A DNA stretch of 36,471 nt from a virus, in IMG/VR virus record IMGVR_UViG_3300011113_000552, positions 1-36,471 of that record; one strand, 5' to 3'. The position numbers were made by a program, and so were the translations under genes. Below are positions 1 to 36,471 of the stretch, piece by piece. Under the pieces are notes generated by a model. It was given only the letters and a program-made list of their open reading frames with translations. It ran no database searches and was not told where the DNA came from. How positions within the stretch are numbered: position 1 is the stretch's first letter; the number at the start of each line of letters is the position of its first letter.

Positions 1-76
1 ATCCCGAAGGATTACTTTCACTGAATGGATAATCTATTTTTTCAAAGAACGTTTCGGACATTTCCGAATTGTTTTA

Positions 77-108
77 CAAATTTACGACATTTATTTCTAT
101 TTGTCAAG
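77..108 (-). promoter_or_regulatory. Bacteroidota-type promoter, leftward copy 1
   Basis: On the minus strand a CTTG box is followed by a 20-nt spacer and TAAATTTG, matching the Bacteroidota housekeeping consensus TTTG-N19/20-TAnnTTTG except for one base in the upstream box. It is the left-most of three similar units and would drive a gene left of position 1, outside the window. Confidence 0.7.
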
Positions 109-185
109 TTATTTGTTAACTTTTTTTGAGATTTGGAAACTTTCACCGTTTTACCACTCTGTGAACCTTAATCTCAAATCCTTTA

Positions 186-217
186 CAAACTTACAACATT
201 TTTTTCAATCTGTCAAA
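186..217 (-). promoter_or_regulatory. Bacteroidota-type promoter, leftward copy 2
   Basis: Minus-strand TTTG, 20-nt spacer, TAAGTTTG: a full match to the Bacteroidota consensus. About 48 bp around it is clearly similar to copy 1, so the whole unit looks duplicated and not just the boxes. It lies 109 bp right of copy 1. Confidence 0.8.
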
Positions 218-289
218 CTTTTTGTAAAGTTTTTTTTTTCGTTTTGACTACCGAGTATCTTTCATTCCCTATAAGTGTCAAATCTTTTA

Positions 290-321
290 CAAACTTACGG
301 CAAATATTTGGTAGTGTCAAA
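290..321 (-). promoter_or_regulatory. Bacteroidota-type promoter, leftward copy 3
   Basis: Minus-strand TTTG, 20-nt spacer, TAAGTTTG: a second full match, 104 bp right of copy 2 and just past the 3' end of the Nudix gene. Positions 1-327 hold no convincing ORF, so this block is best read as a tandem promoter array for leftward genes beyond the window edge. Confidence 0.8.
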
Positions 322-327
322 TAAATA

Positions 328-732
328 TCACAAAAAATTCAAAAGTATTTCTTTTATACCGTTTGACATATATAAATCATTAATTTCTTCTGAATCCATA
401 TATTGACATGTGGTGTGTTCAAATCCATCTTTAGCATTTTCCAAATCGGGTATTACGTATTTATTAGTTTCACACAAAAACACATGTAAAATACTTTTCT
501 GTATTCCTAATTTATTAAACCTGTTAACTTTTGCCACATGTTCAATAGGTAAATTTAATTTAATCCCCATTTCTTCATGGAATTCCCGATATGCCGCAAT
601 TTCTGAAGATTCACCATTTTCAATTCCTCCCATAGGGATTGCCCATTTTCCAGGTTCTGAATTTTCAGAAGCCCGTTGGCAAACTAAACATTTGTTACCA
701 ACTTTTATTATTATACCTGCGGATTCTTTCAT
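328..732 (-). CDS. Nudix hydrolase
   Basis: A 134-residue Nudix hydrolase, a family that cleaves nucleoside diphosphates linked to another group, for example damaged or surplus nucleotides, cofactors or RNA caps. The complete Nudix box GX5EX7REUXEEXGU is present, beginning GGIENGE and continuing REFHEEMGI, so the metal-binding glutamates are intact. The start at ATG 732 gives the usual strand opening (MKESAGIII). A longer reading to 792 would run into the divergent DUF192 gene and adds only hydrophobic sequence. The substrate cannot be told from the sequence. The gap to the divergent gene is 22 bp, too short for a normal promoter pair, so it is probably read through from the right. Confidence 0.88.
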   Translation of the reverse strand: MKESAGIIIKVGNKCLVCQRASENSEPGKWAIPMGGIENGESSEIAAYREFHEEMGIKLNLPIEHVAKVNRFNKLGIQKSILHVFLCETNKYVIPDLENAKDGFEHTTCQYMDSEEINDLYMSNGIKEILLNFL

Positions 733-754
733 TATACAATATTTATTAATAAGT

Positions 755-1111
755 ATGTTTATAAAAATAAATGATGAAATAATAAAAGTCAAAGTTTGTC
801 ATTCTCAAAAAGAAATTTCGGAAGGAATGATGGGTAAAGAATTTATTGGATTTGACGGTATGTTATTTTTAATGGGTGAAGGAAATCATTCATTTTGGAT
901 GAAAAACTGTATAGTCCCATTAGATATAATATTTATTAATTCAGATTTATCCATTTCTGAAATACACCATAATTGTGAACCTTGTAAATTTGGAATTTGT
1001 GAATCATATGAAGGTCACGGTAAATACATATTAGAAATTGAAGGTGGTCGTTGTTCTGATGAAGGTATTAGTGTTGGTGATTCTGTTGAATTTATTTTTC
1101 AGATTGATTAA
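755..1111 (+). CDS. DUF192 family protein
   Basis: A 118-residue protein of the DUF192 family. The hallmark SFWMKNCIVPLDIIFI is present, followed by a cysteine-containing loop (CEPCKFGIC), a YILEIEGG strand and a final GISVGDSVEF segment, in the family order. Most bacterial members are exported and start with a signal peptide; this one has none, so it probably acts in the cytoplasm. Function is unknown for the family. The ATG at 755 was chosen because the family fold starts there; the upstream in-frame sequence is antisense to the Nudix gene. The 3' end overlaps the convergent DHH gene by 20 bp. It is one of the few rightward genes in this part. Confidence 0.8.
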   Translation: MFIKINDEIIKVKVCHSQKEISEGMMGKEFIGFDGMLFLMGEGNHSFWMKNCIVPLDIIFINSDLSISEIHHNCEPCKFGICESYEGHGKYILEIEGGRCSDEGISVGDSVEFIFQID

Positions 1112-2492
1112 TCTTTTCTTGTAAGGTATTAACAAATCTTTTCTGTAACATCTTTAAGAATTTAATATATGGAGAATCGTCTTTTTCTGAGTCGTATTTG
1201 TATTTCCCTTGTGGAGGTCTTTTACTTCTACCAATATAATTTAATCCTGAAATATTAGTAATACACTTATGACCTCCGCTGTTTGCCTGTATAACATCCC
1301 AAACGGGTACTGTTATATTATCTAAAACACCCCACTCATCTTCTGTTAAATCAGATGTTCTTTTTGACATTAACTCTTTAATGTCCATTAATTTCTCAAC
1401 ACCTTTTTTTTCTTTAACATACTTTTCCCCATATATTGCGGCAAAATCTTTGAATGTGAATCCAACGGAACCTTCTTTTGCCGAAGTTTCAGAAACCCAC
1501 TTAATTGTTGATAGGGGTATCTCTTTTTCTTTAAGTTGTGATTCCCAATGGCCTAAAACCTCTTGAGCAATCTCACCTAAATTAACTCCCTTTAATTGTC
1601 TTTCTTTTTTAAATGGGTTACAAGACGCTTGCAATAATCCTAAAGGCCAAGCAATTACAAGAAAATCCGCCTCAGGGTTATTCTTAAACGGAGTATATCT
1701 ATCATATGAACCAGGATTCATCATATTACCACCGCCATACTGTACAATAATATTTCCCTGAATATCAGGATAATTCTTCATTTGTGAAATATATCCAGAT
1801 TTATTCATTTCAAGTTTGTTAATATCCGCCCATCGATTTTCCTTCATCATCAATTTAATCTTATTAAAGATGGATAATAAAGATGGTTTACATTCCATAA
1901 CCAAAGTTTCCAAAAAACCTGGTTTGTTTTTAAATGCTAAAAGTAGTTTATTAGTAACTAAACCTAACATCATCCTATTTCTTTTAGCTGAAGAATCTTT
2001 ATCAAATGAATAAACATAATTCATAACCATATCAGGTGTAATTTCATTTGAAGCATAATCCGCACTGTCAACCATAGAAATAGTTTTAACGTCTTCAGCG
2101 GTAAAAATTTCAGATGATGGAATAATTTGTGATAAAGTTTCAACATTAGAACGTGATTGTCTGAATGATGTTGACACAGTGTCTTCTGCACCCGCTTGTC
2201 TGTCGTGATGGTCAGTGTGTATAATAAACATTGGTTTACCATGAGCGAAATCGACTAACACAGGCATAACTTCACCTCTAGCGTCAGCTTGTTTAACCGC
2301 AAATTCTTTGTCACCATATTGTATTACTTCTGTATCAATAACATCAATACCATTATCCTCAAGGTATTTTTTCATAGCAATTGCGGTAGTAACTCCGTCT
2401 AAATCTTGGTGGAAATAAATTTTAGCTTTTTGGTATCTTTCTGATAATTCTCGAATATTTCTTATTCCTCCTTCGGATATAATTTTTCTCAT
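1092..2492 (-). CDS. DHH/DHHA1-family phosphoesterase
   Basis: A 466-residue DHH-superfamily phosphoesterase, the group that includes RecJ exonucleases, NrnA-type nano-RNases and cyclic-dinucleotide phosphodiesterases. Visible motifs in order: HQDLDG at residues 28-33 (motif I), VDF near 80-82, TDHHD at 93-97 (the DHH signature) and VDSADYA at 141-147. A C-terminal DHHA1-like SGGH sits at 405-408 and probably binds substrate. The metal-binding Asp and His residues therefore look complete and the enzyme should be active. The stretch between the two halves (about 150-400) is longer than in a minimal NrnA and is unfamiliar. It may process ssDNA or short RNA during phage replication, but the substrate is inference. 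Confidence 0.78.
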   Translation of the reverse strand: MRKIISEGGIRNIRELSERYQKAKIYFHQDLDGVTTAIAMKKYLEDNGIDVIDTEVIQYGDKEFAVKQADARGEVMPVLVDFAHGKPMFIIHTDHHDRQAGAEDTVSTSFRQSRSNVETLSQIIPSSEIFTAEDVKTISMVDSADYASNEITPDMVMNYVYSFDKDSSAKRNRMMLGLVTNKLLLAFKNKPGFLETLVMECKPSLLSIFNKIKLMMKENRWADINKLEMNKSGYISQMKNYPDIQGNIIVQYGGGNMMNPGSYDRYTPFKNNPEADFLVIAWPLGLLQASCNPFKKERQLKGVNLGEIAQEVLGHWESQLKEKEIPLSTIKWVSETSAKEGSVGFTFKDFAAIYGEKYVKEKKGVEKLMDIKELMSKRTSDLTEDEWGVLDNITVPVWDVIQANSGGHKCITNISGLNYIGRSKRPPQGKYKYDSEKDDSPYIKFLKMLQKRFVNTLQEKINQSEK

Positions 2493-2504
2493 AACATATA
2501 AATA

Positions 2505-2846
2505 TTATTCCTTCCAAAAAACTTGTACTAAAACAATAAGTATTGATAAACAAATACATATAAATGTTTTAGTATTAAGCGATTCATTAAATAAATAATA
2601 TGCCATTACAGTATAAACTATAGTACCGATAGAAAATCCTATAATTCTACTTGGCCATAATTGTCCTTCATAATGTTTAATAATCAAATTTAAACCATAC
2701 ATGAATATTATTGAGATTGGTATACCTAATAGTACTGAAAACCAAAGATTATTTTTTAACCACTCGTATTTTAAATGTCCCTGTATTTGAAAAAATGCAA
2801 GTATTTGTCCAATAATCAATAAAAATATACCAAAAAAAAAGTTCAT
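2505..2846 (-). CDS. Small four-helix membrane protein
   Basis: A 113-residue, strongly hydrophobic protein with about four predicted membrane segments (around residues 3-21, 35-57, 67-86 and 91-111) and short polar loops such as KHYEGQLWPSR. Size and layout resemble small multidrug-resistance or DMT-type proteins, but no diagnostic motif settles this. The ATG at 2846 is preferred over an adjacent upstream TTG. It ends 12 bp before the DHH gene, so the two are probably co-transcribed. Function unknown; a small transporter or a host-membrane modifier are both possible. Confidence 0.6.
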   Translation of the reverse strand: MNFFFGIFLLIIGQILAFFQIQGHLKYEWLKNNLWFSVLLGIPISIIFMYGLNLIIKHYEGQLWPSRIIGFSIGTIVYTVMAYYLFNESLNTKTFICICLSILIVLVQVFWKE

Positions 2847-2891
2847 CAAATAAATGATAAACTTTTTAATTTAAAATATCAAACTTAAATA

Positions 2892-3263
2892 TTAATTAAG
2901 AGTGAGTAAATATCTTAACTTATTTACCTGATGTAACATCTCATCTCTAAGATTTAATAAATCGGAGTCCATTTCCCTATCATATATATCGTTGAATGAA
3001 ACTAGGAACTCAACAACCTGTGTTATTAACGCACCTAATTCAATCTCCTCCAAATCTTCTCCATCAATAGTGTATCCTCCTGTGAATTTTGGTCTTCCGT
3101 GTTTGCCCATACAAGCTTCAACAAAATCATCAATTAACTCATCTAAACTTTCATAAATTTCACCGTATGCTTTATGTTGAGAAAACGATGTTGTTTGCCA
3201 GTGCATGAATCTGAACTGAACTTGTATTTTTACTAATGCTAAAACTATTTCTGAATTTTCCAT
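2892..3263 (-). CDS. DUF5856-like, Dps/ferritin-like phage protein
   Basis: A 123-residue helical protein. The opening LVKIQVQFRFMHWQTTSF and following KAYGEIYESLDELIDDFVE resemble the phage DUF5856 family, which looks like a diverged Dps/ferritin-like helical bundle: a His-Trp pair in helix 1 and acidic residues in helix 2. The end DLLNLRDEMLHQVNKLRYLLTLN is typical of the family. Whether it binds iron or DNA is not known. The ATG at 3263 was chosen because an upstream extension would be antisense-like sequence from the methyltransferase end. A terminator-like hairpin lies directly upstream, and the leader reads ATTTATTGTTATG, the same 13 bases as before the gene that starts at 16238. Confidence 0.6.
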   Translation of the reverse strand: MENSEIVLALVKIQVQFRFMHWQTTSFSQHKAYGEIYESLDELIDDFVEACMGKHGRPKFTGGYTIDGEDLEEIELGALITQVVEFLVSFNDIYDREMDSDLLNLRDEMLHQVNKLRYLLTLN

Positions 3264-3287
3264 AACAATAAATATATCATAAAATAA

Positions 3288-3314
3288 AAAACGGAGGTTA
3301 TTGTCCTCCGTTTT
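3288..3314 (-). terminator. Intrinsic terminator at the end of the methyltransferase gene
   Basis: A perfect 10-bp inverted repeat (AAAACGGAGG / CCTCCGTTTT) with a 7-nt loop. Read on the minus strand it is followed by TTTTTTATTTT. The methyltransferase stop codon lies in the loop, so the 5' arm is coding sequence. It should end the leftward operon before the DUF5856-like gene. Confidence 0.75.
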
Positions 3315-4155
3315 CAAATTGTAACTTCTGTTGTTTTTTTTGGTCAACAAAACCTTGTATTCGTTCTCTAGCAATATTAGTATAATTTTCAGATAATTCA
3401 ATACCAATCCATCTTCTATCCAAAATTTCTGCGGCCACACAACTTGTTCCACTACCATTGAATGGGTCCAAGACAATATCATTCTTATAAGATAAGATTT
3501 TTATTGCTTTAGTTGGGATATCCATTGAGAATGTTGCCTTTGTCATTGGTCGTGAGTCATTCAAATATTTCCACTGTCCAAATACCAATTCCATAAAATC
3601 TTTTTTATCCTCTTCTTTGTAAACCATTTTTGTTTTACCTTCTTCAGTTATTGTTGGTTCCCCCTTCCATTGCGGTTCACCTTTAACTTTCTTAATATGG
3701 TATTTCTTATATGCCAAAACAATACATTCTTTTGGGTTATAAATGTATGGACTTGATGGGCTCATCCAACTACCCCAGGCAGTTGTCTTACTTCTATGTG
3801 GACTATCCTCTTCCAAATCAACAATTCCAAAAAAATTAAAACCAATTTCTTTCATTATCTGATAAACTTCAGAGACAAAGAAAATTCTTCCTCCTTTAGC
3901 TTGTCGGTTAATTTCATAAGGAATATTCAAAGCGATTCTACCATCGTCCTTCAATACTCTAAACGCCTCTTCTAACCATTGTCTTGAGAATGCTTTATAC
4001 TCCCAAAAAAACATATCGTCATCGTGAGTATCATAAGCAATATTAACACCGTAGGGTGGTGATGTAACTATCAAGTCAATTGACCCTTCAGGCATTTGAC
4101 TCATAACCTGAACACAGTCACCATTAATGACCTGATTTATATAATTTTCTATCAT
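3298..4155 (-). CDS. DNA methyltransferase, beta class (N6-adenine or N4-cytosine)
   Basis: A 285-residue DNA methyltransferase of the N6_N4_Mtase type. The catalytic motif TSPPYG is at residues 31-36 and the AdoMet-binding motif DPFNGSGT at 230-237, followed by the typical RRWIGIELSENY segment. This order (catalytic motif first, cofactor motif last) defines the beta class, where TSPPY occurs in both N4-cytosine and N6-adenine enzymes. No restriction endonuclease is nearby, so it is probably an orphan enzyme that protects phage DNA or marks it. The start overlaps the stop of the DUF3310 gene by 4 nt (ATGA), which indicates translational coupling. Recognition sequence unknown. Confidence 0.9.
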   Translation of the reverse strand: MIENYINQVINGDCVQVMSQMPEGSIDLIVTSPPYGVNIAYDTHDDDMFFWEYKAFSRQWLEEAFRVLKDDGRIALNIPYEINRQAKGGRIFFVSEVYQIMKEIGFNFFGIVDLEEDSPHRSKTTAWGSWMSPSSPYIYNPKECIVLAYKKYHIKKVKGEPQWKGEPTITEEGKTKMVYKEEDKKDFMELVFGQWKYLNDSRPMTKATFSMDIPTKAIKILSYKNDIVLDPFNGSGTSCVAAEILDRRWIGIELSENYTNIARERIQGFVDQKKQQKLQFENGGQ

Positions 4156-4409
4156 TTTTTCTCTAATGTTTTAATGTGATGTTGTAAATACCATAACGCT
4201 TTTTTCAAATCTTGTAACTCAGCATTACTATCTTTCTTACCTGCTCGTGAAATATATTTGACAGTATTCCCCAAACAAAAACCTAAATCCCAAGCATCAA
4301 TAACTTTAATTGCCTCATAAACATTATCTTCACCACCATAATGTCTTGGGTGATTTACCATTTCTTTTTTACTAATGTCTGACAAATGCTCTAATAATTC
4401 TTTTTCCAT
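4152..4409 (-). CDS. DUF3310 family protein
   Basis: An 85-residue DUF3310 protein, common in tailed phages and sometimes labelled nucleotide-kinase-like. Diagnostic features are VNHPRHYGG, then EAIKVIDAWDLGFCLGN, then VKYISRAGKK, and a terminal DLKKALWYLQHHI helix. Its biochemical role is not established, though it often sits beside nucleotide-metabolism genes. The ATG at 4409 overlaps the preceding gene's stop by one base (TGATG); a GTG codon one triplet upstream is the alternative. Confidence 0.85.
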   Translation of the reverse strand: MEKELLEHLSDISKKEMVNHPRHYGGEDNVYEAIKVIDAWDLGFCLGNTVKYISRAGKKDSNAELQDLKKALWYLQHHIKTLEKK

Positions 4410-4609
4410 CACTTTTTTAAATTAACTCTAACATAATATTCTTTACCATATTTTGACTCCTGAATTAAACCTTCTTCAATTAAAAAATCAATCTTTTTTT
4501 TAGTTTCATCCATACCTATTTTAAGGATGTATTCTGAAATATAATTGATATGAACTGGTTGTTCAAGTTTAGCTATTAGATTTTCGGTTGGTGATGTATT
4601 CTTCCTCAT
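4409..4609 (-). CDS. Small protein, possible winged-helix fold
   Basis: A 66-residue protein I do not recognise as a named family. The pattern (HINYISEYILKIGMDETKKKIDFLIEEGLIQES, then a YGKEYYVRV strand pair) reads like a small winged-helix domain: recognition helix, then a beta wing. That is fold inference only. The ATG at 4609 is used; an upstream TTG is possible. It overlaps the previous small gene by 41 nt and is coupled to DUF3310, so it belongs to the same leftward operon that ends at the terminator near 3300. Confidence 0.55.
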   Translation of the reverse strand: MRKNTSPTENLIAKLEQPVHINYISEYILKIGMDETKKKIDFLIEEGLIQESKYGKEYYVRVNLKK

Positions 4610-4745
4610 ATAAATCAAATTTACTTTTTATTTCGTTACTTGTGAATATTAGAGCATCCGCAATTAAAAACTTTTTAATTTCAGATATGTTAGATTCTAT
4701 GGTTTGAATCTCGTTTTCTCCAACTATCTTTTTAGTGAATCCCAT
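4569..4745 (-). CDS. Small unknown protein, first gene of operon
   Basis: A 58-residue ORF from ATG 4745 to TAA 4569, starting MGFTKKIVGENEIQ and rich in charged helical residues. No family recognised. Support comes from its position: it fills the gap between two genes, overlaps the next gene by 41 nt in another frame, and has a Bacteroidota -7 box (TATATTTG) 5 nt upstream of its ATG, so its mRNA would be nearly leaderless. Confidence 0.5.
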   Translation of the reverse strand: MGFTKKIVGENEIQTIESNISEIKKFLIADALIFTSNEIKSKFDLYEEEYITNRKSNS

Positions 4746-4749
4746 TTAG

Positions 4750-4780
4750 CAAATATACTAAGGTTTTTTTAGAAATCCAA
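4750..4780 (-). promoter_or_regulatory. Probable leftward promoter
   Basis: On the minus strand the -7 box is TATATTTG (4757-4750), and the best upstream box is TTGG with a 19-nt spacer, one base off TTTG. It overlaps the 3' end of the preceding gene and would start the methyltransferase operon. Confidence 0.45.
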
Positions 4781-5516
4781 TAGTATTAGATTGAACAATA
4801 TAACTTAGAATTTTTCTTTTGAATATTGGTATTAGTGCGTTCTCTAATGGTAAATTGTTCGATATTTTAATTTCAAAAATTGTACTAAATTCATCAATAT
4901 CTAATGATTTTAAAATAGTACTTATTCTTTTTTTTGTTTTTTCTCGATATACTGGTTCTACTTTAAACTTTGATTCCGTTATTTTATCAACCTGATTACT
5001 CAATTCATATTTCCACACATTTTTTTCTCCATCGTAATCAAAAAAGAAATGTCCACTTGAGTATTGGGTTGTATCGGATATTGATTTTAAACTTATCGCC
5101 ACAGAGTCATAGGTGATATTCCAAAGTGCTTTAATTATATTAAAATACTCATAGAATTTAAGTCCGGCTTTTTTCAATATCTTATTAAACTCTAAAAGTT
5201 GTTCATCATTTAAATTAGGTATTGGTTCATATTTTAATTCTTTTATTAAAATCTCATCATCAACCGAAGTAAATTTTTTAGTTAATTTAATGTATTTGAA
5301 GTCATTACTAATAGATTGTAAATTAGCTAAATGTAATGACATCTCACTAAACAAAGGATATAATTCAAACTTATCTATCTTATCGTCACAGTATTTTATG
5401 AAATCCATTAGGACATAAAATTTATGCTCATAATCTATTGGTTCTTGGATAATCCAATCAGTACTAAGTTTGAAATGTGTTTTTTTAGTTCTTTTATTTT
5501 TCTTATCTGAAACCAT
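4758..5516 (-). CDS. Unknown phage protein
   Basis: A 252-residue protein of unknown function. The start at ATG 5516 (MVSDKKNKRTKK) gives a basic N-terminus and lies 1 bp after the stop of the preceding gene, so the two are translated together. The body contains KFYVLMDFIKYCDDKIDKF and LYPLFSEMSLHLANLQSI, helical segments that look like a folded domain, and a central GHFFFDYDGEKNVWKYEL strand region. No catalytic motif, membrane segment or signal peptide is visible. An in-frame extension to 5612 is rejected because it overlaps the conserved-looking C-terminus of the upstream gene. Confidence 0.7.
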   Translation of the reverse strand: MVSDKKNKRTKKTHFKLSTDWIIQEPIDYEHKFYVLMDFIKYCDDKIDKFELYPLFSEMSLHLANLQSISNDFKYIKLTKKFTSVDDEILIKELKYEPIPNLNDEQLLEFNKILKKAGLKFYEYFNIIKALWNITYDSVAISLKSISDTTQYSSGHFFFDYDGEKNVWKYELSNQVDKITESKFKVEPVYREKTKKRISTILKSLDIDEFSTIFEIKISNNLPLENALIPIFKRKILSYIVQSNTIGFLKKP

Positions 5517-5517
5517 A

Positions 5518-6798
5518 CTATCCCTCCATTTGGAAAATATAGTACGTATCTCCGTCAAAAACAATAGTATCTTCGTCTCCGTTATAGTGATTAAGAATAT
5601 TTCCATATCCATCGGACTCTACAACACCCGCAATTAATTTTTGCATATCGACAAAGTTACTAAGTTCAAGACCATAATTTTTTATGGTATCTGCAGGATT
5701 ATCAACAAGGTCATCTAATATACTTTCAACCTTATCATCAATCATATATTCAGGAATATCTTTGTCACTATCTCTTAATTCCTCCAATTCTTCATTCAAT
5801 TCATCAAATTCTTCTTGTGATAAACTTTCAGGGTTTTCTAATTTCGCCTCAATTTCATCCATTCTATTTTGAACTTCCTCACTATGCTCGAACTCATCCT
5901 CATCAAAATAACTATCAAGATTTTCTCTGACATTATCGTATTCACCCTCTCTAAACCAATCTTTTAATTCTTCTTCATCAATATAATCCTCAACAAATGA
6001 TTGTCTAAATCCATCAAGACCAACGTCGTCAATTAAGTTTTCAGTTGACTCTCTAGCCGATAGGTCTGTGTCATAGGTATCCCCAACCGCCCATTGTTCC
6101 TTACTTTTACCTTCAGGTGTTGCAACTTTAAATAAATAAAGACGATAAAATTTCCCATCAGGAATTAAATCGTAAACATCAATTCGTTTACTTAATTCAT
6201 CCATCTCTTCAGTTAATGTTTCAATCTCATCAACTAAATCACTATCTTCATTATACCCTTCAATTGATTCAATTTCTTCAATTCTTTTTCGGTTATTTTC
6301 AATCGTTGCGTTGTCTCCAGGTTCCTTAGCGTCGTACTCATATCTAGTAAGATGTTCAAAAAGAGCATTTGCACATGATGCCAAATCACTTAGGGTTTCA
6401 CCTTCCCAAGCACCTTCTTGTCTTAATTCATCTTGAGCTTCTTTTTCTTTTAAAAACTCCAAATAATTAATTCTTTTTCTATACTCACTGCCGTGGTCAA
6501 AAACGTACCCACTAACTTTAATACCGTTTAATGTTGAAACCGCAGTATGAGAAATATCTAACTTTCCATTTATTGTTATATTACCTAAATTAACTACCGG
6601 AGTACCATTAACACTTAAATCACCATCAATAACAATTTTTTTACCTTTAAATTGTCTAAGGTTATTTATTTTTCTTCCATCCCATGATACAAATTCTAAA
6701 AACTCCAAATACTTCTGAGGAGAAATAGTTACCGAATCAATTTCTTGACTTTCTAAAATTATTTTTTTCAGTATTTCCTTGATATTATTTTCTAACAT
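5518..6798 (-). CDS. Acidic protein with LRR-like N-terminal repeats, possible head protein
   Basis: A 426-residue, very acidic protein. The N-terminus ends in KKIILES (residues 11-17), one of several [IL][IL]xE motifs in this window that resemble T4 capsid-targeting cleavage sites. Residues about 40-105 hold short repeating strands (IVIDGDLSVNG, ITINGKLDIS, LNGIKVSG) that look like a short LRR or beta-helix. After residue 150 come long acidic coiled-coil-like stretches full of Glu and Asp. It ends with a GYGNIL and TYYIFQMEG segment. The ATG at 6798 is preferred over an upstream non-ATG start. Function unknown; packaging inside the head is inference from the N-terminal motif. Confidence 0.7.
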   Translation of the reverse strand: MLENNIKEILKKIILESQEIDSVTISPQKYLEFLEFVSWDGRKINNLRQFKGKKIVIDGDLSVNGTPVVNLGNITINGKLDISHTAVSTLNGIKVSGYVFDHGSEYRKRINYLEFLKEKEAQDELRQEGAWEGETLSDLASCANALFEHLTRYEYDAKEPGDNATIENNRKRIEEIESIEGYNEDSDLVDEIETLTEEMDELSKRIDVYDLIPDGKFYRLYLFKVATPEGKSKEQWAVGDTYDTDLSARESTENLIDDVGLDGFRQSFVEDYIDEEELKDWFREGEYDNVRENLDSYFDEDEFEHSEEVQNRMDEIEAKLENPESLSQEEFDELNEELEELRDSDKDIPEYMIDDKVESILDDLVDNPADTIKNYGLELSNFVDMQKLIAGVVESDGYGNILNHYNGDEDTIVFDGDTYYIFQMEG

Positions 6799-6803
6799 AC
6801 TAT

Positions 6804-6825
6804 TATAAATATACAAATATTTATA
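6804..6825. promoter_or_regulatory. Overlapping TATAAATA boxes (T4 late-promoter-like)
   Basis: TATAAATA is present on the plus strand at 6804-6811, facing the small gene at 6855, and on the minus strand at 6825-6818, 20 nt before the ATG at 6798. This equals the T4 late -10 element. In DNA this AT-rich the octamer can occur by chance, so the call is weak. Confidence 0.25.
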
Positions 6826-6854
6826 AGTAATAAACATTTAAAAACCTTAAAATT

Positions 6855-6980
6855 ATGGGATGCGGATGTAAGGGTGGTCAGTCAAATAAAAACCAACCAA
6901 CAAAACCAGTACAAAAAGAAAATTTGCAAAACGCAATTAAAACTACAATTGAAAAGTACTATAACAAAAATAAAAAATAA
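6855..6980 (+). CDS. 41-residue Cys/Gly-rich peptide
   Basis: A short ORF of 41 residues starting MGCGCKGGQ, followed by a polar Lys/Gln/Asn-rich tail that ends EKYYNKNKK. The CxC motif directly after the start is its only notable feature; two cysteines with one glycine between them could bind metal or form a disulfide. It is followed 40 bp later by a second, even smaller peptide with the same CGCG pattern, and both precede a terminator. Being intergenic, in a suitable frame and paired with a similar peptide supports a real gene. Function unknown. Confidence 0.6.
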   Translation: MGCGCKGGQSNKNQPTKPVQKENLQNAIKTTIEKYYNKNKK

Positions 6981-7020
6981 TAACTATTTATAATAATAAA
7001 CTCTTTAATCTTTTAAACAA

Positions 7021-7071
7021 ATGAAAAACGGTGGTGGTAACAACGGTGGCGGATGTGGTTGTGGTAAATAA
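7021..7071 (+). CDS. 16-residue Gly/Cys peptide
   Basis: A very small ORF encoding MKNGGGNNGGGCGCGK. It shares the C-G-C-G signature with the 41-residue peptide 40 bp upstream, and a terminator hairpin follows 30 bp downstream, so it closes a short rightward unit. Ten of 16 residues are Gly or Cys. Nothing is known of its role; a metal-binding or redox peptide is possible. Its size alone makes the call uncertain. Confidence 0.45.
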   Translation: MKNGGGNNGGGCGCGK

Positions 7072-7100
7072 TCAACCCTAATCTAATAATTAAGAAACTT

Positions 7101-7128
7101 AAAAGAGGGGAATTTTTCCCCTTTTTTT
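7101..7128 (+). terminator. Intrinsic terminator
   Basis: GGGG and CCCC stems (7107-7110 and 7118-7121), extended by A/T pairs (AAAAG with TTTTTTT), with a 7-nt loop and a run of seven T. It ends the two Cys/Gly peptide genes just before the gene at 7135. Confidence 0.75.
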
Positions 7129-7134
7129 ATATTT

Positions 7135-8226
7135 ATGATTATGGAATCTAATGAAAAAGATACAGAATTAACTAAAGGTCAACAAAAATTACTTAACCTT
7201 CTAAAAAAATTTGAGTCAGGTGATGTTGACTCATCATATATTGATGATGCGTTAGGTGGTGTTCCTAAATTTATAGATTTATTAGAAAAACAAAATTTAA
7301 TTGGTTATTTAGACCCATTAGATAGTGCATGGGATGACCATCAAAATTATCTTCTTTACAAAAAAGTCGAACAGGACCCTTCTTATGTTTGGACAGTGGT
7401 CGATTCTTTATCCGATATTGTTAAAATTGGAGACATTTACTATTTTGATACTAGTGGTGAAGAACTTTCAGGTTTTTTCAATACAAATAGAAATGACATT
7501 AGCCGAGAATCAATTGAACAGATTATTGAAGGTAATTATGAACTCGGAAGTTGGGACGCTACCGATGATGAATACAGAGATGTTTACGAACAATTAAAAC
7601 CTGAAAATAAAAAATTAGTAGATGTTAGAATTCGTGAAGAGCTCACCGAAAAAGGTGCGTTAGATATAGAATCAAAGTTATTAGAAAAAATTGGTTTAGA
7701 GCAAGGTAGAGGGTATGTCACATTAGACGATAATATTATCACTCGTATTTTAGAAGACGATGAAACTATGAGATATGTTATTAACAGAGAATTAGACAAT
7801 GTGAGAAGTGATTTATATAGTACGTATTATGGTTGTTATGAAGGTGTACTGACCGATAGTTGGTATGGTGATATTATGTCTGAATTGGTTGGTGAAGTGA
7901 TTGATAATACAACATTTGAAGAATATAGTTTTAAGAAAAATGTGTATAATAATAGAACTGGAAAATCAGAACAAAGAACTGTATATGCTAGAAGATACCC
8001 TGTAACTGATTGTGTATTTAGTTTAGTTAAAGATTGGATTTACGAATACAAAGATAGTAGTTGGAGTGATGATGCTATTAACTACCACGGCAGTTACTCT
8101 AGTTTATTGGGGGCCGCAATGGTTAGTGGTTTAAGAAGCGAGTTAAGAGTTCCTCATTTAGATGACTACGCAGACTATAATCAAGTTAGTAGATGTGTTA
8201 ACGAAAACATAGGTGATTACTTTTAA
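7135..8226 (+). CDS. Unknown acidic phage protein
   Basis: A 363-residue protein with no recognised family. It is acidic, starts with a polar helix (KGQQKLLNLLKKFESG), and has many Tyr and Trp in its second half (LYSTYYGCYEGVLTDSWYGDIM, then DWIYEYKDSSWSDD), which suggests a compact domain. No membrane segment or catalytic motif is evident. ATG 7135 or the in-frame ATG 7141 may be the true start. It lies directly after a terminator, so it needs its own promoter or readthrough. Its acidic composition resembles the protein encoded at 5518-6798, but I see no convincing alignment between them. Confidence 0.68.
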   Translation: MIMESNEKDTELTKGQQKLLNLLKKFESGDVDSSYIDDALGGVPKFIDLLEKQNLIGYLDPLDSAWDDHQNYLLYKKVEQDPSYVWTVVDSLSDIVKIGDIYYFDTSGEELSGFFNTNRNDISRESIEQIIEGNYELGSWDATDDEYRDVYEQLKPENKKLVDVRIREELTEKGALDIESKLLEKIGLEQGRGYVTLDDNIITRILEDDETMRYVINRELDNVRSDLYSTYYGCYEGVLTDSWYGDIMSELVGEVIDNTTFEEYSFKKNVYNNRTGKSEQRTVYARRYPVTDCVFSLVKDWIYEYKDSSWSDDAINYHGSYSSLLGAAMVSGLRSELRVPHLDDYADYNQVSRCVNENIGDYF

Positions 8227-8281
8227 TAATTTCATAACTTTGTCTTAACACACTTTAAAGGATTTATTACTATATGTTAGT

Positions 8282-8377
8282 ATGATAAGTTCAATTTTTA
8301 TTTTATCCTATATTACATTCTTTTCAATAATAATTCGTAAGGATAGACAGGAGTATTTCAAATACAACAAAAGATAA
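8282..8377 (+). CDS. Possible 31-residue membrane peptide
   Basis: An ORF of 31 residues: a hydrophobic first half (ISSIFILSYITFFSIII) followed by a basic tail (RKDRQEYFKYNKR), the layout of a single-pass membrane peptide with a positive cytoplasmic end. It is the only coding candidate in the 192-bp gap between two rightward genes. Chance occurrence in AT-rich DNA cannot be excluded. Confidence 0.3.
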   Translation: MISSIFILSYITFFSIIIRKDRQEYFKYNKR

Positions 8378-8418
8378 TTTACTATTTATACCTAATTTTT
8401 TTGGTGGTAAATTTATAC

Positions 8419-9036
8419 ATGGAAAAATTAGATATGTCTATCCGTCAAAATTTAGTCAACGATTTTGCGGATTATGTTTGTGAAATAATTAGTGAGAATA
8501 ATACTCATAAAACAAAGTTATCTGTTATCGATGTAGGTAACTTCATGGTCGTTAAAGGATTTACATATAGTAACAATGTGGTCAACTTTTCGGAATTAAA
8601 TTCAAATTTTGTAAATTTAAATAAAAACAAATACCCAAATTTAGAAAATTTCAACACAATTGATGTTATGTCATATAGTTGTACAGAATCTTCATTTGAG
8701 GATAAAGTTATTCAATATTCCACAAAACCTGAAAAAACTATAAATGATGAGTTATCAATAACTGTATCATCAAAATTCCCATATGGTTATTCTGAAAATT
8801 ATCTCAAACAAACTTACAATCATTTAATGGAAATATCTTGTAAATCTCAACCTTATTTCAAATACAATTGGGTTGAATTAACTTGTAAATTAACCAAAAC
8901 AGATTTTGAAATCATATCTATTAATTCGGATAGTTATTACCAATCAGAAAAATTACTGTCGATACTAAAAGATAACTATGATGGTCCAATTGATGTACTA
9001 TTGGATGATAGTAAGATGTTTTTAAACGTAATTTAA
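8419..9036 (+). CDS. Unknown phage protein
   Basis: A 205-residue protein of unknown function. The ATG at 8419 (MEKLDMSIRQ) is preferred over an in-frame TTG at 8401. The sequence is soluble, with alternating strands and helices and many Asn and Ser. No signal peptide or known motif is seen. The leader contains ACTATTTATA, a motif also found before the genes at 7021 and 17274. Its 3' end overlaps the convergent gene by 4 bp, and a rightward hairpin with a T-tract about 480 bp downstream could stop its transcript. Confidence 0.65.
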   Translation: MEKLDMSIRQNLVNDFADYVCEIISENNTHKTKLSVIDVGNFMVVKGFTYSNNVVNFSELNSNFVNLNKNKYPNLENFNTIDVMSYSCTESSFEDKVIQYSTKPEKTINDELSITVSSKFPYGYSENYLKQTYNHLMEISCKSQPYFKYNWVELTCKLTKTDFEIISINSDSYYQSEKLLSILKDNYDGPIDVLLDDSKMFLNVI

Positions 9037-9560
9037 ACCCGTTTGGAGTATCCAACAATTTGATAAAAATCTTTCTTACCTTCACAGTATTCTTTAACCA
9101 ACACTAATAGATTCCTGAACATAAATGCATCAGGTGTTTGTTTTTCACATTTAGAGAATAGTTCAATAAACGTAGTTAAGACCTGTAAAGGATAATACCC
9201 CTTATCCTCTAACATGATGTGGTCAATCCACATTTTTGTGGGACATTGTAACTTATATGAGTTCCTTTCTTCTTCAGTTTTAAAAGGTTCACATTCATCA
9301 TAAAGTTTAATCATATCTTCAACATATGATTTTACTCTACCTTTATTGTATTGTGCTTTAGCAATCAAATCAACAATCCAATGTGTATGTGATGGAGTTC
9401 TTAGTTTCTTACCAACTTGTTTGTGTTTTACAATAAAATCCAAGTCAGGTCGAGCGCCTCTACCACCCTGATATATAGCAATTACGTTATTTTTATCAAT
9501 TTGCCAATACGTCAAAGGGGTGTGAACCACCCCTTTCTTTTTAAATGTCAATTCTTTCAT
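9033..9560 (-). CDS. Unknown phage protein
   Basis: A 175-residue soluble protein with no recognised family. It begins MKELTFKKKGVVHTPL, has a basic middle (VKHKQVGKKLRTPSHTHW) and ends in helical segments (PLQVLTTFIELFSKC, FRNLLVLVKEYCEG). The ATG at 9560 lies 5 nt from a TATATTTG box, so the mRNA would be nearly leaderless. A perfect 9-bp GC-rich hairpin covers codons 9-16. Confidence 0.65.
   Translation of the reverse strand: MKELTFKKKGVVHTPLTYWQIDKNNVIAIYQGGRGARPDLDFIVKHKQVGKKLRTPSHTHWIVDLIAKAQYNKGRVKSYVEDMIKLYDECEPFKTEEERNSYKLQCPTKMWIDHIMLEDKGYYPLQVLTTFIELFSKCEKQTPDAFMFRNLLVLVKEYCEGKKDFYQIVGYSKRV
9514..9541 (+). terminator. Rightward terminator-like hairpin inside a leftward gene
   Basis: AAAGGGGTG and CACCCCTTT form a perfect 9-bp stem (9514-9522 with 9528-9536) with a 5-nt loop, followed on the plus strand by CTTTTT. 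It lies within the first codons of the minus-strand gene but has a T-tract only in the rightward direction, so it could stop the transcript of the gene at 8419. Confidence 0.5.
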
Positions 9561-9564
9561 ATGA

Positions 9565-9572
9565 CAAATATA
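9565..9572 (-). promoter_or_regulatory. Bacteroidota -7 box
   Basis: TATATTTG on the minus strand, 5 nt from the ATG at 9560. No TTTG lies at the right distance upstream, so only half of the consensus is met. Confidence 0.4.
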
Positions 9573-9842
9573 CTACAAATTTTGTTTTACAATCTCAAGA
9601 GCATTTTCTAATCCATCAAAATCAATACTTGGTGCGTATAACTCAGCACTTTCATTCTGAGGGTCAACAATCATAAAAGATGGGACAAAATCATTTTTTG
9701 CCTGTACAAATAAATCATGTTCCTCTTTATACTTCTCAACATCTCTGTTTTTAAATGGAATTTTATTATCTTTTAACATTTTTTTAAAATCTGTACACCA
9801 TCCACATCCTTTTAAGGTGTATACTACTAAAATTTTATCCAT
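9573..9842 (-). CDS. Glutaredoxin
   Basis: An 89-residue glutaredoxin. The first strand VVYTL leads into the redox motif GCGWC (Cys13 and Cys16), and the cis-proline is in FVPSFM (Pro54). Length and layout match small phage glutaredoxins or NrdH-type redoxins, which supply electrons to ribonucleotide reductase. CGWC instead of CPYC is unusual but redox-competent. It lies 2 bp after the thioredoxin gene, so the two form a redox pair; no ribonucleotide reductase gene is within the window. Confidence 0.85.
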   Translation of the reverse strand: MDKILVVYTLKGCGWCTDFKKMLKDNKIPFKNRDVEKYKEEHDLFVQAKNDFVPSFMIVDPQNESAELYAPSIDFDGLENALEIVKQNL

Positions 9843-9844
9843 AA

Positions 9845-10147
9845 TTAATTTAAATATTCAACGATTAATGATGTAATAACATCAGAATTTTTGAGTCCCA
9901 CAGTTGTGTTCACTTCCTTACCTTCTTTAAAAAATTTCATTACAGGTACGCTTCTAACACCTAGTTCTTTTGAAAATGTTACATCGCTTTCAACATCAAA
10001 TTCATAAATGGGTACGTCAGTAACCACTTGATTTATTTCATGTGTTAATTGTTTACATGGTCCACACCATGTCGCCATCATTTTTAATAAGAAAGTTTCA
10101 TTATTATTAATCTTCTCTTTTATCTTGGTTGAGTCCAGTTGTTCCAT
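9845..10147 (-). CDS. Thioredoxin
   Basis: A 100-residue thioredoxin with the canonical active site WCGPC (residues 27-31), the buried strand IYEFDVE and the cis-proline in RSVPVM (Pro68). It should reduce disulfides, for example in ribonucleotide reductase, or serve as a polymerase processivity factor as host thioredoxin does for T7; the role here is not shown. The start ATG 10147 lies 41 nt inside the 3' end of the preceding gene. Slightly short at the N-terminus compared with bacterial TrxA (about 108 residues) but complete in the core. Confidence 0.93.
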   Translation of the reverse strand: MEQLDSTKIKEKINNNETFLLKMMATWCGPCKQLTHEINQVVTDVPIYEFDVESDVTFSKELGVRSVPVMKFFKEGKEVNTTVGLKNSDVITSLIVEYLN

Positions 10148-10466
10148 TTTTAACTTGTTTTTTTATACTGTTTATCAATAAATCCAAATCTCTTTTTTGT
10201 TCTGAGGTATAATAAGCCCTCAATTTATAATTACTAACATTACCCTCTTTTGATAGATAAAAATATATACCTGATTTTAGTTTACATATGTAATCAGATA
10301 TTATTTCTCCATCTAAAAAAATCTTAGATTCAGAAAAAATTTGCGTAGTATCTCTATTTTTTAATATTTCAGGAGTTATACCATGATTATCAAATATATC
10401 ACAGTAAGATATTAAATCTTTGCCGTTCAAAAATTTTTCATGATGTTTAAAAATCAAGGAGGTCAT
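10107..10466 (-). CDS. Unknown small protein
   Basis: A 119-residue ORF, starting at ATG 10466 and overlapping the PcfJ-like gene by 20 nt and the thioredoxin gene by 41 nt. No family recognised. It has a central strand-rich part (SKIFLDGEIISDYICKLKSGIYFYLS) and a lysine-rich C-terminal helix. The overlaps at both ends are larger than for most neighbours, but without it about 300 bp would be empty in a densely packed operon, which supports it as real. Confidence 0.55.
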   Translation of the reverse strand: MTSLIFKHHEKFLNGKDLISYCDIFDNHGITPEILKNRDTTQIFSESKIFLDGEIISDYICKLKSGIYFYLSKEGNVSNYKLRAYYTSEQKRDLDLLINSIKKQVKNGTTGLNQDKRED

Positions 10467-12129
10467 AAAATGGAAGATAATTAGAACCTTCATTATTGTG
10501 AATACTTTCCCATGTTAATTGTCCGTTTTCACCAAACTCAAACTTAATTTCCTTACTACCTGCACCTGTAATGAATTCCGCAGTAGGATTACCCCACAAC
10601 TTTTTATTTACTGTCTTTAATCTAACATCTAAGTAAAAAATTGCATCATCCCAACTTTCATCTAAAGTATTGTTAAATCTTCCAAGAGTCTGAACTCTTT
10701 TGAAAGCAATCGGTTTCATGTCCTCGTTAATGTTTATCATACCGATTATTGGTCGGTACTCAATTGACGCTCTATCACCATTTTCTTTACGAAGTGATAT
10801 GATTAATGAGCCCGGTCTGTCCTGATAAGTCCTTACACAATTTGATTGGTGAACTGACTCATCCACATACTCCCCACTCTTTTGAAGAATAACGGGTGTG
10901 AATACCGTTCCGTCTTTTAGTTCAATTGGTTTGGAAATCTTGTCAACAAACTCAGGTGAATAATGTCGGTTATATTTACCTTTGGTGTAAAAATCAACCT
11001 TGTCCGACCAAATGGTATGCTCGGCCTGAAATTCTTTTAAGGTTTTAGAATTCCACCTAACAGGTTCATATTTAGATAATGTATCAAAAAATCTTATGTG
11101 GTCGTAAAAACTATGTACTGACAAATTCTCACCTGTCTTACAAGCAAGATATGTCTTATAACAATTAATTAAATCCCGTTTTTTAAATTTTTCAAAGTAT
11201 CCTGGCGATGAAAATGGTGTTTCGTCATTCTTAACATTAAAAACGACACACAACTCTTCATCGGGTCTTTGTAAGATGAAATCTTTACCAAATACTTTAA
11301 TAAGTTCCTTAATACTTTTGAAACAAGGAGTTTGAACTTTATGTAATATTTTTTTAACTTTTTCTGAATTTACATTATGTAATTTCATAAAAGTATCCAC
11401 AAACTTGAACCCATTTTTTTGGTAATCTTTTTTTGTTGGTTTTGGGAACACATCATAATACCCTCTCCAATTGTCGGATTTTTTAATACCCTGTTTATCT
11501 AAAAGACATCCAAACAAAGAAACAGGTAAGTCCGTATATTTTTCAACTTTTTCCGCTCCAATTTTGGAAAGAAATACATTAACACCTTCAATTACCTCAT
11601 TATTATATCTTCCCTTATCTTCAAGACCATTCATAAATGAGTGAAAAAAATCCGTTGTTAAAGCAATAGGAAACGAATTTCTTCTAACCACACTTGTCTT
11701 ACCTTTACCTCTTTTTTTATGGTATTCATTATTTTTACCAACAGTAAAGATATTTGTTTTCTTATTAAATGTAATGTAATTTAATTTAGTACTCTTGCGA
11801 AAAAATACCTCACCAACCTTTCTGTGTCTTCCACAATAGAATACCTTTAAACAAATCTTATCTTCATTCTCCTCAACAACAAAAGTACTTCTATATAATG
11901 TCGCTTCACATAGTGGATTACCATAATTTTTCAAAAATTCTTCTTCACTACCATTAACAGATTTATCAAAAGTATAAATAAAATGTTTACCATCAAAATA
12001 TTCTTTATGGGGTACTATTTTCATTACCCCAAAATCCAAATTAGTGTCAGTCAACTCCCCTACCGGATTGTAGGGGAGATAGTAACCGACATAGAATTTT
12101 TTATTTATTACCTTAAACAAGTTCTCCAT
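10447..12129 (-). CDS. PcfJ-like domain protein
   Basis: A 560-residue protein whose later part (about residues 395-465) resembles the PcfJ-like family: a variable region, then SGEYVDESVHQSNCVRTY, then SLIISLRKENGDRASIEYRP. This matches the family pattern of an invariant Cys following a His (His-x3-Cys), then a strand with Arg, then an acidic strand. PcfJ was named from a conjugative plasmid of Enterococcus and occurs widely on plasmids and phages; its biochemical role is unknown. The N-terminal 390 residues are not recognised. The gene overlaps the DUF932 gene by one base (TAATG), so they are coupled. Two GC-rich hairpins lie within its first 40 codons. Confidence 0.65.
   Translation of the reverse strand: MENLFKVINKKFYVGYYLPYNPVGELTDTNLDFGVMKIVPHKEYFDGKHFIYTFDKSVNGSEEEFLKNYGNPLCEATLYRSTFVVEENEDKICLKVFYCGRHRKVGEVFFRKSTKLNYITFNKKTNIFTVGKNNEYHKKRGKGKTSVVRRNSFPIALTTDFFHSFMNGLEDKGRYNNEVIEGVNVFLSKIGAEKVEKYTDLPVSLFGCLLDKQGIKKSDNWRGYYDVFPKPTKKDYQKNGFKFVDTFMKLHNVNSEKVKKILHKVQTPCFKSIKELIKVFGKDFILQRPDEELCVVFNVKNDETPFSSPGYFEKFKKRDLINCYKTYLACKTGENLSVHSFYDHIRFFDTLSKYEPVRWNSKTLKEFQAEHTIWSDKVDFYTKGKYNRHYSPEFVDKISKPIELKDGTVFTPVILQKSGEYVDESVHQSNCVRTYQDRPGSLIISLRKENGDRASIEYRPIIGMININEDMKPIAFKRVQTLGRFNNTLDESWDDAIFYLDVRLKTVNKKLWGNPTAEFITGAGSKEIKFEFGENGQLTWESIHNNEGSNYLPFYDLLDF
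12009..12078. other. Two strong hairpins in early codons of the PcfJ-like gene
   Basis: Two perfect inverted repeats lie close together: GGGGTA/TACCCC (12009-12014 and 12025-12030, 10-nt loop) and CTCCCCTAC/GTAGGGGAG (12055-12063 and 12070-12078, 6-nt loop). Neither has a T-tract on either strand, so they are not simple terminators. They cover roughly codons 18-40 and may slow translation or protect the mRNA. Confidence 0.5.
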
Positions 12130-12878
12130 TAGCAGTAGGTTTCAGCAAGTTCCCAAAGTTTTGTGTTAATCATGTTATCCATGTTTAAGGATTGGATTCC
12201 CTTTACGGTGCGAACATTACGTCCTTGTTGTTTGATAAATCCGCCACGGATTAGCTTCTCTTGAACAACGTTAAAGGTGTTCCACAAGTTATCTTCGCGG
12301 TCCCCATCACGAAGTGGGTTAATGATTGTCTCCAAAGTAAGAGTTGAGATGTCCTCAGTATTTTTCCAACGGATACCAACCGCTTTAGATACGAAATCAA
12401 CCTTTCTTTCGGTGTTCATGGTCACCTCCATCATACGGTCAACTGACTTTTGGATTTTTGGAACGTTCAACACAAACTGTTCAGTAATCATTTCAACGTC
12501 ACTCATACTCAAATTCAAGTGAGTTTGTTTCATGTCACCAAATGTTGACACAGGTACTGTCAATCCATTAGAACAAACTAAACGGTATAGACCGGCTCCG
12601 ATTTGTAGAGTTGAACCACCGTTGTGTGAATTCGTAATTACCGCCTCTAATAATGAATCTCCGACTTGTGGTAACTCTGAATTACGAAGACGAACTTGGT
12701 GCTTACCAAAAGCTGTTCTACCAACTTGTTTTGCCGCGGTCACTTCCCAACCATTTTGGATGAACTTATCAACCACATCAATAGTGGGGACCATAGTGTA
12801 TCGGTCAGACAATTTTGAAAGTTTTTCTGTTTGGAAAAGTGCTGGAACTGTTTGTTTAAGGTCTTGTAGGTTTATCAT
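12129..12878 (-). CDS. DUF932 family protein
   Basis: A 249-residue DUF932 protein (phage/plasmid-related TIGR03299-like family). The core LLEAVITNSHNGGSTLQIGAG, then YRLVCSNGLTVP, is the family signature, followed by a long helical region with two TERK/RWKN-type basic patches. Function is unknown; members occur on plasmids and phages and are often near replication or conjugation genes. Codon choice is visibly richer in G and C than in its neighbours, consistent with high expression or a different origin. It has a full Bacteroidota promoter upstream and is coupled to the PcfJ-like gene, another plasmid-associated family. Confidence 0.8.
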   Translation of the reverse strand: MINLQDLKQTVPALFQTEKLSKLSDRYTMVPTIDVVDKFIQNGWEVTAAKQVGRTAFGKHQVRLRNSELPQVGDSLLEAVITNSHNGGSTLQIGAGLYRLVCSNGLTVPVSTFGDMKQTHLNLSMSDVEMITEQFVLNVPKIQKSVDRMMEVTMNTERKVDFVSKAVGIRWKNTEDISTLTLETIINPLRDGDREDNLWNTFNVVQEKLIRGGFIKQQGRNVRTVKGIQSLNMDNMINTKLWELAETYC

Positions 12879-12904
12879 ATTATTTGGTGTTTTAATTATG
12901 ACTA

Positions 12905-12936
12905 CAAAGATAAGTCAAAATTCTAATTCAACCAAA
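12905..12936 (-). promoter_or_regulatory. Bacteroidota-type promoter for the DUF932 gene
   Basis: Minus strand TTTG, 20-nt spacer, TATCTTTG: a complete consensus match, 27 nt upstream of the DUF932 ATG. It overlaps the last codons of the preceding gene. Confidence 0.78.
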
Positions 12937-13213
12937 TAATTCCATAATTTGTTTTAACTACGGGTACCTGAACTTCAATCTTCTCACCTTTTTTAACCGC
13001 ATTATCATACATACCAACCACAATATCAATAAGCTGTTTTTGGGTGAGTTGTATTTCCTCACCCTTTTCAGCATTCTCATAAACTTTTTCTCTTACTTTT
13101 TTGTAGAATAAATCCTTATTCATTTCACCGATTAAATCAATGAGGTCATTAGGATTTTTTTCAAAGAAACCTACTAAGTTGTTTAAATATATTTCAGCAT
13201 CAATATTATTCAT
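12923..13213 (-). CDS. Unknown small protein
   Basis: A 96-residue helical protein with mixed charge (DLIDLIGEMNKDLFYKKVREKVYENAEKGEEIQL), ending in a short strand and YGIIWLN. No family recognised. The start is ATG 13213 rather than an upstream non-ATG codon. A TATATTTG box lies 19 nt upstream without a matching -33 element. Its last codons carry the DUF932 promoter. Confidence 0.65.
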   Translation of the reverse strand: MNNIDAEIYLNNLVGFFEKNPNDLIDLIGEMNKDLFYKKVREKVYENAEKGEEIQLTQKQLIDIVVGMYDNAVKKGEKIEVQVPVVKTNYGIIWLN

Positions 13214-13231
13214 AGTAAAAAATTTAAACAA

Positions 13232-13239
13232 CAAATATA
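13232..13239 (-). promoter_or_regulatory. Bacteroidota -7 box
   Basis: TATATTTG on the minus strand, 19 nt before the ATG at 13213. No TTTG is found 19-20 nt further upstream, so it may be a weak promoter. Confidence 0.35.
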
Positions 13240-13260
13240 CGTTATTTTTTTTATATAACC

Positions 13261-14610
13261 TTAAATTACATAATAAAAACCATCTCCTTGGTCGTCTAAT
13301 TTTTCCATCAATCTTGGCGGAATTGATATGTTAGGGTTACTCTTATTAAGATTAATAAACCCTAAGTTATCTAAATCCGCTAAACATTCAGGTAAGGATT
13401 CTAAACTACCATTACCAGGTAATGCCAACATGTCAAGTTTTTTACAATTGCAAATTTCACTAGGTAAACTTTTAGCAAAGTTTTTAAATAAAATTGCCTC
13501 AAGATTTTGGAATCTACCAATACTTGCAGGTACGTCGTAAGCAATCGCCTCTTTACCTTCATTCTTAATTGATAGATGTTCGATTGTGTCAGGTAAGTTA
13601 TCAAATAACTCGTCAAAACCATATAAAGCAATGAACTTACCTGCAGAACTTCCTGGATATGTAATCTCAGCTTTATTGGAGTTACTGCTAGTTAAACCTT
13701 TTGCAAATTCAGGTTTGAAGTAATCTCTTAATTCTGATAATTTACCATTTAATAACTGAACCAAATCTTGCTGATGGTCATGTCTATCCATAAATTGATT
13801 AGATGGGAAGTGGAATTGATATCTTTCAACTGGTAAGTTAGAAACCTGACCACGTTGTTCGGACTCATTTGGTAAAATCACGTACAAAGGACCATCTTTA
13901 ATATATCTGTCAAAATATGTAAGACCAGGTGATGATGTACACCATCTTGATTCTAACTTATCATACTCATGTTGTCCACCGTAGAAACATGCCGCATCTT
14001 TACCTAATTTATCACTTCTTTCAATTTTAATAACAGTCCAATTAGGTCCTCTAAATACGATATCTCCACCTGGGTGTTGGTATGTTGAAGCCGCAGCTTT
14101 CTTCTCTTCCTTACTGGCTTTAACCTTTTCTAATGAAAAATCTTTTACCAAATCAAACAAAGATTTTGGTGTTAATTTATTAATGTCTCTAACATCTTCA
14201 GGTAATCTACCTTTAAACTTTTCAAATTTTTTAAGGTCGGTTGTTGTTTTGTATAAATCCTCCAAAAATAAATCACGATATGCTTTAACTTCTTTCGCAT
14301 AAGCTTGTTTGTCCTCAGGGTCAGCTTCAATATCAACTGGTTTTAAAAAACTTTTTAACAACCAGTTAGTGTATTTACCAACTTTAATATTCTCCATCTG
14401 CTCAGGAGTTAAAGTATCGATATCCCCTTCCATATTTCTAGGGATTTTAGTATCAGGGTCAGCAAGTATAATTGACTTTAAAATTTCAAACGGTATTTTA
14501 CCTGGCTCTTTCTTTTTACTTTCAGGATTTTTATCAACTAACTTATCATACAATAACTTAAATCGTGAATTTTCTACGATAATTGACTTTAATAAATTTG
14601 TAAATTTCAT
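13261..14610 (-). CDS. Leucine-rich-repeat protein, possible head protein
   Basis: A 449-residue protein with three visible parts. The N-terminus MKFTNLLKSIIVENSR ends in an [IL][IL]xE motif (Glu13) resembling a T4 capsid-targeting cleavage site. The middle has a conserved-looking domain with CFYGGQHEYDKLESRWCTSS and YFDRYIKDGPLYVILP. From about residue 335 to the end there are leucine-rich repeats: LPDTIEHLSIKN, FQNLEAILFKNFAKSLPSEI, CKKLDMLALPGNGSLESLPE, LDNLGFINLNKS. LRRs usually bind proteins. If cleaved and packaged, it could be an internal head protein injected into the host, but that is inference. The product has no signal peptide. Confidence 0.72.
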   Translation of the reverse strand: MKFTNLLKSIIVENSRFKLLYDKLVDKNPESKKKEPGKIPFEILKSIILADPDTKIPRNMEGDIDTLTPEQMENIKVGKYTNWLLKSFLKPVDIEADPEDKQAYAKEVKAYRDLFLEDLYKTTTDLKKFEKFKGRLPEDVRDINKLTPKSLFDLVKDFSLEKVKASKEEKKAAASTYQHPGGDIVFRGPNWTVIKIERSDKLGKDAACFYGGQHEYDKLESRWCTSSPGLTYFDRYIKDGPLYVILPNESEQRGQVSNLPVERYQFHFPSNQFMDRHDHQQDLVQLLNGKLSELRDYFKPEFAKGLTSSNSNKAEITYPGSSAGKFIALYGFDELFDNLPDTIEHLSIKNEGKEAIAYDVPASIGRFQNLEAILFKNFAKSLPSEICNCKKLDMLALPGNGSLESLPECLADLDNLGFINLNKSNPNISIPPRLMEKLDDQGDGFYYVI

Positions 14611-14635
14611 TTTTATAGTTTTATATATAAATATA

Positions 14636-15475
14636 TCAATAATTCATTATTAATAACTCTTCTCCCATATTTTGAGATTTTCCTTTCTTAGCCGCCGCAG
14701 CTTTGGCAAATTCTTTCTTTTCCCATTTATATTGGTCTTCGGGAAACCATTCGTGCAAAAGTACGAAATCATAGTAAGATAATGAAAACTTTCCTTGAAT
14801 ATTTTTTAAACAATTAGCAAGACGTTCATGGTCATCTCTATCAAAATCATGGTTTGAATAGTAATCTTCAGTTCTATAATAGGGTGGGTCAGCGTAAAAA
14901 TATGTTGTAGGACTATCAAACTCTTTGATAACATCTTCAAAATCACCTAATCTAAAATGGCTAATTTTATTGAAGTGTTCGACCCATTCAGGTTTAGATA
15001 ACTTATCTCTAAATGTAAGATACTTCGATTTATACTTACCCTTTAAATCGATAAATGAAGATGTCTCAGGTTTGGACCCACTGAACACTTGTGTTAAGAC
15101 ATAAGCATATTTTGCGGCAACATTATAGTCGGGGTAATTAATTGTGAACCCCTCACCAAATATCTCTTTCTGAAATTCAACAAATTGTTCTCTATATATA
15201 GGTAGGGTAACTTCCTCACCTTGTTGTTGACATGGGATATTATTAACCGCAGAAAGTAATAATTCAGGGTTTTGTAAACACATGAATAAATTGTAGTTGA
15301 GGGGATTGAAGTCGTTATAAACGACTTTTTTTAGATTAGGATATTCTTTTAAATCCATATTAAAGAAACACCAAAACATTCCACCGAATGTCTCAACATA
15401 TGTTTCCATATCTTTTGGGTAAAATGGAACAATCCATTTACCAATCTTTGATTTACCACCAATATAAGAGAGCAT
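14636..15475 (-). CDS. D12-class DNA adenine methyltransferase (Dam-like)
   Basis: A 279-residue N6-adenine methyltransferase of the D12 (alpha) class, like Dam. The N-terminal GGK (residues 6-8) and YVETFGGMF (26-34) form the AdoMet-binding part, VVYNDFN (51-57) follows, and the catalytic DPPYY is at 196-200 with RTEDYY after it. The order (cofactor first, catalysis later) is the reverse of the enzyme at 3298, so the two are unrelated in class. No restriction partner is adjacent. It is likely an orphan methyltransferase that modifies phage DNA to avoid host restriction; the target site is unknown, although many D12 enzymes methylate GATC. Confidence 0.92.
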   Translation of the reverse strand: MLSYIGGKSKIGKWIVPFYPKDMETYVETFGGMFWCFFNMDLKEYPNLKKVVYNDFNPLNYNLFMCLQNPELLLSAVNNIPCQQQGEEVTLPIYREQFVEFQKEIFGEGFTINYPDYNVAAKYAYVLTQVFSGSKPETSSFIDLKGKYKSKYLTFRDKLSKPEWVEHFNKISHFRLGDFEDVIKEFDSPTTYFYADPPYYRTEDYYSNHDFDRDDHERLANCLKNIQGKFSLSYYDFVLLHEWFPEDQYKWEKKEFAKAAAAKKGKSQNMGEELLIMNY

Positions 15476-15501
15476 AAATATTTTTTACCTAAAATATAAG
15501 A

Positions 15502-15633
15502 TTAATCTTGGTACATATCAACCTTTTTGTTACGCTTATATACCTTACCCGATGGTTTAACACGAGTAATCATATTACGTCTCACAATCTGAGCAACATG
15601 TCTAACGTTTAATTGTAGTTTTTCCTTTTCCAT
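15502..15633 (-). CDS. Small basic protein
   Basis: A 43-residue ORF starting MEKEKLQLNVRHVAQIVRRN and containing RVKPSGKVYKRNKK, so it is strongly basic, with a helix-turn-helix-like spacing (VRHVAQIVRRNMITRV). It might bind nucleic acid, but it is too short to assign. It is located 26 bp upstream of the D12 methyltransferase start. A TATCTTTG box lies 5 nt before its ATG, the same near-leaderless arrangement as at 4745 and 9560. Confidence 0.55.
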   Translation of the reverse strand: MEKEKLQLNVRHVAQIVRRNMITRVKPSGKVYKRNKKVDMYQD

Positions 15634-15637
15634 TCGA

Positions 15638-15645
15638 CAAAGATA
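15638..15645 (-). promoter_or_regulatory. Bacteroidota -7 box
   Basis: TATCTTTG on the minus strand immediately before the small basic gene. No clear TTTG 19-20 nt upstream, so it is a half-match. Confidence 0.35.
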
Positions 15646-15692
15646 ATTAAAAAATAATTCAATAAATATTTTTTTCTGAACGAAATTCTATT

Positions 15693-15700
15693 TATATTTG
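15693..15700 (+). promoter_or_regulatory. Rightward -7 box before a structured RNA
   Basis: TATATTTG on the plus strand with TTTT 20 nt upstream (one base off TTTG). Transcription would start near 15706, at the left end of the GC-elevated structured region. Confidence 0.45.
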
Positions 15701-15705
15701 TATCA

Positions 15706-15850
15706 CGATTGAAGGATATGGGTTGACTTGATGACCCAAACCAAATTATCAAGTCGGAATTGAGTCCCGGTGTATTCAAAGGCAAACGCCTCAACCGTTA
15801 GGTGAAAAAGATAAGAACCCTCATTACATCGGATGTATTGGGGGTTTTTA
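15706..15850 (+). ncRNA. Candidate structured non-coding RNA with H-type pseudoknot
   Basis: About 145 nt with no credible ORF. G+C from 15711 to 15810 is 44 percent by count, well above the surrounding AT-rich DNA. Visible structure: GGGT (15720-15723) pairs with ACCC (15734-15737); inside that loop GACTTGAT (15725-15732) pairs with ATCAAGTC (15748-15755), giving a classical H-type pseudoknot with an A-rich third loop. Then follow an AGGC-AAAC-GCCT hairpin (15780-15791), a small ACC-GTTA-GGT hairpin and a long terminator hairpin. It has a -7 box upstream and a T-tract at the end. It does not match tRNA, tmRNA or hammerhead patterns that I can recognise. It could be a trans-acting RNA or a structured leader or trailer. 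Confidence 0.55.
15817..15850 (+). terminator. Strong, possibly bidirectional terminator hairpin
   Basis: ACCCTCATTACATC pairs with GATGTATTGGGGGT over about 14 positions with one mismatch and one G-T pair, then TTTTTATTTAT. On the minus strand the stem is followed by a weaker T-rich tail (CTTATCTTTTT), so it may also end the leftward gene that stops at 15852. Confidence 0.75.
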
Positions 15851-15851
15851 T

Positions 15852-16238
15852 TTATATATAGATTTGAATATCATCATCCCCTGTTGGGTAGAATTTCTTT
15901 TTTCTGATTGTCGTCACAATGTTAATTGTATAATTGTAACAATCTTCTTCTTCCATACTTGTTACAATATTCAAGAATGGGTAATCGGTTTGGGATATAA
16001 CGACCGAACTATCTTGTCCAATTTCTTGTTCTTTGATTTTTTCAATGATTTGTGGAGTTGCTCTATTGAGTAAACTTAGTAACTCATCATTAGTAATTTC
16101 TTCTTCTTTCCCGTGTCTAAATCTTTGTACTTTACCATGAACTGAATTTTCTATGGAAAATTTAATTTTGATTTCTCCATAAATCTTTCCAATTCTCTCC
16201 TCATTAATTATATTTCTAACACAAGTTAAAAGCTTCAT
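15852..16238 (-). CDS. Unknown protein with capsid-targeting-like N-terminus
   Basis: A 128-residue protein starting MKLLTCVRNIINEER, again with a hydrophobic [IL][IL]xE motif near residue 13, as in the proteins at 5518, 13261, 28146 and 30930. The rest has an acidic helix and an RHGKEEEITNDELLSLL segment, then strands ending KKKFYPTGDDDIQIYI. No family recognised. It lies directly left of the virion-like genes at 16412-17235. The leader ATTTATTGTTATG is identical to that before the gene at 3263. Confidence 0.62.
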   Translation of the reverse strand: MKLLTCVRNIINEERIGKIYGEIKIKFSIENSVHGKVQRFRHGKEEEITNDELLSLLNRATPQIIEKIKEQEIGQDSSVVISQTDYPFLNIVTSMEEEDCYNYTINIVTTIRKKKFYPTGDDDIQIYI

Positions 16239-16258
16239 AACAATAAATAATACAAAAG

Positions 16259-16432
16259 ATGAAAAATTTAAAAGATATTACTCCGACTTTGATGGATAAA
16301 GATTGTGAGGGTTGTAAAAAGACAAGAGCCGCAGCAATAAAATACACAATTATCGGTTCATTTATAATTGCAACGTCAATCTACGGAATTGTAACTTTAT
16401 TTAATAAAATTTTAGAGATTTTTACCCATTAA
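16259..16432 (+). CDS. 57-residue single-pass membrane protein with CxxC
   Basis: A 57-residue ORF: a soluble start with DCEGCKKTR (a CxxC pair), then one membrane segment (YTIIGSFIIATSIYGIVTLF) and a short tail. It is divergent from the gene at 16238 (20 bp apart) and overlaps the end of the gene at 16412 by 21 bp. The clean membrane segment and absence of any other gene in this gap support it. Function unknown. Confidence 0.6.
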   Translation: MKNLKDITPTLMDKDCEGCKKTRAAAIKYTIIGSFIIATSIYGIVTLFNKILEIFTH

Positions 16433-16885
16433 TTTTTTCAAGAATTCTTCTTTAGTTAAATTAACGGTTCTTTTTTGAGGTGCTGTTTGTTTTACTTCAG
16501 TAATTTTTGGTTTTTGGACAATTATTTCTTCTTGTTCAATTACCTGTACTCTCATTTTTGGTTTTTCTTCGACTTGCTCGGTAACAACAACATTAACTTT
16601 TTTGTTAGTTTTAACCGAGAAGTCGGATGACCATGGCTCAAAGTAAACATCATCAGCAATAACTTCTAATCTCATATTACCTTTTGTACCTTCAGGTAAA
16701 AAATGTTTTGTTTTGGGTATGTTAACTTCACATAATCCATTATTCTCAATAAGACCCTTAAACATATAAGTCATTTCATCAGTTTCAACAACTAATCTAA
16801 CTTGAGATTTTGCAAGTGATGTACCTTCTATTTCAATATTACAATTGAACTTGTTTGGTTTGTCTGTATATAAACTATATGCCAT
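16412..16885 (-). CDS. Unknown, probable virion protein
   Basis: A 157-residue protein. Residues 1-100 form a strand-rich domain (KFNCNIEIEGTSLAKSQVRL, then VETDEMTYMFKGLIENNG, then MRLEVIADDVYFEPW) with an immunoglobulin-like feel. The C-terminus is a Lys/Glu/Val-rich, likely disordered stretch ending KEEFLKKLMGKNL. The location beside the fibre genes suggests a structural role, but no named family is claimed. The ATG at 16885 is the only sensible start. Confidence 0.6.
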   Translation of the reverse strand: MAYSLYTDKPNKFNCNIEIEGTSLAKSQVRLVVETDEMTYMFKGLIENNGLCEVNIPKTKHFLPEGTKGNMRLEVIADDVYFEPWSSDFSVKTNKKVNVVVTEQVEEKPKMRVQVIEQEEIIVQKPKITEVKQTAPQKRTVNLTKEEFLKKLMGKNL

Positions 16886-16899
16886 ATCTCATAAATATG

Positions 16900-17235
16900 T
16901 TAATCTTCATTAATTTTAACGTTAACCTTTACAATTTTTTCAACTGACGGTTTTAAATCAATTTCAGATAATTTTATTTTCACTTTTGTGTTTTTATTTC
17001 TATTAAGTTTTTTTTCAAACTCAATTTCATCAACATTTAATCTTAAAAATAATTGTATTAATATTTCTTTTTCTTCTTCAGGTAACGCATTTAATCTTTT
17101 TCTAATTGTTTGTGACGATATTGCACCTCCTCCACCTCCAATAACTTTCTCAATAATACATCCTTCAGCCCATGTGAAAGGTGTATCAATCCAAGCAAAA
17201 GGTGTCTCGTCCCAAGCGTAACAAATGGTAGCCAT
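16900..17235 (-). CDS. Small protein with Trp-rich repeat N-terminus
   Basis: A 111-residue protein with an unusual start: CYAWDETPFAWIDTPFTWAEG, three tandem units of the form [YAF]xW-[DI]-[ED]TPFxW separated by acidic residues, then VIGGGGG and a helical, Lys/Glu-rich C-terminal part. No family recognised. It lies back to back with the first fibre gene (38-bp gap) and 14 bp from the gene at 16412, so it is probably part of the virion gene set. Confidence 0.6.
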   Translation of the reverse strand: MATICYAWDETPFAWIDTPFTWAEGCIIEKVIGGGGGAISSQTIRKRLNALPEEEKEILIQLFLRLNVDEIEFEKKLNRNKNTKVKIKLSEIDLKPSVEKIVKVNVKINED

Positions 17236-17237
17236 AC

Positions 17238-17249
17238 TATTTATAAATA
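17238..17249. promoter_or_regulatory. Divergent TATAAATA boxes before the fibre operon
   Basis: TATAAATA is on the plus strand at 17242-17249, 24 nt before the fibre ATG at 17274, and on the minus strand at 17245-17238. The plus box is well placed for a T4-type late promoter. The minus box is only 2 nt from its ATG, which makes it less likely. The motif is AT-rich and could be chance. Confidence 0.35.
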
Positions 17250-17273
17250 ACCTAAAATTTGTAAAATTAAAGC

Positions 17274-19172
17274 ATGGCCGATATTAAAGACCAATTAATT
17301 AAGGATTCTTATAATTACGTATTACAATCTGACTTATCTACAGGTGTTGTTTATAGAATTGGTGGAAGTGTCCCATTAAATCCTATATTTTCATCAGGTC
17401 TTACAATTAACGATAGTTTTGTGTATTCAGGTGCCGGTGAACAAAATGGTTATGCCTTATTAACAGATGGTACAGGTTACGCTTATTGGGGTCCTGTGTC
17501 CGGAGCGTCTCAGTCATCAGGTGTTACAAGTATTACAGTCGGTAATGGCTTATCCGCAAGTTCTTCAACAGGTGCGGTAACTATAATTTTTACAGGTTCA
17601 ACAGGTATAAGTGGAGATTACTTACCTTTGAGCGGTGGGACTGTAACAGGTGCAACTAATTTTACTGCGGGTTTGACTGCAAACACAATATCTGCAACTA
17701 TGTACAATAACCTACCCGTAAGTGTAATAACAGGGGGGTCGAACATTGGTATTAATAATACTAATGGTAATGTAACAATATCATTTACAGGAACTACTGG
17801 GTCTAATTTTACTGGTGGAACTGTGACAGGTGTAACTAATTTTACAAATGGATTAACGGCAAATACAATATCTGCAACTACATACCAAAATTTACCATTT
17901 TCGGGTAATGTTATTGGTAATGGGATAACAAACTATGTCCCAAAATGGACAGGAAGTACTGGATTAGGTAATAGTCAGATATTTGATGATGGGACAAATG
18001 TTGGTATTGGGACAACATCTCCATCCGCAAAATTAGATGTTATCATTACAGGAGGGACAATAGGTGTTAGGATATCGGGTGATAGTTCATCTGACATGAT
18101 ACGATTAACCCAAACTGGTTCAGGAAATGCAATATTGATTGAAGATTCTTTAAATCCTGATACAACTCCGTTTGTTGTCTCCGCGGATGGTAGAGTTGGT
18201 ATCGGATTAACCTCACCTTTAAGTTCATATAAATTACATGTAAGAAATGGGACCGCAACTAATAGTGCCGCAGCATCTGGTACAGTCGCAGCATTTGAAG
18301 GTAGTGGTGCAACATATGTAACGGTATTAAGTCCTGACGCAAATAATGCGGGAATTAGCTTTGGTTCAAACTCTGATAGATTTGGGGCGTTTAATGCATG
18401 GAATCATAATAGTAATCAGTTTTCATTTAATACAGATAAAACTGGTGGTTTCATAACTTTTAGCACTGACCAACAAACCGAGCGGATGAGAATTGATTCT
18501 TCAGGTAATGTTGGTATTGGGACAACGTCACCTTCGGCAAGATTAGATGTTAGTGGGAACACACTTTTAAGAAGTGATGTTACATTATCTAACCTATCAT
18601 CTTCAGCAAACACAAGATTTATTGTATCAAATTCAAATGGAGTTTTGTCGTACAGAACAGATGTCCTAACCGGAACTACAATAACAATAACAGGCGGTAC
18701 AAATATCCAAATTGCAGGTTCCTATCCAAACTTCGGTATTAATTATACAGGACAAACTTCTTTTCCTTATTTACCATTAAGTGGTGGTACGGTTACAGGT
18801 AATACAATATTTCAAAATGGGATTACCACCACCACAATATCCGCAAATACTTATCAAAACTTACCTTATTCAGGTACAGTTGTAGGTTCAGGAACCTCAA
18901 ACTACATTCCTAAATGGACAGGTAGTACTAGTTTAGGTGATAGTAATATAGTTTCATCAAATGAACAGGTAGGTATTAATACAGGAACAAATATTGAAAG
19001 GTGTGCGGCTTTGGAAATACTGAGTACGACCGGAGGGGTATTATTTCCTAGAATGACTGAACAAGAAAGAGATTCTATATCAAACCCAATACCTGGTTTA
19101 ATAGTTTATTGTACAGATAAAAATGAAGGACTATTTATATATAAATCCTCAGGATGGATTCAAATGATTTAA
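17274..19172 (+). CDS. Tail fibre-like protein 1
   Basis: A 632-residue fibre-like protein. It is built of repeated short modules: LPLSGGTVTG (about residues 117, 180 and 501), TISATxYxNLP, and three NVGIGTTSPSAKLDV-type units near 243, 309 and 413, a motif frequent in Bacteroidota cell-surface and phage fibre proteins. The last 65 residues (LEILSTTGGVLFPRMTEQERDSI, then GLIVYCTDKNEGLFIYKSSGW) look like a C-terminal trimerisation or tip domain. It is rich in Ser, Thr, Gly and Asn. It probably binds the host cell surface. It opens the rightward operon and is followed 3 bp later by fibre 2. Confidence 0.8.
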   Translation: MADIKDQLIKDSYNYVLQSDLSTGVVYRIGGSVPLNPIFSSGLTINDSFVYSGAGEQNGYALLTDGTGYAYWGPVSGASQSSGVTSITVGNGLSASSSTGAVTIIFTGSTGISGDYLPLSGGTVTGATNFTAGLTANTISATMYNNLPVSVITGGSNIGINNTNGNVTISFTGTTGSNFTGGTVTGVTNFTNGLTANTISATTYQNLPFSGNVIGNGITNYVPKWTGSTGLGNSQIFDDGTNVGIGTTSPSAKLDVIITGGTIGVRISGDSSSDMIRLTQTGSGNAILIEDSLNPDTTPFVVSADGRVGIGLTSPLSSYKLHVRNGTATNSAAASGTVAAFEGSGATYVTVLSPDANNAGISFGSNSDRFGAFNAWNHNSNQFSFNTDKTGGFITFSTDQQTERMRIDSSGNVGIGTTSPSARLDVSGNTLLRSDVTLSNLSSSANTRFIVSNSNGVLSYRTDVLTGTTITITGGTNIQIAGSYPNFGINYTGQTSFPYLPLSGGTVTGNTIFQNGITTTTISANTYQNLPYSGTVVGSGTSNYIPKWTGSTSLGDSNIVSSNEQVGINTGTNIERCAALEILSTTGGVLFPRMTEQERDSISNPIPGLIVYCTDKNEGLFIYKSSGWIQMI

Positions 19173-19175
19173 AAT

Positions 19176-21179
19176 ATGACAAACGGAATATATTACAATA
19201 GTACAGCAGGGACACTGAATTTTTTGGTTAATAATCAACCTTCAATTCAAATTAACAGTGGTGGAACTACCGTTATAAGTGGTACCACAGTATTTAATGG
19301 AACTATTTCAGCAACAACAATTGTAAGCCCTTCTTTAGATGTGACTATTACAGGTGGTACATATTCTCAATCATCAGGTACATTAAATTTGAGAAACTCA
19401 ACAGGAGGTACCGTACCAGTTTCAGGATATTTCAACTATATTACAGGGGGTACGTACTCTGCAGGAACTATAACATTGGGTACAAATACAGGTGGTACCA
19501 CATCAATAAACGATTTAGTTGGTAGGGCAGGTTTGTTAGGAGGGGTTAATTTCTTATCAAGATGGTCAACTCAATATGATTTACAAGATAGCCAAATATA
19601 TGATGATGGCTCTCTTGTTGGTATCAATACCATATCACCCGCTTATAGTGAACCTATAAGTTTCCAAACATCTTATAGAGGAATGACTCTTGATGGTATG
19701 TATATGATAGAAACTGGGAATGATAGTATTGCATTTGCAACAGGTCACGACTACAGTCCTTGGGGTGGGACACAAGAAATAGCAATCGGTTCGAGAGGTC
19801 CGTTAATAAATAGTACAGGTTCAGGTAATATTGCCTTAGGTGATAAATCGTTACAATCTAATACAACAGGCATCAATAATATTGCAATCGGGGGAACTCA
19901 AACGTTATTTAACAATTTAACAGGTAGTTCAAACATTGCTTTAGGTATTAATTCAATGACTCAAAATACTATTGGTGATAGTAATATATCCATTGGTGAG
20001 GATTCATTAAGAAATAATATTTCAGGTGGTAGGAATATAATAATAGGTGTTGGAGCTGGATATAGTAACAATACTAGAAACGGTAACGTATATATAGGGT
20101 ACAACGCAGGTTATAATAATGATGGTAGTTATAATATCTTTATAGGATATAATGTAGGTTATGGTGATACATCATCAGGTAATAGATTAAATATTGGAGA
20201 TACGATATATGGGGATATATCAAGTAAACTAATAGGGATAAACCAAACTAATCCTAACGCAACTTTAGATGTAAGTGGTACAACAATAATTTCAGGAGGT
20301 TTAACTGCAAGTACAATATCCGCAACAACTTATCAAAACTTACCTATAAGTGGTGTGACAAACGGAACAGGTATATCTACATCAAAAACAAACGGTCTTG
20401 TTACAATAAGTAATACACAAGTACAGGGTATTACAGGGAAAACTGATGGTAACGGTATATCATCATCCATATCAAATAATGTAATAACAATTACAAATAC
20501 AGGTGTAACGGGAATAACGACAACAAACGGAATTTCAGGTAGTTCAACGACTGGAGGTATTACACTAATTAATACACAGGTACAAGGTATTACAGGTAAA
20601 ACAGATGGTTCGGGTATTTCGTCATCTATATCAAATAATGTAATAACAATTACAAATACTGATTTAGGTTCGTCTCAAAATATATTTAAAAATATTCAAA
20701 TTAATGGTAACCCACAATTCAGCGCGGGTTCAAACAACTCCAATTTAAATTTTAGCGGTATTAATGTAACTATAACTTCAGCAGCGACAAACACATTAGT
20801 ATTTAGTGCGGGGACGGGAGGTTCATCAACAACATTCAATGGAGGTACCGTATCAGGACCAACTATTTTCACAGGTGGAGTGACCGCAAATACTTTAAAT
20901 GTAACAGGAGTAACAACATCGTTAACATTTCTTTCTTCACAATCTGTAGGAGATGAAGGTGGTCAAATTGATTTAGCCAAATCTCAAACAAATACTACTT
21001 TAAGTGGGTCAACAATATCAATTGATATATATCAAAATAAACTTAGGTTTTTTGAATCAGGTGGTAATAACAGAGGTGCTTATATTGACTTATCAAAAGC
21101 ATCGACAGGAGTTACTTCTAACATAATAGTAGGTTTAGGAACAGTATATACTACATCAAATAATTTAAACTTTATATAA
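19176..21179 (+). CDS. Tail fibre-like protein 2 with YadA-head-like repeats
   Basis: A 667-residue fibre-like protein sharing the TISATTYQNLP and SGGTVTG modules with fibre 1. Residues about 213-345 contain repeats of roughly 14-22 residues of the form NIALGDKSLQSNTTG, NIAIGGTQTLFNNLTG, SNISIGEDSLRNN, resembling the left-handed coil of YadA/Hia trimeric autotransporter heads. Residues about 410-495 contain two near-identical segments from an 89-bp tandem duplication. It likely forms a trimer and takes part in host recognition. Confidence 0.78.
   Translation: MTNGIYYNSTAGTLNFLVNNQPSIQINSGGTTVISGTTVFNGTISATTIVSPSLDVTITGGTYSQSSGTLNLRNSTGGTVPVSGYFNYITGGTYSAGTITLGTNTGGTTSINDLVGRAGLLGGVNFLSRWSTQYDLQDSQIYDDGSLVGINTISPAYSEPISFQTSYRGMTLDGMYMIETGNDSIAFATGHDYSPWGGTQEIAIGSRGPLINSTGSGNIALGDKSLQSNTTGINNIAIGGTQTLFNNLTGSSNIALGINSMTQNTIGDSNISIGEDSLRNNISGGRNIIIGVGAGYSNNTRNGNVYIGYNAGYNNDGSYNIFIGYNVGYGDTSSGNRLNIGDTIYGDISSKLIGINQTNPNATLDVSGTTIISGGLTASTISATTYQNLPISGVTNGTGISTSKTNGLVTISNTQVQGITGKTDGNGISSSISNNVITITNTGVTGITTTNGISGSSTTGGITLINTQVQGITGKTDGSGISSSISNNVITITNTDLGSSQNIFKNIQINGNPQFSAGSNNSNLNFSGINVTITSAATNTLVFSAGTGGSSTTFNGGTVSGPTIFTGGVTANTLNVTGVTTSLTFLSSQSVGDEGGQIDLAKSQTNTTLSGSTISIDIYQNKLRFFESGGNNRGAYIDLSKASTGVTSNIIVGLGTVYTTSNNLNFI
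20412..20500 (+). repeat. Direct repeat, copy 1 (89 bp)
   Basis: Encodes QVQGITGKTDGNGISSS plus VITITNT within fibre 2. Copy 2 lies 159 bp downstream with the same length and only scattered changes, mostly at third codon positions. Confidence 0.8.
20571..20659 (+). repeat. Direct repeat, copy 2 (89 bp)
   Basis: Partner of the repeat at 20412-20500. Its protein reads QVQGITGKTDGSGISSS and VITITNT; the last 38 bases of the unit are nearly identical between copies, which suggests recent duplication or conversion. Confidence 0.8.
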
Positions 21180-21193
21180 AATAAAATAAAAAT

Positions 21194-21610
21194 ATGCCAG
21201 CAAATACACTACCAATTTTTTCAGTTGCGGGGGATGCCCAATGGGTTACCGCAACAGACGCAAACAACGTCGGTAACATAACAGGAGGAACAATTTATTT
21301 AGCATTTACTGCAGGTTCTAATGGAAGCTATGTTCAAAAAATAAGATTTAGACATACAGGTGCAAACTCGGCCGCAGTTGTTGCACGTGTGTTCATAAAT
21401 AATGGAGGTGCGACAGGAACTGCCGCAAATAATACATTATTTGATGAGATTACAATTGCCGCAAATGCAACTTTTACAACTAACGCAGCTTCAATAAACT
21501 ATGAATTACCATTAGGGTTTGCACTACCAGCAGGTTATAGAATATATGTCACCTTAGGTGCTGCCGCCGCTGGTGGTATCGCTTGTACAGTTATAGGAGG
21601 AGATTACTAA
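21194..21610 (+). CDS. Small virion-associated protein, unknown
   Basis: A 138-residue protein rich in Ala, Gly, Thr and Asn, with strand patterns (GGTIYLAFTAG, KIRFRHTG, AAVVARVFINNGG, RIYVTLGAA) suggesting a compact beta-sandwich, as in small phage decoration or fibre-associated proteins. It ends CTVIGGDY. No signal peptide. Its TAA overlaps the ATG of the next gene (TAATG). A structural role is inferred from the operon and composition. Confidence 0.65.
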   Translation: MPANTLPIFSVAGDAQWVTATDANNVGNITGGTIYLAFTAGSNGSYVQKIRFRHTGANSAAVVARVFINNGGATGTAANNTLFDEITIAANATFTTNAASINYELPLGFALPAGYRIYVTLGAAAAGGIACTVIGGDY

Positions 21611-21798
21611 TGTTAATATATCAATTAATACAGTTTAACTATGGTTCCCCAGTTTCCATGGGTTACATGGAAATTGATTGGATGGCAGGACAATGTTTAA
21701 GATTAACTGACTTAGACGGTAACACATTAGATTTAACAATTAATTTTGGTTATAGAGTAGTTGACTCTAATCCACCTAAACCTTCTTGGGCTAACTAA
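21610..21798 (+). CDS. Small conserved-looking protein, fibre operon
   Basis: A 62-residue protein (MLIYQLIQFNYGSPVSMGYMEID, then QCLRLTDLDGNTLDL, ending PPKPSWAN). It is coupled at both ends by one-base TAATG overlaps with the neighbouring genes, which strongly supports it as real. No family recognised. The start is ATG 21610, since an in-frame extension overlaps the upstream gene. It is perhaps an assembly or connector protein for the adhesins; that is a guess from position. Confidence 0.65.
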   Translation: MLIYQLIQFNYGSPVSMGYMEIDWMAGQCLRLTDLDGNTLDLTINFGYRVVDSNPPKPSWAN

Positions 21799-22700
21799 TG
21801 AGTTTACCAAATTTTTTACCTGTTCCATCTGATAGAACTCAGTATTTTTATGAATCGGGTCAGTGGACTAAGCCATTAGGAGTTACTATGATACAAATTA
21901 TTTGTATTGGTGCCGGAGGTGGAGGAGGTGGTGGAACGCCAAGAACTTCAGCACAAACAGGTGGTGGTGGTGGAGGTGGAGGAAGTGGTTCAATAACTCG
22001 AATAATAATCCCATGTTCAGTATTACCTGACAGATTAGGTATAGTTGTAGGTAAAGGTGGCACTGGCGGACTTCCTAGTTTTGCGGGGTCTAATGGTGGA
22101 GCTTCATCAGTAAGTATATATTACGGAAGCCCGTCTTGGTTTGGTATTATAGTACAAGCCAATGGTGGTACTGCAGGTGGTGCCGGTGGTGTAGGTGTTG
22201 CAGGTACCGCAGGTTCAGGTGGTGGACCAATTACTATTGCAAATGCTTTGTATGCGTCTTTAGGTATTTTTGTATCGATAGGTGGACAAAATGGTGCAGT
22301 GGGAGGTACAACAGGTGCTGGAAACAATGTAACTTTTGGAAATACTGCCGGAACAATACTAACAGGTGGTGCCGGTGGTGGAGGTGCGAACGCAGGGACA
22401 TCAGGTGCCGCAGGAGGTCAAACAGGCGCAGGTGTGGCACCATCTGTTGCAACATTAACAACAGATGGTGCTAATGGTGTTAATGGAGTTATACAATTTT
22501 CACCATTATTCTCATTAGGAGGAACTGGAGGTCGTGGTAATGGTTCAAATACAACAAATAATGGGAATGGCGGAAAAGGTGGTGATGGTGCAATAGGTGG
22601 GGGTGGAGGTGGAGGCGGTACAGGTACAAGTACTACAGGAGGAACAGGTGGTTCCGGTGGAAGTGGTGGTAATGGATTAGTAATAATAACATGTTGGTAA
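21798..22700 (+). CDS. Glycine-rich adhesin-like protein 1
   Basis: A 300-residue protein made mostly of polyglycine tracts, with an N-terminal module YFYESGQWTKPLGVTMIQII and an end reading GLVIITCW. The order is: N-terminal strands, Gly-rich block, middle strands, Gly-rich block, terminal CW. This matches the glycine-rich minor tail/adhesin proteins of tailed phages; T-even gp38 adhesins use similar polyglycine helices at the fibre tip. It is first of three tandem paralogs. Higher G+C than neighbours follows from the many GGN codons. Confidence 0.72.
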   Translation: MSLPNFLPVPSDRTQYFYESGQWTKPLGVTMIQIICIGAGGGGGGGTPRTSAQTGGGGGGGGSGSITRIIIPCSVLPDRLGIVVGKGGTGGLPSFAGSNGGASSVSIYYGSPSWFGIIVQANGGTAGGAGGVGVAGTAGSGGGPITIANALYASLGIFVSIGGQNGAVGGTTGAGNNVTFGNTAGTILTGGAGGGGANAGTSGAAGGQTGAGVAPSVATLTTDGANGVNGVIQFSPLFSLGGTGGRGNGSNTTNNGNGGKGGDGAIGGGGGGGGTGTSTTGGTGGSGGSGGNGLVIITCW

Positions 22701-22703
22701 ATT

Positions 22704-23570
22704 ATGGATTTTTTATTTAATATAGCTGATAGTCAATATAAAACACAAGTATTCTACCAATCAGGATATTGGACAAAACCTAGAGGTATATCTATGGCAT
22801 ACATTATTACTGTAGGCCCTGGTGGAGGTGGTGGAGGTGGGTCTCAAGCCGGTTCAGGTTCAGCAACAGTAGGTGGTGGAGGTGGTGGTTCAGGGGCAAT
22901 AACTCGTGTACTGATTCCCGCACATTTTTTACCTGACAATTTAATAATTACTGTAGGTACTGGAGGAGCGGGAGGTGCGGGTAGTGGAAATGGTACTGCC
23001 GGTGGAACAACTTATGTTAGCATAAACGTTAGTGCAACCCCTTTACCCGGAACTACAATATGTTATGCGTCAGGAGGTGGTGGTGGAACATCGGCCGGTG
23101 GTGCTGGTACGGCAGGTGCCATATTTGCGTTAACAAGTGGAATATATGGCTCAGTATCAGAATTTTTAGGACTTGCGGGATATGCAGGTACAGCATCGGG
23201 AATTGGTGTTGGTGGTACTGCGGTGACTTTTGGTACCACGGGTCAGGGGTCATTTACCTCAGGTGCTGGCGGTGGTGGTAAGACCGCATTAAATGCCGGT
23301 ACTACAGGTGGTGATATTATCGGTAACGTGATAATCCCTACATTATCAGGAGGGAACTCTTCAGGTACTAATGGACAAAGTGGAGTTTTTCAAATGAAAC
23401 CTTTATTTGGACTTGGCGGTTCAGGAGGTGGGGGTAATGGTACTGGTGTCGGTGGAAAAGGTGGTGATGGAGCAATTGGTTGTGGTGGCGGAGGTGGTGG
23501 AGCCGGTGTCGGTACAGGTGGTGCAGGTGGAAGAGGTGGTGATGGTCTAGTAATAATAGAATGCTGGTAA
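22704..23570 (+). CDS. Glycine-rich adhesin-like protein 2
   Basis: A 288-residue paralog of the previous gene: VFYQSGYWTKPRGISMAYII at the start, GLVIIECW at the end, with the same alternation of glycine tracts and short strands (AITRVLIPAHFLPDNLIITVG; the equivalent in copy 1 is SITRIIIPCSVLPDRLGIVVG). The N- and C-terminal parts are best conserved, the middle diverges. It lies 3 bp after copy 1. Having three diverged copies suggests alternative or combinatorial receptor binding. Confidence 0.72.
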   Translation: MDFLFNIADSQYKTQVFYQSGYWTKPRGISMAYIITVGPGGGGGGGSQAGSGSATVGGGGGGSGAITRVLIPAHFLPDNLIITVGTGGAGGAGSGNGTAGGTTYVSINVSATPLPGTTICYASGGGGGTSAGGAGTAGAIFALTSGIYGSVSEFLGLAGYAGTASGIGVGGTAVTFGTTGQGSFTSGAGGGGKTALNAGTTGGDIIGNVIIPTLSGGNSSGTNGQSGVFQMKPLFGLGGSGGGGNGTGVGGKGGDGAIGCGGGGGGAGVGTGGAGGRGGDGLVIIECW

Positions 23571-23579
23571 TTATAAAAT

Positions 23580-24458
23580 ATGAGTTATACATTTAATTTA
23601 CCCAATCAATCAGATAATGTACAATACATATATCAAAGTGGATATTGGATTAAACCATTAGGTATTACAATGGTTAATATTTTTTTAGTAGGTCCCGGTG
23701 GTGGGGGAGGTGGAGGTTTTACAGGAATTGCAGGAAGTGCCAGGGGAGGCGGTGGTGGCGGTGGCGGTGGTGCCACATCAAGATTAGTCATTCCCGCACA
23801 TATTTTACCAGATTCTCTTAGAATTACAATAGGTGATGGTGGTGCGGGTTCTACAGGTTCAGGAGTCGCCGGAAGTGCGGGTGGTACCTCAATTGTCGAA
23901 ATATTTAGGGGTACAGGTGTTGCAGCATCTTATTTATTATTAGCAAATGGTGGTGGTGGAGGAGGAGCCGGTACTAACGCTGCGGGAGGTTCTGCGGGTG
24001 GTGCGGCAACAGTCGCAAATGCAACAAGTGCAATATTATCAAATATAGGAGTTTGGTCTTTAGGTCAAGGTCAAGCAAGTGTTGCAGGTGGAGGTGTAAA
24101 TGCGGGAGGCGGTAATATAACTTATGGCGGTACTCCAGGAATGCCATTCTCAGCAGGGGCCAGTGGTGCCGGGGTAACCTCAACAAATAACATCGGAGGT
24201 GTAGTAAATACAGGAGGGTTACTATTTGCCCAACCCCCAGCGGGAGCCGCAGGAGGTGGTGATGGTAGTGACGGAATTTTATCAGTAAACCCATTTTACT
24301 CTACAGGTGGTACTGGAGGTGGAAGTAATAACTCAGGTCCTGGTGGTAGAGGTGGAAACGGAGCCGTAGGTTCAGGTGGAGGTGGTGGTGCCGGAGGGAC
24401 TACAGGAGGCGCTGGAGGTAGAGGTGGAAATGGATTATGTATAATTACTTGTTGGTAA
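23580..24458 (+). CDS. Glycine-rich adhesin-like protein 3
   Basis: A 292-residue third paralog: YIYQSGYWIKPLGITMVNIF at the start, ATSRLVIPAHILPDSLRITIG in the middle, GLCIITCW at the end. The shared Trp-x-Lys-Pro and terminal Cys-Trp are kept in all three. It is separated by 9 bp from copy 2 and 40 bp from the next gene, whose promoter lies in that gap. Function as for its paralogs is inferred. Confidence 0.72.
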   Translation: MSYTFNLPNQSDNVQYIYQSGYWIKPLGITMVNIFLVGPGGGGGGGFTGIAGSARGGGGGGGGGATSRLVIPAHILPDSLRITIGDGGAGSTGSGVAGSAGGTSIVEIFRGTGVAASYLLLANGGGGGGAGTNAAGGSAGGAATVANATSAILSNIGVWSLGQGQASVAGGGVNAGGGNITYGGTPGMPFSAGASGAGVTSTNNIGGVVNTGGLLFAQPPAGAAGGGDGSDGILSVNPFYSTGGTGGGSNNSGPGGRGGNGAVGSGGGGGAGGTTGGAGGRGGNGLCIITCW

Positions 24459-24482
24459 TTTAAAATATTATCATTACATTTG
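24451..24482 (+). promoter_or_regulatory. Bacteroidota-type promoter for the secreted protein
   Basis: GTTG, 20-nt spacer, TACATTTG on the plus strand; the -7 box matches fully and the upstream box has one change. Transcription would begin about 10 nt before the ATG at 24499. It overlaps the last codons of the third glycine-rich gene and is the only internal promoter I see in this block. Confidence 0.6.
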
Positions 24483-24498
24483 TAAAAAATATAAACCA

Positions 24499-24888
24499 AT
24501 GAAAAACTTTATTTTATCAATTTTTTTATTTCTTTTCTCTTTAACTTCTTTCTCTCAAGGTCTTGAGTACGCTAGAGCCAAAACATTCAATATTGGTTAT
24601 CGTGATTTTTCAACTAATGAAATTGTATGGAATGGTACAACAACTGACTGTAATATTTTAATAAAAATTACAGATACTAAGGTTACTATTTTTAGTAAAA
24701 CACAACAAGAATATTATGTCGTTGGTAAACTTGCAGAAATGGATAATACTGCTCAATACCGTATGCAAGATTCAAACGGTATTAGTTGTAATTTCTATAT
24801 GGGACAATCTGAATTACCAGGTGTTTTATTTATGGTTGTTGAATATAATGATTATGCTTGGATGTACCTTGTTGTCCCTGAGCAATAA
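24499..24888 (+). CDS. Secreted or periplasmic protein, moron-like
   Basis: A 129-residue protein with a clear signal peptide (KNFILSIFLFLFSLTSFS, likely cut before QGLEY). The mature part has strands (FNIGYRD, EIVWNGTTTDCNILIKI, KVTIFSKTQQEYYVVG) and a Tyr-rich end (NDYAWMYLVVPEQ), with no known motif. It sits at the end of the fibre block with its own host-type promoter and a terminator just after it, the usual arrangement of a phage moron that is expressed on its own and may change the host envelope, for example to exclude other phages. That role is inference. Not a lipoprotein: no Cys at the cleavage site. Confidence 0.72.
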   Translation: MKNFILSIFLFLFSLTSFSQGLEYARAKTFNIGYRDFSTNEIVWNGTTTDCNILIKITDTKVTIFSKTQQEYYVVGKLAEMDNTAQYRMQDSNGISCNFYMGQSELPGVLFMVVEYNDYAWMYLVVPEQ

Positions 24889-25812
24889 TTAGTTTCGTTT
24901 GTGTTTCACAAATAACTTAATATAAAAGTCAGAATTATTAAATCCTAACCCCTTAACTCTAAGGGGTTTTGTCGTATCTATAGTATCAGGTAATTTTACG
25001 TTTAAATTACCTTTTGGGTGTGGTACCTCTACCGTGTCTTTATTAAAATCATCTAATGACATCTGATAATTGTATATCAAGTCATCGTTTGATTTTTCAA
25101 ACCCTTCTTGTGATACTATATTAATTTTTAAAATAGCGTCTCCGAAAATACCCTCATGATAATCACCAAGTCCTTGAGCTCTTATAAATTGCCCATCAGT
25201 TATACCATGTGGTAATTTAAAATCAACTGTTTTAAACTCAGCCTTTCTACCGTCACCATTACATACATGACAAGTAGTTTTAAAAGTAAAACCTTTACCT
25301 TGACAACTAATACAAGTTGTTCTAACTATATTTGAAAAGAATGAATTTCCGACTCTTTGTGTAATACTTCCAGTACCTCCACAAGTCCCACAACTAACTC
25401 TTTCTCCCCCTTGTCCATTACAAGGGTCACAAGCAGTTTTTCTTTGGAAATTAAACTTCATTTGTCTTTCCAAATAAGAGTCAACAACCCCTACCGTTAC
25501 GTCCACTATTTTATCAGGAGCTCTCCTTTGTCTTGGTTGTCCTCCCATATTACCAAAGAAGTCATTAAATATGTCAAAAGGGTTCCCACTACCTTGATTA
25601 AAATTACCAAAAGGATTTCTCCTTTGGTTGTCGTATTGAGCTCTTTTATTTTCATCTCCGATTGTGTCGTAAGCTTCTGAAACTTTCTTAAAAATCGATT
25701 CGTCCCCACCTTTATCAGGATGATGTTCTACCGCCTTTTTTCTGTACGCTTTTTTTATTTCTTCTTGTGTTGCAGTTTCATTTACACCTAAAATATCGTA
25801 GTAATTTTCCAA
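24889..25812 (-). CDS. dnaJ: DnaJ-type co-chaperone
   Basis: A 307-residue type I DnaJ: J-domain (residues 1-65) with HPD at 31-33, a Gly/Phe region (about 66-90, NPFGNFNQGSGNPFD), four zinc-binding cysteine pairs (128/131, 141/144, 167/170, 181/184, CxxCxGxG) and C-terminal substrate domains. Complete, though shorter than the usual bacterial 370-380 residues, mainly in the C-terminal part. It probably steers host DnaK to phage proteins during replication or assembly. Only a TTG start is available for the conserved MENYYDILGV beginning; upstream codons to the in-frame stop contain no ATG. Confidence 0.9.
   Translation of the reverse strand: MENYYDILGVNETATQEEIKKAYRKKAVEHHPDKGGDESIFKKVSEAYDTIGDENKRAQYDNQRRNPFGNFNQGSGNPFDIFNDFFGNMGGQPRQRRAPDKIVDVTVGVVDSYLERQMKFNFQRKTACDPCNGQGGERVSCGTCGGTGSITQRVGNSFFSNIVRTTCISCQGKGFTFKTTCHVCNGDGRKAEFKTVDFKLPHGITDGQFIRAQGLGDYHEGIFGDAILKINIVSQEGFEKSNDDLIYNYQMSLDDFNKDTVEVPHPKGNLNVKLPDTIDTTKPLRVKGLGFNNSDFYIKLFVKHKRN
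24947..24970 (+). terminator. Rightward terminator inside the DnaJ gene
   Basis: AACCCCTTA and TAAGGGGTT form a perfect 9-bp stem (24947-24955 with 24960-24968) with a 4-nt loop, followed by TTG. It begins 59 bp after the last rightward gene and would end the fibre operon, although it lies in the coding sequence of DnaJ on the other strand. Confidence 0.6.
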
Positions 25813-25837
25813 CTCTTTTTTATTTTCAAAAGTTTAT

Positions 25838-25845
25838 TAAATTTG
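25838..25845 (+). promoter_or_regulatory. Rightward -7 box before gene at 25849
   Basis: TAAATTTG directly before the ATG at 25849, with only CTTT 19 nt upstream. Weak promoter candidate; transcription would start at or inside the first codons. Confidence 0.25.
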
Positions 25846-25848
25846 ATT

Positions 25849-26472
25849 ATGTTTCACATAGTCATCTTTAAAAATAATAAAAAAAAGAAAAAACTCAAAT
25901 CTTTTGTTAGAGAAAATTTAGCGTTAAGTTTTTTTAATAAATTGGTTGGGGAATCTGAAAATATATTATTTAGAAAAAAGTTTGATTCGGGTTATGAGTG
26001 TAAATATAATATAGCAATTATAACTGATAAATTTGTAGAGGATAATATATATTACACAGACGAATACGGTAGAAATAAAGTTATTGATTCTAAAATAGAT
26101 GAAAAAAACTACATTTATAAAATCTCCCCATACTATTACGAAGAATTAATTTTTGATGTTAAAAATAACACAAGAATAACTTCGTCAGAATTATTCAAAA
26201 AGTATTTGGGTGAGGATAAAATTTACATGATTTCAAAACTTAATAACAAATTCATAATACAATTTGATGAAACGTATAATTTGTTTAGTTTAAAAAATGA
26301 AGAAGATTCAGATAGATTTTTAGATTTACTACAACTAACTCCGGTTTTTAAAAAGACATTAATTGTGAAAGATATATCAACACCTCAAAGAAAATATTTG
26401 TACAATATACTAGTTGAAAAGGGATATAATAAGAAATTCTTATATACTAATTACACTACTTATCCAAAATAA
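25849..26472 (+). CDS. Unknown phage protein
   Basis: A 207-residue protein with a basic N-terminal stretch (FKNNKKKKKLKSFVREN) followed by a mixed alpha/beta domain with many Tyr and Lys, including DKFVEDNIYYTDEYGRNK and YKISPYYYEELIF. No family recognised. The ATG at 25849 is preferred over an in-frame TTG two codons upstream. It is divergent from DnaJ (36 bp) and convergent with the gene at 26456 (17-bp overlap). Confidence 0.65.
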   Translation: MFHIVIFKNNKKKKKLKSFVRENLALSFFNKLVGESENILFRKKFDSGYECKYNIAIITDKFVEDNIYYTDEYGRNKVIDSKIDEKNYIYKISPYYYEELIFDVKNNTRITSSELFKKYLGEDKIYMISKLNNKFIIQFDETYNLFSLKNEEDSDRFLDLLQLTPVFKKTLIVKDISTPQRKYLYNILVEKGYNKKFLYTNYTTYPK

Positions 26473-26677
26473 AAATAAAATCTGAACCTGATATTTCTAT
26501 TTTAAATTCTTCTTTAGAATAATCAGGTTTTTCCTCAATTTCATTTATAATTTCAGAATACTCTGGGTTCATACATTCAAATATAATAGTCATTTTACCG
26601 TCAACAAGTGTTTGTCCGGCGTCTGCAATCATTGCCAATTTTGTTAAAAATTCAGAACCTTTAGTATTCTCTGCCAT
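26456..26677 (-). CDS. Small unknown protein
   Basis: A 73-residue acidic protein (MAENTKGSEFLTKLAMIADAGQ, then KMTIIFECMNPEYSEIINE, ending FIFILDK). Helix then strand pattern, no family recognised. It overlaps the preceding small gene by 34 bp, as usual in this operon. Confidence 0.55.
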   Translation of the reverse strand: MAENTKGSEFLTKLAMIADAGQTLVDGKMTIIFECMNPEYSEIINEIEEKPDYSKEEFKIEISGSDFIFILDK

Positions 26678-26835
26678 AATGTTAATTTTTTAGGTGTTGG
26701 GAAAATAATTGATTTATCAATTGATTTAATTTGATTTATAAATTTATTTTTTTCATTTTCTAAATCAATCTTGTCCTTCTTCTGCGATGATTTCAGATAA
26801 TCCAACTCCCTTTGTGCTCTCGATATTTTTGACAT
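26644..26835 (-). CDS. Small coiled-coil protein
   Basis: A 63-residue protein: a charged coiled-coil-like helix (AQRELDYLKSSQKKDKIDLE) followed by PTPKKLTLWQRILKVLNF, an amphipathic tail that could touch a membrane. Overlaps both neighbours (34 and 71 bp). No family recognised. Confidence 0.55.
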   Translation of the reverse strand: MSKISRAQRELDYLKSSQKKDKIDLENEKNKFINQIKSIDKSIIFPTPKKLTLWQRILKVLNF

Positions 26836-27217
26836 CTTTAGTAATTTTTTTATCAGGGTTAATATTAAATTTCAAACCTTTTAATGCGTCCAAACTCTCT
26901 TTATCAAACACACTCTTTAATTCATTAATTTTACTTTCAAGTAATTTTTCTTTAGCTTCTCTTTCTAAATTATAATTAACTATACCAAGTATATTTTTTT
27001 GTGTTGTTGATATTTCATTATCATTAAATTCAGCAACAAATGACAGAGATAAATATTCGTCGTTGGTACCGTTATTAACGAATTTATCCTCAACTATGTA
27101 TTTCTTTAATACTTTCCACCCAATTGGAAATTTTATATCAAAAACGATATAATTCTCAAGGCTGCGAATACTATCGATATAGTTAATCACAGGTTCTAAT
27201 TCTTTGTATAAACTCAT
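26765..27217 (-). CDS. Unknown phage protein
   Basis: A 150-residue protein starting MSLYKELEPVINYIDSIRSL and containing YIVFDIKFPIGWKVLKKYI, with a helical C-terminal half rich in Lys and Glu (REAKEKLLESKINELKSVFD) and an end SEIIAEEGQD. No known motif. The start is coupled to the upstream gene by TAATG. Organisation in a cluster of small overlapping genes suggests a shared role, perhaps in head assembly. Confidence 0.62.
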   Translation of the reverse strand: MSLYKELEPVINYIDSIRSLENYIVFDIKFPIGWKVLKKYIVEDKFVNNGTNDEYLSLSFVAEFNDNEISTTQKNILGIVNYNLEREAKEKLLESKINELKSVFDKESLDALKGLKFNINPDKKITKDVKNIESTKGVGLSEIIAEEGQD

Positions 27218-27405
27218 TAACTTTGTATTAAGTACGTTATTATATAGGAAACTGATAACAGTAGTAAAGAAAGCCCCTTACTACCTACCACCATTTTTTC
27301 AGGTGGTGTTCGTAGTAAGGCGCTTACAAAAATAAATAAAATTCTAGAAGTATATAAAATACTCAAAACAAATAAAAATATAAACAACGTGTTAATATTA
27401 AGCAT
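27217..27405 (-). CDS. Small two-helix membrane protein
   Basis: A 62-residue hydrophobic protein with two membrane segments (LFIFLFVLSILYTSRILFIF and LSLLLLSVSYIITYLI) around a polar turn RTPPEKMVVGSKG. It overlaps the histone-like gene by 8 bp and is coupled to the next gene by TAATG. A strong hairpin lies in the codons of the turn. Holin-like size, but nothing specific to assign. Confidence 0.55.
   Translation of the reverse strand: MLNINTLFIFLFVLSILYTSRILFIFVSALLRTPPEKMVVGSKGLSLLLLSVSYIITYLIQS
27276..27320. other. Long interrupted hairpin inside a coding gene
   Basis: CCTTACTAC (27276-27284) pairs with GTAGTAAGG (27312-27320), and ACCACC (27287-27292) pairs with GGTGGT (27302-27307): 15 base pairs with small internal loops. 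No T-tract follows on either strand. It lies in the middle of the two-helix membrane protein gene and could be an RNA processing or translation-control element. Confidence 0.5.
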
Positions 27406-27574
27406 CTTGTTTTCTTGAATCTAAAATTTCACCTCTGAATTGTTGTAGTAATCCTTTTAAATCTTGGGCTGTTTTTCTCGCACGAGTTCCCGCGCTCTTG
27501 TTACCTTTGTAAAATTTTCCAGCGTCGATTGAAAGTGATTCAGTCAATTCTTTGATTTTTTCTACAGTTTCCAT
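27398..27574 (-). CDS. Hc1-type histone H1-like mini-protein
   Basis: A 58-residue protein starting METVEKIKELTESLS and containing GNKSAGTRARKTAQDLKGLLQQFR, which matches the core of the bacterial Hc1 histone H1-like family found in Chlamydia and widely in Bacteroidota. The Ser-Ala-Gly-Thr-Arg-Ala-Arg-Lys stretch is the hallmark. The Lys- and Ala-rich tail of chlamydial Hc1 is missing, so it is the short form. It probably binds DNA, perhaps condensing or organising phage or host DNA. The ORF is below the usual length cut-off and easily missed. It overlaps the next gene by 8 bp. Confidence 0.72.
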   Translation of the reverse strand: METVEKIKELTESLSIDAGKFYKGNKSAGTRARKTAQDLKGLLQQFRGEILDSRKQDA

Positions 27575-27628
27575 TTTAATTAAAATATAAAAAATGTTTA
27601 TTATGATATCAAGATAAAGGTTTTTATT

Positions 27629-28102
27629 CTATTGTAAACCCACTTTCATATTTTTTTCTAAACTCTTATAAAGAGTTGTCAATAAATCTAAGTCAGATTT
27701 AGTAAATGAAGTTTCGATATTGAAGACCTCGTCAAAAAATTTAGTAATTGACATTTTGACCTCTTTGTTTTTTTGAGCGTAAAATGTTTCACTAATAAAA
27801 CTTTTTAAAAATTCATAGTGTTCTCCGTCGGGTTCAAAATGAATTGATTCTTTTCTAAAATTTTCTAAATTTTTTTTCCAACACCAATTGAAATGACTCA
27901 TGTTATCGTCAGTGGTTAATCTAATATTTGTTTCATTAGTGTTTTCATCACCTAAGTAAGTATCATACACAAGATTAGTTAAAGAAATTACAAAATCTCG
28001 ATATAATTCTAATTTTAAAAAACATATATTGTTACTGTCAACCCAAAAATTAAATTCGTCGGCTTCAACTGGTTTGGATACATATAAAAAAAAATTCTCC
28101 AT
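27629..28102 (-). CDS. Unknown phage protein
   Basis: A 157-residue protein with mixed alpha/beta pattern (FFLYVSKPVEADEFNFWVD, then FLKLELYRDFVISL, then NMSHFNWCWKKNLENFRKE). No motif recognised. Its start codon lies in one arm of a perfect 9-bp inverted repeat, so initiation may be affected by an mRNA hairpin. Confidence 0.62.
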   Translation of the reverse strand: MENFFLYVSKPVEADEFNFWVDSNNICFLKLELYRDFVISLTNLVYDTYLGDENTNETNIRLTTDDNMSHFNWCWKKNLENFRKESIHFEPDGEHYEFLKSFISETFYAQKNKEVKMSITKFFDEVFNIETSFTKSDLDLLTTLYKSLEKNMKVGLQ

Positions 28103-28116
28103 AATATATGGAGAAT
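28094..28116 (-). promoter_or_regulatory. Start-codon hairpin
   Basis: ATTCTCCAT (28094-28102) and ATGGAGAAT (28108-28116) are perfect inverted repeats with a 5-nt loop; the first, read on the minus strand, is codons 1-3 of the gene ending at 27629. In the mRNA the start codon would be paired, which would lower initiation unless melted. Confidence 0.55.
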
Positions 28117-28145
28117 TATATGAAGATTTTAAAAATTGTAATTAA

Positions 28146-29816
28146 TTATTGAGTTTTTTCGTTATATCCAATCAACTTTTTCATTTTACTCATTTCTTCG
28201 TTTAAGAAATTAGTATTTTCGTTCTCAGTTGACTCTCCTAATTTTTTAAACATATTGTCTAACTTACCTGATTTTTTAGTTTCACCGGCGGTATCAACAG
28301 GTTGTCTTACTCGATTGTAACTTTTTTCAACTTCCTGTTGGTATAAATTTTCTTTTCTCTTTTTATTTATTTTTTTACCGTATCCTGTATCAACAGCATT
28401 TGCATATTTTGGTGAATTTCCTGTTTTCTCAGAACCTTCAATATTTGCAGTTACCCACTCTTCATTTGGTTCAATTTCATCATATTTTAAATTTTCCATA
28501 CCAGGTGAGTATGCAAAGTTTTCAATATATTCTTCAACCGCATCGGATGCTTGGTAAGCTTTCTTAGACATTTCTCCTAACTCACCGTTACCTTTTGGGA
28601 AATAGTCAGGGTTCATCTCAAAACTACCTTTAGAGCCAGCCTTAACGTAATCTTTCATTTTTTTCTCAACATCCTTTAATGCCTTTTTATTAATGTCTTC
28701 GTCTTTACTGTGAACTCTATCATACTGAACTAATCCTTTAGCCTTACCACCACCTTTTAGATTGTTAGTAATTTGTTCTTCTTTAATTATATTGTCAATC
28801 ATATCAACTAATTCATTTTCAGTTAAATTAACATAACTATTTTCAGATAATGCAACTTGGTACATAACTGACTCATGTTTAGCACCTTTAAATCCTCCGA
28901 TATTTTTTGCGAAATTTGCCATTTTAACAACTTTAGAATCATCGGATTTCATAGCTTTATTTATACATTTTTGTGTAACTTCTCCATCCTCAGACGCCAA
29001 TCCATTTCTTTTACACCATGTTGTAAATTTACCTGAAGTACCTTTATCTTCCATTTTCTTGGTTGCCTTTTGAATAAACTTCTTGTCTTCCGCTAATGTT
29101 TCAAAATCATTCTCTTCATCCTCACCATCAAATAAACTTCCATCCATTGTGTCGTATTCATCTTCAACGTTGTGGTCCCTTTTAATATATCTTTTTAAAT
29201 ATTTAACAAGATTTTCTTTATCGTCATCAGATGGATTCATTAAATTCATATTACCAAAAACAGGATGTGAATCTTCCATACCACCTAAATCTTCTTTAAC
29301 AGTTTTTTTCTTTTTACTGTTTCTTAAAACTTCAAAATCTTTAGCATCTATTTTATTTTTTGGTTTAGCTTGTTTAGCGATGAACATTTGTTTTTTAGAG
29401 TATTCTTCATTTGACTCAACTTTATAAGTTTTACCATCAACTTCAAAAGAATCCTTTCCACTTTTTCTTGCTTTAGCTAACTCTCCTGAAAATTTATTTC
29501 CTTCACCCATTTCAGAAGTTTTTTTATTTTTACCTAATTCGTGTATTCTTTTCATAATTAAATTTTTGCTTAATAATATTTCATTATTTGTTTTTTCATT
29601 TTTGAATTTTCCTCCACCTTGTTTTGATTTTCCTAAATATATAACTCTAACAGGTTCAGAATTTTCATCTTTTAAATATTCATATTTACTTCCAACTTCA
29701 AGGTCTATACCATTGTCGTCTTCTAATCTACCTAATAATTTTTCGGTCAACTCGTTAGCTTTATCAAAAATTGACTCTTTTAATAAATTATCGATTATTT
29801 TTTGAACCTTATTCAT
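28146..29816 (-). CDS. Possible prohead core or scaffold-like protein
   Basis: A 556-residue, highly charged protein. It begins MNKVQKIIDNLLKESIFD with an [IL][IL]xE motif (Glu14). A similar motif recurs at 343-347 (IIKEE) and the C-terminus reads FLNEEMSKMKKLIGYNEKTQ. Between them are acidic and basic disordered-looking stretches and one folded module (about 245-310) with GTSGKFTTWCKRNG and VTQKCINKAMKSDDS. Repeated potential cleavage sites in a charged, low-complexity protein recall T4 core proteins degraded by the gp21 prohead protease. That function is inference; no family is claimed. Confidence 0.62.
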   Translation of the reverse strand: MNKVQKIIDNLLKESIFDKANELTEKLLGRLEDDNGIDLEVGSKYEYLKDENSEPVRVIYLGKSKQGGGKFKNEKTNNEILLSKNLIMKRIHELGKNKKTSEMGEGNKFSGELAKARKSGKDSFEVDGKTYKVESNEEYSKKQMFIAKQAKPKNKIDAKDFEVLRNSKKKKTVKEDLGGMEDSHPVFGNMNLMNPSDDDKENLVKYLKRYIKRDHNVEDEYDTMDGSLFDGEDEENDFETLAEDKKFIQKATKKMEDKGTSGKFTTWCKRNGLASEDGEVTQKCINKAMKSDDSKVVKMANFAKNIGGFKGAKHESVMYQVALSENSYVNLTENELVDMIDNIIKEEQITNNLKGGGKAKGLVQYDRVHSKDEDINKKALKDVEKKMKDYVKAGSKGSFEMNPDYFPKGNGELGEMSKKAYQASDAVEEYIENFAYSPGMENLKYDEIEPNEEWVTANIEGSEKTGNSPKYANAVDTGYGKKINKKRKENLYQQEVEKSYNRVRQPVDTAGETKKSGKLDNMFKKLGESTENENTNFLNEEMSKMKKLIGYNEKTQ

Positions 29817-29844
29817 TAGATTATTTTACTATAAATACATCTAT

Positions 29845-30678
29845 TTAATTCTTTTTACTTTCCGACTCATTAATTATTTTAGAAATAACACTCTTTGGTA
29901 AGTTATACTCTTTTGAGAATTTATCTAACATCTTTGAATATACTTCTGATTCGGTTAATTTCAACGCATTGATGTCACCTTGATTACAATATGGGTACTT
30001 TTTACATTTCTTTTTAACCTCGACAAATTTACCTCCAGGAATTTGAGTTTTACTCTTCCCTCTCCAATTTTTTGAGGACATTGATTTCGCCAAAAAAGAT
30101 GGAGAAGAATACTGTCCTGAAGAACTGGTTGTGGTCATCTCATTTGCCTCAACTTTTTTTAACTTTGTATAATAATTTGGGTCTTCCTCAAGATGGTCTA
30201 ACGCAATTAATTTTGGGTCTCCCGATTTATGCTCTTTCTCAACTTTAATACCTATTGCAAACTGTTTTTTTAATTTTTGATATACCTTTTCTATTTTTTC
30301 TTTTGATGTAGTGTCTTTACTATCGTCGTAAGCGTGTTTCTTAGCAATGTCTCTTAATTTGGCCAAAATAGTTCTTTCCGATTCGGTTAAATTTTCCCCA
30401 AACAAAGGTCCAACATATCCACCTGAGGAACCTGAACCGGTCGCCTCTTTATTTTCACTTTTCTTTTTTCTACCTTGACAATGTGCTCTTTGACTAAATC
30501 CTTTAGGATTATTGCAATCAATACTTTTTTTGTATTTCTGAGACCACTTTTCATTAGTTTCAGATTTTTTAATATCGTCCATAACCTTATTAATTTCCAT
30601 TGCAGATTCACTACCTGTCGCACCAACTTTATTATAGTTAGATATTAACTTTGTCACTAAATTAGTTCCATTACTCAT
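29845..30678 (-). CDS. DUF5661-like phage protein, possible head component
   Basis: A 277-residue basic protein. Residues about 135-185 include IGIKVEKEHKSGDPKLIALDHLEEDPNYYTKL, which resembles the DUF5661 family of phage proteins. A Cys-containing segment SIDCNNPKGFSQRAHCQGRKKK lies near residue 48-70 and a second Cys pair (KKCKKYPYCNQGD) near 227-237. The end SKIINESESKKN carries the same [IL][IL]xE motif seen at other N-termini. No enzyme motif. It lies 28 bp upstream of the scaffold-like gene, so a shared head-assembly role is possible. Confidence 0.6.
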   Translation of the reverse strand: MSNGTNLVTKLISNYNKVGATGSESAMEINKVMDDIKKSETNEKWSQKYKKSIDCNNPKGFSQRAHCQGRKKKSENKEATGSGSSGGYVGPLFGENLTESERTILAKLRDIAKKHAYDDSKDTTSKEKIEKVYQKLKKQFAIGIKVEKEHKSGDPKLIALDHLEEDPNYYTKLKKVEANEMTTTSSSGQYSSPSFLAKSMSSKNWRGKSKTQIPGGKFVEVKKKCKKYPYCNQGDINALKLTESEVYSKMLDKFSKEYNLPKSVISKIINESESKKN

Positions 30679-30679
30679 T

Positions 30680-30925
30680 TTACGAATTTTTTAATCTAGG
30701 TTCCCAATAATTTCTTTGTTGCCACATAAATTTGTAAAACTCTGAAAAAACTTTAGTTACAATTTCTTTAATATCTTTCTCTATTTTACCATTTTTTATC
30801 TCTTTAGCAACCATATCTAACAGTTTATCTTCAAACTGTTTTACAGTATTAGAACCCATAAAACTTTTAATTTCAGCTCTAACTATTTTTTCAATTTCTC
30901 TTGTTTCACTCTGATTGAAAGCCAT
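30680..30925 (-). CDS. Small helical protein
   Basis: An 81-residue, mostly helical protein (REIEKIVRAEIKSFMGSNTV, then KQFEDKLLDMVAKEIKNG) that ends with KFMWQQRNYWEPRLKNS, an aromatic, basic tail that could contact another protein. Its stop lies 1 bp before the ATG of the DUF5661-like gene. No family recognised. Confidence 0.6.
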   Translation of the reverse strand: MAFNQSETREIEKIVRAEIKSFMGSNTVKQFEDKLLDMVAKEIKNGKIEKDIKEIVTKVFSEFYKFMWQQRNYWEPRLKNS

Positions 30926-30929
30926 GTCA

Positions 30930-31523
30930 TTAATTGTCTACAGGTTTAGTTTTCTTTCTAACTGAAATGACTCTCGCCCACTTAGATTTGAATTTTTCAT
31001 AATATTTTTGAAGTTTGTCAATAACCTGTAAAAGATTCTCATCTAACTTCATCATTTCACCTGAAATGAAAATACCATTATTTTCACCAATTGTGAAATA
31101 AAATTCAATGTCAAAATCCACAATTTTACCTGACCAATCAACTTTGTCTTGGTATACATTTAATTGGTCAAAATTAACTAAATCAGAAACTTCAGAGACA
31201 AACTCATCCATAGTTTCTTGAAACGCTATTTTATCATCACCCGTTAAATCTGTGTCTTTTTTAGTGTCCCCATGAATTGATATTACACCGCCTGAAATTC
31301 TGTACTTCTGTTCGGCCTCATTTTTTTTACTATTATCAATCTCATCTTCTACAGATTTTGGTACATTATACCTCTGTTGTACTGTAGGGTCTGATTCAAC
31401 ATCTTCTCTAATTAAATATTTTTTCTTAATTTCAGAGTATTGATTTTTAACAATAGGATTACTTTCATTAATCAAACTGTTAATTTTTCTTAATTGGTCT
31501 TTAATATCTTGGTTATCTCTCAT
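30930..31523 (-). CDS. Unknown protein with capsid-targeting-like N-terminus
   Basis: A 197-residue protein. Residues 14-21 (INSLINES) match the recurring [IL][IL]xE motif. After a polar linker with KKKYLIREDVES and a short charged part, residues about 75-175 form a strand-rich domain (KYRISGGVISIHG, then VDWSGKIVDFDIEFYF, then NNGIFISGEMM). It ends with a lysine-rich helix and VRKKTKPVDN. No family recognised. Its start overlaps the stop of the amidase-like gene by 11 bp. Confidence 0.62.
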   Translation of the reverse strand: MRDNQDIKDQLRKINSLINESNPIVKNQYSEIKKKYLIREDVESDPTVQQRYNVPKSVEDEIDNSKKNEAEQKYRISGGVISIHGDTKKDTDLTGDDKIAFQETMDEFVSEVSDLVNFDQLNVYQDKVDWSGKIVDFDIEFYFTIGENNGIFISGEMMKLDENLLQVIDKLQKYYEKFKSKWARVISVRKKTKPVDN

Positions 31524-32112
31524 TTTCTATATTTTGTTTAAAAAGTTCAAAATCAAATGAAGGGTTAACATCTGTAAATTTATCGTTGTAATTACTCTTA
31601 CAAACGATACCATTATACAATTTGATACCTTCAACCTTTGTATTATGTCCAATAAATTTATTATCTATTGAAAATTTTATCAAAAGTTTTTTTGAAATTT
31701 CAACTAAACTTTCAAACTGATTTTTTGGGTATCTGTCCCAAAAAAGTTTACCTCTCCACTTTTTAGTAAAAACTTCTTTGTTATAAATATCTCCAATCCA
31801 ATTAGTGTATGAAATATCTAATGGTTTTTTATCTAACCATCCTAAATTTTCTAAACAAATTATTATTGAGTTTTTATTAATTTCTTTATCAAAGAAAAAA
31901 TTTGAGTACGAATCGTCAGGTATTAAACTAATAATTTTACCTTCTTTAGTTATGAGATAGTTAGGAATTTTATCGTACTTACCATTATTACGATACTTTA
32001 ATGACGATAGATATTCTTCAGATGGTCGAAAACTATTGCAAAGAATTATTTGTCTCTTCTTTTTATTTTTTTCAAACTTCTGAAATTTACCATATTTTAT
32101 AATGTTAAGCAT
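31513..32112 (-). CDS. N-acetylmuramoyl-L-alanine amidase-like protein
   Basis: A 199-residue protein with the layout of the amidase_2/PGRP fold: YLITKEGKIISLIPDD (the strand and turn usually leading to the substrate groove), IIICLENLGWL, a helix QFESLVEISKKLLIKF and FIGHNTKVEGIKLYNGIVCKSN, then TDVNPSFDF. The His in FIGHN fits the second zinc ligand. The first zinc ligand, normally in an HHT/HHS strand, is missing: the corresponding segment reads ILCNSFRPS. It may therefore be inactive, use another residue, or serve as a structural peptidoglycan-binding protein. The family call is moderate. Confidence 0.6.
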   Translation of the reverse strand: MLNIIKYGKFQKFEKNKKKRQIILCNSFRPSEEYLSSLKYRNNGKYDKIPNYLITKEGKIISLIPDDSYSNFFFDKEINKNSIIICLENLGWLDKKPLDISYTNWIGDIYNKEVFTKKWRGKLFWDRYPKNQFESLVEISKKLLIKFSIDNKFIGHNTKVEGIKLYNGIVCKSNYNDKFTDVNPSFDFELFKQNIENER

Positions 32113-33004
32113 TTCTGTTTGAATAATTTAGAACCTTGTAATTTTCATCCCCCCGTTCCTCTGTTTGATTTGTGGGTTCTGAAATGTCATTTTTTTTTTC
32201 AACCTCTTCGGTTGTTAAATCAATCTCAGGTTCTTTTTGTGGTTCTGGTGTAGGGTCTTCTTCTTTAACCTCTTCAACCTCATCCACGTCTTTATTATAG
32301 AATTTTTCCAATACCTTATCCAACTCATTAAGTTGTTCTTCAGTAGGATTAATTGGTTCTTCTTTGACTTCCTCTTTAACAGGACCATCATAATTCTTAC
32401 TAAGTACTTTTTCCAAAATATCAATTTCCTCTTGTGTTGGTGTCCACTTTTCTTCTTCAGAGTTTTCTCTACGTTTTTTCAAAATTTCTTTGAACTCATC
32501 CTCACTTAATACTTCTTTTTGTTCAGGAGTTTCTTCAGATTTTTGTTCTGAAAATTTAACTAACATGTGTGCAAATGTTAATGAGATTACGGGTAATAAC
32601 CCGCCTGATAAAAACGCAACAATTGTTTTATGAGTATTTAAATCAGTTTTTTCAACTCCCATGTTTTCAAAAAGTCCACCGACCATATTGACCCAATCCT
32701 GAAATTGTTGTCCTGTCTCGTCAATATACGAAAAAGAATAAAATATATTTCCAATCATTTGAATTAAAGTAACAACAAAAAAGGGTAGATAAACAAATCT
32801 ACCCATGTTAACTGAAACCGCAGCTAATGCTGATAAAGCCGCGATTTCAATTCCTACTGACAAATAAACAGCCCATGTAACCGGGTTTGATAATCCATAA
32901 AAAGAGGTTACGTGTGAGATTGATACTAATGCAACAAGTAATATAGGGATTACAAAGGCTGTTATAATTATGTTTTTAACATTTTTCTGTAACCAATTTT
33001 TCAT
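32105..33004 (-). CDS. Membrane protein with acidic cytoplasmic tail
   Basis: A 299-residue protein with about four membrane segments in the first 170 residues: IIITAFVIPILLVALVSI, WAVYLSVGIEIAALSALAAV, VYLPFFVVTLIQMIGNIFY and TIVAFLSGGLLPVISLTFA. From about residue 170 on it is a long, acidic, Glu- and Pro-rich tail. No known domain. The polar tail could recruit a partner to the membrane. It is coupled by TAATG to the gene at 33004 and overlaps the amidase-like gene by 8 bp, so the three may act together at the envelope. Confidence 0.68.
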   Translation of the reverse strand: MKNWLQKNVKNIIITAFVIPILLVALVSISHVTSFYGLSNPVTWAVYLSVGIEIAALSALAAVSVNMGRFVYLPFFVVTLIQMIGNIFYSFSYIDETGQQFQDWVNMVGGLFENMGVEKTDLNTHKTIVAFLSGGLLPVISLTFAHMLVKFSEQKSEETPEQKEVLSEDEFKEILKKRRENSEEEKWTPTQEEIDILEKVLSKNYDGPVKEEVKEEPINPTEEQLNELDKVLEKFYNKDVDEVEEVKEEDPTPEPQKEPEIDLTTEEVEKKNDISEPTNQTEERGDENYKVLNYSNRNA

Positions 33005-33279
33005 TATTTAGTTTGACTTCTGTAATGGTTTATTGGCATGTGGTCTTTATCCGATAATTCTTCAATCACCAATGTTTGCCACATTGTAGTGTTTTCTAAA
33101 ACACCTATCATTTCTTGTTGTGTTACCACAATATTAGATAATGAGTCAACTTTATGAGTTAATATATCAACTTTTTTTTCAGTTGATTTTACTTGAGTTC
33201 CCGTACCACAACCTTTCAAAAAAATGAATAGAATAAGTACAAATGTTGCGTAAGGAAGGTATTTTTGGATTGTATTCAT
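33004..33279 (-). CDS. Small membrane-anchored coiled-coil protein
   Basis: A 91-residue protein: one membrane segment (YLPYATFVLILFIFLKG) followed directly by CGTG, which could be a lipobox-like Cys, and a coiled-coil-like stretch (STEKKVDILTHKVDSLSNIVVTQQEMIGVL) ending HMPINHYRSQTK. The layout resembles a spanin or anchored periplasmic coiled coil, but the lipobox is atypical. Upstream is a TAATTTTG box at 33310-33303 without a good -33 box. Confidence 0.62.
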   Translation of the reverse strand: MNTIQKYLPYATFVLILFIFLKGCGTGTQVKSTEKKVDILTHKVDSLSNIVVTQQEMIGVLENTTMWQTLVIEELSDKDHMPINHYRSQTK

Positions 33280-33329
33280 AGATGTGTTTTTTTTAATTTA
33301 TACAAAATTACTTTACAATAAATAGTTAA

Positions 33330-34157
33330 TTAGATGTAATCAAACAGTGTTGAACTTTCGTTTCTTAGTTTTCTTAAAGCTTTTTCTTTAATCTGTCTAA
33401 CTCTTTCTTTAGTTAAATTGAAATCACTTCCAATATCTTCTAATGTTCTTGGGGTACCACTTATACCGTAATAATCCTCAACTATTTGTCTTTCTCTATC
33501 GTCTAATACGTTCATGATTTCAAATAAACCATCTTTCAATTGTTGTTTATTGTTGAATACTTCATCAGGCATTAATGAATCCTTATTTTCAATTAAATCA
33601 ATTAATGTGTCTCCGTCTTCATTAATCTGATGTTCTAAATGTATTGTTGAGGGTAAGTTTACAAATTTACCGTCAATCTCTCCTCCATCCTTTTCACTAC
33701 GTTTTTTATCTTTCTGTAAATCTTGAATAACATTAACAGGGATTCTGATTGTTCTTGAATGTTCATTCAAAGATTGTAAAATTGATTGTCTAATCCACCA
33801 AACAGCGTAAGATATAAAACGTAAGTTTTTAGACCAATCAAAATTTTGTATCGCTTTCATTAGACCAATATTACCCTCAGCAACCAAATCTGAAAAGTCA
33901 ACTCCCTGATTTTGGTACAACTTTGCTACAGTAATAACAAATCGTAAATTACCTTCCAAAAGTTCTTTTTGTATTTTTTGTCTTTCTCTCTCTGTTATGT
34001 CCGGTGATTGTATCAATGATGATAACTCCCTTTCCCTTTCAGGTGTCATAACCTTAATCTTTCTAAGGTCTTTTAAGTAGTAAGAAATTTCATCTTGATT
34101 AATTGGAATTACAACATTCTTGTCTACCATCTTTGTGTTATTTTTTTGAGTACTCAT
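33330..34157 (-). CDS. Phage-encoded sigma-70 factor, RpoD-like
   Basis: A 275-residue sigma factor. Region 1.2 (about 21-50), region 2 (about 66-140; LRFVITVAKLYQNQG, then DLVAEGNIGLMKAIQNFD, then FISYAVWWIRQSILQSL) and region 4 (about 210-265; LDDRERQIVEDYYG, then LEDIGSDFNLTKERVRQIKEKALRKLR) are intact. The middle (141-200) is short and unlike region 3 of bacterial RpoD. It resembles the Bacteroidota primary sigma, so it should direct host RNA polymerase to phage promoters, in the role that T4 gives to gp55. The ATG at 34157 overlaps the next gene by 20 bp; an internal ATG at 34130 is possible. Confidence 0.9.
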   Translation of the reverse strand: MSTQKNNTKMVDKNVVIPINQDEISYYLKDLRKIKVMTPERERELSSLIQSPDITERERQKIQKELLEGNLRFVITVAKLYQNQGVDFSDLVAEGNIGLMKAIQNFDWSKNLRFISYAVWWIRQSILQSLNEHSRTIRIPVNVIQDLQKDKKRSEKDGGEIDGKFVNLPSTIHLEHQINEDGDTLIDLIENKDSLMPDEVFNNKQQLKDGLFEIMNVLDDRERQIVEDYYGISGTPRTLEDIGSDFNLTKERVRQIKEKALRKLRNESSTLFDYI

Positions 34158-34662
34158 CTAATTTTTGTTTTTCTGTTTCTGTTAAACTATTAATTCCTTT
34201 TTCGTTAATCTTATCTAAGATGTTGTCCAAAGATAATGCCCTTTCAACCTTTTTCGGTTTTTTAAATAATAAATCAAAAACTCTATTTAATGATTCTGTC
34301 ATTTCATTATCATCCAATAATTGCGATTCAGTAAAATCTATCTGTATCTTTTTTTCCGTCTCAGGTGAATTAAAATCAACATTTTCAAAGAGATGATTAT
34401 ATATTTCTTGGTCCATAGACATTATACTTTCATCATTCACAGGAAAAACAAAAAACATTGCAGTAAGTTTTGTCAGATTTTCCTCAAAGAATGACACAAT
34501 GTCAGTCGAAGATTGTTTTGTTCCAAAACTTACAATTATACCAGAATCACCGTATTGGTATTTTACATCTTTGTCAGAAATCTGCGATACAAAATCAATT
34601 ATTAAATTAATAAGTGGGTCATCTTTAGTATAATCCCCAAAAGCAAATAATACGTATTCCAT
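34138..34662 (-). CDS. Unknown phage protein, adjacent to sigma gene
   Basis: A 174-residue protein with a strand-helix start (MEYVLFAFGDYTKDDPLINLIIDFV) and a middle strand set (IIVSFGTKQSS, LTAMFFVFPVND), then a Lys/Glu-rich C-terminal helix region ending KLDEYSKK. No motif recognised. It has a complete Bacteroidota promoter and a short leader (about 8 nt). It is translated with or just before the sigma factor gene, so a link to transcription control is possible. Confidence 0.65.
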   Translation of the reverse strand: MEYVLFAFGDYTKDDPLINLIIDFVSQISDKDVKYQYGDSGIIVSFGTKQSSTDIVSFFEENLTKLTAMFFVFPVNDESIMSMDQEIYNHLFENVDFNSPETEKKIQIDFTESQLLDDNEMTESLNRVFDLLFKKPKKVERALSLDNILDKINEKGINSLTETEKQKLDEYSKK

Positions 34663-34675
34663 AATTTTATTTCTA

Positions 34676-34706
34676 CAAATATACAACTAAAAGTGACATC
34701 TCCAAA
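34676..34706 (-). promoter_or_regulatory. Bacteroidota-type promoter
   Basis: Minus strand TTTG, 19-nt spacer, TATATTTG: a complete match, 14 nt from the ATG at 34662. It would drive the unknown gene and the sigma factor gene, and lies in the gap just after the gp46-like gene. Confidence 0.8.
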
Positions 34707-34708
34707 AT

Positions 34709-36471
34709 TTACTGTGAAACTTTGGAGATATTGTCTGTCTTTGTAATCTTAATCACATTGTCAGCCCAATTAGATATCATTGGGTTGTGTGTGATAACTA
34801 AAATGTTTTCAAAGTATTCTTTAATTTTAATAAAGAACTCATACACCATTTCTAAGTTATCGTTCGATATTTTACCAAAAACTTCATCAAAAACTGTAAT
34901 ATTTGGTTTTGGTAATGAACAAACCTTAGCAAGTACCGCTCTTAACGCAAGTGATGCGATTGTTTTTTCATATCCTGAACCTGTGGTCATAAGTTTTTCA
35001 ACTTGAGTGTTATTATCAATCATCCAAAACTCAACCTCATTCTTTTCACTGATACGAATTTCTAATCTGAAATAACAAGAATCTTGTAATAGTCGTTGTA
35101 ACTCAGAGTTAATAAGTGGCATCATACTCTTCATAATACGTTTAGCGATTCCATTCTTACCAAACAATTCCAAGTATAATTTATACTTAACTTCTTTTTC
35201 TTGTTCTTCAGCAATCTTTTCAATAGTTTTCAAGTTAGATTCAATCTTCTCTTCATTTTGTTTAATTTGAAACTCTGAGTTTGTAATTGCTCTTTGTACT
35301 TGTTCTAACTCTCTTTTTAATTCTTCCAATCGTAAATTAGCTTTAATGATTTGAGATTCAATCTGTTCGTTTGATTTGATAACATCTTGCATTTCAGAAT
35401 ACCTTGATAGTTTTGATTCCAAAGTTTCTTTCTTGGTTTGAAGTGTTTCTATCGTCGCTTGGTATTTTTCAAACACAAGTTTGTTTTTTTCATACTCATC
35501 AAAATCTTTTTTCAACTTTACAAAACCTTGTTCTTTGTCGGATAAATCCTGCATCAACCCATGTATTGAGGTTTTTTGCAGTATTAGTCCATCAAGTTCA
35601 GCAATTCTTGATTGGGTAATTGCTGCGTTCATTAATTCAATACCACAGTGTTCACATTTAATTCCTCCACTCACAGAACTCTTTAACTTTTCAATAGACG
35701 AAATGTTTGTATCACATTCAACTTTTTGTTTGTAAGCCTTTTGATACTCTTCTTTAATCTTGTCGTGCTCTGACTCTTTGTAGAACTCAGTTGGTTCGAC
35801 AATCTTAATCCCATCTCTTAATGAAATGTTTTGTTTAATCTGATTTTCGTATCCATCAATCTCTCTCTGAGTTTGCTCAGGGTTCATTAAAGTAAGCTCT
35901 TTCTCAACCGCAACTTTTGATTTTAACAAGTTATCACGATATTCCTGACCCTTTTCAATTCTTCCATTAACATCAACAATCTTAGTTTGGTTTTCAGTAA
36001 TCGTTGTTTTAATTGTTTGATTTGTAATTACCAACTCCTCATTTTGAGTTTTCAATGATTCTGTATTGTAGATGTTAGAAATCATTGACTTTGAAAATAC
36101 TGAGTAGATTTCTTTACCTGTTTCTTCTTTCCTTTTAAGGAAATCCAAACCCAAGAATCTTGATAGAACTTGTCCACGAGCTGTTGGTTTTGCCTCCAAC
36201 AAATCTTCAAGATTAGTTCCTGTGGTCAAAATGGTCATCAAAAAATCATCATAACTTCCAATAGATGTTTTGATAAAATTTTCAGTTTCACGTCGTTGTT
36301 CACCTGTGAATTTAACTAATGAACCATCAGGATACTTTTTAAAGAAATCTAATTCAGTTTTAACATTCCATTCACCAGCCTTTGACTTCTTACGTTCAAG
36401 TTCCCTTACAATAATGTAATCCTCACCATCAATAACAATCTCACCACGAACTGATACTTTATCTTTACCTG
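34709..36471 (-). CDS. 46: Recombination nuclease subunit, SbcC/Rad50-like (T4 gp46-like), partial
   Basis: The 3' part (587 codons) of an SbcC/Rad50-type ATPase subunit; the reading frame is open to the right edge, so the N-terminal Walker A lies outside the window. Visible: a KFTGEQRRETENFIKTSIG-type lid segment and LSRFLGLDF, long coiled coils, a zinc hook CEHC (35645-35656), then the signature TGSGYEKTIASLALRAVL, Walker B ITVFDEVFG and the H-loop VITHNP. With the gp47-like nuclease (not in the window) it would form the complex that resects DNA ends during recombination-dependent replication. The ABC signature reads GSGYEKT where Rad50 has SGGE. Confidence 0.92.
   Translation of the reverse strand, partial: GKDKVSVRGEIVIDGEDYIIVRELERKKSKAGEWNVKTELDFFKKYPDGSLVKFTGEQRRETENFIKTSIGSYDDFLMTILTTGTNLEDLLEAKPTARGQVLSRFLGLDFLKRKEETGKEIYSVFSKSMISNIYNTESLKTQNEELVITNQTIKTTITENQTKIVDVNGRIEKGQEYRDNLLKSKVAVEKELTLMNPEQTQREIDGYENQIKQNISLRDGIKIVEPTEFYKESEHDKIKEEYQKAYKQKVECDTNISSIEKLKSSVSGGIKCEHCGIELMNAAITQSRIAELDGLILQKTSIHGLMQDLSDKEQGFVKLKKDFDEYEKNKLVFEKYQATIETLQTKKETLESKLSRYSEMQDVIKSNEQIESQIIKANLRLEELKRELEQVQRAITNSEFQIKQNEEKIESNLKTIEKIAEEQEKEVKYKLYLELFGKNGIAKRIMKSMMPLINSELQRLLQDSCYFRLEIRISEKNEVEFWMIDNNTQVEKLMTTGSGYEKTIASLALRAVLAKVCSLPKPNITVFDEVFGKISNDNLEMVYEFFIKIKEYFENILVITHNPMISNWADNVIKITKTDNISKVSQ

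Follow-up and report, generated by a model that had tools for sequence, protein, structure and literature searches.

What is the role of a structured RNA that lies between two leftward genes of a phage and encodes no protein? The question is raised by a locus within the window, the 36,471-nucleotide stretch of DNA analysed here, a linear IMG/VR fragment (record IMGVR_UViG_3300011113_000552). The plus strand between the two genes reads as an RNA gene made up of a -7 box, an H-type pseudoknot, three hairpins and a terminator (Table 1). An earlier note on this DNA, drawn from the letters alone, had listed the -7 box, the interlocking helices S1 and S2, the third loop, two small hairpins and the strong terminator, and all of these are present in the window; the two small hairpins correspond to HP2 and HP3, and a third, HP1, had gone unlisted. 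The raised G+C content that the note described is also found (0.44 for positions 15700-15799 versus 0.20-0.34 in the surroundings), and the plus strand of the RNA region contains no open frame, as it had stated. In stand-alone copies of the RNA from other phages (see below), a TAnnTTTG box is located 10-23 nt before the pseudoknot. Other types of the RNA have a canonical -33 TTTG box 19-20 nt upstream, which is not evident ahead of the RNA of the window. The succession of HP2 and HP3 may resemble the nexus of the Cas9 tracrRNA.

Table 1. Features of the RNA locus and of its neighbours in the window.
Feature	Position	Strand	Basis or remark
-7 box TATATTTG, Bacteroidota-type	15693-15700	+	read from sequence
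Structured RNA, predicted transcript	15706-15850	+	start placed from the -7 box; covariance-model homologues
H-type pseudoknot	15720-15755	+	geometry; S2 rewritten across types
Pseudoknot stem S1, GGGT/ACCC	15720-15723 / 15734-15737	+	
Pseudoknot stem S2, GACTTGAT/ATCAAGTC, 8 bp	15725-15732 / 15748-15755	+	
Third pseudoknot loop, AAACCAAATT	15738-15747	+	
Hairpin HP1 (TTGA[G].../...TTCAA)	15760-15779	+	homologous hairpin covaries, 4/5 pairs
Hairpin HP2 (GGC AAAC GCC)	15781-15790	+	predicted fold; GG..CC retained in other types
Hairpin HP3 (UCA, bulged A, CC / GG, UGA)	15791-15805	+	upper stem covaries
Intrinsic terminator, strong	15816-15849	+	directly beside the convergent gene's stop codon
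128-aa protein, capsid-targeting-like leader MKLLTCVRNIINE and predicted RelE/RegB-like RNase domain, putative partner	15852-16238	-	alignment, model, pairing
Gene for a small basic protein, pointing away from the RNA	15502-15633	-	conserved and adjacent to the Dam gene across many relatives; its place in the unit is doubtful
D12-class N6-adenine (Dam-like) methyltransferase	14636-15475	-	PF02086
Phage sigma-70-like factor	33330-34157	-	Pfam; relatives carry an RNA copy on its 3' side, absent in the window

The folding energy of the plus strand was -48.7 kcal/mol, compared with -33.9 kcal/mol in shuffled sequences (z -4.1, reached by 0 of 200 shuffles), whereas the minus strand showed no such excess (z -1.4). 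Of 10,000 dinucleotide-shuffled versions of the local sequence, 94 contained a pseudoknot of the same geometry with an S2 of at least 5 bp; S2 of the window measures 8 bp. Scanning for this geometry alone behind 5,453 TAnnTTTG sites in the fetched loci yielded 20 distinct matches, all of them members of the RNA family described here, and a relaxed scan yielded the 20 family members and one other, versus 2-6 matches in shuffled sites. The note had been unable to name a known family, and a search of the window and of 18 loci against Rfam release 15 likewise gave no match at the gathering score. The best match below threshold was His_leader (24.7 bits, cut-off 49), which fell on the terminator and on A-rich parts. 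Scans of the RNA region for tRNA and tmRNA were negative, and a riboswitch reading was rejected because the window holds no same-strand gene downstream of the RNA before the terminator.

Using the neighbouring Dam-like methyltransferase gene as a syntenic anchor, we found RNAs at the same spot, on the opposite strand, in relatives of the window. These RNAs form types A, B, C, D, E and F, which share a common layout and differ in sequence; type A comprises the window and its close relatives, and the core of type B reads GGGTTGAACCGAGATTACCC..ACAACTCGG. A covariance model built from types A and B (R1) recovered types D and E, as well as extra copies behind a phage sigma gene. At least 80 viral contigs contain the B core, the commonest form, letter for letter; none of the 84,980 bacterial and archaeal genomes searched does. 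The RNA family is undescribed and widespread in environmental giant phages. Its carriers are a family of uncultured giant phages that probably infect Bacteroidota, a host group suggested by the promoter type TAnnTTTG. DNA similarity identified no homologue of the RNA in isolated phages; the matches obtained there were promoter stretches rich in A+T or short matches due to chance, such as those to a terminator of Klebsiella phage Marfa and to a mogra repeat. R1 matches on the opposite strand and most of the weak R2 matches in genomes were disregarded as terminator or AT-rich DNA, as were R1 matches at the ends of sigma genes (L295 and others), which span coding DNA and a terminator. Type D RNA is made of two tandem pseudoknot-hairpin units in L115 (3670-3798 and upstream) and L119 (1116-1246), and of a single unit in L122 and L124.

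The conservation of the structure was examined in an alignment of 38 B-type sequences, in which 95.8% of the cells of the proposed structure are paired. Changes on both sides were seen in nine pairs, compared with 6.0 in shuffles, and in 95 cells, compared with 31.5. The covariation score was 0.259 versus 0.132 in shuffles (reached by 0 of 500), and slid controls all scored far lower. Within type B, the hairpins and the outer S1 pair covary, the latter being A-U in 18 sequences and U-A in 16. Because the search pattern dictated the B core, the evidence for S2 comes from the comparison between types. The two arms of S2 differ in sequence between types yet stay complementary in all seven (A, A', B, C, D, E and F): read as RNA, they are GACUUGAU/AUCAAGUC in the window, and those of other types are ACUUAAU/AUUAAGU, CCGAG/CUCGG, UCAG/CUGA, GUCAGC/GCUGAC, GGUUCG/CGAACC and GUAAG/CUUAC. 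The upper stem of HP3 also covaries, as CC/GG, CUU/AAG, CUC/GAG, UUC/GAA and UUCUA/UAGAA. Together, the homologues, the covariation of the paired arms in related phages, for which the earlier note had asked, and the lack of an ORF conserved among the homologues support its view of an independent RNA with an H-type pseudoknot.

The best clue to the function of this RNA is the abutting protein gene, which the earlier note had overlooked. In the window, this gene lies tail to tail with the RNA terminator, and in all stand-alone types, A-F, the terminator is found no more than ~14 nt from a small gene encoding a leader-bearing protein, which starts with MKLLxxIKxxIxE or similar. A convergent gene follows the RNA in 27 of the 80 B loci listed, and 26 of the 27 encode a homologue of the window protein (family A9). 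C, F and H RNAs stand upstream of genes of a second family, A10, and D and E RNAs upstream of a third, A11; the leaders of A10 and A11 are similar to that of A9. To assess the pairing independently of the RNA, we retrieved loci by one A9 protein subfamily only. A structured convergent RNA was present in all 36 of these loci that include the flank; 18 of them scored 112-125 bits with the B model, and most of the remaining ones carry a second RNA class with the motif GGAARACGATTMAGATAC, a class assigned by eye and by its -7 box. At partner genes taken from a sigma-based sample, this position was occupied by further, new RNA types. Moreover, a -7 box was found at the expected side and distance of 43 of 53 partner genes, compared with 158 and 192 of 1,358 control genes (12-14%). 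The second RNA class is unrelated in sequence, has its own TATCTTTG box and carries its motif once or twice in the same slot, on the convergent side of the A9 gene (L289, flank of 6658-7041; L332; L341; L369-L375).

The association is looser in other respects. No partner gene is found within 1.3 kb in 32 of the 80 B loci listed, and the B copies behind a sigma gene are often among those with no partner nearby. Partner homologues are found without the RNA in LR745206 and LR756508, and L060, L061, L232 and L246 contain A10-like ORFs of 208-210 aa with no adjacent RNA. Near-identical B-type RNAs stand beside partners that share only about 25-30% identity, and close partners stand beside different RNA classes, indicating that RNA and protein have not coevolved one to one. 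Upstream A10 genes in same-strand B loci were not counted as partners of B, because the A10 gene of L224 has a type H RNA of its own. Type H RNA (GGGA AG CTTAC TCCT ... GTAAG) also precedes A10 genes in L306 (upstream of 6726) and in L222 (upstream of 5881), the latter locus having a B copy as well.

To learn about the nature of the partner, we analysed its sequence and its predicted fold. A search with the 128-aa window protein alone gave no match, and neither Pfam nor PHROG gave a match backing the RNase call for the partner proteins. The alignment of family A9 demonstrated that E13, H34 and T109 are invariant and R41 nearly so; E13, the glutamate of the IINE motif in the leader of the window protein, is invariant in 23 homologues. 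AlphaFold2 models were of medium confidence, with a pLDDT of 73 for the window protein and 72 for the second model, and the predicted fold consists of helices followed by an antiparallel sheet, as in RelE/RegB-like RNases. In BFVD, the window model matched a protein (A0A5S9BZ39) of the cultured Tenacibaculum phage PTm1 (E 1.3e-7) and an Escherichia phage "site-specific RNA endonuclease", the name given to RegB (E 6.7e-4). Comparison with the PDB ranked CdiA-CT, HigB2 and RelE at the top, with modest Z values of 4.5-5.7, a size that can arise by chance. The A10 model independently ranked CdiA-CT, RelE, ParE, HigB2, BrnT and YoeB highest. A9 and A10 have no detectable sequence similarity beyond the leader, and it is informative that the models of two sequence-unrelated families appear to reach the same superfamily. 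Support for the predicted RelE/RegB-type RNase fold of the window protein is moderate. As to the leader, a T4-type (gp21-type) prohead protease, PF03420, scored above the cut-off in 13 of 20 relatives and in 13 of 14 contigs longer than 200 kb, the window itself being a fragment.

From the conserved and covarying RNA, its pairing with leader-bearing families, the similarity of predicted folds and the prohead protease of relatives, all computed here, we infer a scheme in which the RNA, once transcribed, would neutralise a toxic RNase. It is quite possible, and we favour this reading tentatively, that the RNA inhibits, in the manner of an antitoxin, an effector of predicted RelE/RegB fold packed into the head, and that its orphan copies may give immunity. 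As the T4-type capsid-targeting-like leader suggests, the RNase would probably be made late in infection, packed into the head via the leader, trimmed by the prohead protease after the invariant leader Glu and injected into the next cell. In the producing cell, the RNA would bind the RNase and restrain it until it is packed, so that phage and host RNA would stay undamaged until lysis. Partnerless RNA copies, such as those behind a sigma-factor gene, would confer immunity to effectors that other phages bring in. A broader proposal, that virion-delivered RNases of RelE/RegB fold and pseudoknot "immunity RNAs" constitute a new toxin-antitoxin-like class whose orphans serve in competition between co-infecting giant phages, is conceivable but more doubtful.

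Many B copies are located 2-17 nt after the sigma stop codon or shortly beyond it, on the same strand (L118, L119, L191, L198 and others), and stand-alone copies have a -7 box of their own, as would be expected of a regulatory RNA acting in trans on phage gene expression, for example together with the sigma factor or the RNA polymerase, with small cargo genes as incidental neighbours. This is unlikely, however, since the RNA lies away from the sigma gene in the window and in the other Dam-adjacent A/B loci, a B copy is present in 4 of the 80 loci closest to the sigma factor of the window, and loci retrieved by the partner gene always carry an RNA. The RNA could also serve the RNase-like protein as a cofactor, specificity factor or co-packaged cargo rather than as an inhibitor; tight pairing and sequence-conserved loops would be equally expected of an activating ribonucleoprotein. 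Yet partnerless copies of the RNA are common and such orphans would make less sense, and RelE-type enzymes are not known to need an RNA cofactor, which renders this role quite unlikely. In types A and B the terminator is common to both convergent units, so that the transcripts would overlap at their 3' ends, in line with a cis element that combines a bidirectional terminator with an antisense RNA controlling the mRNA of the convergent gene. Types C, D, E, F and H, on the other hand, precede the gene on its own strand and do not overlap it, and the pseudoknot is retained while its sequence changes, making such an element very unlikely. Antisense pairing was unsupported, the RNA core being not unusually complementary to the start region of the partner. 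Finally, phages are known to acquire mimics of type III antitoxin RNAs. A decoy that mimics a host RNA, for instance to defeat a type III toxin-antitoxin system or another RNA-binding defence of the host, would fit the diversified RNA types as the outcome of an arms race and the pseudoknot RNAs that act as ToxIN antitoxins (PMC5086642), but it is the least probable of these readings, as the exact B core is missing from all the bacterial and archaeal genomes searched and the linked RNase-like gene would be left unexplained.

Type III antitoxins are pseudoknot RNAs that act against RNases (PMC5086642), and by analogy the inhibitory RNA proposed here would work like a type III system without being a member. 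As in ToxIN, CptIN and TenpIN, an H-type pseudoknot RNA lies beside a small RNase-type gene, here a predicted one, and types C, D, E, F and H also have the type III arrangement, with the RNA first, then the terminator and the protein gene (PMC5086642). In contrast to the Kid-like fold of ToxN, the fold predicted here is of RelE/RegB type; the partner models match RelE, HigB and ParE chains, with no ToxN among the PDB matches listed. The window has a single RNA unit instead of tandem repeats (two units being seen only in the D-type L115 and L119), and types A and B are convergent rather than arranged as an operon. Because this repeat organisation and operon order are lacking in the window, we do not count the system as a formal type III member. 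Orphan RNAs, the capsid-targeting-like leader of the protein and the location on phages further set it apart.

RegB resembles YoeB and RelE, and an anti-RegB partner has been speculated upon (PMC3014915); KreT, a validated toxin, is distantly similar to RegB (PMC12487901). The partner protein has no sequence match to RegB, the RelE-YoeB-HigB superfamily or KreTA and is like them in its predicted fold, but their known partners are proteins or none, whereas here an RNA is linked and a leader peptide is present. With the internal head proteins of T4, the partner shares an N-terminal amphipathic leader that ends in (I/L)xxE, and its phages encode a gp21-type protease; it differs from them in its mature domain. 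Should the RNA turn out to inhibit the protein beside it, RNA antitoxins would be known for the RelE/RegB fold too, the question posed for T4 of whether a phage encodes a partner for RegB-like enzymes would have an answer, and a virus would be seen to shield its factory cell by RNA from its own packed effector. We also noticed other proteins with capsid-targeting-like N-termini in the window (13261-14610, 5518-6837 and 28146-29816, all on the minus strand), which suggests that many proteins may be packaged in the heads of these phages.
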